64,000 nucleotides of DNA from Salipiger pallidus (GTDB lineage: Bacteria; Pseudomonadota; Alphaproteobacteria; Rhodobacterales; Rhodobacteraceae): the NCBI RefSeq assembly GCF_014643635.1, contig NZ_BMJV01000001.1:496001-560000 (forward strand). Reading direction: 5' to 3'. Positions 1 to 64,000 of the stretch are shown here, piece by piece. Position 1 is the first letter of the stretch, and each line of letters opens with the position of its first letter. Under the pieces are notes generated by a model that saw nothing but the letters and a program-made list of their open reading frames with translations, was not told the origin of the DNA and ran no database searches. Position numbers and translations under genes: made by a program.

Positions 1-1173
1 GAGGTAGGGGAAGTTCCCCAGATCGTGGTGCTGCTCGTCCGCGGGGGGCGTGTAGACGTCTTTCCAGAGCAGGATCTGCGCCGCGGTCTCACCGAATTCG
101 GTGCGCGCCATGGGGTCGATGACGAACCCGGTGCCAAGGATCACGAAATCGCAGACGTAAGATGTGCCGTCAGTGAAGTGGATCTCGATCTCGTCACCGT
201 GCTGGGTGATGCGCTCCGTGCCCTTGCCAAAGTGGAAATGGGCGTTGTCATGCTTGCTCACCCGCAGGGTGGAGCCATGCGGCGCCGGGGTCTGTGTGGC
301 AAGGCTGTAGCGCATGAAGCGCCAGCGCCATTCGTCCGGCAGCTCGGCATAGCCGGCGGTGAACCCGTAGGAGCCGATGCCCATCATCTTGTTGACCGTG
401 GGCATTTCCTTGCGGCGGATCAGGTGGCGGACCTCGGCAGCGCCATGTTCCAGCGCCTCGGCGGCGTTGTCTACGGCAGAGGCCCCCACCCCGATGACGC
501 CGACGCGCTTGCCCTTGAGGGCGGCGAAGTCGATATCGTCGGCGCTATGCGCCCAGAACCGGCGGTCGAGCCCTTGGGCAAAGGCGGGAATGTTCGGCCC
601 GCCGGTGCCGTCGCGGCCCGTCGCGAACACCAGCTTGCGACAGGTCACCACCTCGCCGGTGCTCAGGGTCAGGCGCAGCATGTCGCCTTCGGCGGGCTCA
701 ACGCGGTCCACCGAAACACCGTTTTCCACCGGCACGTTCAGCGCCTTGCGGTACCAGCGCAGGTAGTCCATCCACTGAGGGCGCGGGATCTTGTCCAGTG
801 CATGCCACGCGGTGGTGCCGAACTGGGCGCGGAACCACGCCTGGAAGGTCAGCATGCCATGGCCGCCCGCAGGCCCCGTCAGGGTCTTGGGCGAACGCAG
901 CGTCAGCATGCGGGCATAGTTGAGCCAAGGTCCCTCGAGGCCCTCGGGGTTGCGGTCAAGCACGCGGATGTTGCGGATGCCGCCCCGGGTGAGGTTGAGC
1001 CAGGCCACGAGGCCGCACATGCCGCCCCCGATGATGACCACGTCGGTCACGCCATCGCGCGGGGGCACCCAATCCTTGCCGGGATAACACAGGACTTCGA
1101 GATCCTCGTTCAGGCGCGCTTCCAGCACCTCGAGGCCCTGTCCGTCGATGGGGAGAGAGTCATTCGTCTGCAT
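1..1173 (-). CDS. FAD/NAD(P)-binding monooxygenase-like protein (partial, C-terminus outside window)
   Basis: Reading leftward from an ATG at 1173, the frame stays open for 391 codons to the window edge, so the C-terminus is missing. An N-terminal Rossmann motif VVIIGGGMCGLVAW (about residues 45-58) should bind FAD, and a second glycine-rich motif, GVIGVGASAVDNA, about 160 residues later, should bind NAD(P)H. This two-nucleotide layout is that of class B flavin monooxygenases and related oxidoreductases, soluble enzymes that insert oxygen into N-, S- or carbonyl-containing substrates. The substrate cannot be told. The gene stands in the same direction as the transporter and aminotransferase upstream but 39 bp apart, so co-transcription is possible. 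Confidence 0.82.
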   Translation of the reverse strand, partial: MQTNDSLPIDGQGLEVLEARLNEDLEVLCYPGKDWVPPRDGVTDVVIIGGGMCGLVAWLNLTRGGIRNIRVLDRNPEGLEGPWLNYARMLTLRSPKTLTGPAGGHGMLTFQAWFRAQFGTTAWHALDKIPRPQWMDYLRWYRKALNVPVENGVSVDRVEPAEGDMLRLTLSTGEVVTCRKLVFATGRDGTGGPNIPAFAQGLDRRFWAHSADDIDFAALKGKRVGVIGVGASAVDNAAEALEHGAAEVRHLIRRKEMPTVNKMMGIGSYGFTAGYAELPDEWRWRFMRYSLATQTPAPHGSTLRVSKHDNAHFHFGKGTERITQHGDEIEIHFTDGTSYVCDFVILGTGFVIDPMARTEFGETAAQILLWKDVYTPPADEQHHDLGNFPYL

Positions 1174-1212
1174 ACGAATCATCCTAAATCAAATTTTGCG
1201 CAGGGTGGAGCA

Positions 1213-2562
1213 TCAGACAGGAGTTTTCACCCAATTCGGATGCAGATCGTCGATATGATATGCATGAACGTGAACGTGGCCAGCGCCCGTCGCGCCGTGG
1301 TTGCGCAGATGAGGGTGGTTGTCCGGCAGCTCGGGATGCGCGTGACTGCGCTCGAGCGTATCAGAGGCGGGCCAGACCCTCATGGCGATCAATCCAGTTA
1401 TTGCCGAAAGCAGCGCCAGCGCCAGCAGCGCGTGTTCCAGCGTGACCACGCCGCCCAGCCAGCCCGCCAGCGGGTAGGCCAGCAGCCAGCCCGCATGGCT
1501 CAGCGAAAACTGCGCCGCAAACACCGCAGCACGATCCTCGCGCGCGGCAGAGCGGGCGATGACCAGCCCGCCCGGGGTCAGCACCAGCGACGAAGCCAGT
1601 CCGAAGCCCGCCCATACGCCCAGCAGGACGGTCAGGGGAGGCTGCGGCGCAAGACCGAAGCCTGCGCCGATGGTGGCAAAGGCAAAGACGCCCAGCAGCA
1701 TCGCGACCCGTTCCCCCGCACCCGCCACGAGCCGCGGCACGACGAAGGCCCCCACCGCAGCCCCTGCCCCGTAGCCCGCCATCAGCACCGGGTATAGCCC
1801 GTCCGCATCCCCCAGCCGTGCGCCGGCGTAGACCACAGTGTTGACCAGCACCCATGCCATGGACAGCGACAGTGCGAAGTTCAGCAGGAACAGGCCACGT
1901 AGACGCGGGGTTTTGCCATAGATCCACATGCCGCGCATGGCGCGCTGCAGGAACGGCCCCTTGCGCTGCACCGTGCCTCGCTCGGGGAAGCGGGTGAGCA
2001 TGAGGAACAGGACCGATCCCGCAAAGGCGATGGCCGCAAAGAGGAACAGCGCGTTCGGCGCCACCAGCTTCAGCACCGATGCGGCGATCACCGGGCTGAG
2101 GAACGTTTCAAGCGTGTAGGCCACCCGTGACCATGACAAAGCGCGGGTATAGCTGGCCTCGTCCGGCAGCACGTCGGGGATCACCGACTGGAACAGCGGC
2201 GTGAAGCCCGAAGCCAGCACGAAGAAGACGAAGGCCAGAGCCGCAATCTCCCCCGTGGCGGTGGCGAAGACCATGGGCAGCAACAGCAGCATGCGGCCCG
2301 CGTCCAGCAGGACCATGGCGCGCTTGCGCGGCAGCCCCGCCAGCAGGCTTTCGGCGAACGGCGCCAGCCCCACGTAAGCCACCATCTTGAGCGCCAGCAG
2401 CAGCCCCAGCACACGCCCGCCCGCCGCGTCACCACCGATGCGGTAGGCAGCCAGCGACAAAGCCACGGTGAGCAGCCCGACACCCAGCAACGAACAGATC
2501 TGCGCTGCAAAAAGGGTGCGAAACGTGCCGTTGGCTAGCGGGCTGGCGGCTTTGGTGGTCAT
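1213..2562 (-). CDS. MFS transporter with histidine-rich C-terminal tail
   Basis: A 449-residue integral membrane protein with about twelve hydrophobic segments and the short basic loop GLPRKRAMVLLDAGR expected between helices 2 and 3 of major facilitator transporters. The last 50 residues are hydrophilic and rich in histidine (HAHPELPDNHPHLRNH, then HVHVHAYHIDD), which could bind a metal ion such as nickel or zinc. Its ATG overlaps the stop of the upstream aminotransferase by 4 bp (ATGA), so the two are translated together. Function is inferred as an exporter; the substrate is unknown. It may export a product of the aminotransferase or a metal. Confidence 0.85.
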   Translation of the reverse strand: MTTKAASPLANGTFRTLFAAQICSLLGVGLLTVALSLAAYRIGGDAAGGRVLGLLLALKMVAYVGLAPFAESLLAGLPRKRAMVLLDAGRMLLLLPMVFATATGEIAALAFVFFVLASGFTPLFQSVIPDVLPDEASYTRALSWSRVAYTLETFLSPVIAASVLKLVAPNALFLFAAIAFAGSVLFLMLTRFPERGTVQRKGPFLQRAMRGMWIYGKTPRLRGLFLLNFALSLSMAWVLVNTVVYAGARLGDADGLYPVLMAGYGAGAAVGAFVVPRLVAGAGERVAMLLGVFAFATIGAGFGLAPQPPLTVLLGVWAGFGLASSLVLTPGGLVIARSAAREDRAAVFAAQFSLSHAGWLLAYPLAGWLGGVVTLEHALLALALLSAITGLIAMRVWPASDTLERSHAHPELPDNHPHLRNHGATGAGHVHVHAYHIDDLHPNWVKTPV

Positions 2563-4019
2563 GAGGCAAGGCTCTCCGGTGACGGGCTCTTGGGCGCAAA
2601 GCGGGCGGTGGCCCGATCGGCAAGGTACAGCGGCCTGTAGTCTGTGGCCTCCCGGGCCAGACTGTCCACCGCCGCGATGACGAAATCTGCCTTGTCATCG
2701 CTCATCAGCGCCGAAAGGTTAAGGCGCACCCAGCCCGGCTTGGCGGTTTCCTCGCCTGCAGCGATGGCGGCGAAGGCGCTTTCGGAATGTGTCTCGTCAA
2801 GCCCCAGTAGCCGATGCGCGTAAGGGCCGGCGCAGGCGCAGCCGCCTCGTGCCTGCACCCCGTGCAGGTCCGACAGCAGGCGCGTGAAAAACTGGTGATG
2901 CACCAGCCCGCCCTGCCCGTCCCGCACCCGGAACGAGAAGATCGGCAACGCATCGGGACCAGGATGGCCCAACAGCTCGAGGTTCGGGTTCCGGCGCCAG
3001 ACCGCCTCGGCCCGCGCCCGCAGCGCCTTTTGCCGCGCGGCAAGCCATTCGGCCCCGAGCGCCTCCTTGACCAGCATGGCCAGAGCCACGCGGATGTCAC
3101 CGACCACGTTGGGGGTGCCGCCCTCTTCGCGGTCCTCGAGGCTCCGGCTGTAGGTATGGCCCCAGGGCGATACGAAGCTCACCGTGCCGCCACCGGGCAG
3201 CGTGGGCGTGCTGCGACGCACCACCGCCTCGCGCACCACCATGACACCCGACGCGCCGGGGCCGCCGGGGAACTTGTGGGGCGAGAAGACGATGGCGTCC
3301 TTCTGGGCATCGCTGCCCTGCTCCACGTTCATGCGGATGTAGGGGGCCGCCGCGCCGTAATCCCAGACCGCCACGGCACCATGGGCCTTGAGGGTCCGCG
3401 TCACCGCATCGCTGTCGGTCAGGATGCCCGTCACGTTGGAGGCGGCCGAGAAGCTCCCCACGATCAGCTCAGCATCTTGCGCAGCGGTCAGCGCCGCCTC
3501 CAGCGCGCCCATGTCTGGCCCGCCGGTGGCGGCCTCGGGGATCTCGACCACTTCGGCGCCACTCTCGCGCCAGGGCAAAATGTTGGAATGGTGCTCGTAG
3601 GGGCCGATCAGCACCACCGCCCGCGCGCCCCGCGCCACGGTGCCGGCGATGTCCAGAAGCCCCACCAACCGGTTAAGCCCAGCGGTCGACCCGGATCCCG
3701 CAAAGACCGTGGCATAGCCGTCCCCCGCGCCCACCATACGTGCCACTTCAGCCCGCGCCGCCTCGCGCAGCTTGGTGGAATAGGCGCCCACGAAGGACGC
3801 TTGCGTGTGGCTGTTGGCGTAGTATGGCAGCACGTGATCGCGCACGAAATCCTCGATCTGCGCCAGCGCACGGCCCGAGGCGACGTAATCGGCATAGACC
3901 AGCAGTTTTTCCCCGAACGGTCCATCGATCATTGCTTTGTCCCCGATCAGCCCGGCGCGAAGCCACGCTATAAGGTCGGGGCGGCGCAGGGATTGGGCAA
4001 AGTCTTCGAGGGGACGCAT
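2559..4019 (-). CDS. class V (cysteine-desulfurase-fold) PLP-dependent aminotransferase
   Basis: A 486-residue fold-type I PLP enzyme. The PLP lysine is Lys249 in the motif SPHKFPGGPGASG, preceded by Asp220 (WDYGAAAP), which pairs with the pyridine nitrogen, and His143-His144 of the EHHSN motif stacks on the ring. A C-terminal GGCACAGPYAHRLLG segment resembles the substrate-side loop of SufS/CsdA-like proteins. I chose the ATG at 4019 because AGGA lies 6 nt upstream; the frame is also open to 4085. It is divergent from an Lrp/AsnC regulator 112 bp away, the usual arrangement for a regulator of amino-acid-responsive genes. Whether it removes sulfur from cysteine or acts on another amino acid is not decidable here. 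Confidence 0.85.
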   Translation of the reverse strand: MRPLEDFAQSLRRPDLIAWLRAGLIGDKAMIDGPFGEKLLVYADYVASGRALAQIEDFVRDHVLPYYANSHTQASFVGAYSTKLREAARAEVARMVGAGDGYATVFAGSGSTAGLNRLVGLLDIAGTVARGARAVVLIGPYEHHSNILPWRESGAEVVEIPEAATGGPDMGALEAALTAAQDAELIVGSFSAASNVTGILTDSDAVTRTLKAHGAVAVWDYGAAAPYIRMNVEQGSDAQKDAIVFSPHKFPGGPGASGVMVVREAVVRRSTPTLPGGGTVSFVSPWGHTYSRSLEDREEGGTPNVVGDIRVALAMLVKEALGAEWLAARQKALRARAEAVWRRNPNLELLGHPGPDALPIFSFRVRDGQGGLVHHQFFTRLLSDLHGVQARGGCACAGPYAHRLLGLDETHSESAFAAIAAGEETAKPGWVRLNLSALMSDDKADFVIAAVDSLAREATDYRPLYLADRATARFAPKSPSPESLAS

Positions 4020-4115
4020 GGCGGGGTCCTTTCCGGGAGAGAGCGTATTTCGCAACAATGCCACGCCTGAGGCAAAATACTTCACATATTAACCCCTTTA
4101 GAACCCCTTAATTCT

Positions 4116-4125
4116 ATCATATGAT
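4116..4125. promoter_or_regulatory. 10-bp palindrome ATCATATGAT in the aminotransferase/Lrp divergent promoter
   Basis: A perfect AT-rich palindrome ends 6 bp before the ATG of the Lrp/AsnC gene, inside the 112-bp AT-rich spacer shared with the divergent aminotransferase gene. No Shine-Dalgarno sequence is visible before the regulator ATG. Lrp-family proteins commonly bind such sites at their own promoter; an autoregulatory site is an inference. Confidence 0.35.
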
Positions 4126-4131
4126 CGCTTT

Positions 4132-4593
4132 ATGACCATCAAGATAGATCATCTGGACCGCCGCATATTAGCTGAGCTTCAGCGCGACTCGTCGCAGTCG
4201 CAGCGCGCTCTCAGTGAGCGGGTGGGCCTGTCGCAGAACGCCTGCTGGCGCAGGCTCAAGGCGCTTGAGGCCGAAGGGGTGATCCGCAACCACACGGTGG
4301 TACTGGACCGCAAGCTGCTAGACGCGGGGCTGGTGGTTTTTGTGATGGTCAAGACCCGGCACCATTCGGCGGACTGGCTCAGGCAGTTCCGCAACCATGT
4401 CTCCGCGATCCCGGACGTGATCGATTTCTTCCGCATCGGCGGCGATTACGACTACTTGCTCAAGATCATCACCCGCGACATGAACAGCTATGACGAGGTC
4501 TACAAGCGCCTCATCGACGGGGTGGAACTCGAGACGGTGACCTCCTATTTCGGCATGGAAGCCATCGAGGAACAGCGCCCAATTCCATTCTGA
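4132..4593 (+). CDS. Lrp/AsnC family transcriptional regulator
   Basis: A 153-residue protein with the full two-domain Lrp/AsnC layout: an N-terminal winged helix-turn-helix (about residues 5-60, IDHLDRRILAELQRDSSQSQ through LSQNACWRRLKALE) and a C-terminal ligand-binding RAM domain ending with the effector motif region around VTSYFGMEAIE. These proteins form octamers that respond to amino acids. It stands alone, divergent from the aminotransferase-MFS pair, which is its most likely target. The start has no clear ribosome binding site; a leaderless message is possible. Confidence 0.93.
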   Translation: MTIKIDHLDRRILAELQRDSSQSQRALSERVGLSQNACWRRLKALEAEGVIRNHTVVLDRKLLDAGLVVFVMVKTRHHSADWLRQFRNHVSAIPDVIDFFRIGGDYDYLLKIITRDMNSYDEVYKRLIDGVELETVTSYFGMEAIEEQRPIPF

Positions 4594-4654
4594 GCCCGAA
4601 AGGGTCTGACAGCCCCCCCTGCAAGCCATTGCGCGAACATGCTTTTCCAAAGCA

Positions 4655-4732
4655 ATGTAAAAAACTTTCACATCCACCCTTGCAAGGCGAGTAAGGCGTC
4701 CTCATCTGATGTAATGTGAAAGACATTCACAT
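4655..4732. promoter_or_regulatory. two similar 19-bp operator-like palindromes upstream of the DUF2852 gene
   Basis: Two 19-bp elements, ATGTAAAAAACTTTCACAT (4655-4673) and ATGTGAAAGACATTCACAT (4714-4732), are spaced 59 bp apart. The second has perfect 7-bp arms (ATGTGAA/TTCACAT) around 5 bp. They share the form ATGTnAA-n5-TTCACAT. The second ends 36 bp before the DUF2852 ATG. A dimeric regulator binding two helical faces is inferred; the factor is not identified. Confidence 0.5.
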
Positions 4733-4768
4733 GACCGAAACGAGACAACGAGAGACAAGGACACGCCC

Positions 4769-5197
4769 ATGACCGCCGCCGTGCAATTCGAAGACCGCCC
4801 CGCCAATCCCGGGTGGCTCAAGCGCGCCGAGGCCTGGCTGGACGAGCGCGGACGCCCCGCATGGCTCGTGGCCATGGTACTTGGTTTCATCTTTTTCTGG
4901 CCTGTCGGCCTTGGCCTTCTGGGCTACATGATCTGGAGCAAACGCATGTTCGGAACCACCTGCCGCAAGGCCCGCAACGCAACCTATCGCCAGGGTTTCA
5001 ACGCCATGAAGCCGTCGGGCAACTCGGCCTTCGACGCCTACAAGGCCGATACGCTGAAGCGGCTCGAGGACGAACAGAAGAGCTTTGAGGACTTCCTTGG
5101 CCGCCTGCGCGACGCCCGCGACAAGGCAGAGTTCGACCAGTTCATGGACGAACGCGCCCGCAAGGCCCGCGACGTAAAGGAAGAGGAAGACGCCTGA
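4769..5197 (+). CDS. DUF2852 domain-containing membrane protein
   Basis: A 142-residue protein with one long hydrophobic segment (about residues 33-57, WLVAMVLGFIFFWPVGLG onward) followed by a charged, probably helical C-terminal half (KRLEDEQKSFEDFLGRLRDARDK). I recognise the pattern as DUF2852, common in Rhodobacterales and of unknown function. The charged tail probably lies in the cytoplasm. It is preceded by the two palindromes described separately and followed by an RDD protein on the same strand after a 155-bp spacer. Confidence 0.85.
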   Translation: MTAAVQFEDRPANPGWLKRAEAWLDERGRPAWLVAMVLGFIFFWPVGLGLLGYMIWSKRMFGTTCRKARNATYRQGFNAMKPSGNSAFDAYKADTLKRLEDEQKSFEDFLGRLRDARDKAEFDQFMDERARKARDVKEEEDA

Positions 5198-5220
5198 TCG
5201 CGTCCCTGCAATGATCGGTG

Positions 5221-5238
5221 GCGGCCCCTGCGGGCCGC
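5221..5238 (+). other. GC hairpin between DUF2852 and RDD genes
   Basis: GCGGCCC and GGGCCGC form a 7-bp perfect stem around CTGC, 23 bp after the DUF2852 stop. No T-run follows, so it may be a weak terminator or an mRNA-stabilising hairpin. Confidence 0.4.
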
Positions 5239-5352
5239 TGCCCAAGGACCAGAACCGCGGCCTTTAATACCCCCCACTCACGGCCTGACCTGCACAGAAC
5301 ACTGCTCGGCTCGGCCCACCGAAAACACAATTACGAGGACACAGCCCAGCCC

Positions 5353-5814
5353 ATGCCCGTCGAATTCCACACCAGCGACTCCTATGGCCACCTGCCGGAT
5401 CCCGTGCGCCAGAGCGCATTCTACGACAGCGTGGCCGTCAAACGCGGCATCGCCTGGGTCATCGACACGATGATCGTCGCGGTGCTGGTCTGTATCGCCC
5501 TCATCCTGACTGCCTTCCTCGGGCTGTTCATCTTCTTCGCGCTGTGGCTCGCCGTGGGCTTTGCCTACCGCGTCCTGACCATCTCGAATGGGTCGGCCAC
5601 CTGGGGCATGCGCCTCATGGCAATCGAATTCCGCGACTGGCAGGGCCAGCGCTTCGACTTCAGCCAGGCGCTGCTACACACGCTCGGCTATACCCTGTGC
5701 GTGTCGGTGCCGCCGCTTCAGATCATCTCGGTGATCTGCATGTTCGCAACGGAACGCGGCCAGGGCCTGAGCGACCTTGCACTGGGCACCACGGCGCTCA
5801 ACAAGCGGGCATAA
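5353..5814 (+). CDS. RDD family membrane protein
   Basis: A 153-residue inner-membrane protein. After a short polar N-terminus comes [19 protein letters not shown], the RDD signature region where the arginine and aspartate face each other at the start of the first helix. Two or three further hydrophobic segments follow, with [18 protein letters not shown], the loop typical of the family. RDD proteins are often linked to ion or osmolyte transport. The frame is open upstream, but homology begins at the ATG at 5353. Confidence 0.85.
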
Positions 5815-5992
5815 GCCCGACGCGGGGCAGCCTCGTTCTGCGCAGCCTCCACCCCAATCCCTAGCAAGGGCTCCGGATACCTCATGTCCCCGGACAGGCA
5901 GGCAAACCCGAGGCCCTTCGCCATTTTCGGGGGGGTTGGCGGATTGCCGAATCGTTGCTACGTTTTCGTCCGGAACAGCCCACAGGATCGAC

Positions 5993-6805
5993 ATGCGTCA
6001 TTCGCTTCCCCTCGCGCCGCAATTCTACGTGACGGCGCCGCAACCCTGCCCGTACCTGCCGGGCCGGATGGAGCGGAAGCTGTTTACCGCGCTGCAGGGC
6101 GACAGCGCCGGGAAGCTGAACGACAGCCTGTCCAAGCAGGGCTTTCGCCGGTCGCAGAACGTGCTTTACCGGCCATCCTGTTCGGATTGTACCGCGTGCC
6201 TGTCGGCCCGCATCGACGTGCGTCGTTTCACACCGTCAAAAAGCCAGCGCCGCGCCTTGTCGCGGAACGGCAACCTTGCGCGCCGCGCCTCAAGTCCATG
6301 GGCGACGGAAGAGCAGTTTGACCTGTTCCGCCGCTACCTTGATGTCCGCCACGCGGATGGCGGCATGGCAGACATGGACATCTTCGAATTCGCCGCGATG
6401 ATCGAGGAAACCCCGATCCGCAGCCGCGTTGTGGAATACTGCGACGATGCGAGTGGAGAGCTGAAGGCGGTTTGCCTGACGGACGTGCTCGATGACGGGG
6501 TGTCCATGGTCTACTCCTTCTACGAGCCCGAGCTGCAAAAGCGCAGCTTGGGCACCTGGATGATCCTTGACCATATCGCCATCGCACGCGAGGCAGGGCT
6601 GCCTTACGTCTACCTTGGCTACTGGGTGCCGGGATCATCCAAGATGGGCTACAAGGCGCAGTTCAGCGCGCTCGAGGTGTATCGCAGGGGACGCTGGGAG
6701 CTGGTGCAGGACCTGTCGGATTACGACGAGGAACGCCACCCGCTGACCACCGACCCCATCGCCGAACAGGTGGCCAACATCTCTCTGCCCGACAGCCGCA
6801 GCTGA
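5993..6805 (+). CDS. bpt: aspartate/glutamate leucyltransferase (bacterial N-end rule)
   Basis: A 270-residue soluble enzyme that transfers leucine from leucyl-tRNA to N-terminal Asp or Glu of proteins, marking them for ClpSAP degradation. The N-terminal zone with [13 protein letters not shown] (Cys19) and the cluster [16 protein letters not shown] (Cys63, Cys66, Cys69) is the ATE/Bpt N-terminal domain; [16 protein letters not shown] in the C-terminal half is the acyltransferase (GNAT-like) signature. Length agrees with the family. The ATG at 5993 starts the homologous part; the longer open frame upstream has no recognisable coding character. Confidence 0.93.
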
Positions 6806-6825
6806 GCCATCCTTCGATTACGCAA

Positions 6826-6852
6826 AAAGGCCGCCCCTGATGGGCGGCCTTT
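6826..6852. terminator. bidirectional intrinsic terminator between bpt and pqiC
   Basis: AAAGGCCGCCC pairs perfectly with GGGCGGCCTTT around a 5-nt loop, giving an 11-bp stem flanked by A and T runs. It lies between two convergent genes (bpt on plus, pqiC on minus) and can end transcripts from both sides. Confidence 0.85.
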
Positions 6853-6874
6853 CGCTGTTGTTCAAGCGAGGTTC

Positions 6875-7426
6875 TCAGCGCGACAGGGCCGTGGTGATCT
6901 GCCCCGAAAGCTCCGAGATCGCCGCCCCGGTGGCCTGCGCCACGCCCTGCGGTGTTGCCGACGTCATGGGCACGGAGATGTCGAACCGCTGGATACGTTC
7001 GCGCACGATGCGGTCGTAGGAGCTGATGGCATATTGCCCGGTCAGCTGCAGCGTGCCGTTCGACCGCCCCACCAGCTGCGAAACGGTCACCGCCACCGCA
7101 GCCTGTGCGTCTTCCTCGAGCGGCCAGGGCTCGGGGGCCACTGCGGCTGAACTGCGCCTGCCGATCTGCTCGGAGATGGCCAGCGTCACCGCCCGGCCCG
7201 GATCATCGGCCCAGAGCGCGTTGTCGATCTGGGTCAGCGCGCCGTCCTCGCCCTCGAGAAGGATCTCGGAGGCATCCGCGTAAAGCGGCAGCGACACATC
7301 CCGCACCTCGAGGCTCGAGACGCCAAGGCGCACGGCCCCCTGCTCGGCGGGCGGGTCGATGAGGAAACGCTGTTCGGCCCCGGAACAGGCGGCGAGCAGC
7401 AGCACGAAAGGAAGGATGGTTTTCAT
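6875..7426 (-). CDS. pqiC: PqiC-like outer-membrane lipoprotein of an MCE transport system
   Basis: A 183-residue lipoprotein with signal sequence and lipobox LLAAC (lipid on Cys14), followed by the ABC-transport auxiliary (PqiC/DUF330) domain: FLIDPPAEQGAVRLGVSSLE, then DNALWADDPGRAV, a region that usually forms a periplasmic ring on the outer membrane. It is the last gene of the pqiA-pqiA-pqiB-pqiC operon, 3 bp after pqiB, and is closed by the terminator at 6826-6852. By analogy with E. coli PqiABC it should help carry phospholipid between the two membranes. Confidence 0.85.
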   Translation of the reverse strand: MKTILPFVLLLAACSGAEQRFLIDPPAEQGAVRLGVSSLEVRDVSLPLYADASEILLEGEDGALTQIDNALWADDPGRAVTLAISEQIGRRSSAAVAPEPWPLEEDAQAAVAVTVSQLVGRSNGTLQLTGQYAISSYDRIVRERIQRFDISVPMTSATPQGVAQATGAAISELSGQITTALSR

Positions 7427-7429
7427 GGG

Positions 7430-9544
7430 TCAGCGTCCGAATAGCAGGGAGTTGGGGTTACGCTCGATCTCCCGGGCAAGCCGGGTGAGCGCCTCAGCCG
7501 CCTCGCGCACTTCGCGCAAGGCCGCCACGGTTTCGCGGTTGAAGGACGAGTTGTCGCCGTAGCTTTGCAGGGTGATCTGAGCATCGCCCACCAGCGCCTG
7601 AATGCGCGCCGAAAGCGCGGGCAGTTCCCGCACCGCCTGCTCGACCGCTGCCGCCGCGTCACGGGCCGAGGCCATGGTGGCGTTGGCGTTCTCTACCACG
7701 CCGCCTTCGCGCAGTTCAGCCAGCGTTTCGCGCAGTTCGTTGAGGGCGTTCGACACCGCATTGGGCAGGTTGCGCGCCTGGTCCGTGTCGATCAAGCGGT
7801 CGGCACTGTTCAGAAGCTCGGTCGCCTGGTTGATGAAGGCCTCGAGCGGCAGGTTGTTCGCCGTCTCCACGAGGGCACGGAAATCGCTGATAAGCTGCGG
7901 CAGCTCGGCGGTTGCGCCCTCTACATCGGCGGCAACGCCGGTCACCGTGTCGGCGGCCTCGGACGCGCTTTCCAGCGTCGCGACCAGCTGGCCCACCATG
8001 TCGGCGGTGCGCAGATCCTCGACGATGCCGCGCAGCTCGGACACGGTCGCGTTGAGTTCACCCGGAAGCGCCTGCATGTCCTCGGACCCCAGGATGCCGC
8101 GCGCGTCATCAAGAAGCCCGGTGACCGAGCCTGGCACCGCCCGCAGGTCGGGATCGCCGGCAAGGCTCTCGACCGCCGCGAGGGTGGAGATGGCCTGTTG
8201 CATCAGCTCTTCCACGGGCAGGTTGTCGACGCGCTGGAACAGCCCCTGCGCGGTGGCCGCCATGTCCGGGATCTCGGATTCCACCGAAGGGATCACCGGC
8301 GCTTCGGTGTCAAAGATGCCAAGGGCGGCAGGTGCCGCATCGGGCATGTCCACCAGTTCGATCATCAGCCCCTGGCTGAACAGCCCCTCGCTGGCAAGCC
8401 GCGCCCGCAGGCCGTTCTGCACCGATTCTGCAAGGAAGCGGATGGTTTCGGCATCCTGCGCGTCATCCTCGAGGCCCAGCGTCCGCGGGTCGATCGAGAT
8501 CGAGGCCCGCAGCTTGACCCGTTGCTCGCCGGTGGTGTCGTCGATGAAGGCGCCAAGCCCGCGCACCGACCCGATCCGGAGGCCGCGGTAAGTGACGGAC
8601 GATCCGGCCTCGAGGCCACGTACGCTTTCGTCAAACTCGACCACGAGGTCGACGCCGTTGTCCACGCTTTCGCTGAAGACGCTGTCGCGCGCCGCGCCCT
8701 CGTCATCAAAGAGATCGAAGACATAGCGGGACGGCACCGGGTTGCCGCCGGAGAATACCGTGTCGAAGGCCACCCCGCCCCGGATCAGGGACGAGATCGA
8801 TCCCACCGACAGGTTGAGGCCACCGGGACCGAAGTTGAAGCTGAAGCCGGACGTATCCCAGAACCGCGTGGCAGTGGTGATGCGACGGTCATGTGGCGCC
8901 TCGATAAAAGCATCCACGATCACGCCGTTGCCGCTGTCCAGAAGGCGCGGCGTCTCGATCCGGCCGACCTCAATGCCCTGGTGGAAAATCGGCGAACCGG
9001 CGGTCAGCTGGCTGCCATCCTCAGCACGGATGACGATGCGGGTGCCCTCCATCCCGGGCTTGACCAGCGGCGCGGAATTGACCCCCTCGAAGGCGCGTGT
9101 TTCAGAGGCGCCCTCGGTGGTGGGCTCGAAGCCCGCCTCGATGTAGACGCCCGACAGCACCGTCGACAGGCCCGTGATGCCCGACGTGCTGACCTCCGGG
9201 CGCACAACCCAGAACTGGGCGTCCGACGGGATCGCGTGCACCACCTCGCGATCGATGCGTGCCTCGACCATGACCGAAGAGAGGTCCGAGGTGAATTCGA
9301 CGCTTTCCACTTGGCCGATGCCCACGTCGCGGTAGCGCACCGTGGTTTCGCCGGGGACGACACCCGCTGCGTTCTCGAAGCGGATGGTGATCAGGCTGCC
9401 GCGTTCGGCGTAGCTTTGCCACGCGATGAACAGCGTCACCGCCAGCGCCGCGATGGGCACCAGCCATGTCAGCGACAGGTTGCTCCAGATCGACCGCTTG
9501 CGGCCCTCGATCTTCATGTTTGCCGGTTTGTTCGGCTCAGCCAT
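7430..9544 (-). CDS. pqiB: PqiB-like MCE/MlaD-domain intermembrane transport protein
   Basis: A 704-residue protein with one N-terminal transmembrane helix (about residues 18-41) and three tandem MCE domains. Their starts are recognisable as GSLITIRFENAAGVVPGETT (about 50), GTRIVIRAEDGSQLTAGSP (about 166) and VDLVVEFDESVRGLEAGSS (about 300). The last 260 residues are hydrophilic and rich in leucine, alanine and glutamate, fitting the long helical needle that spans the periplasm in PqiB. E. coli PqiB is shorter, so the helical part is extended here. The start overlaps the stop of the upstream pqiA gene by 8 bp. Confidence 0.9.
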   Translation of the reverse strand: MAEPNKPANMKIEGRKRSIWSNLSLTWLVPIAALAVTLFIAWQSYAERGSLITIRFENAAGVVPGETTVRYRDVGIGQVESVEFTSDLSSVMVEARIDREVVHAIPSDAQFWVVRPEVSTSGITGLSTVLSGVYIEAGFEPTTEGASETRAFEGVNSAPLVKPGMEGTRIVIRAEDGSQLTAGSPIFHQGIEVGRIETPRLLDSGNGVIVDAFIEAPHDRRITTATRFWDTSGFSFNFGPGGLNLSVGSISSLIRGGVAFDTVFSGGNPVPSRYVFDLFDDEGAARDSVFSESVDNGVDLVVEFDESVRGLEAGSSVTYRGLRIGSVRGLGAFIDDTTGEQRVKLRASISIDPRTLGLEDDAQDAETIRFLAESVQNGLRARLASEGLFSQGLMIELVDMPDAAPAALGIFDTEAPVIPSVESEIPDMAATAQGLFQRVDNLPVEELMQQAISTLAAVESLAGDPDLRAVPGSVTGLLDDARGILGSEDMQALPGELNATVSELRGIVEDLRTADMVGQLVATLESASEAADTVTGVAADVEGATAELPQLISDFRALVETANNLPLEAFINQATELLNSADRLIDTDQARNLPNAVSNALNELRETLAELREGGVVENANATMASARDAAAAVEQAVRELPALSARIQALVGDAQITLQSYGDNSSFNRETVAALREVREAAEALTRLAREIERNPNSLLFGR

Positions 9545-10148
9545 TGTGGTCGTCGTCCCCGTCTGCGTCCCAGATCAGCCGGGCATCGAAGCTTTCGGCC
9601 GAGAGCATGGTGAAGCTCACCGACAGCGCAAAGCTGACGGCGGCAATTCCTGGATTGATGGATGCCGCGAAATCGAGCTGCACCAGCGACGACAGGATCG
9701 CGACGACGAAGACGTCGATCATCGACCAGCGGCCGATGAACTCGACCACCTCGTATAGCTTGTGCCGCGTGTGCGCGGACAGTTTGACCCGGTGGTTGAT
9801 GCTCAGCGCGAGGTAGGCGATGGCGATGAACTTGGATACCGGAATGATGATGGAGGCGATGAAGACGATTGCCGCAACGCCGTAGCTTCCGTGGTGCAGC
9901 AGATCGACCACACCGCCGTAAATGGTACTGTTGCTTTCCTGCCCGAGGATCTGCGTGCGCAGCATCGGGTAGATGTTGGCCGGAATGTAGACCACCAGCC
10001 CGGCGAACAGCCAGGCCCAGACCCGCTGCAACGACGTCTCGTCACGGGTGCTGACCTGGCTGCCACAGCGGCCGCAAGTGGTGGTTCCGGCGGGGTTCAC
10101 GCGGCCGCACTGAACGCAGCCCACGAGCCCTGCGGCCTTTGCCGTCAG
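9537..10148 (-). CDS. second PqiA-domain membrane protein (apparent CTG or TTG start)
   Basis: About 203 residues: a zinc ribbon CVQCGRVNPAGTTTCGRCGS (CxxC...CxxC) then four hydrophobic segments including VYIPANIYPMLRTQILG and SKFIAIAYLALS, the PqiA domain. The homologous part begins LTAKAAGLVGC. The codon for that leucine is CTG at 10148, exactly overlapping the TGA stop of the preceding pqiA gene as CTGA, in place of the usual ATGA coupling. A TTG at 10178 in the same frame is the alternative start (213 residues). No ATG is available at this place. In E. coli PqiA both domains are one polypeptide; here they are separate genes. Confidence 0.85.
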   Translation of the reverse strand: MTAKAAGLVGCVQCGRVNPAGTTTCGRCGSQVSTRDETSLQRVWAWLFAGLVVYIPANIYPMLRTQILGQESNSTIYGGVVDLLHHGSYGVAAIVFIASIIIPVSKFIAIAYLALSINHRVKLSAHTRHKLYEVVEFIGRWSMIDVFVVAILSSLVQLDFAASINPGIAAVSFALSVSFTMLSAESFDARLIWDADGDDDHNG

Positions 10149-10789
10149 GACGCCCGGCGTCGTTCCAGTGTCTTCCAAAGCGTCAGCCTGCTCATGAAGT
10201 TGTCTTTCAGCACGGTCACGATGACCAGCGCCACGAAGGCCCAGAAGGCAGGCCCGATGAAGATATGCGCCATGCCCGCCACCTTGACGAGCGCGACGGC
10301 CACGCCGACGATGAACACCTCGGCCATGGCCCAGGGACGCAGGTGGTCGGCGATGCGAAAGGCCCATTCCGCGTGGCGCGCCGGCGGGTAGCCCGCCGCC
10401 ATGGGGGCCAGCACATAAATGAGCGCGATAAAACGGATTGAAGGCAGGACCACGATAAGCGCCACCATCGCCAAGGTCAGCGGTGCGGTCAGCCCGTTGG
10501 AGAATGCCATGATTGTATCGAGCAGAGACGAGCGGTGCATCCGCCCTGCCGCCTCGAGTTCCAGGAATGGAAAGAAGATCGCCGCCACCATCAGGATGAG
10601 CGCCGCCAGCGCCAGCATGATGATGCGGGTCATCGCCGTCTTGCGCGGTGCCTCGAGCACCGCGTGGCAGCGCACACAATAGGCAGTGTCCCCGGGCGCG
10701 ACGTCACGCTCGAGATGCAGGGCATCGCAATTGGGGCAGGCGATCAGCTCGGAGAGGTCGGGAAGATCGCCGGTGGTTTCCAGACTCAT
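10145..10789 (-). CDS. pqiA: first PqiA-domain membrane protein
   Basis: A 214-residue protein equal to the N-terminal half of E. coli PqiA: a zinc ribbon (CPNCDALHLERDV...YCVRCHAVLE, two CxxC pairs at about residues 18-45) and four transmembrane segments beginning MTRIIMLALAALILMVAAIF. PqiA is the inner-membrane partner of the PqiB MCE needle. It is the first gene of the four-gene operon, with the ATG at 10789, and is directly coupled to the second pqiA gene. Confidence 0.88.
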   Translation of the reverse strand: MSLETTGDLPDLSELIACPNCDALHLERDVAPGDTAYCVRCHAVLEAPRKTAMTRIIMLALAALILMVAAIFFPFLELEAAGRMHRSSLLDTIMAFSNGLTAPLTLAMVALIVVLPSIRFIALIYVLAPMAAGYPPARHAEWAFRIADHLRPWAMAEVFIVGVAVALVKVAGMAHIFIGPAFWAFVALVIVTVLKDNFMSRLTLWKTLERRRAS

Positions 10790-10864
10790 GCCCCTAACCT
10801 AGACCGAGGATGCAGGTTCGGAAAGTGGCACAGCTGAGACAGCACCATGCAGGGTCCCGAAAGT

Positions 10865-10893
10865 GCAAGGGCGCAACGTTCCTGCGCCCTTGC
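10865..10893 (-). terminator. 11-bp-stem hairpin after the RNase J gene
   Basis: GCAAGGGCGCA pairs perfectly with TGCGCCCTTGC around a 7-nt loop, 20 bp past the RNase J stop. Only a short T-rich stretch (ACTTTC) follows on the minus strand, so it is a good stem with a weak tail. It likely ends the nuo-birA-coaX-rnj transcript before the pqi promoter. Confidence 0.6.
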
Positions 10894-10912
10894 TGGCGAT
10901 GGTCCCGGCGCC

Positions 10913-12577
10913 TCAGCTGAGGCGGCTGATGACGACGGTCACCTCGGGCTTCTTGCCGATCTCGTTGTTGGTGCTGTTGCGCGTGATGCGCCGCATTTCC
11001 TCTTCGAGCTTGTCGTCGTTGGTCAGGGTCTTGGCCCCTGCCCGCCCGAGGAACTGGCTCAGGTCCTCTTCGAGCACCTCGACGAGCGATGCGTTGGACC
11101 GTCCGGTTTCCGGCAGGCCCATAAGCTCGCACCACGGCTCGCCCAGCGGCTCGTCGTCCTCGTCGAGGATAACCGTCACCACCACGTGCCCGTTCAGAGC
11201 CATGCGGATCCTGTCACGCACGATGCCGTCCATGGCGCCGATCTGCACAGACCCGTCCAGATAGGTGCGCCCTGCGTCGATCCATTCGGCCACCGTGGGC
11301 TGGTTGCCCGAGAGGTCGATCATCATGCCGTTGACCGCCAGAACACCGGTGCGGCCCTTGCCCTCGGCCAGTTTGACGTGCTCGCGCAGGTGGCGATGTT
11401 CGCCGTGCATGGGCACCACGATCTGCGGGTTCACGATGTCCTGCAGCTTGGCGAGGTCCGGCCCGTTGGCGTGGCCCGACACGTGATAGCTGCCGTCGCG
11501 ATCCTCGACCACGTCCACGCCCTTTTCGGACAGGTTGTTCATGATCCGGATCACGTCTTTTTCGTTGCCCGGAATGGTCTTGGACGAGAACAGGAAGAGA
11601 TCGCCCTCCTTGAGCTCGATGCCGTTGTACTTGCCCCGCGCCAGCTGGGCCGAAGCAGCCCGGCGTTCGCCTTGGCTACCGGTAACGATCAGCATGACGT
11701 TCTCGCGCGGGATCTGAGTGGCATCCTCGGGGCCGATCACGGTCGGAAAATCCGTCAGCACGCCGGTTTCGATGGCCGCTTCGATCATGCGGCGCATGGC
11801 GCGGCCCAGAAGGCAGATCGACCGCCCTGCCCGGTCACCCGCCTGCGCGAGGGTCTTCACCCGCGCCACGTTGCTGGCGAAAGTGGTCGATACGACCATG
11901 TTCGGCGCCTCGGACACCAGCTTTTCGATGTTCGGCCCCACGGTGGATTCCGACCGGCCGGGATTGGGCGAGAAGACGTTGGTCGAGTCGCAGATCATCG
12001 CCTTGATGCCGCCCGCGCAGACCTCGGCCCAGAGCTTGGGATCGAAGGCCTCGCCCACCACGGGGCTTTCGTCGAGCTTGAAGTCGCCGGTGTGGATCAG
12101 GCGGCCCTGCGGCGTGTCGATCACCAGCGCCGAGCTTTCGGGGATGGAGTGCGAGATCGGCAGGAAGCCCACGGTGAAGGGGCCGGCCTTGATGGTCTCG
12201 GGCCACTTCGACGCGGTGCGGATGGTGTCTTCGGACAGGCCGTACTCCGCCACCTTGTGCCGCGCGAGGTTGGCGGTGAAGGCACGGGCGTAGATCGGCA
12301 CGCCGAGGCGCTCGAAGGTGTGGCCGACGGCGCCCACGTGGTCTTCGTGGGCGTGGGTGATGAACACGGCCTCGATGCGGCTGCGGTTCTTCTCGAGCCA
12401 CGAGATGTCGGCAAAGATGATGTCCACGCCGGGCGTGGTGTCCATGTCGGGGAACGCCACGCCAAGATCGACGACGATCAGGCGTTCCTTGCCCGGTTCG
12501 CCATAGCCGTAGACGTAGCAGTTCATTCCGATTTCACCCGCCCCGCCAAGGGGGAGGTAGATGATACGTTCACTCAT
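10913..12577 (-). CDS. rnj: ribonuclease J
   Basis: A 554-residue metallo-beta-lactamase-fold nuclease with both endo- and 5'-exonuclease roles in mRNA turnover and rRNA maturation. The metal motif THAHEDH is at residues 74-80; the beta-CASP region carries STNVFSPNPGRSEST and the C-terminal metal and phosphate sites appear as VSGHANGPDL and VPMHGEHRHL. The C-terminal domain is complete. The ATG at 12577 overlaps the coaX stop as ATGA. Its place at the end of a long operon after coaX is common in Rhodobacterales. Confidence 0.93.
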   Translation of the reverse strand: MSERIIYLPLGGAGEIGMNCYVYGYGEPGKERLIVVDLGVAFPDMDTTPGVDIIFADISWLEKNRSRIEAVFITHAHEDHVGAVGHTFERLGVPIYARAFTANLARHKVAEYGLSEDTIRTASKWPETIKAGPFTVGFLPISHSIPESSALVIDTPQGRLIHTGDFKLDESPVVGEAFDPKLWAEVCAGGIKAMICDSTNVFSPNPGRSESTVGPNIEKLVSEAPNMVVSTTFASNVARVKTLAQAGDRAGRSICLLGRAMRRMIEAAIETGVLTDFPTVIGPEDATQIPRENVMLIVTGSQGERRAASAQLARGKYNGIELKEGDLFLFSSKTIPGNEKDVIRIMNNLSEKGVDVVEDRDGSYHVSGHANGPDLAKLQDIVNPQIVVPMHGEHRHLREHVKLAEGKGRTGVLAVNGMMIDLSGNQPTVAEWIDAGRTYLDGSVQIGAMDGIVRDRIRMALNGHVVVTVILDEDDEPLGEPWCELMGLPETGRSNASLVEVLEEDLSQFLGRAGAKTLTNDDKLEEEMRRITRNSTNNEIGKKPEVTVVISRLS

Positions 12578-13353
12578 GAGGGTGTTTGCCTCTTGTTGTA
12601 TGCGTGGATGACTGTGAGACCATGCATCGTGAGCGCATCCACCCACTCGTCGAAGAGGTCTTCCGATTGCTGGAAAAGAGGTGCCAGCCCACCTGTGGAT
12701 ATGACCTTCATCGGACGGGCCCGTTCGGCCTTGATGCGGTCGCAGATTTCGCGGACGAGGCCGATATAGCCCCAGAAGATGCCTGACTGCATGCAGGCGA
12801 CGGTGTTGGTGCCAACTACGCTTGCGGGACGGGAAATGTCCACATGCGGAAGCGCCGCGGCGGCAAGATGAAGCGCTTCTAGCGAAAGATTCACGCCGGG
12901 GGCGATGACGCCGCCCACGTAGGCGCCGTCGTGGTCCACCACGTCAAAGGTCGTGGCCGTGCCGAAATCGACGACGATGATGTCTCCACCATGAAGATCG
13001 TAGCCCGCCACCGTATTTACAAGGCGGTCGGGGCCGACATTCGTGCCAGCGTCCACCCGCACGGCCACGGGTAGAAGGCAGTCGGGCTTACCGACCACAT
13101 AAGGCCGGGTGTTGAAATAGCGGTCCGACAGGACGCGCAGGTTGAACACCACGCGGGGCACCGTGCTCGAGATGATGACATCGGTGATCTGCGCTTCGAT
13201 CTTCTGGAAGTCCATGAGGGTCGAGAGCCAGACGTAATACTGGTCCGCCGTGCGCTGGTGTTCGGTCGAGGTGCGCCACGTGGCAAGGAACTTCGTACCG
13301 TCCCAGATGGAGAAGACGGTGTTGGTGTTGCCGCAGTCGATGGCCAGAAGCAT
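12574..13353 (-). CDS. coaX: type III pantothenate kinase
   Basis: A 259-residue cytoplasmic enzyme for the first step of coenzyme A synthesis (pantothenate to 4'-phosphopantothenate). The ASKHA-fold phosphate motifs are clear: AIDCGNTNTVFSIWDG at the N-terminus, GTNVGPDRLVN and VVDFGTATTFDVVD in the middle, then GGVIAPGVNLSLEAL. It ends in a 4-bp overlap with RNase J and follows birA by 14 bp. Confidence 0.95.
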   Translation of the reverse strand: MLLAIDCGNTNTVFSIWDGTKFLATWRTSTEHQRTADQYYVWLSTLMDFQKIEAQITDVIISSTVPRVVFNLRVLSDRYFNTRPYVVGKPDCLLPVAVRVDAGTNVGPDRLVNTVAGYDLHGGDIIVVDFGTATTFDVVDHDGAYVGGVIAPGVNLSLEALHLAAAALPHVDISRPASVVGTNTVACMQSGIFWGYIGLVREICDRIKAERARPMKVISTGGLAPLFQQSEDLFDEWVDALTMHGLTVIHAYNKRQTPS

Positions 13354-13367
13354 GGAAACTCTCTCCC

Positions 13368-14114
13368 TCAGAAGAATACGTCGGCAGCGGGAATGGCCTG
13401 ACGGCCCGCCCGCGTGGTCAGCACGAGGTTGCCCGAGCCATCCACGGTTTCGAAGGTACCGGTGGTCTCAGTCCGGCCGGTGCGGGCGGTAATGACCTCG
13501 CCAAGGCGCGCCGCGCGGGCAAGCCACGCCTCGCGGATCGGCTCGAACCCATAGGTGACGAAACGTGCCTCGTGCAGGGCGTAGGCCTCGGCCAGCAGGT
13601 CGAGGAATTCCTCCGGAGCGATCCGCGCGCCGGTCTCCGAAAGCAGCGACACGGGCCGCACCGCGCCCGGCTCGACCTCGTTCGCGCCGGGCGCGGCCAC
13701 AAGGTTGACGCCGATGCCGATGGCCAAATGCTGCACGCCCTGCCGCTGCCCGAGGCTTTCCAGCAGAATGCCCGCGACCTTGCCGCCATTGAGCAGCACA
13801 TCGTTGGGCCACTTCAGCGCCAGCCCGTCCACCCGTCCGGTGGCGGCGGCGAAGGCATCGTAAAGCGCCAGCGACGCCACGAAACTGCGCAGCGCCACCA
13901 CCTGCGGCGCCTCGCGCGGACGCATCACCAGCGTCGCGGCGAAATTGCCCGGCGGCATGGTCCAGGCCCGGCCCCGGCGGCCCCGACCCGCGGTCTGGTT
14001 CAGCGCACAGATCCATTCCGGTCCTGCCATCATGCCCGCACGCCGGGCCGCCTCGGCATTTGTGCTGTCGATTTCCGCCATCACCCGGCGGCCGTATCCC
14101 GCGGGCCAGCTCAT
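13368..14114 (-). CDS. birA: biotin--[acetyl-CoA-carboxylase] ligase, catalytic-only form
   Basis: A 248-residue ligase that activates biotin as biotinyl-AMP and attaches it to carboxylase BCCP domains. Visible motifs are IDSTNAEAARRA, QTAGRGRRGRAW (the biotinyl-AMP loop) and LKWPNDVLLNGGKVAGILLE. There is no N-terminal winged helix, so unlike E. coli BirA it should not be a repressor. The ATG at 14114 begins the homologous part; an open frame runs to 14195. A biotin-dependent carboxylase (mccA) lies 21 kb upstream in this window and is a probable substrate. Confidence 0.9.
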   Translation of the reverse strand: MSWPAGYGRRVMAEIDSTNAEAARRAGMMAGPEWICALNQTAGRGRRGRAWTMPPGNFAATLVMRPREAPQVVALRSFVASLALYDAFAAATGRVDGLALKWPNDVLLNGGKVAGILLESLGQRQGVQHLAIGIGVNLVAAPGANEVEPGAVRPVSLLSETGARIAPEEFLDLLAEAYALHEARFVTYGFEPIREAWLARAARLGEVITARTGRTETTGTFETVDGSGNLVLTTRAGRQAIPAADVFF

Positions 14115-14218
14115 CGTGCCCTGCCCGTCTCGTATCTGGGTGTTCTCAACTCTCAGGCCTTTCACGCAAAGCGGCGCGCCCGTCAGCCGCGCCACTCAAG
14201 TCTTCTAGCAAATCGGGC

Positions 14219-15664
14219 TCAGTTGACCAGCGTCGCCGCGGCAGAGGCTGCGGCGCCCTCTACACCGAAGAGGTTGACCACCCCCACGACCATGATGGCC
14301 GCCGACGCCACGAGGAAGCCCCAGAGCACCGGAGAGCCGCCCGCGTCAAGCTTGTCCGTGCGGTCTTCGCCAAAGTACATGAAGTAGACGATGCGCAGAT
14401 AATAGTAGGCCGAGATCACCGACGCGATCACGCCCGCCACCGCCAGCCAGACAAGGCCCCCGCCATAGGCGGCCTGCAACACGTAGAGCTTGCCGAAGAA
14501 GCCCACCAGCGGCGGCACGCCCGCGAGGCTGAACAGCAGCACCAGCATGGCCAGCGCGCGGGTCGGCTCCTTCTTGGCGTAGAGCCCGAGGCTGTCGATG
14601 TCCGAAACCGGTTGGCCGTCGCGGGTCATGGACAGAATGAAGGCGAAGGTTCCGACGTTCATGGTGACGTAGATCGCCATGTAGACCAGCATCGCCTGCA
14701 CACCGAATTCCGTGCCCGCCGCAAGGCCCATAAGCGCGTAGCCCATGTGGGTGATCGACGAATAGGCCATCAGGCGCTTGATGTCCTTTTGCCCGATCGC
14801 CGCGATGGAGCCGAGGAACATGGACAGCAGCGACAGCACCGCGACCACCTGGCTCCAGTCCGCGATGGCGCCGCCAAAAGCGTCGAACAGCAGCCGGGCG
14901 AAAAGGCCCATGGCCGCCACTTTCGGCGCGGTGGCGAAGAAGGCGGTCACCGGGGTCGGCGAGCCTTCGTAGACGTCCGGCGTCCACATGTGGAACGGCA
15001 CGGCCGAGACCTTAAAGGCAAGCCCCGACATCATCAGCACGAGGCCAATGAGCAGACCGACCGACAACCGGTCCTCGGTGGCGGCGGCGATGATCCCCGA
15101 GAACAGCGTGGTGCCCGAATAGCCGTAGACCAGCGACGCGCCATAGAGCAGCAGGCCCGACGACAGAGCGCCGAGAACAAAGTACTTGAGGCCCGCTTCG
15201 GTCGACTTCTCGCTGTCGCGGCGCAGGGCGGCGACGACGTAGAGCGCCAGAGATTGCAGCTCAAGCCCCATGTAAAGCGTGATGAGGTCCCCTGCGGAGA
15301 CCATGACCATCATGCCCACCACGCCCAGCAGCACCAGCACCGGGTATTCGAACCGCAGGATGTTGTGGCGCTTCATGTAGCCCTCGGACATCAGCAGCAC
15401 CGCCGCCGCCGAAAGCAGGATCGCCACCTTGGCAAAGCGCGAGAACGCGTCGTCCACGAACATGCCATGGAAGGCGATGCGCGGCTCCGGCCCGCCCGTC
15501 GTGCCAACCCAGATCGCCATGAGCAGCATCAGCCCCGAGGCACCCCAGACCAGCAACGGTGCCGCCTTGTCCTTGCCGGTATAGACGGCTCCGACGAGGG
15601 CCAGCATGGCGATCACCGCCAGCAGGATCTCCGGAAGGATGATGTTGAGATCAGCCGAGATCAT
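14219..15664 (-). CDS. nuoN: NADH-quinone oxidoreductase subunit N
   Basis: A 481-residue antiporter-like subunit of the complex I membrane arm with about fourteen transmembrane segments. Family motifs are present: a central lysine region [39 protein letters not shown], and a second lysine-bearing helix near the C-terminus. It forms one of the three proton channels. It is the last nuo gene, 12 bp after nuoM and followed by birA. Confidence 0.96.
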
Positions 15665-15675
15665 GTCCCGCCCCC

Positions 15676-17226
15676 CTAGTGGTTGGCTTCGGCCACAGTC
15701 GCACCGCCAAGATCGGCGGCGGCGATGGCCGTGTCGTAGTTGTCAAGAAGCGCTTCGACCGCAGGGCCGGTGATGTCCAGCGCAGCCGAGGGGTAGACCC
15801 CCAGCCACAGGGTCATCACCACCAGCGGCGCAAAGATCCAGCGCTCGCGCGGGGTCATATCCTGGATGGTCTTAAGGCTCTCTTTGATGAGATCCCCGAA
15901 GACCACCCGGCGATAGAGCCACAGAGCGTAGGCCGCCGAGAAGATCACCCCTGAGGTGGCGAACAGGGCAACCCAGGTGTTGACCTGGAAGATCCCCATG
16001 AGCGTCAGGAACTCCCCGACAAAGCCCGAGGTCCCCGGAAGGCCCACATTGGCCATGGTGAAGAACATGAAGACCAGCGCATAGGCGGGCATGCGGTTCA
16101 CGAGGCCGCCGTAAGCGTCGATCTCGCGGGTGTGCATGCGGTCGTAGATCACGCCGACGCAGAGGAACAGCGCGCCCGAGATGAAGCCGTGGCTGATCAT
16201 CTGGAAGATCGCGCCGTCGACGCCCTGCTGGTTGGCGGTGAAGATGCCCATGGTCACGTACCCCATGTGGGCGACGGACGAATAGGCGATGAGCTTTTTC
16301 ATGTCCTCCTGCACCAGCGCGACCAGCGAGGTGTAGACGATGGCGATGGCGCTCATCCAGAAGATCAGCGGTGCCATCACCTCGGACCCCACCGGGAACA
16401 TGGGCAGGCTGAAGCGCAGGAAGCCATAGCCGCCCAGCTTCAGAAGGATCGCTGCCAGCACGACCGAACCCGCGGTGGGCGCCTGAACGTGCGCGTCGGG
16501 AAGCCAAGTGTGCACTGGCCACATGGGCATCTTGACCGCGAAGCTGGCGAAGAAGGCCAGCCACAGCATGGTCTGCATGCCGCCGACGATGTGGATGCCC
16601 AGCACCTCGAAGTCCGCGAAGGCGAACTGGTGGGTGAGCAGCGTCGGGATATCAGTGGTCCCTGCGTCCGCATACATGGCGACCATGGCCACCAGCATCA
16701 GCACCGACCCAAGGAAGGTGTAGAGGAAGAACTTGAACGACGCGTAAATGCGGTTCGCCCCGCCCCAGATGCCGATGATGAGGAACATCGGGATCAGCCC
16801 TGCCTCGAAGAACAGGTAGAACAGCACCAGGTCCAGCGCCATGAACACGCCGAGCATCAGCGTTTCCAGCAGCAGGAAGGCGATCACGTATTCCTTCACC
16901 CGGCTCTTCACGTCCCAGCTGGCGAGGATGGTCAGCGGCATCATGAAGGTGGTGAGCATGACGAACAGCACCGAGATGCCGTCGACGCCCATCTTGTAAC
17001 GCAGGCCCATGATCCATTGGCCCTCTTCCACCATCTGGAAGCCGGTCTGCGACCGGTCGAACTGGAAGAAGATGAACAGCGAGATCACGAAGGTCGCGGT
17101 GGTTGCGATCATCGCCAGCCACTTGGCATTCCGGTCCGCGGCCGCGTCGCCCCCGCGCAGGAACAGCGCGAGGATCGCCGCCGCAAGCGCGGGCAGGAAG
17201 GTGACGATGGACAGAAGGTTATCCAT
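15676..17226 (-). CDS. nuoM: NADH-quinone oxidoreductase subunit M
   Basis: A 516-residue antiporter-like subunit of the complex I membrane arm. Motifs include [16 protein letters not shown] (membrane glutamate), [19 protein letters not shown] and [18 protein letters not shown], with the key lysines of the proton channel. The ATG at 17226 shares one base with the nuoL stop (TAATG). Ten codons of open frame upstream are not part of the gene. Confidence 0.96.
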
Positions 17227-19529
17227 TAGTGTGCCCCTCCGGAGATCGACATCCATGTGACGAGAAGCACGATCCCGATCACCATGGCGAAGGCGTAGGT
17301 AAAGATGAAGCCGGACTGCGCGCGGCCCGCAAGCTTGGTGAAGAAGGGAATGATCCCCATGGCAAGGCCGTTGATGCCGCCGTCAATGACGCCACCATCG
17401 CCGCGCTTCCAGAAGAAACGGCCAAGGCCCTTGGCGCTGCGCACAAAGAGGAAGTCATAGGCCTCGTCGAAGTACCACTTGTTGAGCAGGAAAAGGTACA
17501 GCGGGCGTTGCTGTTTGGCCAGCTTGCGCGGCAAGGTGGGGTTCACGATGTAGAACCAGTACGCCACGCCGAACCCGATGAGCATCGCCACGAAGGGCGT
17601 CAGCTTGACCCAGACCGGCGCGTGGTGCGCGTCATCCATGACCGTGTTGTCCGGGGCCATGTAGATGGCGCCATACTCAAGACCGGCGGCGGGGGCGGCG
17701 TGATTGCCGTCTTCACCCGCGGCGTCGTCTGCCATTGCAGTCGCTTCCGCGCCCTCTTCGATGGCGGTGTCAGCGGTTACGGTGCCTTCCGCGCCCTCTT
17801 CGGTGGCGGTGTCGGCGGTTGCGGTGCCTTCCGCGCCCACTTCGGTGGCGGTGTCGGCGGTTGCAGTCTCTTCCGCAGCCGCTTCACTTGAGGCTTCGGC
17901 AGGTGCAGCCTCATCCGCGCCCTCACCGGTCGCGGTGTCGGCCATGGCGGTCTCTTCGCCGTGCGCCGCCTCTTCGCCGTGCTCGGAGGCCTCGGCGTGG
18001 TGAGCAGGCATGCCGAAGAAGCTCAGCACCTTGTCGTGGTTTCCGAAGAAACTCGAATAGAACACCATCCCCGAGAAGATCGCACCGATGGCAAGCACGC
18101 CAAGCGGGATGGTCATCACGCGCGGGCTTTCATGGGCGTGGTCGTGGGTGTGCTTGTCCCCCCGTGCCTTGCCGTAGAAGGTCATGAACATGAGACGCCA
18201 GCTATAGAAGCTGGTGAACAGCGCCGCGATGACCAGCATCCAGAAGGCGTAGCCGCCGCTGGTGCCGGCCCATGCGCTTTCGATCACCGCGTCCTTCGAC
18301 ACAAAGCCCGCAAAGCCCAGCCAGCCGGTCAGCGGGATGCCCACGCCGGTGATGGCAAGGGTGCCGATCATCATGGCCCAGAATGTCAGTGGGATCTTGT
18401 GGCGCAGGTTGCCGTAGTTCCGCATGTCCTGTTCGTGGTGCATCGCATGAATGACCGAGCCCGCGCCAAGGAACAGCATGGCCTTGAAGAAGGCGTGGGT
18501 CAGCAGGTGGAACATGGCCACCGGGTAGACGCCGACGCCGGCGGCGACGAACATGTAGCCCAGCTGCGAGCAGGTCGAATAGGCGATGACGCGCTTGATG
18601 TCGTTCTGCACGAGCCCGATCGTTGCGGCGAAGAACGCCGTGGTGGCCCCAAGGAAGGTGATGAAGGCCGTGGCGTTCGGTGCGAATTCCATCAGCGGCG
18701 ACATCCGGCAGACGAGGAACACGCCCGCGGTCACCATGGTGGCCGCGTGGATCAGCGCCGACACCGGGGTCGGGCCTTCCATCGCGTCGGGCAGCCAGGT
18801 GTGCAGCAACAGCTGCGCCGACTTGCCCATCGCGCCGATGAACAGCAGGAAGGCGATCAGCTCAGCCGCGTTCCAGTCGGTCCACAGGAAGTGCAGCTCG
18901 GTTTCCGCAATGGTCGGCACAGCGGCGAAAATGTTGTCGAACTGGATGCTGTCGGTCAGGAAGAACAGGCCGAAAATCCCCAGCGCGAAGCCGAAGTCGC
19001 CCACGCGGTTGACCACGAAGGCCTTGATCGCCGCAGCCCCTGCCGACGGCTTCTTGTAGTAAAAGCCGATGAGCAGGTAGGACGCGAGGCCCACACCTTC
19101 CCAGCCGAAGAACATCTGCACGAGGTTGTCCGAGGTCACCAGAGCCAGCATCGCGAAGGTGAAGAGCGACAGGTATGCGAAGAACCGGGCGCGGTAGGGC
19201 GTGTGTTCGAACTGCGGGTCATGCGCCATGTAGCCGAAGCTGTAGAGGTGCACGAGCGCCGACACCGTGTTGATCACAATGAGCATGATCGCCGTCAGCC
19301 GGTCCACCCGGATCGACCAGTCAGTCGACAGCGTACCGCTTTCGATGAAGCGGAAGAGCGTGACGGTATGCGCCTCGCCAAGGGTCAGGAACACGATCCA
19401 GGACAGCAGCGCGGCAAGGAAGAGCAGGCCCGTGGTGGTCCACTGCGCGCCCTTCTCGCCGATGAACTTCCAGCCGAAGCCGGCGATGATGGCCCCGATC
19501 AGCGGAGCGAAGAGAATGATCGTCACCAT
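17226..19529 (-). CDS. nuoL: NADH-quinone oxidoreductase subunit L with expanded Ala/Glu/Thr repeat loop
   Basis: A 767-residue distal proton-pumping subunit of complex I, longer than the roughly 610-710 residues usual for bacteria. Core motifs are intact: [59 protein letters not shown]. The C-terminal lateral helix and last transmembrane helix are present ([20 protein letters not shown] onward). The extra length is an acidic low-complexity stretch at about residues 520-604 made of 14-residue repeats, in the loop before the lateral helix. It follows nuoK by 6 bp. Confidence 0.96.
17719..17970. repeat. 42-bp tandem repeat array inside nuoL
   Basis: Six consecutive 42-bp units (17719, 17761, 17803, 17845, 17887, 17929), the middle ones nearly identical and the outer ones diverged. 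Each encodes 14 residues of the type [14 protein letters not shown], so changes in copy number keep the reading frame. The array encodes NuoL residues about 520-604. Confidence 0.9.
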
Positions 19530-19535
19530 CGCGGA

Positions 19536-19841
19536 TCAGCCTTTCATCACGTTGACGTCTTCCACGGCGATCGAGCCGCGGTTGCGGAAGAAACAGACGA
19601 GGATCGCAAGGCCGATCGCGGCCTCGGCGGCAGCGACCGTCAGGATGAACAGCGTGAACACCTGCCCCGCGAGATCGCCGAGGTAGGACGAGAACGCCAC
19701 CATGTTGATGTTCACCGACAGCAGGATGAGCTCGAGGCTCATGAGCAGGATGATGACGTTCTTGCGGTTCAGGAAGATCCCGAAGATGCCGATGACGAAC
19801 AGCACCGCTGCCACCGTCAGGTAATGTTCAAGCCCGATCAT
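19536..19841 (-). CDS. nuoK: NADH-quinone oxidoreductase subunit K
   Basis: A 101-residue three-helix subunit of the complex I membrane arm. The two conserved membrane glutamates lie in [19 protein letters not shown] and in [15 protein letters not shown]; they link quinone chemistry to the proton channels. The ATG overlaps the stop of the 32-codon ORF upstream and the gene ends 6 bp before nuoL. Confidence 0.97.
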
Positions 19842-19936
19842 TGCATGCCTCCCTTGCGGCGCGACTGGCGCGCTCCGAGGACCACGGGCACGAAGATGCC
19901 CGCGAAAAAGATGGCTATCCAGCTGGCTACGCTCAT
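19838..19936 (-). CDS. 32-residue single-helix membrane miniprotein between nuoJ and nuoK
   Basis: An ATG at 19936 opens 32 codons encoding [19 protein letters not shown] followed by a basic tail ending [10 protein letters not shown]. Its stop overlaps the nuoK start (ATGA), which supports real translation by coupling. One hydrophobic helix with a positively charged C-terminus predicts an inner-membrane peptide with the tail in the cytoplasm. I know no name for it. It could be a small accessory subunit of complex I or only a leader that feeds ribosomes to nuoK. Confidence 0.6.
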
Positions 19937-19952
19937 CGCTGTCCCTCTTCCT

Positions 19953-20026
19953 GCCCCGTGCTCCGGGGCCTCGTATCTTGTCACCGGGGCCGTTCGCCCC
20001 GTTACCCAGCGGGGGCCGTGGCCCCC
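19953..20026 (-). other. three tandem GC hairpins in the nuoJ-nuoK spacer
   Basis: Stems GCCCCG/CGGGGC (19953-19969), CGGGGC/GCCCCG (19985-20001) and GGGGGC/GCCCCC (20011-20026) follow one another in the 117-bp space between nuoJ and the 32-codon ORF. They lack T-runs, so they are more likely mRNA stability or processing elements than terminators. Confidence 0.6.
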
Positions 20027-20053
20027 GGTATCCCTACATCGCCGGTCTGCCCG

Positions 20054-20656
20054 TCAGAGGCCCTGCCCCGGCTTCACGTCTTTCAGCTCCATGGCCTTGG
20101 CCGGATCGCGGTACATCTGCGCCAGCACGTTCTGGCGTTTGACATCCTGGCGGTGGCGCATGGTCAGCACGATTGCCCCGATCATTGCCACCAGCAGGAT
20201 CAGACCCGACAGCTGGAAGGCGAGGAAGTAGCGGTCATAGAGCAGCACGCCGATGGCGGCGGTGTTGTGCATGTCCGTCGGCGTCGGCGCGGTGGAGAGC
20301 TCGGCCGCCATCTCGGAGGTTTCCCAGACACCGAAGGCCATACCCAGCTGCATCAGCAGCACGATGCCGATCAGCAGCGCGAGGGGCATGTATTTCGCCA
20401 TGCCCGCGCGCAGTTCGGCAAAGTCCACGTCCAGCATCATCACCACGAAGAGGAACAGCACCGCGACCGCGCCCACGTAGACGATCACCAGCAGCATCGC
20501 CACGAATTCCGCCCCGAGCAGAACGAACAGCCCCGCCGAGCTGAGGAAGGCGAGGATCAGCCAGAGCACCGAATGCACCGGGTTGCGGCTTATGACGGTG
20601 AACAGCCCGCCCACGATGGCGCACAGGGCAAAGAGATAAAAGGCAAAGACCATCAT
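20054..20656 (-). CDS. nuoJ: NADH-quinone oxidoreductase subunit J
   Basis: A 200-residue subunit of the complex I membrane arm with five hydrophobic segments; the conserved helix 3 region reads [20 protein letters not shown], where a pi-bulge controls coupling. The start (ATG ATG at 20656/20653) overlaps the stop of the upstream carboxymuconolactone-decarboxylase-like gene as ATGA, so the two are translated together. Confidence 0.96.
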
Positions 20657-21057
20657 GCGTCGTCATCCTTGTTGTCTTCCATGACCTCGCGCGCCAGCTC
20701 CATGGCGCGGGTCATGGCGGGTATGCCGGCGAACATCGATATATGCGCGATGGTCTCGGCGATCTCGTCCTTGGTGGCGCCGGCCTCCATGAGGTGGCGC
20801 ACGGTCATGCGCACCGGCGTGTCGGCCTGCGCGCCCTGCATGGTCAGCCCGGCCAGCGTCAGAAGAAGCCGGGTCTTGGAATCAAGGCCCTCCTTCGACA
20901 TGCCACGCCCGAACCAGAATTCCATGAACTCCTTTGGCATGGTCGGCCAGAGCTTTTCGTATTCCTTGGGACTGAAGTTCTCGAGGGCGGGATTGAACAT
21001 CCGCGCCATCTCCTGTGCCTGCGCCATCATCAGCTCGAAGGGGGTTTTCTCGCTCAT
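20653..21057 (-). CDS. carboxymuconolactone decarboxylase (CMD/AhpD-like) family protein inside the nuo operon
   Basis: A 134-residue all-helical protein. The CMD core is seen as [19 protein letters not shown] followed by [19 protein letters not shown] and [16 protein letters not shown]. The two redox cysteines of AhpD (CxxC) are absent, so a peroxidase role is unlikely; such proteins form trimers or hexamers and some bind small aromatic molecules. It lies between nuoI (84 bp) and nuoJ (4-bp overlap), so it is made in step with complex I. Its role there is unknown. Confidence 0.82.
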
Positions 21058-21140
21058 GCGCAGATCTCCGTCGAGCCGCGCGGGCGGCCCTGGCAGGCTT
21101 CGAAGGTCAGGCACATGGCGATCATCGTCCTCTCCAAAGA

Positions 21141-22678
<1,538 letters not shown>

Positions 22679-22688
22679 CAAGTGTCCC

Positions 22689-23090
22689 TCACACCATCGG
22701 TATTCCGTTCTCGGCACAGGCCAGGGCGACGACTTCCGCGTCTATGGTTTTCAACCCTTGGGGCAATGCAGCCGAGATCGTGTAAACAGCATCTCCGCGC
22801 CAGAGGCCACCCTCCTGCGCGACATTTGTTCGCAAGTGACGGGCAAAGCCGTAACCGCGAATGAGCGCATATTGTGCCGCAGCGCAGCGCGCGTAATCCT
22901 CCACGTCGCCCGTGTCGCGGGCGCCGCGCATGGCGACGAAGAAATTCACCAGATCTCCGTCAAGCAGGGCCGTGTCCACCCCTTCATACACGGGCTCGAA
23001 CGGCGCTTCGGGCGCCTGCGAGGTGGTCTCGCAGGCGGTGAGCGCGCCAAGCGCCGCAAGGGATATGAGCAGACGGCCCATCAACGTCAT
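22689..23090 (-). CDS. predicted lipoprotein between nuoG and nuoH
   Basis: A 133-residue protein with a signal peptide and lipobox LTAC (lipid on Cys20). The exported part has exactly two more cysteines (ARCAAAQ and LACAENG), fitting one disulfide. No known domain is recognised. Its ATG overlaps the nuoG stop as ATGA and it ends 10 bp before nuoH, so it is an integral part of the nuo operon. A periplasmic lipoprotein cannot touch NuoG, which sits in the cytoplasm, so a role at the periplasmic face of the membrane arm or in assembly is possible. Confidence 0.75.
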
Positions 23091-25108
23091 TCCGCCGCCA
23101 GTGGCGCGTCGCGACGTGCCTTGGCGTTGGCCGACAGCTCAGCCATGAGCACGGACGAGCGGGCGATGGGGTTGGTCAACCAGAAGTCCCTTACCGCGTA
23201 GCGGAAAGACGCGTCGCCAAGCGATCCCGTCTCGGGCGCGGACCAGTCGTTCTCCGCAACGGTGTCGATGCCCGCAAGATGCGGCACCGCCTCGATGAGC
23301 GCGCGGCGCAGCTGCGCCATGCTGTCCCAAGGCAGCTTCGCGCCGATCTCGGCCGAAAGCGCCCGGAAGATCGCCCAGTTTTCCTTGGCCTCTCCCGGCG
23401 GGAAACAAGCGCGCAGCGCCAATTGAGGGCGGCCTTCGGTGTTCACGAACAGGCCGTTCTCCTCGGTGTAGGCGGCGGCGGGCAGAATGACGTCGGCGCG
23501 ATGTGCACCGCGGTCGCCGTGGCTGCCCTGATAGATCACGAACGGCCCGTCGCCGATTTCGATCTCGTCCGCGCCGAGGTTCCAGACCACGTCGGCCCCC
23601 TCCATCGCAGCGTCCATGCCGCCGTCTGTCACTGCACCCACGTCCATCGCTCCCACGCGGGAGGCGGCGGTGTGAAGCACCATGAACTTCGACTTGGTAT
23701 CGGCGGCCAGCTTCATCGCGGCGGCCAGCACCGCAGCACCGTCTGCCTCCTGCAGGGCGCCCTGTCCCACGATGACGACCGAAGGCGCGTCCAGCACCTT
23801 GTTGTAGCTCTTGCCCAGAAGCGAATTCAGTGCCGCCCGGTCGTTGCCCACATGAGCATAATCATAGGTCAGATCGACCGCCTCGCCCACGAGGCCCACG
23901 TTCGCGCCCGCGGCCCAGGCCTTGCGAATGCGCGCATTCAGCACCGGCGCTTCCTCGCGCGGGTTGGTGCCGATCAGCTGGATGAATTTCGCGTTATCGA
24001 TGTCGTCGATGGTGGCGGTGCCCACGTAGCCCGAACGGTTGCCCGCCGGCAGTTTCGCGCCATCGGTGCGGCATTCGACGGACCCGCCCTGCCCCTCGAT
24101 CAGGGTCTTGAGCGAGAATGCCGCCTCCACCGGGGCGAGGTCGCCCACGAGGCCCACGGGCTTTTTCGCGCCCTTCATGGCTTCGGTGACCTTGGACAGC
24201 GCCTCGGGCCAGGTGGCGGGCTTCAGCTTGCCATCCACGCGGATATAAGGCCGATCAAGACGCTGGCGGCGCAGGCCGTCCCAGACAAAGCGGGTCTTGT
24301 CGGAAATCCATTCCTCGTTCACGCCGTCATGGTTGCGCGGCAGGAAGCGCATCACTTCGCGGCCCTTCGTGTCCACGCGGATCGACGAGCCAAGCGCATC
24401 CATCACGTCGATGCTCTCGGTCTTGGTCAGCTCCCACGGACGGGCGGTGAAAGCGTAGGGCTTCGACACCAGCGCGCCCACCGGGCACAGGTCGATGATG
24501 TTGCCCTGCAGGTTCGAATCCAGCGTCTGGTTGAGGTAGCTGGTGATTTCCGCATCCTCGCCGCGGCCGGTCTGGCCCATCTGGGTGATGCCCGCCACCT
24601 CGGTGGTGAAGCGGACACAGCGGGTGCAGGAAATGCAGCGCGTCATGTGGGTTTCGACCAGCGGCCCAAGGTCGAGGTCTGTCACCGCGCGCTTCGGTTC
24701 GCGGTAGCGGCTGAAATCGACGCCGTAGGCCATAGCCTGGTCCTGAAGGTCGCATTCACCGCCTTGGTCGCAGATCGGGCAATCCAGCGGGTGGTTGATG
24801 AGCAGGAACTCCATCACCCCCTCGCGGGCCTTCTTGACCATGGGCGAGTTGGTCTTGATCACGGGCGGTTGGCCTTCCGGGCCGGGGCGCAGGTCGCGCA
24901 CCTGCATGGCGCAGGAAGCCGCAGGCTTGGGCGGGCCGCCGACGACCTCTACAAGGCACATGCGGCAGTTGCCCGCGATGGACAGCCGCTCGTGGTAACA
25001 GAAGCGGGGGATCTCGATCCCGGCCTCTTCGCAGGCCTGGATCAGTGTCATCGCCGGATCGACTTCCAGCTCTTCCCCGTCGATGATGATCTTGCGCAGG
25101 TCACTCAT
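23087..25108 (-). CDS. nuoG: NADH-quinone oxidoreductase subunit G
   Basis: A 673-residue iron-sulfur subunit of the complex I peripheral arm. In order: a 2Fe-2S ferredoxin domain ([19 protein letters not shown]), the His-ligated cluster motif [19 protein letters not shown], the cluster motif [10 protein letters not shown], then a molybdopterin-oxidoreductase-like domain that has lost its cofactor. I chose ATG 25108 over 25114 because GGGA is well spaced (8 nt) only for the second. Confidence 0.97.
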
Positions 25109-25135
25109 TGGCATATTCCCAGACAGAATGCGGTG

Positions 25136-25159
25136 ACGGGGCGCTGCGTGGCGCCCCGT
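25136..25159 (-). other. hairpin in the spacer between the DUF5333-like gene and nuoG
   Basis: ACGGGGCGC pairs with GCGCCCCGT around TGCGTG, a perfect 9-bp stem 28 bp upstream of the nuoG ATG on the transcript. There is no T-run, so an mRNA stability or processing element is more likely than a terminator. Confidence 0.55.
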
Positions 25160-25201
25160 GGCCCGGCATTGCGGGCGTCAGGCTGTGGCCCGCGCCGCGC
25201 A

Positions 25202-25624
25202 TCACCGTGCTCTCAGAAGCTGACCGATGGCCGAGCCCCTCTCGATTTCCTCACGCCCGACGCGGCAATAGCCTTCGGACTGCCCGAGGGTCACGCCCCT
25301 CGCCTGCAGCCAGGCTTCGCCCTCGGCGCGGTATTTCTTCTTCTCAGCCTTCGAGGTTACGTAATCCTCGATCTCCTCGTCGGAGTAGCCCATCGACCGG
25401 GCGGTCGACTTGAGCGAGTTGAGGTAGCTGTAGGCGGTGATCATCCGCGCGCTGACATCGTCACATTTCTTGCGAATCTCGTCCGCGATGCCGACGGCCA
25501 GAAGGCCCTGGTGAACCGCGTCCACTTCGCCCAGCGATGCGCGGGCCGCTGCAGGCCCCGCCGAAAGCCCCGCCGCGAGGGCAAGCGCCCCCAGCATGGC
25601 CTTGACCGATCTGGATGCAAACAT
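25202..25624 (-). CDS. DUF5333-like exported protein
   Basis: A 140-residue protein with a cleavable signal peptide (basic start, LGALALAAGLSAGPAAARA) and a helical domain containing ADEIRKKCDDVSAR, MGYSDEEIEDYVTSKAEKK and SEGYCRVGREEIERGSAIGQ. I recall this pattern as DUF5333 of Rhodobacteraceae. The mature part has exactly two cysteines. The ATG at 25624 has GGGAG 7 nt upstream and is preferred over upstream starts. It lies between two nuo genes (F side and G side) and shares the C-terminal pattern of the lipoprotein at 26114-26539. Confidence 0.75.
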   Translation of the reverse strand: MFASRSVKAMLGALALAAGLSAGPAAARASLGEVDAVHQGLLAVGIADEIRKKCDDVSARMITAYSYLNSLKSTARSMGYSDEEIEDYVTSKAEKKKYRAEGEAWLQARGVTLGQSEGYCRVGREEIERGSAIGQLLRAR

Positions 25625-25692
25625 GTGTCGTCTCCCGTACATGGTTCCGACCTCCGAACGGAGGCCTCCATGTGGGAAGGTGACGATGCAGG

Positions 25693-25715
25693 GGGCGGTC
25701 ATGCAATCACCGCCC
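25693..25715 (-). other. hairpin in the spacer upstream of the DUF5333-like gene
   Basis: GGGCGGT pairs with ACCGCCC around a 9-nt loop between the lipoprotein gene at 25747 and the DUF5333-like gene. It resembles the other spacer hairpins that border accessory ORFs of this operon. Confidence 0.45.
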
Positions 25716-25746
25716 GAGCACATCCCCGTTATGACGGCCCCTTGTG

Positions 25747-26097
25747 TCACTCGCGGCAGGTCCCCTGGAAGGTCAGCTTGTCGCCCTCTACCGGCAGCTG
25801 AGCCTGCGGCGTGTCCGGCCCGACGGCCCAGTCGATGTCCGAAGTACCCAGATATTTGATGCAGTAGCGGATCCCTTGGTACTCGGTGGCACCGATCGCA
25901 CCCTCGAGCGACGCACTCACCGGACCGCCGGTGGCGACAAAGCTCGCCCGGTCGCCGCGAACGCGCTTGGCGTCGCCGGTAAAGACCATGCCGCCATATT
26001 CGTACCGCTTGGCCTTGGAGCCGAAGACGCTGCAGCCCGCCAGCGTTGCAAGCGCCAGCCCAAGCAGCATTCCGTTCCGTGCCATTCCTCGTTTCAC
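25747..26097 (-). CDS. predicted lipoprotein in the nuoF-nuoG interval
   Basis: A 116-residue protein if read from the GTG at 26097, which has AAGGA 6 nt upstream; an ATG at 26085 is the alternative but its GAGGA touches the start codon. Signal peptide with basic N-terminus and lipobox LAGC (Cys22 lipidated). The mature part is probably beta-rich (YEYGGMVFTGDAKRV, ASFVATGGPVSASLEG) and has two cysteines (RYCIKY and QGTCRE at the very end), likely a disulfide. No known family is recognised. Confidence 0.72.
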   Translation of the reverse strand: MKRGMARNGMLLGLALATLAGCSVFGSKAKRYEYGGMVFTGDAKRVRGDRASFVATGGPVSASLEGAIGATEYQGIRYCIKYLGTSDIDWAVGPDTPQAQLPVEGDKLTFQGTCRE

Positions 26098-26113
26098 GTC
26101 GTCTCGTCCTTCT

Positions 26114-26539
26114 TCACATGGTCCGCAGGGCCTGCCCCACCGGGCTGCCCTCCGCCATTTCCTGCCGCGCAGCGGCGCAAAGCGTCGCGGGCTGCGCCGG
26201 GCTCGCGCCGGTGCGGGCCATCCAGGCGTCAACCGCTGCCATGGTGCGGTCAAAATCATGGGTCATGAACAGCGCATCAAGTGCGGCGCGATCTTCGCCT
26301 TCGGCCACCATTTGCTCGGTCACGCGGTTGACCGCCCCGCCGTAGGGAGACGACGCAAGGTAGATCCCCTCGCCGTAGCAGTTGTCGGCGATCCGCTCCG
26401 CAATCGTCTGAGTGGCGACGCGCGCCTCCCAGCGATCCTTGAGCGAGCCGCTGGCCGCAGTGGTGCCGACGCTGGCGGACGGACCGCAGGCGGTCAGCGC
26501 AAGCGCAACAAACGGATATGCAGGCAAAAAGCGCATCAT
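26114..26539 (-). CDS. predicted lipoprotein overlapping nuoF, distant paralogue of the DUF5333-like protein
   Basis: A 141-residue lipoprotein (lipobox LTAC, Cys18) whose ATG overlaps the nuoF stop as ATGA. The mature domain aligns by eye with the DUF5333-like protein at 25202-25624: IAERIADNC matches IADEIRKKC, and [20 protein letters not shown] matches YCRVGREEIERGSAIGQLLR. Both keep the same two cysteines. It therefore looks like an ancient duplicate, one copy lipid-anchored and one free in the periplasm. Function unknown. Confidence 0.75.
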
Positions 26540-27831
26540 TCCGCCGCCATCGCGCCCATGCGGCCGGTCTTCTTGGCCTTGATGCGGTCTTCGATCTCTT
26601 CGCGGAAGTGGCGGATGAGGCCCTGGATCGGCCAGGCCGCCGCATCGCCGAGCGCGCAGATGGTGTGCCCCTCGACCTGCTTGGTCACATCCAGCAGCAT
26701 GTCGATCTCCTCGACCTCTGCCTCGCCCGATACCAGCCGGTCCATGACCCGCATCATCCAGCCGGTGCCCTCGCGGCACGGGGTGCACTGGCCACAGCTT
26801 TCATGCTTGAAGAACTTCGACAGGCGCCACACCGCCTTCACCACGTCCACCGAGTTGTCCATGACGATCATACAGCCGGTGCCGAAGCTCGAGCGGTTCT
26901 CGCGCATCCAGTCGAAATCGAAGATCGCATCCTCGAGCTTGTCCTTGGGCAGGATCGGGCAGGACGCGCCGCCGGGGATGATGGCCTTGAGGTTGTCCCA
27001 GCCGCCGCGGATGCCGCCGCCATGCTTTTCGATGAGCTCGCGCACGGGCAGCGACAGCTCGTCCTCGAAGACGCAAGGGGTGTTCACGTGGCCAGTCAGG
27101 CCCATGAGCTTGGTGCCCGAGTTGTTCTTGCGCCCAAAGCCCGAGAACCAAGACGCACCGCGCCGCAGGATGGTCGGGCAGACGGCGATGGACTCCACGT
27201 TGTTCACCGTGGTGGGGCAACCATAAAGGCCCGCGCCCGCCGGGAACGGCGGCTTCATGCGCGGCATGCCCTTCTTGCCCTCGAGGCTTTCGATCAGGGC
27301 AGTTTCCTCGCCGCAGATGTAGGCCCCCGCCCCGTGGTGCAGGTAAAGGTCGAAATCCCAGCCCGAGCCGCAGGCGTTCTTACCGATGAGGCCAGCGTCA
27401 TAGCATTCGTCGATGGCGGCCTGCAGGGCCTCCTTCTCGCGGATGTATTCGCCCCGGATGTAGATGTAGGACGCATGCGCCCCCATCGCGAAGGACGCGA
27501 TCAGCGCACCCTCGATCAGCGTGTGAGGATCGTGGCGCATGATCTCGCGGTCCTTGCAGGTCGCGGGTTCGGATTCGTCGGCGTTGATGACGAGGTAATG
27601 CGGACGCCCGTCGCTTTCCTTGGGCATGAAAGACCACTTCAGCCCGGTCGGAAAGCCCGCCCCGCCCCGGCCACGCAGGCCGGATGCCTTCATCTCGTCC
27701 ACGATCCACTCGCGGCCCTTCTCCAGGATCCCGGCGGTCCCGTCCCAATGGCCACGCTTTTTCGCCCCCGCCAGCGTGCGATCATGCATGCCGTAGAGAT
27801 TGGTGAAAATGCGGTCCTCGTCCTTCAGCAT
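26536..27831 (-). CDS. nuoF: NADH-quinone oxidoreductase subunit F (NADH- and FMN-binding)
   Basis: A 431-residue NADH dehydrogenase subunit of complex [19 protein letters not shown] is the NADH-binding glycine motif, [18 protein letters not shown] and [20 protein letters not shown] contact FMN, and the cluster N3 motif [14 protein letters not shown] with a later cysteine in [10 protein letters not shown] is complete. The ATG at 27831 starts MLKDEDRIF, matching the family; 13 codons upstream are not part of it. Confidence 0.97.
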
Positions 27832-27835
27832 CGCA

Positions 27836-28063
27836 TCACTCCTCGTTCGCGCGGGCGGCCCGGCGCGCACGCCATAGCCCGAAAATCATCCAAATCGCCG
27901 TCCCGAACCCGGCAATCGCCGCCAGGTCGAAGAAAGCCCGAGTGCGCTGGCTCCAGTCCAGCGCGGCACCGGCAGCGGTGGCGGCCATCCAGGCCAGGCC
28001 CGTTCCGGCGATGACGAGCGCGATGATGCGCCCCTGCCGGTTATGATCCTGCCGGCCCGTCAT
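27836..28063 (-). CDS. DUF5337-like small membrane protein between nuoE and nuoF
   Basis: A 75-residue protein with two predicted transmembrane helices ([20 protein letters not shown] and [18 protein letters not shown]) and a basic C-terminal tail ([11 protein letters not shown]). I recall this as DUF5337, a small Rhodobacteraceae family found beside complex I genes. It ends 4 bp before the nuoF start. It may be a species-limited accessory membrane subunit or assembly factor. Confidence 0.75.
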
Positions 28064-28115
28064 GCCGTCCGCCTCTCAATCCCTCCGGCGCAGATGTCAG
28101 CCGGCTTTATTCCTG

Positions 28116-28138
28116 CCTGACCGGATTGGCCGGTCAGG
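28116..28138 (-). other. perfect 9-bp hairpin downstream of nuoE
   Basis: CCTGACCGG pairs with CCGGTCAGG around ATTGG in the 121-bp space between nuoE and the DUF5337-like gene. There is no T-run, so it probably protects or processes the mRNA. Confidence 0.6.
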
Positions 28139-28184
28139 TTCACGTCTCGCAGCGCGACCGGGTGCATTCCCCCCAGCGCGTGTC

Positions 28185-29315
28185 TTAGCTTTCACCGGCC
28201 CCTTCGCCCGTGGACAGCGCCTTGGCCTGCGACACCCATTCGTCGCGGGTCACGCGGCCTCGGAAGCCCTGAAGGTTCTCGTCGACCCACGCGACTTCCG
28301 CATCGGTCCAGCCGGCGATCTGGTCGAAGTGGTAGAAGCCCAGCTCGTGGCACAGCTCCTCGAGCTTCGGCCCGATGCCCTTGATCTGCTTGAGGTCGTC
28401 CGCCCCGCCATCGCGCGGCCCTTCGAGGGCGTCGGGACGGGTGCCAGCCTGCTGCTCCTCGGCCGACGCTCCTTCGGCGGCGTCCTTGACCTCGGTCGCA
28501 TTTTCAACCGGCGCTTCGCGCTTGTCGATGCCGGTACTGTCGGCGGGCACATCCTCGGCCAGCTCAGGCGCATGGGTTTCCGGCTTGGCATCACCCTTCT
28601 CATCCGAGCGGTCATGCCACGGGGTGCGCAGCGGCACCTCGGTGCCGTCGATGCGTTTGATGGTGTCGCCGAGTTCGGTCGCCAGCGCGACGGAGGCGTT
28701 GTATTCCGGACGCCCCTCCACATGGCCGGTCAGCACGACCGGGCCGCCCAGCGGTTCGGACGAATAGCGGCCGTTCTGCGGGCCCGGCACCGGCACATTG
28801 CCGGCGGCCAGCTCGTCCAGAAGCTCGCCAAGGCGAGCCGCGGTCAGGTCTTCGTAGTAATCCTTGCCGATCTGGGCCATGGGCGCGTTGGCACAGGACC
28901 CAAGACACTCCACCTCTTCCCAGGAGAACTTGCCGTCCTCTGATAGCATGTGCGCCTTGGGGGCGATCTTGTCCTTGCAGACCGAAATCAAATCCTCGGA
29001 TCCGCAGATCATGCAGGTCGTGGTGCCGCAGATCTGGATATGCGCGACCGAGCCCACCGGCGAGAGCTGGAACATGAAGTAGAAGGTCGCCACCTCGAGC
29101 ACGCGAATGTAGGCCATGCCCAGCATCTCGGCCACGGTCTCGATGGCCCGCTGGCTGAGCCAGCCTTCCTGTTCCTGCGCACGCCACAGCAGCGGGATGA
29201 CCGCGCTGGCCTGACGGCCCTCGGGATACTTGGTCATCTGGGCATCGGCCCAGGCCAGGTTGGCATCGGTGAAAGCAAAGCTTTCGGGCTGTTCGGGATG
29301 AAGACGGCGCAGCAT
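28185..29315 (-). CDS. nuoE: NADH-quinone oxidoreductase subunit E with C-terminal helix-hairpin-helix extension
   Basis: A 376-residue protein. The first about 170 residues are a complete NuoE thioredoxin-like domain with the 2Fe-2S cluster N1a ligands in CGTTTC and CLGSC. An acidic, alanine- and proline-rich linker follows (about residues 200-310). The last 60 residues ([20 protein letters not shown] and on to [10 protein letters not shown]) form a helix-hairpin-helix-like domain also seen fused to other alphaproteobacterial proteins. E. coli NuoE is only 166 residues. The extension is common in Rhodobacterales by my recollection; its partner is unknown. Confidence 0.94.
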
Positions 29316-29359
29316 CGGGTCGGTCCTATCGGGTCAGCACGCTAAGGTGCAGGCGGGGC

Positions 29360-29394
29360 GGCAGGCCGCGGCCTGCCCTGCCCGGCAACCGGGC
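29360..29394 (-). other. two adjacent hairpins between the lipoprotein gene and nuoE
   Basis: GGCAGGCC/GGCCTGCC (29360-29377) and GCCCGG/CCGGGC (29380-29394) are two perfect stems lying side by side in the 101-bp spacer upstream of nuoE on the minus strand. They have no T-runs. Confidence 0.55.
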
Positions 29395-29416
29395 AACGGT
29401 TGGGTCTTGGCCGCGA

Positions 29417-29746
29417 TCACGCAGCAGACTCGGGCGCGGGGGTATCGACCACCGGCGCCGCCGGGGTGCAGGACCCCGAGATCAGACGGAAACCACCGCT
29501 TTCGGTCATCTCTGCCTCGCCACGGGTGATGCGGTACTGCGCCACCTCGTTGATCTTCATGCGGGTCATGCCGGTCTGAAGTTCGACGGGCAGGTAGTCG
29601 GATTCATAGGTAAGCTCGCAGCCGATGGAGGCCACCGCATCGTCGAAGGCGGCGAGATCCTCGTCCCCGGTGCCCTCGGGCGGCATGGCAACGCACGCGG
29701 CGGTGGCGATGAGAGGCAGCAGGCTCAGGCACATCTTCAGCTTCAC
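29417..29746 (-). CDS. predicted lipoprotein between nuoD and nuoE
   Basis: A 109-residue protein read from GTG at 29746 (AGGGA 9 nt upstream); an in-frame ATG four codons later is possible. Signal peptide with lipobox ATAAC (Cys18). The exported part has two cysteines (IGCELTYES and SGSCTP), likely one disulfide, and an acidic start and proline/alanine-rich end. No known domain. It is framed by hairpins on both sides within the nuo operon. Confidence 0.72.
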   Translation of the reverse strand: MKLKMCLSLLPLIATAACVAMPPEGTGDEDLAAFDDAVASIGCELTYESDYLPVELQTGMTRMKINEVAQYRITRGEAEMTESGGFRLISGSCTPAAPVVDTPAPESAA

Positions 29747-29800
29747 GGTCGCAAATCCCTTCTTGTCTTTTTCGCGGCCGTCCTGGCCGTCTTGTCTTGG

Positions 29801-29831
29801 CGGATCGGGCCGCGTCGGGCGCCCCGATCCG
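29801..29831 (-). other. hairpin downstream of nuoD
   Basis: CGGATCGGG pairs with CCCGATCCG around a 13-nt loop, 17 bp after the nuoD stop, in the spacer before the lipoprotein gene. There is no T-run. Confidence 0.55.
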
Positions 29832-29847
29832 TATCATGCAGTCGCGA

Positions 29848-31080
29848 TCAGCGGTCGACTTCGCCAAACACGATGTCGAGCGAGCCCAGAATGGCAGCAA
29901 CATCCGCAAGCTGGTGATGCTTGCACACGTAATCCATGGACTGCAGGTGCAGGAAGCCCGGCGCCCGCAGCTTGGCGCGGTAGGGTTTGTTGCTGCCGTC
30001 CGCCACGAGGTAGACGCCGAATTCGCCTTTTGGCGCCTCGACGGCGGCATAAACCTCGCCCGCAGGCACATGGAAGCCCTCGGTGTAGAGCTTGAAGTGG
30101 TGGATGAGCGCCTCCATGGAGGTCTTCATCTCGGACCGTTTCGGCGGCGTCAGCTTGCCGCGCGCCAGCACATCGCCCTGGTTCTCGGGCTCGCGCAGCT
30201 TGGCGATGGCCTGCTTCATGATCTTCACGCTCTCGCGCATCTCGGCCACGCGGCAAAGGTAACGGTCGTAGCAGTCGCCATTTTTGCCGACCGGGATCTG
30301 GAACTCGAACTCGTCGTAGCACTCGTAGGGCTGCGCCCGGCGCAGGTCCCATGCCAGCCCCGAGCCGCGCACCATGACGCCGGAATAACCGTGCATCAGG
30401 ATTTCTTCCTCGGTCACCACGCCGATGTCGGCGTTGCGCTGCTTGAAGATCCGGTTCTCGGTGAGCAGATCGTCGATGTCCTGAAGCCGCGCCGGGAACT
30501 GGTCGCACCACGCGTCGAGATCGTCGATCAGGTCGGGCGGCAGATCCTGGTGAACGCCACCGGGGCGGAAATAGGCCGCGTGCAGGCGCGCGCCGGAGGC
30601 CCGCTCATAGAAGATCATCAGCTTCTCACGCTCCTCGAACCCCCAGAGCGGCGGCGTCAGCGCGCCCACGTCCATGGCCTGCGTGGTCACGTTCAGCAGG
30701 TGGTTCAGGATGCGCCCGATCTCGCAGTAAAGCACGCGGATGATCTGCGCCCGGCGCGGCACAATGGTGCCGGTCAGCTTCTCGATGGCAAGGCACCAGG
30801 CGTGCTCTTGGTTCATCGTGCCGACGTAATCGAGCCGGTCAAAATAGGGCAGGTTTTGCAGGTAGGTGCGCGATTCCATCAGCTTTTCGGTGCCGCGGTG
30901 CAGCAGGCCGATGTGGGGATCGCAGCGTTCCACGATCTCGCCGTCAAGCTCCAGCACGAGGCGCAGCACGCCGTGTGCCGCCGGGTGCTGCGGCCCGAAG
31001 TTGATGTTGAAATTGCGGATCTTCTGTTCGCCCACGAGGGCGTCGGTGGAGCCGTCGTCGAACTTTGAGCCATCCATCAT
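29848..31080 (-). CDS. nuoD: NADH-quinone oxidoreductase subunit D
   Basis: A 410-residue subunit that with NuoB forms the quinone-binding site. Signature is [20 protein letters not shown] at the N-terminus, with [16 protein letters not shown] and [17 protein letters not shown] further on; it is related to the large subunit of NiFe hydrogenases without the metal ligands. The start overlaps the nuoC stop as ATGA. Confidence 0.97.
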
Positions 31081-31697
31081 TTCGTGCCCTCTGCCTTGTC
31101 ATCGGCCTTCTCGTCGCCGGGCAGCACGTACTGCGCCCCTTCCCACGGCGACATGAAATCGAACTGCCGGTATTCCTGAACGAGGCTCACTGGCTCGTAG
31201 ACCACGCGCTTGAGCTCTTCGTCGTAGCGCACCTCGACATAGCCCGTGGTCGGGAAGTCCTTGCGCAGCGGATGGCCGCGGAAGCCGTAATCGGTGAGGA
31301 TGCGGCGCAGGTCCGGGTGCCCCGAGAACACGATGCCGAACATGTCGAACACCTCGCGTTCGAACCAGTTGGCACTCACATGCACCGGGGTGATCGACGG
31401 CACGGTCTCGTCTTCACGCACGGCGACGCGCAGGCGGATACGGTGGTTCTGGTACATCGACAGGAAGTGATAGACCACGTCGAACCGCTTGGCCCGCTCG
31501 GGGTAGTCCACGGCGGTGATGTCCACGAGGCTATTGAACCGGCAGGACGGGTCGGTCTTGAGAAACTCCGTGAAGCCCACGATGTTGCTCAGGGCCACGT
31601 CCACGTTGAGCTCGCCGAAGGCGATGCTCCAGCCGATCACGCAATCGGGGCGCTTCAGCTCCAGATGCTGGCCGAGTTCCTTGAGTGCCTGGGTCAT
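31077..31697 (-). CDS. nuoC: NADH-quinone oxidoreductase subunit C
   Basis: A 206-residue peripheral-arm subunit of complex I. The family signature region reads [20 protein letters not shown] then [19 protein letters not shown]. The C-terminal tail ([13 protein letters not shown]) is charged and probably disordered. It follows nuoB by 13 bp and is translationally coupled to nuoD. Confidence 0.97.
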
Positions 31698-31710
31698 GTG
31701 GTCCCCTCCC

Positions 31711-32235
31711 TCAGCGTACGATCGTGCCGGTACGCCGGATCTTCTTCTGCAGCGCCATCAGGCCGTAGAGCAGCGCCTCGGCGGTCGGCGGGCAGCCCGG
31801 CACATAGACATCCACGGGCACGATACGGTCACAGCCCCGAACGACGGAATAGCTGTAGTGATAGTAGCCGCCACCATTGGCGCAGGATCCCATGGAGATC
31901 ACATAGCGCGGTTCGGGCATCTGGTCGTAAACCTTGCGCAGCGCCGGTGCCATCTTGTTGGTCAGGGTGCCGGCGACGATCATCAGGTCGGACTGGCGCG
32001 GGCTGGCGCGCGGCGCGGCCCCGAAGCGTTCCAGATCGTAACGCGGCATCGAGGTATGCATCATCTCGATGGCGCAGCAGGCAAGACCGAAGGTCATCCA
32101 GTGAAGACTGCCGGTGCGGGCCCAGTTGACCACGTCATCGACGGATGTGAGCAGGAAGCCCCGGTCGGTCAGCTCGCGGTTCAGCGCCTGGGTAGCGACC
32201 TCGCGGTCGCCCTGCGCCGTGTTCGGCCCGGTCAT
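31711..32235 (-). CDS. nuoB: NADH-quinone oxidoreductase subunit B
   Basis: A 174-residue subunit carrying cluster N2, the last electron donor to quinone. The ligand motifs are complete: [12 protein letters not shown] with the tandem cysteines, [20 protein letters not shown], and [16 protein letters not shown]. The ATG at 32235 shares a base with the nuoA stop (TGATG); an ATG at 32244 is a possible earlier start. Confidence 0.97.
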
Positions 32236-32600
32236 CACTCCCATTCGAGCGCCCCTTTCTTCCATTCGTATGCAAAGCCTGCGGTCAGCACCGCGAGGAA
32301 GACCATCATCGACCAGAAGCCCACCATGCTCACGTCCTTGAAGGCGGTGGCCCAGGGGAAGAGGAAGGCGATCTCGAGGTCGAAGATGATGAACAGGATC
32401 GACACGAGGTAGAATCGCACGTCGAATTTCATCCGGGCGTCATCAAAGGCGTTGAACCCGCATTCATACGCCGACACCTTTTCAGGGTCGGGATTGCGCA
32501 CGGCAAGCACGACGGCTGCAAGGATGAGAATGGCGCCGAGTGCGATTGCGACGGCCAGGAAAACGAGGATCGGGAGGTACTCCCGCAGCATCTCTTCCAT
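32235..32600 (-). CDS. nuoA: NADH-quinone oxidoreductase subunit A
   Basis: A 121-residue three-helix subunit of the complex I membrane arm. The loop [20 protein letters not shown] holds the conserved cysteine near the quinone site, followed by [20 protein letters not shown] with the membrane acidic residues. It is the first gene of the operon; the ATG at 32600 starts the conserved [11 protein letters not shown]. Confidence 0.97.
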
Positions 32601-32935
32601 TGCTGGCTCCTTTGCGAGGCGCGCCGGGCCTGCGGCGCGGTAACCATGGCGATGTTGCCTTGCTAGACGTGACTTATCGCCGCCCGTGGTCGGGGTCAAC
32701 AAGCTGTACACATAAAGCCTAAGGCTTAAATCTGTGAATTATTAACGCGATAGAAGGCATTACGCCTTGAGCGAGCTTTTTCTGCACTATTTTTAGGGTG
32801 CTCCGGGTCGCCGCATGCAACCGCCAAGGCGCGGAAGGCTCCGTCGCGTCACGCCTTTATTCACTGCCCATGCGCCCGGTTTCTACGCAGTTACAGGGTT
32901 TCTGGCAGAGCCACCCGTCCGGCGGCGCGCGCCGA
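32601..32935. promoter_or_regulatory. nuo operon promoter region
   Basis: This 335-bp gap has no gene. On the minus strand a candidate sigma-70 promoter has -35 TTGACC (32694-32699) and -10 TAAGTC (32671-32676) with 17 bp between, 70 bp before nuoA. Just upstream is an AT-rich zone with an interrupted palindrome AAGCCT-A-AGGCTT (32715-32727) and AAGGC-ATTAC-GCCTT (about 32754-32768), both possible operators. The -10 is a poor match, so the exact start is uncertain. Confidence 0.4.
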
Positions 32936-33712
32936 TCACTTCCATGAGAGCGGGCGTTTCTCGAGGAAGGCACCGATGCCCGCCTGCGCCTCAGCACTTT
33001 CCCAGCGGCGGGCAAGGGCGTCGATGGCGTGATCCACCTGGCCCTGCGTCACCTCGCCCGCAAGGTGGTTGAGAAGCGCCTTCGCCTCGCGGACGGCGAA
33101 GGGGGCGCAGTCAAGATAGGGTGCCACCTCGGCCTCCACCGCATCGTCCAGCGCCTCCGGCGCGACGGCGCGTGCCAGCAGGTTCAGGCGTACCGCCTCG
33201 GCGGCGCTGAAGACGCGGCCGTTCATGAACACTTCGCGCGCGCACACCTCGCCCATCCGGCGCAGCACATAAGGGCCGATGTTGGCGGGAATGATGCCAA
33301 GCTTCACCTCGGTCAGCGCCATGCGCAGGCCCTCCGCACCGATGGCCATGTCGCACACGGCCGCAAGCCCCACACCGCCGCCGAACGCATTGCCCTGCAC
33401 CCGCCCAATGAGGGGCATTGGCAGCGCCGCCAGCGCCTGCAGCGCGCTGGCGATGCGCCGCGATTCAGCAGTGCGAGCGGCGGCATCCATGCCGAATTGC
33501 TCGCGCATCCACGCGAGGTCGGCCCCGGCGCAGAAGGTTGGCCCGTCGGCGGCAAGGATCACCACACGCACGCCGTCCTCCTGCGCCAGCTGCCGCGCCG
33601 CTGCCTCCAGCTCGGTCATCATCTGCGCCGACAGCGCATTGTGCTTGGCCGCCCGCGCCAGCGAAAGCGTCGCCACCCCTCGCACATCGGTCTCGAGTCT
33701 GATGAACTCCAT
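32936..33712 (-). CDS. liuC: enoyl-CoA hydratase, probably methylglutaconyl-CoA hydratase
   Basis: A 258-residue crotonase-fold enzyme. The oxyanion-hole segments are AKHNALSAQM and ADGPTFCAGADLAWM, then AFGGGVGLAAVCDMAIGAEG and LTEVKLGIIPANIGPYV with the catalytic-acid region. Context with methylcrotonyl-CoA carboxylase, HMG-CoA lyase and isovaleryl-CoA dehydrogenase points to hydration of 3-methylglutaconyl-CoA in leucine breakdown. I chose ATG 33712, as GAGGAG is 7 nt upstream; a GTG at 33718 is too close to it. Confidence 0.88.
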   Translation of the reverse strand: MEFIRLETDVRGVATLSLARAAKHNALSAQMMTELEAAARQLAQEDGVRVVILAADGPTFCAGADLAWMREQFGMDAAARTAESRRIASALQALAALPMPLIGRVQGNAFGGGVGLAAVCDMAIGAEGLRMALTEVKLGIIPANIGPYVLRRMGEVCAREVFMNGRVFSAAEAVRLNLLARAVAPEALDDAVEAEVAPYLDCAPFAVREAKALLNHLAGEVTQGQVDHAIDALARRWESAEAQAGIGAFLEKRPLSWK

Positions 33713-33723
33713 CGACACTCTCC

Positions 33724-34575
33724 TCAGCCTCTCATGGCGCGCGCCATCTGCGCCGCCTCCTGCACGATCCCCATGTCGAGCCCGGTATCATACCCCAGAT
33801 CTGCCAGCCGCGCCGCCAGCACCTCGGTGGCGACATTGCCCGCGGCCCCCGGCGCGTAGGGACAGCCGCCAAGCCCGCCCACGGCGGCGTCGAAGACCCG
33901 AAGCCCGCGCACCAGAGACACCTCGACATTGTCAAGCGCCCGGCCCGCGGTGTCGTGGAAATGTCCCGCCAGCTGGGCCGCGGGCACCTCATCGAGCACG
34001 GCCGCGAGCATCGCCTCCACCGCCTCGGGCGTGCCGCGCCCGATGGTGTCGCCAAGAGAAACCTCGTAGCAGCCCATATCCCTCAGGGCCGCCACGACAC
34101 GGGCCACCCCATCCGGTGCCACCTTGCCGTAGTAGGGGCATTCTACCACGCAGGAGACATAGCCCCTCACCTTCACTCCCCGTGCAAGGGCCGCCTCCGC
34201 CACTGGTCGGAAGCGGTTAAGGCTCTCGTCGATGCTCGCGTTGATATTGGCGCGGCTGAAGCCTTCGGAGGCCGATCCGAAGATCGCCACCTCGTCCGCC
34301 TTCGCTGCCATCGCCGCCTCGAACCCCTTCATGTTCGGGGTCAACGCCGCGTAGGACACGCCCCTTTCACGCCGGATGCCAGCCAGCACCTCGGCCGAGC
34401 TGGCCATCTGCGGCACCCACTTGGGACTCACGAAGCTGGCGCATTCGATACGGCGGAATCCGGCACGCGACAGGCAATCCACCAGTGCCACCTTGTCCGC
34501 GACCGCAATATCACGCGGCTCGTTCTGCAGGCCATCGCGGGGCCCGACCTCGAAGATCTCGACTGTTTCGGTCAC
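33724..34575 (-). CDS. mvaB: hydroxymethylglutaryl-CoA lyase
   Basis: A 283-residue TIM-barrel enzyme that splits HMG-CoA into acetoacetate and acetyl-CoA, the last step of leucine breakdown. Motifs: EVGPRDGLQNEP near the N-terminus, SLGDTIGRGTP, HFHDTAGRALDNV for metal binding, and GGLGGCPYAPGAAGN with the catalytic cysteine. The start is a GTG at 34575 with GGGAGG upstream, overlapping the GST stop as GTGA. Confidence 0.93.
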   Translation of the reverse strand: MTETVEIFEVGPRDGLQNEPRDIAVADKVALVDCLSRAGFRRIECASFVSPKWVPQMASSAEVLAGIRRERGVSYAALTPNMKGFEAAMAAKADEVAIFGSASEGFSRANINASIDESLNRFRPVAEAALARGVKVRGYVSCVVECPYYGKVAPDGVARVVAALRDMGCYEVSLGDTIGRGTPEAVEAMLAAVLDEVPAAQLAGHFHDTAGRALDNVEVSLVRGLRVFDAAVGGLGGCPYAPGAAGNVATEVLAARLADLGYDTGLDMGIVQEAAQMARAMRG

Positions 34576-35231
34576 GATGGCACCTCCCACGCCGGGTAGA
34601 ATTCCTGCGCGTAAAGCCGCGGCCCGGCCCCTGGCAGGGACGCATTGAACGCTTCTCGCTGCGTGATACGTTCATACCAGTCAGCCAGCTGCGGGTGTCC
34701 ATCCAGCACCGCGAAATGCCGCGCCATGTAGACCGCCTGCCCGATAGCCACGTCCACCGCCGAGAACGCGCTCCCCAGCATATACTCACAGCCCCCAAGC
34801 CGCGCCTCAAGCGCATCATAGCATTTTCCGATGCGCTTCGCCTCGAGCTGCATAATGATGGGCGAGCGCATGCTGTCGTCCCGCAGCATGATGTGCTGCT
34901 GGGTAAGATTGGCGCAATGCTGGCTCAGGGTCTCGGCAAAGTGCAGCCAGGACAGGAACGCCCTGCGATCAGGGTGGCCAGAGGCGCGTCCCAGCCAGGC
35001 TTCGGCAAAACGCTCGCAGAGGTATTCCATCATGGCGAGGCTCTCGAACATGACGCCGCCGTCCATCTCGAGAGCTGGCACCCGGCCGGCAGGCGACAGC
35101 GACAGGTACGCCGCATCGCGCAAGCTGCGGTCCATGGCGTGGGGAACGACCTCGAACTCCACGCCGAGTTCATGCAAAAGCCAGAGCACACGCATGGAGC
35201 GGCTTTCGGGCACGTGATGCAGCACGATCAT
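34572..35231 (-). CDS. glutathione S-transferase family protein inside the leucine operon
   Basis: A 219-residue GST with N-terminal thioredoxin fold (VPESRSMRVLWLLHELGVEF, then PAGRVPALEMDGGVMFESLAMMEYL, holding the cis-proline and the glutathione-gripping ES pair) and an all-helical C-terminal domain. It overlaps mccA upstream (ATGA) and the lyase downstream (GTGA), so it is made strictly with the leucine pathway. No step of that pathway needs glutathione; detoxifying reactive acyl-CoA intermediates is a guess. Confidence 0.88.
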   Translation of the reverse strand: MIVLHHVPESRSMRVLWLLHELGVEFEVVPHAMDRSLRDAAYLSLSPAGRVPALEMDGGVMFESLAMMEYLCERFAEAWLGRASGHPDRRAFLSWLHFAETLSQHCANLTQQHIMLRDDSMRSPIIMQLEAKRIGKCYDALEARLGGCEYMLGSAFSAVDVAIGQAVYMARHFAVLDGHPQLADWYERITQREAFNASLPGAGPRLYAQEFYPAWEVPS

Positions 35232-37177
35232 GCGGCCACGTCCCCGTCATCCTCGAGCCGGATGAGCGCCGCCCCCGCCTCGACCTGGTCCCCGGCATCG
35301 GCCAGCACCTCGGCCACCACGCCGTCACGGGCTGCGGTCAGCGTATGCTCCATCTTCATCGCCTCGAGGACCACCAGCCGGTCGCCCGCCGATACATGCT
35401 GGCCCGCGCTGGCAAGCACCGACATGACCTTGCCCGGCATCGGCGCCTCGACAAGGTTCCCCGACGCCCCAGCCGCGGCCGCCCGCTCCAGAGGGTCGAC
35501 CACGCGGAAGGCACGGCCACCGCCCTCGAAGACGGTCACGAAATCCCCTTCGGCAAAGACCTCTGCGCCAGGCACACCATCGAAGCGCCAGATTCCCCCC
35601 TGCCGCTCAGCGGACACCTCGGACCCGTCCAAGGCGACCGCAACCCGCCCCGGCCCTGTCACACGCAGCACGACCTGAAGCTCCTGCCCGCCATGCTCCA
35701 GCAGCACCGTACGCTTCAGCGGTTGCCAAAGCGTGAATCCCTGAAGCGGCCCCGCCTCGTCGCAGATCCCAGCTGCCACCAGCGAGGCCTGCGCCACGGC
35801 CCGGTCAGAAATGCCCGGACCAGCCACCAGCGCTTCCAGATCACGCCCGATCAATCCGGTATCCACCTCCCCGGCGGCGAACCCTTCGTGCCGCGCCAGC
35901 GCGCCAAGGAAGGCAAGATTGGTCACGGTACCGGCCACCTGCGTCCCGGCCAGTCCCCGCGCCAGCTTGCGCAAGGCAATCTCACGGGTGGTGCCATGGG
36001 TGATCACCTTGGCGATCATCGGATCGTAGTGAGGCGAGATCACATCCCCCGACCGCACCCCGCTGTCTGCCCGCACCCCTTCGGGGAAGGCCAGATGCGC
36101 CAACCGTCCGGTAGCGGGCAGAAACCCTGCAGGCACGTCCTCGGCATACAGCCGCGCCTCGAAGGCGTGACCGTCAAGGCGTAGATCGTCCTGCGCCAGC
36201 GGCAAAGGCTCGCCAGCCGCCACCCGCAACTGCCATTCCACCAGGTCGACGCCGGTCACGGCCTCGGTCACCGGATGCTCGACCTGCAGGCGGGTGTTCA
36301 TCTCCATGAACCAGAACCGGTCGGGCCGCAGTCCCTCCGAGCCATCCACGATGAACTCCACCGTACCCGCCCCCTTGTAACCGATGGCCTCGGCAGCGCG
36401 CACGGCAGCCTGCCCCATGGCCTCGCGCATGGCGGCAGTCATGCCCGGCGCGGGCGCCTCTTCGATGACCTTCTGATGCCGGCGCTGCAGGGAACAATCG
36501 CGCTCGAACAGGTGCACAGCCCGGGTGCCGTCGCCAAACACCTGCACCTCGATGTGACGCGGCGCGCTTACGAATTTCTCGATCAGCACCGCAGGGTTGC
36601 CAAAGGCGGTGCGCGCCTCGGCCTGCGCACTGGCGAGCGCCTCGGCAAAGCCAGCTGCCGCCTCGACCAGCCGCATCCCCTTGCCGCCGCCCCCAGCAAC
36701 CGCCTTGATCAGCACGGGGAAGCCGATCTCCCCGGCCCGCTCCGCAAGGAACCCAGCGTCCTGCTCGGCCCCGTGATACCCCGGCACCACCGGAACGCCG
36801 GCCTCGGCCATGAGCCGCTTGGCCGCGTCCTTGAGCCCCATGGCCCGGATCGCCGCAGCCCCCGGCCCCACGAACACAAGCCCTGCCGCCTCCACAGCCT
36901 CGACGAAGTCCGGGTTCTCGGACAGAAACCCGTAGCCCGGATGGATCGCCCCCGCGCCGGTGCTCAAAGCCGCCTCGATGATGGCATCGCCCCGCAGGTA
37001 GCTCTCGGCGGGTGCCGCCCCCCCGATACAGACCGCCGCATCAGCCATGGCGACGTGGGCCGCACCCGCATCCACATCCGAATTCACCGCCACACAGCGC
37101 AGACCCATGGCCCGCGCGGTCCGGATCACACGGCAGGCAATCTCGCCCCGGTTGGCTATGAGCAGCGTATCAAACAT
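35228..37177 (-). CDS. mccA: methylcrotonyl-CoA carboxylase biotin-carrying alpha subunit
   Basis: A 649-residue protein with biotin carboxylase, linker and biotin-carrier domains. Motifs are LLIANRGEIACRVIRTARAM at the start, KAVAGGGGKGMRLV (ATP-grasp), MEMNTRLQVEHPVTEAVTG, and LEAMKMEHTLTAAR near the C-terminus with the biotinylated lysine. With the beta subunit at 37249-38853 it carboxylates 3-methylcrotonyl-CoA. A propionyl- or acetyl-CoA carboxylase is less likely given the neighbours. Confidence 0.92.
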   Translation of the reverse strand: MFDTLLIANRGEIACRVIRTARAMGLRCVAVNSDVDAGAAHVAMADAAVCIGGAAPAESYLRGDAIIEAALSTGAGAIHPGYGFLSENPDFVEAVEAAGLVFVGPGAAAIRAMGLKDAAKRLMAEAGVPVVPGYHGAEQDAGFLAERAGEIGFPVLIKAVAGGGGKGMRLVEAAAGFAEALASAQAEARTAFGNPAVLIEKFVSAPRHIEVQVFGDGTRAVHLFERDCSLQRRHQKVIEEAPAPGMTAAMREAMGQAAVRAAEAIGYKGAGTVEFIVDGSEGLRPDRFWFMEMNTRLQVEHPVTEAVTGVDLVEWQLRVAAGEPLPLAQDDLRLDGHAFEARLYAEDVPAGFLPATGRLAHLAFPEGVRADSGVRSGDVISPHYDPMIAKVITHGTTREIALRKLARGLAGTQVAGTVTNLAFLGALARHEGFAAGEVDTGLIGRDLEALVAGPGISDRAVAQASLVAAGICDEAGPLQGFTLWQPLKRTVLLEHGGQELQVVLRVTGPGRVAVALDGSEVSAERQGGIWRFDGVPGAEVFAEGDFVTVFEGGGRAFRVVDPLERAAAAGASGNLVEAPMPGKVMSVLASAGQHVSAGDRLVVLEAMKMEHTLTAARDGVVAEVLADAGDQVEAGAALIRLEDDGDVAA

Positions 37178-37248
37178 CGTGCAATCCCCTGCTTCTTCTC
37201 TTTCCAAATACGCAAAACACGGCCCCTCTACCGGCGCCGCGCCGGGCC

Positions 37249-38849
37249 CTACATGCGGAAAACGCCAAAGCGGGTCTCCTCGATAGGCGCGTTCAGCGAT
37301 GCTGCCAGCGACAGCGCCAGCACCGCCCGGCTCTTGCGCGGATCGACGATGCCGTCGTCCCAAAGCCGCGCCGTGGCATAAAGCGGATGCGACTGGCGCT
37401 CGAACATGTCGATGGTGGGCTGCTTGAAGGCAGCCTCCTCGGCCTCTGACCACGCACCGCCGCCGCGCTCGATGGCATCGCGCTTCACTGTCGCCAACAC
37501 CCCCGCCGCCTGCGCGCCTCCCATCACCGAAATGCGCGAATTCGGCCATGTCCAGAGAAAGCGCGGCTGGTACGCCCGCCCCGCCATGCCGTAGTTCCCC
37601 GCCCCGAATGAGCCGCCAACGAGCATGGTGATCTTGGGCACCGAGGTGGTCGCCACCGCCGTCACCATCTTGGCGCCGTGACGGGCAATCCCCTCGTTCT
37701 CGTATTTGCGGCCGACCATGAAGCCGGTGATGTTCTGCAGGAACACCAGCGGCACCTTTCTCTGGGAACACAGCTCGATGAAATGTGCGCCCTTCTGCGC
37801 CGCCTCGGAAAACAGCACGCCGTTGTTGGCGACGATGCCCACGGGCATCCCCTCCACATGGGCAAAGCCGGTGACCAGCGTCTCGCCATAGCGCGGCTTG
37901 AACTCGTCAAAGCGCGAGCCATCCACTAGCCGCGCGATGACCTCGCGGATGTCGTAGGGTGTGCGCAGATCGCCCGGCACCACGCCGAGGATCTCGTCAG
38001 GGTCATAGGCTGGCGGCTCGGGTGATTGCAGCGCCACATGCGCGCCGGTGTCGGGCCCCAGCGAGCCCACCGCCCGCCGTGCCAGGGCGAGCGCGTGGGC
38101 GTCGTCTTCGGCAAGGTAGTCGGCCACGCCCGACAGCCGGGTGTGGACGTCGCCGCCTCCCAGATCCTCGGCCGAGACCACCTCGCCGGTGGCTGCCTTC
38201 ACCAGCGGCGGGCCGGCAAGGAAGATGGTGCCCTGTTCGCGCACGATGATGGTCACGTCGGACATGGCGGGCACATAGGCGCCCCCCGCGGTGCACGACC
38301 CCATGACCACGGCGATCTGGGCGATTCCCTTGGCGCTCATCCGGGCCTGATTGTAGAAGATCCGGCCGAAATGGTCGCGGTCCGGGAACACCTCGTCCTG
38401 GTTGGGAAGGTTCGCCCCTCCGCTGTCCACGAGGTAGATGCAGGGCAGCCGGTTTTCCTCGGCGATCTCCTGGGCGCGCAGGTGCTTTTTGACGGACATG
38501 GGGTAATAGGTGCCGCCCTTCACCGTGGCGTCGTTGCACAGCACCATGACCTGTCGTCCCTGCACCCGGCCGATTCCCGCGATCATCCCTGCGCTGGGTG
38601 CCGCCCCGTCATAGAGGCCGTGTGCCGCCAGCGCCCCGACCTCGAGAAACGGCGCGCCAGGATCGAGCAAGTTGGCCACCCGTTCGCGCGGCAGCATCTT
38701 GCCCCGCGACAGATGCCGCTCCCGCGCCTTGTCACCGCCTCCGGCAGCAGCGGCCAAGGCAGCCCCGCGGATCTCGTCCAGCGCGGCAAGATGGGCATCG
38801 CGGTTGGCTCGAAAACCCTCCGAGGACGGGATCGCGGCGGATTGCAGTT

Positions 38850-38853
<4 letters not shown>
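37249..38853 (-). CDS. mccB: methylcrotonyl-CoA carboxylase carboxyltransferase beta subunit
   Basis: A 534-residue carboxyltransferase with two crotonase-like halves. Recognisable stretches include [53 protein letters not shown] and [20 protein letters not shown], the last typical of methylcrotonyl-CoA carboxylase. It overlaps the acyl-CoA synthetase stop upstream by 4 bp and is followed by mccA after 71 bp. Confidence 0.94.
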
Positions 38854-40439
<1,586 letters not shown>

Positions 40440-40588
40440 GCCAGCCCCCGGCAAACACGCATTGCACGGTCACCATATGACCGATTTGCCACAGCATATC
40501 TCCCTGAAATCACGGCTTGATTCAGATCAACACCGCGACTCGCCCGACGCGTCACACCGCAGGCAACAAGACACCGAAAGGACAGAAG

Positions 40589-41194
40589 ATGAGCCTGAAC
40601 TTCCTCACCACCGCAGCGATCCTTGCGCTTTGCGCCACCGGCGCGGCGGCCCAGCAGAAGGGTGACATGACCCTTGGCCTCGGGCTGGCGTGGGTGAACC
40701 CGACCGGCGACAACGGCAGCCTTGCGAATGGCGCGCTCGACATGGACGTGGGCGACGACACCCAGCTGTCGCTGACTTTCGAATACTTCCTCATGGACAA
40801 CCTCGGCCTCGAGGTGCTGGCCGCCACACCGTTTACCAACCAGGTCAAGGGCAACGGCGGCGACGTGGTGAAGGTCAAGCACTTGCCGCCCACCGTGTCG
40901 CTGAACTACCACTTCGCCAATGCCAGCCGCTTTACCCCCTTCCTCGGGGCCGGTGTGAACTACACCGCCGTGCTCGACCTCGACGACCAGAAGATCTCGG
41001 GTCTGGACGTGAAGGACAGCTGGGGCCTCGCGGCGCATCTTGGCGTAGACTACGCGATCAGTGAAAAATCCGCCCTGCGACTTGATGCGCGGTACATCGA
41101 TATCGACCTCGACGTGGATCTGAACGGGTCCGACATCGGCACGGTCGAGGTCGACCCGTGGGTGATCGGGATGTCCTACATCTGGAAGTTCTGA
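40589..41194 (+). CDS. OmpW family outer-membrane beta-barrel protein
   Basis: A 201-residue protein with a signal peptide ending at GAAAQQ, then an eight-stranded barrel pattern starting KGDMTLGLGLAWVNPTGDNG. Other OmpW traits are LSLTFEYFLMDNLGLEVLA, LNYHFANASRFTPFLGAGVN and the C-terminal WVIGMSYIWKF with terminal aromatic residue for BAM recognition. OmpW proteins form narrow hydrophobic channels. It stands on the opposite strand inside the leucine cluster, so it may have been inserted there. Confidence 0.92.
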   Translation: MSLNFLTTAAILALCATGAAAQQKGDMTLGLGLAWVNPTGDNGSLANGALDMDVGDDTQLSLTFEYFLMDNLGLEVLAATPFTNQVKGNGGDVVKVKHLPPTVSLNYHFANASRFTPFLGAGVNYTAVLDLDDQKISGLDVKDSWGLAAHLGVDYAISEKSALRLDARYIDIDLDVDLNGSDIGTVEVDPWVIGMSYIWKF

Positions 41195-41232
41195 GATCTT
41201 TCGACGGGCCGCATCGGCGGCGGCCCTGGACT

Positions 41233-41261
41233 GGCGCGCCACATCGGCGCGCCTTTTTTTT
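41233..41261 (+). terminator. intrinsic terminator after the OmpW gene
   Basis: GGCGCGC pairs with GCGCGCC around CACATCG and is followed at once by eight T residues, 38 bp past the stop codon. It is a classic rho-independent terminator. Confidence 0.9.
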
Positions 41262-41320
41262 GTTCTCTCACATTCACTTGAGATGCAATCCTTATCCGGC
41301 GCACAAAGCCTTTTCATGGC

Positions 41321-42484
41321 TTAACCCATCGCCGACATAAGCTCGCGGCCCACCAGCATGCGCCGGATCTCCGAGGTGCCCGCACCGATTTCCATCAGCT
41401 TGGCATCGCGGAACAGTCGCGCCACCGGCGCATCCGCGAGGAAGCCTGCGCCGCCCATGGCCTGCACCGCCTGGTGCGCCTGAACCATAGCCTGCTCGGA
41501 TGCATAAAGGCAGCAGGCCGCCGCGTCCTGCCGGGTCACATCACCTCGGTCGCAGGCGCGCGCCACCTCGTAGACATAGGCCCGCGCCGAGTTCATCGCG
41601 GTGTACATGTCGGCGATCTTGCCCTGCATCAGCTGGAAGGACCCCACGGGCTGGCCGAACTGCTTGCGCTCGGCCATGTATGGCATCACCTCGTCAAGGC
41701 AGGCGGCCATGATCCCGGTACCGATCCCCGCGAGCACGACCCGTTCGTAATCGAGCCCCGACATCAGCACGCGCACGCCGCGTCCCTCTTCCCCGAGGAT
41801 ATTGTCGAACGGCACCTCCACGTCCTCGAAGATCAGCTCGGCGGTGTTGGACCCACGCATCCCCAACTTGTCGAAATGCGGCGAGGTACTGAAGCCGGTC
41901 ATAGTCTTTTCAATCAGGAAGGCGGTGATGCCCTTCGATCCGGCGTCGGGGTCGGTCTTGGCGTAGACCACCAGCGTGTCGGCGTCAGGGCCGTTGGTGA
42001 TCCAGTACTTGTTGCCGTTAAGGATGAAGCGATCGTTCTTCTTTTCCGCCCGCAGCTTCATGCTCACCACGTCCGAGCCTGCTCCTGCTTCAGACATGGC
42101 CAGCGCGCCGACATTTGCTCCTGACACCAGCCCCGGCAGGTACTTGCGCTTCTGCTCGTCCGATCCGTTCAGTTTGATCTGGTTCACGCACAGGTTGCTG
42201 TGCGCGCCGTAGCTCAGCGACACGGAAGCGCTGGCGCGGGCGATTTCCTCGACTGCGATGACATGGGCAAGATAGCCCATGCCCGACCCGCCGTACGCCT
42301 CGGGCACGGTGATGCCGAGCAGCCCAAGCTGTCCCATCTCGGACCAGAGGTCATTGGGAAAGGCATTGGTCGTGTCGATCTGCGCTGCCATCGGGCGCAC
42401 GCGCTCCTGCGCCCAGCGATGAACCATCTCGCGCAGGGCATTCACATCTTCCCCGAGGTCGAACCTCATACCTGCGTCGAACAT
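41321..42484 (-). CDS. ivd: isovaleryl-CoA dehydrogenase
   Basis: A 387-residue FAD enzyme for the third step of leucine breakdown. Acyl-CoA dehydrogenase motifs are [31 protein letters not shown] and the C-terminal [18 protein letters not shown]. The catalytic base is Glu247 in [12 protein letters not shown], the position used by isovaleryl-CoA dehydrogenases, while the place used by medium-chain enzymes is alanine (IGAGT). This supports the specific name. It is separated from the rest of the cluster by the OmpW gene. Confidence 0.93.
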
Positions 42485-42512
42485 CCCCCGCCCTCCTCCT
42501 GACGACTTTTAT

Positions 42513-42526
42513 TGAACGCTTGTTCA
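42513..42526. promoter_or_regulatory. operator-like palindrome TGAACGCTTGTTCA upstream of ivd
   Basis: TGAAC and GTTCA are perfect 5-bp arms around GCTT, 29 bp before the ivd start, inside the short promoter spacer. The form is common for TetR-type repressors of acyl-CoA catabolism, but no regulator gene is in this window. Confidence 0.5.
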
Positions 42527-42640
42527 TATCTAGGCGCAGCTCCGGCGATCCGTCAAGCGCCACGACGTGTTCCGTCGCGGCGCTTGGAACGCAGAGCATG
42601 GGGGCGGCGTTGTGTGGGCAACAGACGAAAGGAGGACATC

Positions 42641-43111
42641 ATGTCCAAGACCCTCAAGCAGGAATTCTGGAAGCAACTCAAAGATGTGCGTGCCGGACTG
42701 CTGGCAGCCGACGGCGAACGCCCGGTGCCCATGTCGCCGCAGGGAGACGAGGACGAGAACGCGATCTGGTTCATCACTGCAGCGGGCAGCGCAGCGCACC
42801 GCGGTGCCAAATCCGGCGGCGAGGCGTCTTTCCATGTCGCTGATTCGAAGGCGCATCTTTATGCCAACGTCTTCGGCAAGCTGAGCCTCGTGAACGACAA
42901 CGACAAGCTGGACGAGTTGTGGAATGCCTTCGCAGCCGCATGGTTCGAGGACGGTCGCGATGACAGCGCTGTGCAGTTGGTGAAGTTCACCCCTCACGAA
43001 GCCGAGGTCTGGGCTGGAGACGGTGGCGCAAGCTTCCTCTACGAGATCGCCAAGGCCAACATTACCGGTGACACGCCGGACGCGGGCGAGCATGGTCGGG
43101 TGGTCTTCTGA
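42641..43111 (+). CDS. pyridoxamine 5'-phosphate oxidase-fold (general stress protein 26-like) protein
   Basis: A 156-residue protein with a split-barrel flavin-binding layout: LLAADGERPVPMSPQGDEDENAIWFITAAGS, charged to hydrophobic strands, then FHVADSKAHLYANVFGKLSL and DELWNAFAAAWFEDGRDDS, typical of the general stress protein 26 group. It likely binds FMN or FAD; its reaction is unknown. A strong AGGAGG lies before the ATG at 42641. It is divergent from ivd. Confidence 0.78.
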   Translation: MSKTLKQEFWKQLKDVRAGLLAADGERPVPMSPQGDEDENAIWFITAAGSAAHRGAKSGGEASFHVADSKAHLYANVFGKLSLVNDNDKLDELWNAFAAAWFEDGRDDSAVQLVKFTPHEAEVWAGDGGASFLYEIAKANITGDTPDAGEHGRVVF

Positions 43112-43134
43112 TCCCTGCCCATAGGATTCGCCCA

Positions 43135-43587
43135 ATGCTACGTGCCTGCCTTGCCCCTCTGCTCTGCTTCGTTCCCCTCATGTCGAACGCCGAGCAGGTG
43201 GGCGAGGTGGGCGTTGACTGGGTTGGCAATGACATCCTCATCGAGGCCATTGCCGATCCCGAGGTCGAAGGCGTCACCTGCCACGTCGCCTATTTTGACC
43301 GCGGCCTGATTGACCGGCTCTCTAAGGGCAATTGGTTCGAGGATCCGTCCAACGGCTCCATCTCCTGCCGACAAACGGGCCCTATTACCATTGGTGACAT
43401 CGACCGCAGCGAAGAAGGCGAGGACGTCTTCCGCACCTCGCGGTCCATCATTTTCAAGAGTCTGCGGGTCAAGCGCATCTTTGACGAGGCCAACCAGACG
43501 CTGATCTACCTCGTGCATGCGCAACAGGTTAAGGACGGGTCGGCAAAGCTCGCGATTTCTACCGTGCCGCTTTACGGGTCAGATTGA
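43135..43587 (+). CDS. creA: CreA family exported protein
   Basis: A 150-residue protein with a signal peptide (CLAPLLCFVPLMSNA) and the CreA pattern: ITVEAIADPEVEGVTCHV-like strand (here IEAIADPEVEGVTCHVAYFD), then GSISCRQTGPI and SLRVKRIFDEANQTLIYLV. Two cysteines of the mature part (TCHV, SCRQ) probably pair. E. coli CreA is a periplasmic protein of unknown job. It follows the stress protein by 23 bp. Confidence 0.85.
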   Translation: MLRACLAPLLCFVPLMSNAEQVGEVGVDWVGNDILIEAIADPEVEGVTCHVAYFDRGLIDRLSKGNWFEDPSNGSISCRQTGPITIGDIDRSEEGEDVFRTSRSIIFKSLRVKRIFDEANQTLIYLVHAQQVKDGSAKLAISTVPLYGSD

Positions 43588-43666
43588 AGCTCATCGCCGC
43601 CGTGGCGTTGCTTGGGCCAGTTGACCTGGGCTCTTCGGCCGTCGCCCTCGCCCTGCGGGGCTTCGC

Positions 43667-44851
43667 TCAGATGGTCTGAGACGTGACGTCGTGCCCGTAG
43701 ATCCAGTCGAACTGTCCCATGAGCTTGCTCGGCGCCATGCAGCTGACCATGCCCAGCCCCATATGGGCCACGCCCCGCAGCAGCGGCGTGCGCAGGTGGT
43801 ATTTCCACGCATTTCCCGAAGCTGCCGCAACGATCCGCTGGCAGCGATCACGCCGCAACGACTGGTAACGCGCCAATGCCTCGTCACGAGGGCGTGCCGC
43901 GAGGCAAGCGGCCAGCACCCAAGCGTCCTCGAGCGCCATGTTCGCCCCCTGCGCCATGAAGGGCAGCGTGGCGTGGGCGGCATCGCCCACAAGCGCCACC
44001 CCCGGCGCATGCCAGCGCTGCGCCACCGGGTGGCGGAATAACCCCCAAAGCCCGACTCGCTCCACATGCCCGAGCATCTCGGGCACAACCCCGCCAAAGC
44101 GGGCGAAGGCGCGGCGCAGATCGTCCGGATTGCCCTCTTGCGCCCAGCCTTCCTCCGTCCAGGCGCTGCGGGCCTCGGCGGCCACGAGGTTGACCATGGA
44201 CCCATCGCGCAGCGGATAGCTGACGATATGCCGCCCCGGCCCCATGTGGACCCAGGCCTCGGACGGGTGATCGAAGCTGTTGGGCACGATGGCACGCCAT
44301 GCCACCTGCCCGGTGAATTTCGGCTGGGACGGGCCGTCGACCGCCGGGCGAAGCACCGAATGCAACCCGTCCGCGCCGACCACGAGATCGGCCTCGACGG
44401 TGTCGCCATTGCACAGGTCAAGCCTCGGGAGATCCCCCGGCGTCACCGAGCGGGCATTCTGAAGAAGGCGGATCTTGACCCCCCTGTTGCGGGCGGTTTC
44501 GGCCAGCAGGTCGACAAGATCGGCGCGGTGGACAAAGCGGTAATCCTGACCCTCGGGCAGCTGCCCCAGGTCTAGCCGTGCGACCTCGGCCCCGTGTCGG
44601 AAGTTGCGCAGCATCACTGCGCGTGCCTTGCAGGAGCGTTCAGCGAGCTGCGGGCCAAGCCCCAGCGCCTCGATCACCCGCAGGCCGTTGGGGCTGACCT
44701 GGATACCGGCACCGACCTCGGTCAGCGCTTCGGCACGTTCGAGCACTCTCACCCGCGCGCCGTGTCGGTGCAGGGCCAGTGCAGTGGCCAGTCCTCCGAT
44801 GCCGCCGCCGGCCACGACGACACGCAACCCCTGCAACGCCTCAGGCTTCAT
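43667..44851 (-). CDS. FAD-dependent aromatic monooxygenase (salicylate hydroxylase type)
   Basis: A 394-residue class A flavin hydroxylase. GxGxxG FAD motif VVAGGGIGGLATALALHRHG at about residue 10, the DG motif LVVGADGLHSVLR, and the GD motif GVALVGDAAHATLPFMAQGA are all in place. Such enzymes hydroxylate phenolic acids such as salicylate or 3-/4-hydroxybenzoate. No ring-cleavage genes are near, so the substrate is open. The ATG at 44851 starts the conserved part. Confidence 0.88.
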   Translation of the reverse strand: MKPEALQGLRVVVAGGGIGGLATALALHRHGARVRVLERAEALTEVGAGIQVSPNGLRVIEALGLGPQLAERSCKARAVMLRNFRHGAEVARLDLGQLPEGQDYRFVHRADLVDLLAETARNRGVKIRLLQNARSVTPGDLPRLDLCNGDTVEADLVVGADGLHSVLRPAVDGPSQPKFTGQVAWRAIVPNSFDHPSEAWVHMGPGRHIVSYPLRDGSMVNLVAAEARSAWTEEGWAQEGNPDDLRRAFARFGGVVPEMLGHVERVGLWGLFRHPVAQRWHAPGVALVGDAAHATLPFMAQGANMALEDAWVLAACLAARPRDEALARYQSLRRDRCQRIVAAASGNAWKYHLRTPLLRGVAHMGLGMVSCMAPSKLMGQFDWIYGHDVTSQTI

Positions 44852-44942
44852 GCCCGTTCCTTCCCATGCCGTTCTGCCCGTCCCGGGCCTGCAATGCACC
44901 TGCCATGGGTCCATGGCATTGGCCTGCCGTGGCCCCCGACGC

Positions 44943-44972
44943 AAAGCGCCGGAGCAATTCGCCCCGGCGCCT
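44943..44972 (-). terminator. hairpin downstream of the dksA-like gene
   Basis: GCGCCGGAGC and GCCCCGGCGC form a 10-bp stem with one wobble around AATTC, followed on the minus strand by a short T-run (CTTTG). It lies 42 bp beyond the DksA-like stop. Confidence 0.6.
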
Positions 44973-45014
44973 TGTCGGTCTTTTACGTCACGGCTTCAAG
45001 GATCCGTTGCGGGA

Positions 45015-45437
45015 TCAATCGTCGCGGTGCACCTTCTCACGGCGTTCATGACGCTCCTGCGCCTCGAGGCTCATGGTGGCGATGGGCCGTGCGTCGAGCC
45101 GCTTGAGCGAGATGGGCTCGCCGGTCACGTCGCAATAGCCATATTCCCCTTCGTCGATTCGGCGCAGGGCGCTGTCGATCTTGGCCACCAGCTTACGCTG
45201 GCGGTCACGGGTGCGCAGTTCCAGAGCGCGATCTGTCTCTTCGCTGGCACGGTCCGTAACGTCGGGAATGTTGCGGGTGGCTTCTTGCAGGGCCTCGATG
45301 GTGTCTCGGCTTTCGGCAAGAATGTCGTTTTTCCAGGCAAGCAACTTGCGGCGGAAATATTCGAGCTGACGCTCGTTCATGAACGGCTCGTCCTCGGCGG
45401 GACGATAGTCGTCCGGAAGGAAGGTTTCGGGCTTCAT
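45015..45437 (-). CDS. dksA: DksA/TraR-type RNA polymerase-binding protein with degenerate zinc finger
   Basis: A 140-residue protein with the DksA coiled coil (FRRKLLAWKNDILAESRDTI through VAKIDSALRRIDEGEYGYC). It binds the secondary channel of RNA polymerase and, with ppGpp, adjusts rRNA and amino-acid promoters. The zinc finger of E. coli DksA has four cysteines; here only one remains, in YGYCDVTGEPISLKRLDARP, a single-cysteine form known from Rhodobacter. The protein should therefore fold without zinc. Confidence 0.9.
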   Translation of the reverse strand: MKPETFLPDDYRPAEDEPFMNERQLEYFRRKLLAWKNDILAESRDTIEALQEATRNIPDVTDRASEETDRALELRTRDRQRKLVAKIDSALRRIDEGEYGYCDVTGEPISLKRLDARPIATMSLEAQERHERREKVHRDD

Positions 45438-46199
45438 TGCTGCTCCCTCTGACAAGCCGGACGGACATATGAAATCGTTCGTAGATCCCCGGCACCCCTT
45501 GCGCCGCTGGAAGTATCCCAAGCTCAAGGTGTTGTCACTACACAATCAAGCGGCGAACAGGGGAAAGCGCTGGATGCCCTTGCGGGTGGATGCGCAAACC
45601 CACGGCACAGAGCGCGAAATTGGACAAATCCCACCAATTCGACGCCGTCCGGCATCGGTTTTCGACAAACTCCGCCTCGGCGTGCCGGAGCAAGCGCTGC
45701 CTAAAAAAACGGCGACAGCTGGTACGCTGTACGAGCAAGCCAGCTGACCTTGGGTCATCGCATCAGCCGGAGCGGTGATTTTGCGGCAGGGATACGCGGG
45801 GCGCTGCGCGGGGCACGGCAACATCCCGCGCCAAAACCTATCTTCGCACTGCCCCAGTGAGGGCGATGCTGGCAAAGGCCTTCCTCCGCGCATGGACTGC
45901 ATCCCTTACGATATCGAAGGCCCTGCCCGGCCTTCGCGCAGCGATGATCCCGCTTTGTCCCTGCCCGCCTCCACCCATTAATTTGCCCTGTGCCACCCCC
46001 GCGCGTGCGGGTGGTCCAGCGACATGCCCAGACACACCGGCGCGCTCGCCAGCCGTCCCGGTGGAGTGCACGAGTTCCTCCAAGCCGGGTCGTTCGGCTC
46101 CTAAGGTGTCGGTCGGCCTCCCCGCGGTGTGTGCCGGGCTTGCATGGGCCCGTCCGGCTGCCTATCCCGGAGAGGCACGAACCTTTGGGGAGGACGCGA
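45438..46199. other. 762-bp stretch without a recognised gene between dksA and the MoxR ATPase
   Basis: No frame on either strand shows a known domain, a plausible start with ribosome binding site, or the third-position GC bias of the neighbours over its length. The right part must hold the promoter of the MoxR-type gene, whose Shine-Dalgarno GGGGAGGA is seen at about 46186; the left part must hold the dksA promoter. A small RNA gene cannot be excluded. Confidence 0.5.
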
Positions 46200-47042
46200 A
46201 TGCGCTTTGACGGCACCGACAGCTATGTCGCCACGGGCGATCTGACCATGGCGGTGAACGCCGCGATCACGCTGGAACGCCCGCTTCTGGTGAAGGGAGA
46301 GCCGGGCACCGGCAAGACCGAGCTGGCGCGGCAGGTGGCGGCCTCGCTGGGGCTGCCGATGATCGAGTGGAACGTCAAATCCACCACCCGGGCCCAGCAG
46401 GGCCTTTACGAGTACGACGCCGTCAGCCGCCTGCGCGACAGCCAGCTGGGTGATGAGCGGGTCCATGACGTGTCCAACTACATCCGCAAGGGCAAGCTGT
46501 GGCAGGCCTTCGAGGCGGACGAACGCGTGGTGCTTCTGATCGACGAGGTGGACAAGGCCGACATCGAATTCCCGAACGATCTGCTGCAGGAACTCGACCG
46601 CATGGAATTCCATGTCTACGAGACCGGGCAGACCGTGAAAGCCAAGGTCCGGCCGATCGTCATCATAACCTCGAACAATGAAAAAGAGCTGCCGGATGCT
46701 TTCCTGCGCCGCTGCTTCTTCCACTACATCCGGTTCCCTGAACCCGAGGTTCTCCGGCGTATCGTCGAGGTGCATCACCCCGGCATCAAGCCCGCCCTGC
46801 TGACCGCTGCGCTGACCCAGTTTTACGAGCTGCGCGAGCAGCCGGGGCTGAAGAAGAAACCGTCGACCTCGGAGGTGATCGACTGGCTGAAACTGCTACT
46901 GGCCGAGGATCTGACGGCAGAGGATCTCAAGCGTGATGCCGGCGATGCCCTGCCGAAGCTGCACGGGGCGCTTTTGAAGAACGAGCAGGATGTGCACCTG
47001 TTCGAGCGGCTGGCCTTCATGGCGCGGCGGCAGGGGCGTTAG
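46200..47042 (+). CDS. MoxR-type AAA+ ATPase
   Basis: A 280-residue AAA+ chaperone-like ATPase. Walker A is LVKGEPGTGKTELARQ (about residues 29-44), Walker B VVLLIDEVDKADIEF, sensor 1 region PIVIITSNNEKELPDAFLRR. MoxR ATPases usually work with a von Willebrand factor A (CoxE-like) protein to mature enzyme complexes, and that partner normally follows in the operon. Here the next gene is an unrelated AEC transporter, so the partner is elsewhere or missing. Confidence 0.92.
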   Translation: MRFDGTDSYVATGDLTMAVNAAITLERPLLVKGEPGTGKTELARQVAASLGLPMIEWNVKSTTRAQQGLYEYDAVSRLRDSQLGDERVHDVSNYIRKGKLWQAFEADERVVLLIDEVDKADIEFPNDLLQELDRMEFHVYETGQTVKAKVRPIVIITSNNEKELPDAFLRRCFFHYIRFPEPEVLRRIVEVHHPGIKPALLTAALTQFYELREQPGLKKKPSTSEVIDWLKLLLAEDLTAEDLKRDAGDALPKLHGALLKNEQDVHLFERLAFMARRQGR

Positions 47043-47348
47043 GCCGGTCGAGGCAGGGCCCCTCGAGGCCCGCGCTTCGGGGGCGTTTATAGAGGGCGTC
47101 GCTGGGGCTGTTTCAGGGCACTCTGTCTGGCGAGCGTTTCAGGGGGCGCTGCCCCCGGCCCTGCGGGCCTCCCCCGGGATATTTTCGGTCAAAGGAAACG
47201 CGGCCTTGCTGGAGAGCGGGCTTTGCGCCCCCTTGGTCTGTCCGGAGGTTTTCTGGGGGCGCGATTTCGCATGCACGGGCCAATTGCTTGACGGCGGCGC
47301 GCGAATGGCGCAACGGGAAATGGTATACCATTTTCACGAGCCTTCCCG
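47043..47348. other. 306-bp spacer between MoxR and AEC genes
   Basis: No gene is seen. It contains the GC-rich REP-like element at 47139-47190, and the end must hold the AEC transporter promoter. No clear promoter motif was found. Confidence 0.5.
47139..47190 (+). repeat. REP-like intergenic element with two hairpins
   Basis: GGGGGC-GCT-GCCCCC (47142-47156) is followed at once by GGCCC-TGC-GGGCC (47157-47169) and the tail CCCCCGGGATATTTTCGG. I recall this type as a frequent intergenic repeat in Rhodobacteraceae genomes. A partly similar GGGGGCC/GGCCCCCGG stem occurs at 20011-20028 in this window. Confidence 0.55.
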
Positions 47349-48257
47349 ATGCTGACCGTCCTCACTCACGACATCCTGCCGGTGTTCGCCATTCTTGCCC
47401 TTGGCTTCGTGCTGGGGCGCGGCGGGGTGATCGCTCGGGCCGAGGCGGCGGCGGCGAACCGCATCTCGTTCATGGTGATGCAGCCGGCGCTGATCTTTCC
47501 CACGGTGGCGGCGGCGCCGCTGGATCTGTTCGAATGGGGCGGGCTTGGGCTGTATTTCGCCTGCGAGATCGCCGTGTTTGCCGTGGCCTTCGGGATCTTT
47601 CGCAGGATGATGGGGCGCGAGACCGGGGAGGCGTGGCTGCTGTCCATGGCCGTCGTTTTCGTCAACACACTGCTTTATGTCTGGCCGGTCTCGGTGATGA
47701 TCTACGGGGATGGCGAGGCAGCGACCCTGCCGGTGATGGCCATCGCCGTGTTCGACACTGCCGTCACTTTCGCAATCTTCATCATCGGAACTGAACTCAT
47801 TATGCGCCCGTCCACCAGCATCGGGCCGGTCCTGCGGCGGATCGCCGTGAACCCGGTGCTGCTGTCCATCGTGTTGGGGCTGGGGGTGAACCTTTTTGGC
47901 CTGTCTCTGCCGGTGCCCCTGCTCGAGGCGTTGCAGTTCGCGGGCAAGACCGCCGCGCCGCTGACGCTGTTTGCCCTCGGAGTGATCCTGTCGGCAGGCT
48001 CGCTGGTGCCCTCGGCGCCCGTGGCCGTGGCGGCGGGGATGAAGCTGATGGCCTTCCCGGCACTGGTGGGTCTCGCGCTGCAGCTGGGCGAGGTCGGGGG
48101 GCAATGGCAGGAGCAGGTGACACTGGCCTCGGCGGGGCCGTCGGGGTCCATGGCCTTCGCCCTGGCGATGCTTTACGGCGTGCGCACCGATGCTGTGGCG
48201 CCGGTGATCGTCTGGACCTCGGTGCTGTCGCTGGTGTCGCTGGCGGTGCTGGCCTGA
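47349..48257 (+). CDS. AEC (auxin efflux carrier) family transporter
   Basis: A 302-residue membrane protein with ten predicted helices in two repeats. The beginning VLTHDILPVFAILALGFVLG, and the crossing helix region LQFAGKTAAPLTLFALGVIL with its conserved alanine-proline, are typical of bacterial AEC carriers, some of which move malate or malonate. The substrate is unknown. It is a single-gene unit, convergent with the ABC ATPase. Confidence 0.88.
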   Translation: MLTVLTHDILPVFAILALGFVLGRGGVIARAEAAAANRISFMVMQPALIFPTVAAAPLDLFEWGGLGLYFACEIAVFAVAFGIFRRMMGRETGEAWLLSMAVVFVNTLLYVWPVSVMIYGDGEAATLPVMAIAVFDTAVTFAIFIIGTELIMRPSTSIGPVLRRIAVNPVLLSIVLGLGVNLFGLSLPVPLLEALQFAGKTAAPLTLFALGVILSAGSLVPSAPVAVAAGMKLMAFPALVGLALQLGEVGGQWQEQVTLASAGPSGSMAFALAMLYGVRTDAVAPVIVWTSVLSLVSLAVLA

Positions 48258-48332
48258 GAGCGCATCGGGGCTGACCGGAGGGGGCGCGTCCTCCGCCTGC
48301 CCGTCTATGGCCCCCCGTTGCTGAAGGGCGGC

Positions 48333-49415
48333 TCAGTCCACCGGGAAGACGAAGCAGCGGTCGCGGCGCACGGTGAGCCAGAACGGCGTGCCCTTGCGCG
48401 GCAGGAACACGTTGGGCACCGTCGCCTTGATCAGCCCGCCGTCGAAATCCATGCGGAACTCCACGAGGCTTTCCGAACCCATGAAGCGCGCCCGTTCCAC
48501 CACGCCCCGGGCCGGGGTCCCGGCCCGTTCGGTCGTGTTTGGCGCGCGCCCGCCACGGTCGAAGTCGATGCCCACGTGCTGCGGCCGGAACACGATGTCC
48601 ACCTGCGCGCCATCGTGCACGCCGGGCGCAAGGAATGGCCCGAAGGGGGTGTCCACCAGCGCGCCATGAACGGTGCCGCGCAGTTCGTTCGTGTCCGAGA
48701 AGAACGCCACCGCCGCCTTGTCCGCCGGGGCGTTGAAGATGTTGTAAGGCGCGCCCTGCTGCACGATGCGCCCGTCGCGCATCAGCGCGATCTCGTCAGC
48801 CATGCGCATGGCCTCTTCGGGCTCGTGAGTGACCAGCAGGACCGAGGTGCCCTCTTCCTTCAGCAGCGACAGGGTCTCGTCGCGGATACCGTCACGCAGG
48901 CGGTTGTCGAGGCCGGAGAACGGCTCGTCCATGAGCATGATGCGCGGTTTGGGCGCAAGGGCACGCGCCAGCGCCACGCGCTGCTGTTCACCGCCTGACA
49001 GCTGGTGGGGGTATTCGTCGATGTAGTGGACGAGGCCTACACGCTCGAGCAGTTCAGCGGCGCGGCGGCGCTTGTCGGCCTTCGCGCCCTTGAGGCCGAA
49101 CGCCACGTTGTCGCCCACCGACAAGTGCGGAAACAGGGCGAAATCCTGGAACATCAGGCCGATCTGGCGACGCTCGGGAGGAACGCGGAACACCGTGTCG
49201 CAGATCAGCTCTCCGTCCACGTGGATGGTCCCTGCGTCCTGCATGTCGACGCCCGCGATCATGCGCAGGGTGGTCGACTTGCCGCATCCCGACGGACCCA
49301 GAAGGCAAGTCACGTCACCGGGCGCGATGCTGAGCGACACGTCATCGACCACGGCGCGCCCTTCGAAACGGCGCACAAGATTGCTGACCTGAAGCCTTGG
49401 GGGGGTGCTCTCCAA
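48333..49415 (-). CDS. ABC transporter ATPase, iron(III)/FbpC type, without partner genes
   Basis: A 360-residue ATP-binding subunit: Walker A LLGPSGCGKSTTLRMIAG, signature LSGGEQQRVALARALA, Walker B PRIMLMDEPFSGLD, and a C-terminal TOBE-like domain (VFRPQHVGIDF, VERARFMGSESLVEF). The layout matches FbpC and related ferric or spermidine/putrescine ATPases. No permease or binding protein lies nearby. The start is a TTG at 49415 (GAGG 7 nt upstream); no ATG is available, and an earlier TTG at 49469 lacks support. Confidence 0.88.
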   Translation of the reverse strand: MESTPPRLQVSNLVRRFEGRAVVDDVSLSIAPGDVTCLLGPSGCGKSTTLRMIAGVDMQDAGTIHVDGELICDTVFRVPPERRQIGLMFQDFALFPHLSVGDNVAFGLKGAKADKRRRAAELLERVGLVHYIDEYPHQLSGGEQQRVALARALAPKPRIMLMDEPFSGLDNRLRDGIRDETLSLLKEEGTSVLLVTHEPEEAMRMADEIALMRDGRIVQQGAPYNIFNAPADKAAVAFFSDTNELRGTVHGALVDTPFGPFLAPGVHDGAQVDIVFRPQHVGIDFDRGGRAPNTTERAGTPARGVVERARFMGSESLVEFRMDFDGGLIKATVPNVFLPRKGTPFWLTVRRDRCFVFPVD

Positions 49416-49512
49416 GGTGCTGCCTCGCCTGTTCTGGCCCCTGCGGGCGGTTGGCAAGGGGCGTAGCAATAAGCGCCCGCCCCTGCAAGCGCCCGGCCCC
49501 TAGGACGTAGGC

Positions 49513-50064
49513 TCAGGCGCCGGCCACCTCGAACGCCTTGCCAAGGCGTGGCAGCCGTGCCTTTTTCAGCAGGCCGCGCATGGTCCAGTCCTCGCCCGAC
49601 AGGCGGCGGGCTTCGGCCAGGACCGCCTCGCAGGCATCGCGCACCTTGCCGGGGTTCGCCTCGCACAGACCGCGCAGGAAGCCGTCGGCGTCAACGCGCG
49701 ACAGCCCCTCTTCGGCAAGGATGCCGCGGGGGAAATCCTTGGCGTTCTCAGTGACGATCATGTCCGCGCTGCTCGCGATGGCAGCGGCAAGGACATGCAG
49801 ATCCGCCGGGTCCGGCAGCCAGAGCCGACGCTCCATGTCGGGCGAGAACTTCACCTCGGAGCGCGGCCAGTCGCGGCGGACATTGGCGATCTCGCCGCGC
49901 GCCTGCATCTCGCCCATGGGGCCGAGCTTGCGCGCGGCGAGCGCCCATTCCTCAAGAATGCGCGCCGACCACAGCGGCTGGAACAGCCCCTGCGCCGCGC
50001 AACCCAGCAGCACCTCGCGCATCACCGTGGGGTAGATGACGCAAGTGTCGAGCAGGACCTTCAC
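49513..50064 (-). CDS. PIN domain protein coupled to the rRNA methyltransferase gene
   Basis: A 183-residue protein beginning VKVLLDTCVIYPTVMRE, where the first PIN aspartate is seen, followed by WSARILEEWALAARK and LPDPADLHVLAAAIASSADMIVTENAKDF, which hold the later acidic metal ligands. PIN domains are RNases. No antitoxin-like ORF is present, so it is not an ordinary toxin-antitoxin pair. The GTG start at 50064 overlaps the methyltransferase stop as GTGA, linking it to rRNA metabolism; the pairing is common in Rhodobacterales by my recollection. Confidence 0.85.
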   Translation of the reverse strand: MKVLLDTCVIYPTVMREVLLGCAAQGLFQPLWSARILEEWALAARKLGPMGEMQARGEIANVRRDWPRSEVKFSPDMERRLWLPDPADLHVLAAAIASSADMIVTENAKDFPRGILAEEGLSRVDADGFLRGLCEANPGKVRDACEAVLAEARRLSGEDWTMRGLLKKARLPRLGKAFEVAGA

Positions 50065-51257
50065 AGGCGGAAGACCAGCGCCTTCAGATAGCCCGATTCC
50101 GCCAGCTGCGGCATCAGTGGATGGTCCGGGCCAGCACCGCCGGTATAAAGCAGCTGTGCACGGCGTCCGGCCCGGCCGATGCCGCGCAGGCATGCGCCGG
50201 TAAAGCTGCTAAGGTCCGCGGCATGGCTGCATGAACACAGCACGAGGTAGCCGCCTTCGTCCACCAGCGGGGCGGCAAGGCGCGCGGTCTTCTCGTAAGC
50301 GCGCAGGCCTGCCTCTAGGGCGGGTTTCGCCGGTGCGAAGGCGGGCGGATCGCAAATAACGATGCCGAAGCGCCTGCCCTCTTCGCCGAGCGCGCCCAGC
50401 ACGTCGAAGGCATCGCCCTGCCGCGCGTCGAAGCGGTCCGCAGCGCCCATGCGCTCGGCGCCCTGTGCCGCCAGAGCCAGCGCCGGGGCGGAGCCGTCCA
50501 CCGACAGGGCCGAAGCCGCGCCACCTGCCAGCGCGGCGAGGGCAAAGCCACCCACGTGGCTGAACACGTCGAGCACATCCTGCCCTTCCGCAAGCCTGGC
50601 CGCGAAGGCGTGATTGGGGCGCTGGTCGTAGAAGAGGCCCGTTTTCTGGCCACCGGTGAGGTCGGCCATGTAGGTGGCGCCGTTCATCTCGACCGGCAGC
50701 GGCGCGTCGGGCGCAGTGCCAAGCAGGATGGCATTCTCATCATCGAGACCCTCGAGCTGGCGCCCGCGCGAGCCGGCATTCTTGAGGATGGTCGTGATCC
50801 CGGTGACCTCGGCCAGCGCCTCGGCCAGCTGCGGCAGCAGCGCTTCGGCCCATGCGGCGTTGGGCTGGATCACGCAGGTGTCGCCGAAGCGGTCGATGAT
50901 GACGCCGGGAAAGCCGTCGGCTTCCGCGTGCACAAGCCGGTAATAAGGTGCATCGAACAGCCGTTCGCGCAGCGACAGCGCCTTGGACAGGCGAGCTGTC
51001 AGCCAGTCCTTGCCAATCTCGGCATCGGTGTCGCGGTCGAGCATCCGCGCAGCGATCTTCGAGGCGGGTGTCATGCCGACAAGGCCGATGGGCGTGCGCT
51101 CGGCATCCTCGAGCACAGCGACCGTGCCGGGGGCAAGGCCCTTGGTGCGGCGGTCAAGCACGAGTTCATTGGAATAAACCCAAGGGAAACCGCGGCGGAT
51201 GGCACGGGCATTGGCTTTGGGCGTGAGGCGGACGACGGGATATGAGGGGGCTGTCAT
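50061..51257 (-). CDS. class I SAM-dependent rRNA cytosine methyltransferase (RlmI-like)
   Basis: A 398-residue enzyme with an N-terminal PUA domain (VRLTPKANARAIRRGFPWVY), a central linker and a Rossmann methyltransferase domain. LTGGQKTGLFYDQRPNH and VLDVFSHVGGFALAALAGG bind SAM; CDPPAFAPAK is the catalytic motif for 5-methylcytosine formation and resembles RlmI, which modifies 23S rRNA. The ATG at 51257 starts the conserved part. Confidence 0.9.
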   Translation of the reverse strand: MTAPSYPVVRLTPKANARAIRRGFPWVYSNELVLDRRTKGLAPGTVAVLEDAERTPIGLVGMTPASKIAARMLDRDTDAEIGKDWLTARLSKALSLRERLFDAPYYRLVHAEADGFPGVIIDRFGDTCVIQPNAAWAEALLPQLAEALAEVTGITTILKNAGSRGRQLEGLDDENAILLGTAPDAPLPVEMNGATYMADLTGGQKTGLFYDQRPNHAFAARLAEGQDVLDVFSHVGGFALAALAGGAASALSVDGSAPALALAAQGAERMGAADRFDARQGDAFDVLGALGEEGRRFGIVICDPPAFAPAKPALEAGLRAYEKTARLAAPLVDEGGYLVLCSCSHAADLSSFTGACLRGIGRAGRRAQLLYTGGAGPDHPLMPQLAESGYLKALVFRL

Positions 51258-51894
51258 GGCGCCTCCGTTACCGCGTGGCACGGCACTTGGGAAGAGTGAA
51301 ACAGCGCATCGGCGATCTGCGGGCCCGGGAAGGCACCGGTCCACGCGATGTCCCGGCGGCCCGACCGGCTGCCATCAGTCCGCTGCCCTTGCGCCACTTA
51401 CCGGGCTTTGCGCGCGGATGACGGCCCCGGTCGCGCCGTGCGCGGCATCGTCACTCTGACAAACAGCGATCTGAGACAGATGTTGCCGATCAGGGGCATG
51501 TCGGCTCCCCTTCTGCCCGGTTCGACAATGCGAAGACACACCCCGCGCACAGGACATCCCGACGGTGATTGAAAGCTGAAGACTGACATTGGCCCAATCC
51601 GCGTCATGGCTGCCAAACCAGTCTGCCCGCAGGCTGCCTTCCTCTTGGGCTGTCTGCAGCATGATGCAACGTGTGGTCGATTTCCTGCAGAAGGTCTCGA
51701 CCGAGGCATTTACTGATAGCGCTAACCGGGCTAACGTCACCGGTGGAAAAGGAAGTCACACGAATGCCGCGCCTGCCCGGCGCTCTCGGAACCGCCGCCC
51801 CCGCGCGCCGTTTTCCGAAGCGGGCCTGCGCGCATTCGCCGCGCGCATTCAAGGGGCGCGCACCAGTCACAGGTTCTTGCCAGAGGATGGAGCA
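51258..51894. other. 637-bp intergenic region upstream of edd
   Basis: No gene is recognised. The last 190 bp hold the operator-like site at 51714-51727 and the Shine-Dalgarno AGGATGGAG before the edd ATG. The left part should hold the methyltransferase-PIN promoter on the minus strand; no clear motif was found there. Confidence 0.5.
51714..51727. promoter_or_regulatory. LacI-type operator-like site TGATAGCGCTAACC upstream of edd
   Basis: GATAGC/GCTAAC are near-perfect inverted halves (one mismatch) around a central CG step, the shape of LacI/GalR-family operators. It lies 168 bp before the edd ATG, next to the possible -10 box TAACGT. Carbohydrate-responsive control of the Entner-Doudoroff enzyme is inferred; no LacI gene is in the window. 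Confidence 0.5.
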
Positions 51895-53700
51895 ATGCCA
51901 CTCGACGCCACGATCGCCAAGGTCACCCAAGCCATCGAAGCCCGCTCGGAAGAGCGCCGTGCAACCTATCTCGACCGCATGGCCCAGGCCGCGGAGGAAG
52001 GCACCCGCCGCGCCCACCTGACCTGCGGCAACCAGGCGCACGCCTACGCGGCCATGGGCGGCGACAAGGGATCCCTGGCCGAAGGACGCGCGCCCAATCT
52101 TGGGATCGTCACCGCCTACAACGACATGCTTTCGGCGCATCAGCCGTTCGAAGGCTACCCCGCCATCATCCGCGAGGCGGCCCGCGCCGCGGGCGGCACG
52201 GCGCAGGTGGCGGGCGGCGTGCCCGCCATGTGCGACGGGGTCACTCAAGGGCAGGTCGGCATGGAGCTGTCGCTGTTCTCGCGCGATGTGATCGCGCTGG
52301 CGGCTGGCGTGTCGCTCAGCCACAATACCTTTGATAGCGCCGTCTACCTTGGCGTCTGCGACAAGATCGTTCCGGGCCTTGTTATCGGCGCGGCAACCTT
52401 CGGCTACATCCCCGGTATTTTCATCCCCGCCGGCCCCATGACCAGCGGTCTGCCCAACGACGAAAAATCCAAGGTGCGCCAGCAGTTTGCCACAGGCGAG
52501 GTCGGCCGCGACAAGCTGATGGAGGCCGAGATGGCGTCCTACCATGGTCCCGGCACCTGCACCTTCTACGGCACCGCCAACTCCAACCAGATGCTGATGG
52601 AGATCATGGGCCTGCACCTGCCCGGTGCCAGTTTCGTCAATCCCGGCACCCCCCTTCGCGACGCTCTGACCGAGGCGGGCACGAAACGCGCGCTCGAGAT
52701 CACCAAGCTGGGCAATGATTACCGCCCCGTCTGCGACATCCTCGACGCCAAGGCCTTCGTCAACGGCATCGTCGGGCTTATGGCAACGGGTGGGTCCACC
52801 AACCTCGTGCTGCACCTGCCTGCCATGGCCCGTGCCGCGGGGATCGAGCTGACGCTCGACGATTTCGACGCGATCTCGTCGGTGGTGCCACTGATGGCCA
52901 AGGTCTATCCCAACGGGCTTGCGGACGTGAACCACTTCCACGCTGCCGGGGGCCTTCAGTACCTCATCGGCCAGCTTCTGGACGCGGGGCTGATGCACGA
53001 GGACGTCAAGACCGTGGCGGGCGACGGGCTGTCGCTCTACCGCTCCGAGCCGAAGCTGCGGGACGGCGTGCTAAGCTACGAGCCCGCCTCGACCGAGACA
53101 CAGAACGATCGCATCCTGCGCCCGGCCTCGGACGCGTTCCAGCCGACCGGGGGTCTCAAGCAGATGCATGGCAACCTCGGGCACGGGATGATGAAGATCT
53201 CGGCCGTGGCGCCCGAGCGCCACGTCATCGAAGCCAAGGCGCGCATCTTCCACGACCAGGAAAGCGTCAAGGAGGCGTTCAAGGCCGGTGAGTTCACCGA
53301 GGACACCATCGTCGTGGTCCGCTTTCAGGGGCCGTCCGCCAATGGCATGCCCGAGCTGCATTCCCTGACCCCCACCCTCGCGGTGCTTCAGGATCGCGGG
53401 CTGAAGGTGGCGCTGGTGACAGACGGACGTATGTCCGGCGCGTCTGGCAAGGTGCCCAGCGCGATCCATGTCTCGCCCGAGGCCAAGCATGGCGGCCCGC
53501 TGGCGAAACTGCGCGATGGCGACATCGTGCGGGTGGATGCGGTGGCAGGCACGCTGTCCTGCCTCACCGAAGGGTTCGAGGATCGCGCGCCGGTGCAGCC
53601 GGACCTTGCGGGCAACGGCCATGGCGTCGGGCGAGAGCTGTTCGAGGCGTTCCGCCAGAACGTCGGCCTTGCGTCGAACGGAGCGGCGGTCGTGGTCTAA
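51895..53700 (+). CDS. edd: phosphogluconate dehydratase
   Basis: A 601-residue iron-sulfur dehydratase that turns 6-phosphogluconate into 2-keto-3-deoxy-6-phosphogluconate, the key Entner-Doudoroff step. IlvD/Edd motifs: TAYNDMLSAHQPFEGYP, GGVPAMCDGVTQGQVGME (cluster cysteine), SHNTFDSAVYLGVCDKIVPG, GTCTFYGTANSNQM and GRMSGASGKVPSAIH. Length and phosphogluconate-type motifs fit Edd rather than IlvD. The aldolase gene eda, often next to it, is absent downstream in this window. Confidence 0.95.
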   Translation: MPLDATIAKVTQAIEARSEERRATYLDRMAQAAEEGTRRAHLTCGNQAHAYAAMGGDKGSLAEGRAPNLGIVTAYNDMLSAHQPFEGYPAIIREAARAAGGTAQVAGGVPAMCDGVTQGQVGMELSLFSRDVIALAAGVSLSHNTFDSAVYLGVCDKIVPGLVIGAATFGYIPGIFIPAGPMTSGLPNDEKSKVRQQFATGEVGRDKLMEAEMASYHGPGTCTFYGTANSNQMLMEIMGLHLPGASFVNPGTPLRDALTEAGTKRALEITKLGNDYRPVCDILDAKAFVNGIVGLMATGGSTNLVLHLPAMARAAGIELTLDDFDAISSVVPLMAKVYPNGLADVNHFHAAGGLQYLIGQLLDAGLMHEDVKTVAGDGLSLYRSEPKLRDGVLSYEPASTETQNDRILRPASDAFQPTGGLKQMHGNLGHGMMKISAVAPERHVIEAKARIFHDQESVKEAFKAGEFTEDTIVVVRFQGPSANGMPELHSLTPTLAVLQDRGLKVALVTDGRMSGASGKVPSAIHVSPEAKHGGPLAKLRDGDIVRVDAVAGTLSCLTEGFEDRAPVQPDLAGNGHGVGRELFEAFRQNVGLASNGAAVVV

Positions 53701-54126
53701 GACCGCCCGGGCGGGCCGGCCCCGGCCCGCCCCCACGCTCCCGGACCCGGAGCCTGTCGCCTGCGCTCCCAAGTATCTCACGGCCCGCCCTGGGCGTCTT
53801 TCCGCCTCTCGGACCATCCTGCCCCCGGGCGTCGCGCTGTACCTTGGCTGGCTGCTGACGTACCATGCGGGCCGCTGGATTCGGCCGGTCTCACCGGGGC
53901 AGGCTCAGGCGGGAACGGGACAGTCTGCCAGTGCGCTGCCGGGTTGTGGTCTTCTGCCCCCGCCAGCCGCGACCAGAGATGTTCAGCACCCTCCCAAGCT
54001 GTCCCGCTGCACTATTGGCCGTAGCGCCTTGATTTCGGGGGACGCCCTGTCGCAGGCACAGCGTGAGCCGTCCGTCTCCCCTTCAGCCCGCAGCCCCACG
54101 GAAAGGCGCCCAGCGCGACCGGCTGT
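53701..54126. other. 426-bp region without a gene after edd
   Basis: It begins with a strong GC hairpin (53710-53731, GGCGGGCCGG/CCGGCCCGCC) that may help end the edd transcript, though no T-run follows. The rest has no recognisable protein on either strand. It forms the left border of the decayed island and may be the scar of a lost gene. Confidence 0.5.
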
Positions 54127-54762
54127 TCAACGGGCCTGTGGGTAGGTGATGATCGACAGGTATTTCGCCGGGATTTCCACCAAGACCTCGGGCCCGTGCG
54201 GCGCATCGGAATCGAACAGCAAGCTGTCACCGGGCTCGAGCAGGTAAAGCTGATCGCCGTGACGGTAGTCGATCACGCCCTCCAGCATGTAGATCAGCTC
54301 GATTCCCTCGTGCTGGAAGGCCGGGAAGCGGTCGGATTCACTGTCTAGGGTGATGAGGTAGGGTTCGACCACCACGCCCGAATTATTCGACCCGATATGG
54401 CCCAGAAGATTGTACTGGTGTCCAGCGCGGGTGCCGGCACGCTCGATCTCGGCGCCCTGCCCGGCCTTCACATGCATCGCCCCGCGTGCCTCCTCGAAGC
54501 CCGTGAACAGCTGCACCAGTGGCACCCGGAGGGCATTGGCCAGCGATTGCAGCGTGTTGAGCGAGGGCGAGATCACCCCGTTTTCGATCTTGGACAGCAT
54601 GCCCACCGACAGCCCGGTCTGCTGCGCCAGCTCGGAGCCTGTCATGCGCTGGCGTTTACGCAGCTCGCGCACCTGCCGACCGATGGCGACCTCGAGGTTT
54701 TTCTCGCGCACTTCGCGAACGGCATGGGGGTTTTGGGTGAGCTTGCTGTCGGGGGTCTTCAT
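54127..54762 (-). CDS. XRE-family regulator with cupin sensor domain
   Basis: A 211-residue protein: helix-turn-helix (about residues 28-85, LRKRQRMTGSELAQQTGLSV, then LSKIENGVISPSLNTLQSLA) joined to a cupin domain (about 135-205, FQHEGIELIYMLEGVIDYRHG then YLLEPGDSLLFDSDAPHGP). Such proteins sense a small molecule in the cupin barrel. It is the intact left-end gene of the decayed methylated-amine island and is the natural candidate regulator of it. The ATG at 54762 was chosen by homology; ATG 54816 is possible. Confidence 0.88.
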   Translation of the reverse strand: MKTPDSKLTQNPHAVREVREKNLEVAIGRQVRELRKRQRMTGSELAQQTGLSVGMLSKIENGVISPSLNTLQSLANALRVPLVQLFTGFEEARGAMHVKAGQGAEIERAGTRAGHQYNLLGHIGSNNSGVVVEPYLITLDSESDRFPAFQHEGIELIYMLEGVIDYRHGDQLYLLEPGDSLLFDSDAPHGPEVLVEIPAKYLSIITYPQAR

Positions 54763-55011
54763 GGATGGTCCGTCTGGCCTCTGGGTGCTCCGTCGTGATG
54801 GTGTCATGGCGTTCATGTCAAGCCTTGCGTGCCTGAGAGGCGGTGGCTCATGGCCCGATCTTCGCGGTATTCGGGGGATGCTCCCCGCGCCGTCCGAGCG
54901 TCTTCCGCTGGTCACTACGCACGCCTGAGGAAAGGCCTGCGAGATCGTCGCAGGCTTTTGCTCTGCGCAGGTCCAGGCGTTGGCCGGGCTTCACCAGCCG
55001 AGGACTGCAGC

Positions 55012-55959
55012 CTTCCTCGGCCGGATCGTGGAGCGGCGCTAGGCTCATCTCGCAAGGCAAACGGGTCATGGCGATCTCCGGCTCATAGCTGCCAGACACG
55101 ATGCAGTCGGGCTGTACCCCCTCGGGGTGCTTCAGCTAGCCCATGCTGATGGCCTCCCCCACGCGTGACTTAGCAACCCGAGCTGAGATAGCCGACCCAC
55201 TCGCCGTTCCGGTACAACGTCTCGCCCCCAGCAGCACCACCTCGCGTGCAGCGGTAAAGGGTCACCAGCCTGCGGGCGAGCGGCGCAGTGCGAGCGGCCT
55301 CGATGGCGTCCCTTCCACCGTAGGTGGCCTTGGCCTTTGACACGTCGAACCCAAGTCCTGCCTCCAGCGGCGTGGTATCATGCCCGATGTCACCACCCCA
55401 GGCACAGTAGCCCTTGCCGAAGCGCAGCGTTTCGATGGCGCGACAGCCTACGTCGACTGCGCATTGCTGTCTTGCGAATGGCCTTGTGTTCACGTCCCAC
55501 GGCGGCGGGCCAGGTGGGCCGCCCGTCGGTGGGCAGGGAGGGCGCGCCCACCACGTTGCTCACTCCATCAGTGGCCAGAGGTCCTGCGCCTCCGATGGGC
55601 TGAGCAGCTGCAGGTCCAGCCCGAAGCTGCGGGCGGCAGTGGCCTGCCGTTTGCCTTCCCTCCAACATTCCTAACTGCAGGCAAGACCCAACCCGCCGTT
55701 GCGCTTCCATCCAGTGGTTTGCCCGGTCTCGGCGTCAAGCGCATCGTACAGTTTGACCGAATAGCCCTACAGTTCGGTGATATTGTCCAAGCCGCGCAGC
55801 TGCCCCACCAGCCCCGCGGCGTGGAAGGGCGTTCCAGAGGTCAGCTTGTGCGCCTCGAGCCGCATCACCTCCGAGCCAGGCTCTGCAAGGAGACAGGCGT
55901 GGGAAAGCCGATAATGCCGCCGCGACGATGTCAGCGTGGGCCTCCGCGGGGAAGCTCAT
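55012..55959 (-). pseudogene. remnant of a dimethylglycine/sarcosine dehydrogenase-like FAD-GcvT oxidoreductase
   Basis: The intact family is about 800 residues; only about 300 remain. In order: MSFPAEAHADIV, a frameshift, GIIGF, a frameshift, then RLEAHKLTSGTPFHAAGLVG, a TAG stop inside NITEL*GYSVKLYD, ETGQTTGWKRNGG, further stops, FGLDLQLLSPSEAQDLWPLM, and then a large deletion. It resumes at CRAIETLRFGKGYCAWGGDI, TTPLEAGLGFDVSKAK, and ends LKHPEGVQPDC...RLPCEMSLAPLHDP, the family C-terminus. It used to oxidise N-methyl groups and pass the carbon to tetrahydrofolate. The dead start still overlaps the upstream gene stop as ATGA. Confidence 0.88.
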
Positions 55960-56831
55960 GTCAGGTTCCAGTCATCAAGCGCCACGTGGAAGCGGGCGAG
56001 GGTCTCGCCCGTGTAGGCGTCATAGTCGAAATCGACCTCCGAGGTGATCTCGGACACCATCGACCACATCGCCTCGCGCAGGAGCGAGGCACATTTCATA
56101 GCGCGGTAGCTGCGAATCCAGTCCTGGCCCGGAGTGCGTCCGAGATAGAGCGCCAGCATCTCGGCCTCCGCCTCTTCGGGAAGACCCGAATTGCTTGCCA
56201 GCCCGCCCAAGTCGAAACTCGGAGCGTTGAAGCCGCCATATTCCCAATTAACCAGCCAGAGCCTGCCGCCCTCGTCGCGGATGATGTTCTGCGGCAGAAG
56301 GTCATTGTGGCCCAGCACCAGCGCAATCTCTCCAACCGCCTCCTCGAGGCGCATGGCCTCGGTCATCAGCATGGGAAGCTTCATCATGTGCGGTGAGCCC
56401 TGCTGGCCAAGGACGCTGGCGTAGCTGCGCAGGACATGGAAGACCCAGAAGGTCAGCACCGGGCCGGTGATGCGGCGCGACAGGTCGCGGTGGACCCGGC
56501 CCACCAGTTCCACCGCCTCGCGTAGCGTGGCGGGATCGTGCAGGTCGGCCTTGGTGAGAGCCGCGCTCGGAATGAAGTCGGTGACGATAACGCCCGGCTC
56601 CGCATGGCGCAGCATGGGGGAAATCCCCGCATAGCCCGCCGCTTCGGTGAGGCTGCGTTCGTTCCAACGCATCACGAGATGCTCGGGAATGTCCTGCCCC
56701 AACCGGACGACATAGCGCCCCGAGGGATCCGTCACCACGAATTTGAGGGTGGTCCTCGCACCGGGCAGCGGCTCGATCTTTGGCTGGCCCGACCAGAAGC
56801 CAAGGGCGCGAACACGGTCTTCAGGGGTCAT
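55956..56831 (-). CDS. choline/ethanolamine-kinase-like phosphotransferase lacking the metal-binding Asp
   Basis: A 291-residue protein of the choline kinase/APH fold, full length. VVRLGQDIPEHL and NERSLTEAAGYAGISPML lie in the N-lobe; the catalytic loop VLGHNDLLPQNIIRDEGG is complete. The following metal-binding motif, normally IDWEY, reads LVNWEYGGFN: the aspartate that holds magnesium is asparagine. It is therefore probably weak or inactive, which matches its dead neighbours, with which it shares 4-bp overlaps at both ends. Confidence 0.82.
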   Translation of the reverse strand: MTPEDRVRALGFWSGQPKIEPLPGARTTLKFVVTDPSGRYVVRLGQDIPEHLVMRWNERSLTEAAGYAGISPMLRHAEPGVIVTDFIPSAALTKADLHDPATLREAVELVGRVHRDLSRRITGPVLTFWVFHVLRSYASVLGQQGSPHMMKLPMLMTEAMRLEEAVGEIALVLGHNDLLPQNIIRDEGGRLWLVNWEYGGFNAPSFDLGGLASNSGLPEEAEAEMLALYLGRTPGQDWIRSYRAMKCASLLREAMWSMVSEITSEVDFDYDAYTGETLARFHVALDDWNLT

Positions 56832-58111
56832 GCGATGTCGTCTCCTTTCGCCCGGGCCTTGCCGAGACCTAAACGCGGGAATGGCACCACCGGGTGGGCG
56901 AGCCGCTTCTGGTGATAATCGATCTGCCCGATCTCGAGCGCGGTGCCAAGACCGGCATGGGTCACGTCGACCCGGGCCAGTGCGATGGTCTGCCCGAGGA
57001 TATGGGACCGGGTGGCGAATGCCACCACGCCTAGCTGCACGCGCCCCACTCGCACTGGGCGGGCACGGTTGTCGTGTCCAGCAGCAGGCCCACCAGTTTG
57101 CGCTGCGGCTATGGCTTGCGCCGCTCCAGCGCCTCGCGCCCGGAGCACGGCATCGCTTTAAACGTCAGCGGCACGGTAAGGCCGATGCCTGCCTCGAACG
57201 GGCCGGACTGGTTGTCGAACTCGTGACCGGTCAAGGTCAGCCCACCCTCGATCCGCAACATGTCGAGCGCGGCAAGGCCCAGAGGCTCGAGCCCGCGCGG
57301 GCGCCCTTCGGCCCAGATGGCGTCAAAGATCTCGGGGGGCGTCCAACACCTCGACGCCCAGCGCTCCGGTATAGCCGGTGCGCGAGATCATCACCGGCCG
57401 GCCGACGAAATCCTCCAGCCTTGCGATGGTGACATGGAACCAGCCCAGCGCGTCCACCGTCGGGCGGCCCGGCGGGGTCCAGGACAGCGCCAACAGGATC
57501 TGCAGCGACAGCCGCCCCTGCACGCCGCCTTGTGCTGCTGGTCGGTGGAGCTGCGCACATGGGCGTCCATGCCCAGTCTCACTGCCTCCTCCCGCAATAA
57601 GCTGCCGCAATGACCACAGTCGCCGATCCGGCGCGAGGTGTGGCCTCTGAGCCGGAACACGATGCCGTCGTCGCTCATCTCGCCGTGTTCATCGCAGGCG
57701 GCAGGATAGACCACCTGCCCGATGCAAAGCTTATCGATGTTGCGGGTCACGCAATGCTTCATCAGATCCGCGGCTTCAGGGCCGATCACCGCGACTTCGC
57801 GCAAGGGCGACAGCTCCGTGATCACCACTTGTTCGCGGCAGGCCCGGTATTCGCCCAGCGCGCCGACTGAGGGGAAGTTGCCCGGCAGCCAGTAGCCCGT
57901 GTATTCGGTGAAATCCCGGAGTGGGCGCAAAGCTGCCATGGCCCCCGTGAGGGGCACGACATAGCCGTTGTTGCGGATGGACGTGATTGCCTTCTTCTTG
58001 TGCGTCTTCCACTGGACGAACGCCTCGTGCGCGCCCTCGACGCGAAGCTGGGGTTATCGGTTCCCGTGATCAGTTCTTTGACGTAGTCGCCCTGATACTC
58101 TGTCGCATCAT
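56828..58111 (-). pseudogene. remnant of a GcvT-family tetrahydrofolate-dependent aminomethyltransferase
   Basis: Conserved pieces appear in order but in changing frames: EYQGDYVKELITGTDNPSFA, then after a shift EGAHEAFVQWKTHKKKAI, RNNGYVVPLTGAMAAL, FTEYTGYWLPGNFPS, LREVAVIGPEAADLMKH, GEMSDDGIVFRL, another shift, GRPVMISRTGYTGALGVEV, further shifts, and the C-terminus TRSHILGQTIALARVDV to HPVVPFP. At least three frameshifts break it. The start ATG (58108-58111) has GGAGAA upstream. Intact homologues move a methyl or aminomethyl carbon to tetrahydrofolate. The stop overlaps the phosphotransferase start. Confidence 0.85.
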
Positions 58112-58195
58112 GATCCGTTTCTCCTGCGTCTTCGTCAGCCTGGCGGGACTGCCAGTCGGCCGCCATCGCCGCACTATGTCGCCCCGGTTTTATCC

Positions 58196-58680
58196 CATGG
58201 GTGCCGTACGGTGCGCCCCGGTGACCGAGTTGCAACCGTATTTCCATCATTGCGATCCGATGCCATCGCCTGAATAGATGGTCCCAAGGATCAGCATGTC
58301 GCGCCCGTCGCATTCATCAGCATCGTGGACATAACGGACATGGAGGATGCGCCCGCTGAACCCCTCGAAGCCAGGGTCACAGGGCACGTCGCGGAAGCCG
58401 AAATGTTCGTCAAAGCAATGGTCGGCCAGCTTCAGCCCCTCTTTGGGGCCGTTGGACCTCAGTTTGCGGCATATCGACCCATGCACGGGGTTGGCTTACC
58501 CTTAGACGCCCGTGCGCCAGGCATTGCGCCACAGACCGCTCCAGTCGGCCTGTTTCCAGTAACAGACGAACTCGGAAATCTCCTCGCCCCTCTCTGCCGC
58601 TCACTGGCACCCCAAAAGCTGGGTAAGGCCAGACGGACCGGCACCGATCAGGCGAACCTTCGTTCCCTGATCTACCGATG
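58196..58680 (-). pseudogene. tmm: remnant of trimethylamine monooxygenase
   Basis: The pieces match Roseobacter Tmm in order: KVRLIGAGPSGLTQLLG (FAD motif), a TGA stop, GEEISEFVCYWKQADWSGLW, AWRTGV, two TAA stops, SNGPKEGLKLADHCFDEHFG, then about 70 residues deleted, FEGFSGRILHV, GRDMLILGTIYSGDGIGSQ (NADPH motif, altered), a TGA stop, WKYGCNSVT and HRTAPMG. The last half of the about 450-residue enzyme is gone. Tmm makes trimethylamine N-oxide, the first step of trimethylamine use in marine roseobacters. Confidence 0.85.
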
Positions 58681-58704
58681 TGCAATTTTTACTGATGGTT
58701 ATAA

Positions 58705-58760
58705 GGTTTTCTCATAAGGCAACCATTCTTCTTGCCACTCTGGGTTTTCTTAAGAGAACC
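58705..58760. promoter_or_regulatory. two related operator-like palindromes between tmm remnant and amidotransferase gene
   Basis: GGTTTTCTTAAGAGAACC (58743-58760) has 9-bp arms with one mismatch. A weaker relative, GGTTTTCTCATAAGGCAACC, lies at 58705-58724. They sit in the spacer between the divergent tmm remnant and the glutamine amidotransferase gene. A shared regulator, possibly the XRE-cupin protein of the island, is inferred. Confidence 0.4.
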
Positions 58761-58821
58761 TGAGGTAGATCAGGGAGGGCTGCACGACCATGGGGCAAAG
58801 ACAGCGCGGGAGGTCCATCAC

Positions 58822-59550
58822 ATGCATTTTCTGGTACTCAATCATCAACGCCCACCCCACCGCGGTGCCCTTCTCGAGATGGTGGCGGCCGCCGGTCACG
58901 ACTGGACGCGCGTCCTTCTGCACGAGGGCACGCCGCTTCCCCCGCTCGACGGCTTCGATGCGGTCTGGGTCAAGAGTGGCTCCATGGACGTCTGGCAGGA
59001 AGAAGCCCATCCGTGGCTGCGCGCCGAAAAGGCGCTTATCCGCGAGGCGGTGGTGGACAGGGGCATGCCCTACCTCGGCATCTGCCTCGGCCACCAGCTG
59101 CTGGCCAGTGCTCTTGGCGGCGAGGTCCTCCTCGGCACGCCCGAGGTCGGGGTCAAGACCGTCACCCTGCACGGAAGCTCGCCATACATGAGCGATGTGC
59201 CCTCGCCTCTGCCAGTGCTGCAATGGCATGCCGCCGAGGTCATCCGCCCACCGGAGGGCGCAGTGGTGCTTGCCTCGTCCCCGGCCTGCTCGGTCGAGGC
59301 TATGAGCTGGGGGGACAAGGCACTGTCGGTCCAGTTCGACCTGGAGGCCAAGAAGGAAAGCCTGCGCCACTGGACGGAACCGGCTCCGCGTAACCTCGAC
59401 GCAGAGGCCACCAACGGCCGGTGGCGGGATGGCCTAGAAGAGGCGCTGGCGCAGCAGCTGCCCGGCATCCACCGGTCGGCCCGGCAGATCTATGACAACT
59501 GGTGCCGCCAGTGCGGCATCCCCAACGAACCACCAGGGACGATCAAATGA
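58822..59550 (+). CDS. class I glutamine amidotransferase-like protein with altered catalytic triad
   Basis: A 242-residue GMP-synthase-type GATase domain. The nucleophile Cys88 is present in YLGICLGHQLLASALGG. The second triad motif, normally QFHxE, reads SVQFDLEAKKE: the histidine is Asp173, while Glu175 is kept. Without that histidine, glutamine hydrolysis should be lost or weak. The open frame is otherwise full length. Its stop overlaps the start of the following broken acetyltransferase-like gene (ATGA). The acceptor is unknown. Confidence 0.82.
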   Translation: MHFLVLNHQRPPHRGALLEMVAAAGHDWTRVLLHEGTPLPPLDGFDAVWVKSGSMDVWQEEAHPWLRAEKALIREAVVDRGMPYLGICLGHQLLASALGGEVLLGTPEVGVKTVTLHGSSPYMSDVPSPLPVLQWHAAEVIRPPEGAVVLASSPACSVEAMSWGDKALSVQFDLEAKKESLRHWTEPAPRNLDAEATNGRWRDGLEEALAQQLPGIHRSARQIYDNWCRQCGIPNEPPGTIK

Positions 59551-60122
59551 GCGTTGAACCGATCTCCTACGCGGTTTTCGAGGCTCGCACCGTCCACCTG
59601 CAATGTGGCATCACGCTGCGGGACGCAAAACTGGCCTAAACCACCCATGGCACGCTCAATGCTGTAAAGGACAACGTGGTGGACTGCCCAACCCGCTACG
59701 GTGGCACCCATGCGGACAACGCCTTTCTCATCGGGCCGGGAATGGCGCTGGACCCCCATACGTATTTCATCGTGGTGCCCGACATGCTGGGCAACGGCGT
59801 GTGATCATCCCCCTCGAACACGCCCCTGCCCCTGCACGGCCCGGATTTCCCGAAGATCACACAGTATGACAACGTCATGCTTCAGGAACGGCTGCTGCGC
59901 GAGGTCTTTGGGATAGAGAAGATCCGCCTCACCTGCGGCTGGTCCATGGGCGGGCAGCAGGCCTTTCACTGGGCGGCGCCGTTCCCGTCCCGCGTCGCCG
60001 CCACGGCCTGTTTCTGCGGGCAAGATGCCAGCGTGTTGCCAAGGATCGTGTCGGACAACACAAATGCTCCGTCCATCGTGATAGGTGCGCTGGGGGCCGG
60101 GAGGATCGCCGCCATGCTCTGA
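59547..60122 (+). pseudogene. remnant of a homoserine O-acetyltransferase-like alpha/beta hydrolase
   Basis: One frame carries YAVFEARTVHLQCGITLRDA, a TAA stop (59637), GTLNAVKDNV, FLIGPGMALDPHTYFIVVPD, a TGA stop (59802) where serine is expected, SSPSNTPLPLHG, QERLLREVFGIEKIRLTCG and WSMGGQQAFHWA, which contains the nucleophile serine. After about residue 155 the similarity ends and about half the protein is missing. It was translated with the amidotransferase by a 4-bp overlap. Confidence 0.85.
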
Positions 60123-60250
60123 CGGCCCGCGCCAGACCTAGGCGGCTGCCGTGTCCGCCTGCAGCAGGCCCGGCACGCCGGAGCGCAAAGCCCTGCACAA
60201 ACCAAAACCGGCCCGCCGCGGCGAGCGGGTTCCTTGCGCGCAAGCCCACC

Positions 60251-61443
60251 TCAGCGCGAGGTAAAGCTGATCGGCAGTGAGATCGGCCCGGTGTTGCCAC
60301 TGTCCGCAAGCCATGTGGCCCCGTCCCCGATCACCGGCGCACCCATCCGCGCCGACAGAACCCGGTAGGCCACCGCCATGTCATTGCGCGCCACGAGCTT
60401 GCCGAGGCAGTGATGCACCCCGCCGCCGAAGCCGAAGTTGCGCGCTCGCTTCTCGGTGATGTCAAAGGCAGCGCCCTCCATGACTTCGGGGTCGGTGCCC
60501 GCGCTTTCCGAATAAAGGTGCAGCACGGTGCCCTTGGGAATGGTGATGCCGCCGTAGTCGAAATCCTCGTTCGCCTCGCACGACACCCATGTGATCGTGG
60601 GGCGCACCCGCATGACCTCGGTCGCCGCCGCCATGTCGAGCGACGGGTCGGCGGCAAGCGCCTCCCACTGCCCGGGGTGGGCGGCGAACATCGACATGCC
60701 AAGGCCCAGCTGGTTGCGCGTCGTGTCCACCCCCGCGAAGGCCAGCATTAGGGCAAGGTTCCAAAGCTCCCCGTGGCTCAGCCGGTCGCCACCTTCGCGG
60801 GCCTGGACCATCACCGACAGGATGTCGTCACCGGGGCTCGTCTCACGCTCTTTCAGGACGCCGGTGATGTAATCGCCAAGCTCGATGGTGGCGGCCTCGA
60901 TCTCGTCCACGCGATCGGGGAAGTTCACACCAAGCGCCAGCCCCATGGTGGCCGAGGTGCGCAGGATGAACGGCGCCTCGCGTTCCGGCAGGCCGAGCAG
61001 CAGGCATAGCACCCGCGCCGCATAGGGGTCGGCGAATTCGGCCATGAAATCGCACGAACCGCGTTCGATGAACCCGTCGGCAAGATCGTTCGCGATACGT
61101 TCGAACTCGGGCATGAGCGCCTTGACGATCTTGGGTGAAAACGCCGGGTTCACCAGCTTGCGCAGCCGCCAGTGGTCATCGCCTTCGGTGACGAGGATCG
61201 AAGTGTTCCACCAGTCGGCGAACACCCCCGACGTGACCCCGTTCAGGGCAGGCCAGGCATGGCTGCCCTGGATCAGGGACTTGTGGGTGAGAAGCTGGCC
61301 CATCTCCTTGTGGCGCAGCACCGCAAGGCCATAGGGCGTGCGGGCGTACCAGCTGCGCGCGCGCGCCTCGCGCACCGGAGTGAGAATGCAGGGTTCGCCA
61401 CGTCGAGGTAGGGCGCGTCGGGAAACTGCTGCTTCAGCGTCAC
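60251..61443 (-). pseudogene. cytochrome P450 with an N-terminal frameshift
   Basis: About 390 codons of a soluble bacterial P450. The I-helix AFAGVDTTRNQ, the EVMR of the K-helix and the heme-ligand motif FGFGGGVHHCLGKLVA are intact. The N-terminus TLKQQFPDAPYLDVANPAF is in another frame, joined to REARARSWYARTPYGL by a one-base shift at about 61391. The original start is a GTG at 61443 overlapping the glutamine synthetase stop (GTGA). The main part could still be translated from a later codon, so this is the least damaged of the broken genes. Confidence 0.8.
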
Positions 61444-62299
61444 GGCAGGCACTCCATGCAGGTGTCCTTCTCCCAGTCGATCACGGTGGACAGGAACGGC
61501 GCCCACTGGTCGGTCTTGTACTCATGGTAGAGGCGGAACATCTCGCCGGGAAGGCCACGCTGCACAACCTCGTCATTTTCGAGGTGAACCAGCGCCTCAC
61601 CCAGCGACATGGGCAGTTTCTTGACCGTCTTGCCCTGCGCCATGGCGTCGCAGATGTTGCGCTCTTCGGGAGAGCCGGGATCAAGGCTGTTGTCGAGCCC
61701 CTCATCCATCGCCGCGAGCAGCGCCGAGCCCATCAGGCTTTCGAGTTGATCGAAGTGGTAGCAGTAGGGTTTCGACATGCCGTCGGTAGGCTTGCCGTTC
61801 TCGTCGTTCTTCAGCCACATCATCTCGGGCTTGGTGCCCATGCGCAGGTGCAGCCCGTGCTTTTCCTGGAGGGCCTTGTGCATCCGGCGCAGGCTGCCGC
61901 GGCAGTCGGCGGTAAGGAACGCGCCGGGATCGACCTTTTTCTCGCGGTTGCGGAACAGGGTGCAGTACAGGCGACCGAGTTCGGGGGCCTGGGGAAGCTG
62001 CATGAAGGTCTTGGGCTCGGGTTCGGGGATGCCCACCAGCTCGGCGGCCTCGGGGCCGTAACCGAGATAATCGCCCGCGCGGTTGGTAAAGAGGTTCACC
62101 GTGGCGCCAGAGACCAGCTGAAAGCCCTTCTTGGCGACGCTTCCCATTGATCGGACGGGATGCCCTTGCCCATGATCTTGCCGGTCACCGAAACGAACTG
62201 AAGGTAGAGATACTTGATCCCCAGCGCGTCGATCTTCTAGCGCGCCGCCTTGATCTTCTGGTCGCGTCCAGGCTCTTCGACAAAGCCCACGATACCCAT
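61440..62299 (-). pseudogene. remnant of a glutamine synthetase (GlnT-like)
   Basis: It starts with ATG at 62299 (MGIVGFVEEPGRDQKIKAAR), hits TAG at 62237-62239, continues KIDALGIKYLYLQFVSVTGK, IMGKGIPSDQW, shifts frame, then GFQLVSGATVNLFTNRAGDY, GFLTADCRG-like and MSKPYCYHFDQLESL. From there about 150 residues of the catalytic core are deleted in frame and it resumes ALLAAMDEGLDNSLDPGSPE to the C-terminus. Normal length is about 440-460; glutamate, ATP and metal sites are lost. Confidence 0.85.
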
Positions 62300-62650
62300 C
62301 TGTCCCGACTTCCTTGTTGACCTTTTCTGCAGTCAGACAGCCCGACCGTGTCAGCACCTGACCAGAGAAACCAATTCTTTACGGGAAAATTTTATTCCCA
62401 AAGATGGAGTCGCCCAGCAATCCGTCAAGGCCCGTTTGCACAGCGCACAACGATCACGCAATCGCGAGGACAAGGCGCCAGCGTTTGAACAAAAACGATG
62501 ATCGCCCCCGACCGCCATGCGGCCACGTTTTGCCTGCAGGAAACTTTATTCACTCTGGGGACAGGGTGAACACACCCCGCCCGCCCCCGTCTCATCTGAC
62601 CGGACATCCGAACGGGCAACAAGAATACAACCAATGGGGAACCTAGGACA
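62300..62650. promoter_or_regulatory. 351-bp promoter region of the ammonium transporter gene
   Basis: No gene is seen between the glutamine synthetase remnant and the ammonium transporter. An AT-rich patch lies around 62373-62400, and AGGA precedes the ATG at 62651. I looked for an RpoN-type -24/-12 element; the nearest sequence (GG and GC around 62520-62533) has the wrong spacing. No NtrC site is clear. Confidence 0.4.
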
Positions 62651-64000
62651 ATGGAACAGGAAATTGCCGCGCTGACAGAGCGGTTGGCGGCCCTCGAGGG
62701 CGCCTCCGGAATGTCGGGCACAATCAACTCCGAAATCTTCTACTGGTGGTGTACCGCCCTGATGATCGCCATCCACGCGGGCTTTCTGGCCTATGAGATG
62801 GGAGCGAGCCGGGTGAAGAACGTGCTGGCATCGGGGATCAAGAACATCCTCGCCTTCGCCTTCATGGTGCCGACCTTCTATTTCTTCGGCTGGTACATCT
62901 ACAACTCGTTCTATGAAGGCCTGCCGCCCTCGGGCGCGGTCGGCCTGCCATGGGAAGCGTCTATGGGGCCGAACCTCACCGACAACGCCACCGGCATCTT
63001 CTGGGCCGCCTTCACGCTGTTCGCAGCCACCACCGCCTCGATCTTCTCGGGCGCGGTGATCGAACGCATCCAGACCGCGGGCTTCCTGATCCTCGCGATC
63101 CTGCTGGGGTCGGTCGTATGGATCCTTGGCGGTGCATGGGGCTGGCACCCGACCGGCTGGCTGCTGACCGAATTCGGCTACCATGACGTGGGCGCCGCGG
63201 GCGTCGTGCACATGGTCGCGGGCTTCTTCGCGCTTGGCGTGCTGATCAACCTCGGGCCGCGCGTGGGCAAGTTCAACAGCGACGGTTCGGCCAATGCGAT
63301 CTTCGCGCATAACGTGCCCTTCACCATCACCGGCCTGATGCTCATCATCGTGGGCTTCTTCGGCTTCCTCGGCGGGTGCATCATCTACATGCCCGGCGAG
63401 CAGTGGATCAACATCTACGGCCAGCCCACCACCCTGTCGGCCTTTGCGTTCAACACGCTCATGGGCATGGCGGGCGGCATCATCGGCGCATGGGTCAAGA
63501 CCCGAGATCCGTTCTGGATGATGTCCGGTGCCCTGATCGGCATCTTCGCCGCCGCATCGGGCCTTGATGTCTACTACCCGCCCGTGGCCTTCGTGCTGGG
63601 CACCTTCGGCGGCTTCGTCGTCCCGATGGTCGCCGTCCAGCTTGAAAAGATGGGCATCGACGACGCGGTCGGTGCCTTCCCGGTGCATGGCATCGGCGGC
63701 ATGATCGGTGTGCTGGCCTGCGGCGTCTTTGCCGGCGGCTACCCCAACATCGACGGCTACCCGCCGGTGTCGCTCTGGGGTCAGCTGGTGGGTGCCACGA
63801 CCATGGGGGTGCTCGGCTTCGTGCCCGGCTTCCTGGTGAGCTTCTTGCTCAATGCCATGGGCCTGTTGCGGGTGCCCGACCACATTCAGGAAATGGGTCT
63901 CGACATCGTCAAGGTGCCGGTTTCGGCCTACCCCGAGAACTACACCCCGGGCCCGGTGTCCGTGGCCACCCCGAGCGGCGCTGCCGCCGCACCCGCCGAA
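62651..64000 (+). CDS. amt: ammonium transporter (partial, C-terminal end outside window)
   Basis: 450 codons are open to the window edge. After an unusual polar N-terminus (EQEIAALTERLAALEG, coiled-coil-like), a full Amt/MEP/Rh channel follows with eleven helices. The twin histidines of the conduction pore are in GVVHMVAGFFAL and VHGIGGMIGVLACG; GAWGWHPTGWL and NAIFAHNVPF are further family marks. The C-terminus is alanine- and proline-rich. Unlike the genes to its left it is undamaged, so it is probably still useful for ammonium uptake. Confidence 0.94.
   Translation, partial: MEQEIAALTERLAALEGASGMSGTINSEIFYWWCTALMIAIHAGFLAYEMGASRVKNVLASGIKNILAFAFMVPTFYFFGWYIYNSFYEGLPPSGAVGLPWEASMGPNLTDNATGIFWAAFTLFAATTASIFSGAVIERIQTAGFLILAILLGSVVWILGGAWGWHPTGWLLTEFGYHDVGAAGVVHMVAGFFALGVLINLGPRVGKFNSDGSANAIFAHNVPFTITGLMLIIVGFFGFLGGCIIYMPGEQWINIYGQPTTLSAFAFNTLMGMAGGIIGAWVKTRDPFWMMSGALIGIFAAASGLDVYYPPVAFVLGTFGGFVVPMVAVQLEKMGIDDAVGAFPVHGIGGMIGVLACGVFAGGYPNIDGYPPVSLWGQLVGATTMGVLGFVPGFLVSFLLNAMGLLRVPDHIQEMGLDIVKVPVSAYPENYTPGPVSVATPSGAAAAPAE

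Follow-up and report, generated by a model that had tools for sequence, protein, structure and literature searches.

The nuo operon of Salipiger pallidus encodes exported two-cysteine proteins that are real and mostly undescribed. They were analyzed in a window of 64,000 nucleotides (contig NZ_BMJV01000001.1, positions 496,001 to 560,000), in which five of them lie among the complex I genes (Table 1). The explanation that we prefer is that they are lineage-specific factors in the periplasm that assist complex I or its assembly, either transient or lost on purification, and we judge the chances of this being correct to be evenly balanced. A periplasmic accessory or assembly module had been predicted from the DNA; the export signals, the cysteine pairs, the linkage to nuo genes, and three families without a Pfam model agree with it, whereas the joint occurrence of all five proteins does not hold.

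Table 1. Exported open reading frames and associated genes in the nuo region (positions within the window).
Feature	Position	Strand	Remarks
nuoL with long acidic Ala/His-rich insert (residues ~490-638)	17226..19529	-	
Lp4 lipoprotein	22689..23090	-	ATGA overlap with nuoG stop; directly upstream of nuoH; Cys spacing 56
DUF5333 (PF17267) secreted protein	25202..25624	-	2 invariant Cys, spacing 66
Lp3 lipoprotein	25747..26097	-	Between nuoF and nuoG; 2 conserved Cys, spacing mostly 35 in relatives
Lp2 lipoprotein, second DUF5333 copy	26114..26539	-	ATGA overlap with nuoF stop
DUF5337 (PF17272) small membrane protein	27836..28063	-	Between nuoE and nuoF; 0 Cys; associated gene, outside the exported set
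Lp1 lipoprotein	29417..29746	-	GTG start; between nuoD and nuoE; 2 conserved Cys ~50 residues apart

All five exported open reading frames are present where they had been placed, on the minus strand. A simple gene finder based on codon usage, for which the nuo genes of the window served as the training set, called all of them coding; it put later starts on three of the five and shortened them. The export claim also stands, as the N-terminal signals are clear by eye or by a simple rule. Inspection of the sequences found a lipobox with its cysteine in Lp1 to Lp4 (TAAC, LTAC, LAGC, and LTAC among the four), and the secreted DUF5333 protein has a cleavable signal peptide as judged by eye. The mature part of each protein has exactly two cysteines beyond the lipidated one, as described earlier, and the two ATGA overlaps claimed on nuo stops were found at nuoF/26539 and nuoG/23090.

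The original prediction of five separate proteins is right for the open reading frames but not for the families. Lp2 and the secreted protein score 38.1 and 137.3 bits, respectively, to PF17267 (curated cut-off 27), and because these two are paralogues, the set comprises four sequence families. The Pfam entry for DUF5333, above whose cut-off both window copies lie, assigns no function; the nuo linkage, the second copies, and the invariant cysteine pair set out here go beyond it. Lp1, Lp3, and Lp4 of the window matched 0 Pfam families each in a Pfam scan. Among their relatives (41 members of Lp1, 44 of Lp3, and 43 of Lp4 scanned), only weak Pfam matches were found, each in a single member, and the Paracoccus Lp4, which has a long N-terminal part, gave a single weak match (E 0.19).

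Profiles of the mature parts were compared in 15 pairs with column shuffles as a reference. The pair of Lp4 and DUF5333 (A2) was marginal, with 1/60 shuffles as good. None of Lp1, Lp3, and Lp4 counts as a DUF5333 member; for Lp1 and Lp3, 11/60 and 44/60 shuffles, respectively, were as good against the mature DUF5333 profile (A2). The lowest values overall were 1/60 (A1-A2) and 2/60 (A2-A5 and A4-A5), and at least 7/60 shuffles were as good in the other pairs. Judged by these profiles, distant kinship among the families may exist. A common origin of Lp4 and Lp3, to which hhalign gave 89% probability, was rejected, as the signal vanished without the signal peptides (21/60 column shuffles as good). 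The predicted structure of DUF5333 is all-helical save for two short strands (mean pLDDT 90.2), and that of Lp4 combines strands with two helices (mean pLDDT 90.5). Foldseek found no PDB fold match below E 0.001 for either model, the best being 2.7 for DUF5333 and 0.019, to an ACT-like domain, for Lp4.

The two mature cysteines are kept across relatives in 100/100% of DUF5333 (130 rows, second copies included), 100/100% of Lp3 (66 rows), 100/98% of Lp1 (61 rows), and 97/97% of Lp4 (116 rows). They are spaced by 56 in 90/90 Lp4 lipoproteins having just two, by 66 in 98/113 secreted DUF5333 proteins having just two, by mostly 50 in Lp1, and by mostly 35 in Lp3. According to a simple rule, the lipid cysteine column is occupied in 85% of Lp4, 95% of Lp3, and 49% of Lp1 rows. 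The weight rests on cysteine conservation because a bare count of exactly two may not be rare. Specifically, four genes in a small control set of 139 passed the rule for small exported proteins and three of these four had two cysteines; for at least two of these genes, the call as exported seems wrong. Near-invariant pairs in four families without detectable kinship would also be in keeping with redox switches, in which reversible cysteine pairs signal the thiol state of the envelope to complex I biogenesis. We consider such switches very improbable, as structural disulfides account for the invariance equally and the DUF5333 and Lp4 models match no known fold significantly. Moreover, CXXC spacing was found in none of the four families, and the active site of thioredoxin- or DsbA-type thiol oxidoreductases is absent.

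The tie of the exported genes to the nuo operon holds across most of the family. Lp4 has one match per genome in the 152 family genomes listed and lies immediately upstream of nuoH in 116/116 genomes open to comparison; in 63 of these 116 loci, Lp4 can start in frame with an overlap of 4 or 1 nt on the nuoG stop. DUF5333 is located between nuoF and nuoG in the fetched loci. Lp3 was compared in 48 cases; in 46 of them it is 2.0-4.7 kb upstream of nuoH, and the remaining two are on different contigs. Two candidate exceptions to the linkage were dismissed. In genome G532 the operon itself is split by ~1.4 Mb, with DUF5333 still behind nuoF and Lp4 still between nuoG and nuoH. In genome G559, for which no Lp4 is listed, DUF5333 and nuoG are on one contig and nuoH is on another.

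DUF5333 occurs in 154 and Lp4 in 152 of 199 genomes of Rhodobacteraceae, the family of the window. In samples of the class they were detected in 6/387 and 4/289, respectively, all within this family, and the description of the module as alphaproteobacterial is therefore too wide. The idea that all five proteins co-occur also fails. A copy like Lp2 was found by tblastn of the searched loci in only seven other loci, all Salipiger or Alloyangia, and all four families are missing from 9/129 operons. The six pairs of DUF5333, Lp4, Lp3, and Lp1 gave no significant association by independent pairs, which is a weak test (closest Lp3-Lp1, median p 0.07). The presence pattern offers no support for a single obligate module of these proteins.

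On a tree of 124 loci, the minimum number of presence changes is 16 for DUF5333, 13 for Lp4, 14 for Lp3, and 24 for Lp1. The median identity to the window in loci with a tblastn match is 44% for DUF5333, 40% for Lp3, 53% for Lp1, and 65% for Lp4, and reaches 79-90% for Nuo subunits. Lp4 is the most conserved of the exported set; among 43 members selected from 115, 37 positions are invariant. In other genera, the nuoF-nuoG gap holds further exported two-cysteine open reading frames of different sequence. Such frequent changes, the fast divergence of DUF5333, Lp3, and Lp1, and the additional open reading frames in the gap would fit small envelope proteins that are unrelated to complex I and ride the nuo transcript and its permissive gaps as passengers, with a disulfide merely for folding.

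The lipoprotein signals point in the same direction. An aspartate at position +2 retains lipoproteins in the inner membrane of E. coli, a rule that may not hold in this group. This residue was found in 8/92 Lp4, 2/63 Lp3, and 4/39 Lp1 lipoproteins and in 0/4 of the window, and its scarcity would, by the E. coli rule, suggest an outer membrane location. However, Lp4 is single in each listed genome, adjoins nuoH in every genome compared, and is strongly conserved, and both DUF5333 and Lp4 kept their nuo neighbors in the split operon of G532. We regard passengers as rather unlikely.

The Paracoccus denitrificans operon (genome G675, whose NuoH is 100% identical to 8qby_H) encodes homologues of DUF5333 and Lp4, each of which keeps its two cysteines, and one of DUF5337. 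The DUF5333 and Lp4 proteins of this one species matched no PDB chain, and the family profiles gave no convincing match to PDB chains, the best, that of Lp3, being to an antibody chain (E 0.0087). DUF5333 and Lp4 are thus not built into the solved Paracoccus complex I, which argues against firm structural subunits. Their absence suits passengers and is also expected of transient or weak partners. Extra open reading frames between the nqo/nuo genes of P. denitrificans and Rhodobacter capsulatus were reportedly noticed, as unidentified reading frames, in the literature of the 1990s. The export, the one-cysteine-pair pattern, and the distribution were not found in the literature searched, which left most subscription journals outside its reach, and 0 papers in it use the term DUF5333.

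A further explanation is that the proteins are loosely bound structural subunits, a bacterial counterpart of the disulfide sole that mitochondrial complex I has on its intermembrane-space face, or a supercomplex glue, which are lost in detergent. In mitochondrial complex I, NDUFA8, NDUFS5, NDUFB10, and NDUFB7 are small proteins with disulfides that lie on the positive side of its membrane arm, according to the accessible part of PMC8762328, and the likeness is that small cysteine-pair proteins, here with predicted disulfides, are directed to the same membrane face. In addition, the distal membrane subdomain is in part lost when the Paracoccus enzyme is purified (PMC11522691, accessible part), which also counts in favor of transient or weakly bound accessory factors. 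However, added periplasmic density is not reported in that part of the same paper, the Paracoccus proteins match no deposited chain, and there are operons from which all four families are absent. CX9C (CHCH) subunits have two CX9C motifs and four cysteines, whereas one pair with a spacing of mostly 33-67 is found here, combined with Sec or lipoprotein export, sequences without detectable mutual relationship, and absence from the bacterial enzyme as solved. Loosely bound subunits are, in our estimation, improbable. Paracoccus complex I also has supernumerary subunits (NDUFS4, NDUFS6, and NDUFA12 homologues, and PIMT), which are likewise additions to the 14-subunit core, but they sit in the peripheral or hydrophilic arm as described in the accessible parts of PMC8115037 and PMC11522691, whereas the proteins of the nuo operon have export signals and match no solved chain. 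Tn-seq of R. sphaeroides showed that growth on LB requires the 14 nuo subunits; the small genes go unmentioned in the accessible part of that study (PMC5513736).

In an accessory or assembly role at complex I, the exported proteins would be made from the nuo operon itself and leave the cytoplasm via Sec; most Lp1, Lp3, and Lp4 proteins would be lipoproteins, and most DUF5333 proteins would be soluble. Each would be folded around a single structural disulfide and would most likely work at the periplasmic surface of the membrane arm while complex I is assembled or maintained, and would stay outside the purified enzyme. We infer the formation of the disulfides, the location at complex I, and the assembly or stabilizing role. 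The scarce +2 aspartate in Lp4, Lp3, and Lp1, which would suggest the outer membrane, counts against this reading, as do the frequent presence changes without detectable association, the fast divergence of three of the families, the nine operons that have none of the four, and a non-significant association with the NuoL insert. The nuoL gene contains tandem repeats (17735-17957), and its insert was considered as a docking site. DUF5333 and Lp4 are both missing in 6/115 loci with the insert and in 6/9 loci where it is absent (<=40 aa), out of 124 loci. Rank tests, in which relatedness is ignored, gave p values of 0.002 and 0.013; with independent pairs (5 pairs) the association did not reach significance, and the docking site was rejected.

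A bolder proposal, which we hold to be a long shot, is that in living cells of Rhodobacteraceae a labile layer of small one-disulfide proteins covers complex I on its periplasmic side and would hold or assemble the membrane arm. Such a layer would be independent of the CX9C sole and would be lost in detergent and hence missed, and the nuo gaps would represent a nursery that repeatedly recruits new exported two-cysteine proteins. Paracoccus complex I serves as a bacterial model for the mitochondrial enzyme, and on the periplasmic side of the solved structure there is no additional protein. If periplasmic factors from the operon serve complex I in the cell, this model enzyme has an unexamined assembly or stabilizing system, and a parallel to the mitochondrial disulfide-bonded sole would have arisen separately. 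Even if the proteins are passengers, three families without Pfam models would be recorded with a fixed place in a central operon. The candidate system is directly testable in P. denitrificans and Rhodobacter sphaeroides.

Two other genes inside the nuo operon had been omitted from the original prediction. A carboxymuconolactone-decarboxylase-like gene lies between nuoI and nuoJ. The other encodes DUF5337, which scores 89 bits to PF17272 in the window (cut-off 27) and was found in 124/129 operon loci.

The most striking pattern in these operons is the occurrence of several small, predicted exported sequences, with one cysteine pair each and no visible relationship to one another, in the nuoF–nuoG gap. 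Outside six models, 91 ORFs in these gaps look exported (shadow ORFs included), and 43 of them have exactly two mature cysteines. Among the 91, one cluster has 14 members, 12 of them with exactly two, and three smaller clusters have 4, 4, and 3 members, with two in every member; further clusters consist of membrane proteins that lack the two-cysteine pattern. Profiles of two gap clusters, A5 and A6, showed no clear kinship to each other or to the four exported families Lp1, Lp3, Lp4, and DUF5333 (profile A2), the A2–A5 and A4–A5 comparisons being marginal.

The minus strand of the window reads nuoA, B, C, D, Lp1, E, DUF5337, F, Lp2, Lp3, DUF5333, G, Lp4, H, I, a carboxymuconolactone-decarboxylase-like (CMD-like) gene, J, K, L, and M. 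The nuo genes were named by sequence and by the usual gene order; nuoE and the small genes were named by family scans. The five exported ORFs lie where the original prediction had placed them, two with ATGA start overlaps on the stops of nuoF (Lp2) and nuoG (Lp4), and a simple gene finder that had learned from the nuo genes of the window picked all five.

Coordinates of nuoE, nuoL, and the small genes of the nuo operon in the window
Feature	Position	Strand	Remark
Lp1	29417-29746	-	predicted lipoprotein
nuoE	28185-29315	-	C-terminal extension in product
DUF5337	27836-28063	-	small membrane protein, between nuoE and nuoF
Lp2	26114-26539	-	predicted lipoprotein
Lp3	25747-26097	-	predicted lipoprotein
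DUF5333	25202-25624	-	secreted protein
Lp4	22689-23090	-	predicted lipoprotein
CMD-like gene	20653-21057	-	between nuoI and nuoJ
nuoL	17226-19529	-	tandem repeats at 17735-17957

The five proteins, originally treated as separate entities, reduce to four families, as a family scan assigned both the secreted protein and Lp2 to DUF5333 and left Lp1, Lp3, and Lp4 as separate families. The window's members of these three had no Pfam match with an E-value of 1 or less, nor any NCBIfam match above a curated cut-off; further members (41 Lp1, 44 Lp3, and 43 Lp4) gave only weak Pfam hits, each from one member. Second DUF5333 copies are present in other lineages too, and Lp2 as such has a tblastn match in 7 other loci.

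Both mature cysteines are kept in homologues of DUF5333 (100/100%, 130 rows), Lp3 (100/100%, 66 rows), Lp1 (100/98%, 61 rows), and Lp4 (97/97%, 116 rows). A single export rule with a crude cleavage step, run over the nuo-gap ORFs of 137 loci, gave a count of exactly two mature cysteines for 125/126 DUF5333, 62/66 Lp3, 51/56 Lp1, and 94/107 Lp4 proteins. The spacing is 56 in all 90 Lp4 lipoproteins having just two. Since each protein combines one cysteine pair with an export signal, these sequences suggest one structural disulfide per protein. Three to four Lp1-like cysteine-pair domains occur in tandem between nuoD and nuoE in loci L047 (four repeats), L073, L081, and L118, partly as one multi-domain exported ORF.

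In predicted models, DUF5333 is helical (mean pLDDT 90.2; best PDB match E 2.7), and Lp4 has strands and two helices beyond the signal peptide (mean pLDDT 90.5). Helices 60–77 and 118–128 of Lp4 carry one cysteine apiece (C69 and C125), and its best PDB match, an ACT-like domain, was not significant (E 0.019).

Within samples drawn from the class, DUF5333 was found in 6/387 genomes and Lp4 in 4/289, all in Rhodobacteraceae; one further Rhodobacteraceae genome among the 289 had no Lp4. DUF5337 matched 5/192, of which the 3 above the cut-off belong to this family. Among 199 genomes of the family sample, NuoH was present in all, DUF5333 in 154, and Lp4 in 152 with a single match in each; Lp3 was found in 64 of 150.

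For 116 of the 150 Lp4 places listed, the genome also has a listed nuoH place, and in 116/116 Lp4 stands directly upstream of nuoH on the same strand (median gap 15 nt). In 63/116, Lp4 has an available in-frame start that overlaps the stop of nuoG; in the remainder, the shortest listed distances to that stop are mostly 0–9 nt. Lp3 was compared in 48 of its 64 genomes and lies 2.0–4.7 kb upstream of nuoH in 46, the other two being on other contigs. Across the first 99 loci retrieved (two were duplicates), the matches of each family fall within its own interval, except one each at the locus edge; because these loci were picked around DUF5333, only the whole-genome comparison gives unbiased linkage. 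In genome G532, the operon is split between DUF5333 and nuoG into parts ~1.4 Mb apart, and the small genes each kept their neighbour.

A single obligate module, with all five genes co-occurring as the original prediction proposed to check, was not supported. In the 129 loci (out of 137) that span nuoD to nuoH, a set enriched in DUF5333 by choice and in which diverged members may be missed, DUF5337 was present in 124, Lp4 in 111, DUF5333 in 99, Lp3 in 64, and Lp1 in 50; all four exported families occur together in 34 and none in 9. On a FastTree phylogeny of NuoD, F, G, and H (124 loci), the minimum presence changes were 16 for DUF5333, 13 for Lp4, 14 for Lp3, and 24 for Lp1. Independent-pairs tests were significant for none of the six family pairs (median p: DUF5333–Lp4 0.375, DUF5333–Lp3 0.625, DUF5333–Lp1 1, Lp4–Lp3 0.625, Lp4–Lp1 0.25, and Lp3–Lp1 0.07). 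This weak test, with 10–14 mostly uninformative pairs each, fails to support a joint unit without disproving one.

Genome G675 was taken as Paracoccus denitrificans because its NuoH matches 8qby_H at 100% identity across 344 residues. In its operon we found DUF5337, DUF5333, CMD-like genes, and an Lp4 that is longer (258 aa) and retains both cysteines, and detected neither Lp1 nor Lp3. The DUF5333, Lp4, and DUF5337 proteins of this genome had no match among PDB chains (best E 0.56 for DUF5333 and 0.87 for DUF5337, none for Lp4), and the four family profiles had no convincing PDB relative, the strongest being an antibody chain (E 0.0087, Lp3). The 2.3 Å Paracoccus structure was modelled with 17 known subunits and PIMT, and a distal-arm density in it was an artefactual bc1 complex (PMC11522691); the passages describing mass spectrometry of the purified enzyme make no mention of these proteins (PMC8115037). 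Hence none of DUF5333, Lp4, and DUF5337 is a firm subunit of the enzyme as prepared.

A periplasmic aid to complex I assembly or stability is the most likely role. Overlapping or close starts would couple the amounts of these proteins to NuoF, NuoG, and NuoH. Once exported and oxidised, they would reach the growing membrane arm from the periplasmic side, perhaps meeting it at protruding loops such as the long NuoL insert, and their binding may not be retained in detergent. The rarity of Asp at lipoprotein position +2 and the operons without any of the families count against this role. The main rival is that they are passengers on the nuo transcript.

Extra reading frames within these nuo operons were already noticed decades ago, and the database entries for DUF5333 and DUF5337 give no function. 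As far as our literature searches show, it is new that these proteins share an export and one-cysteine-pair pattern, that three of the families have no Pfam model, and that the proteins are missing from the solved enzyme; the counts of linkage to nuo genes are also new.

Other features of the operon were also recorded. DUF5337 is its most constant extra gene, and the CMD-like gene is retained in 108/129 loci. The NuoE extension resembles tails within NCBIfam models of ribosomal proteins L21 and S2 and of phasin; in Paracoccus (L140), an ORF of its own between nuoE and nuoF combines a similar tail with a membrane anchor. The NuoL insert of the window is acidic and Ala/His-rich, and its coding sequence contains 42-bp tandem repeats; at 148 aa, the stretch measured here is the longest of 124 loci, the shortest being 34 aa. 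Locus L044, from a record titled Enemella evansiae (an actinobacterium), carries an operon of the window's kind with matches equal to those of G388, coded in Rhodobacteraceae, and its title or assembly looks mislabelled.
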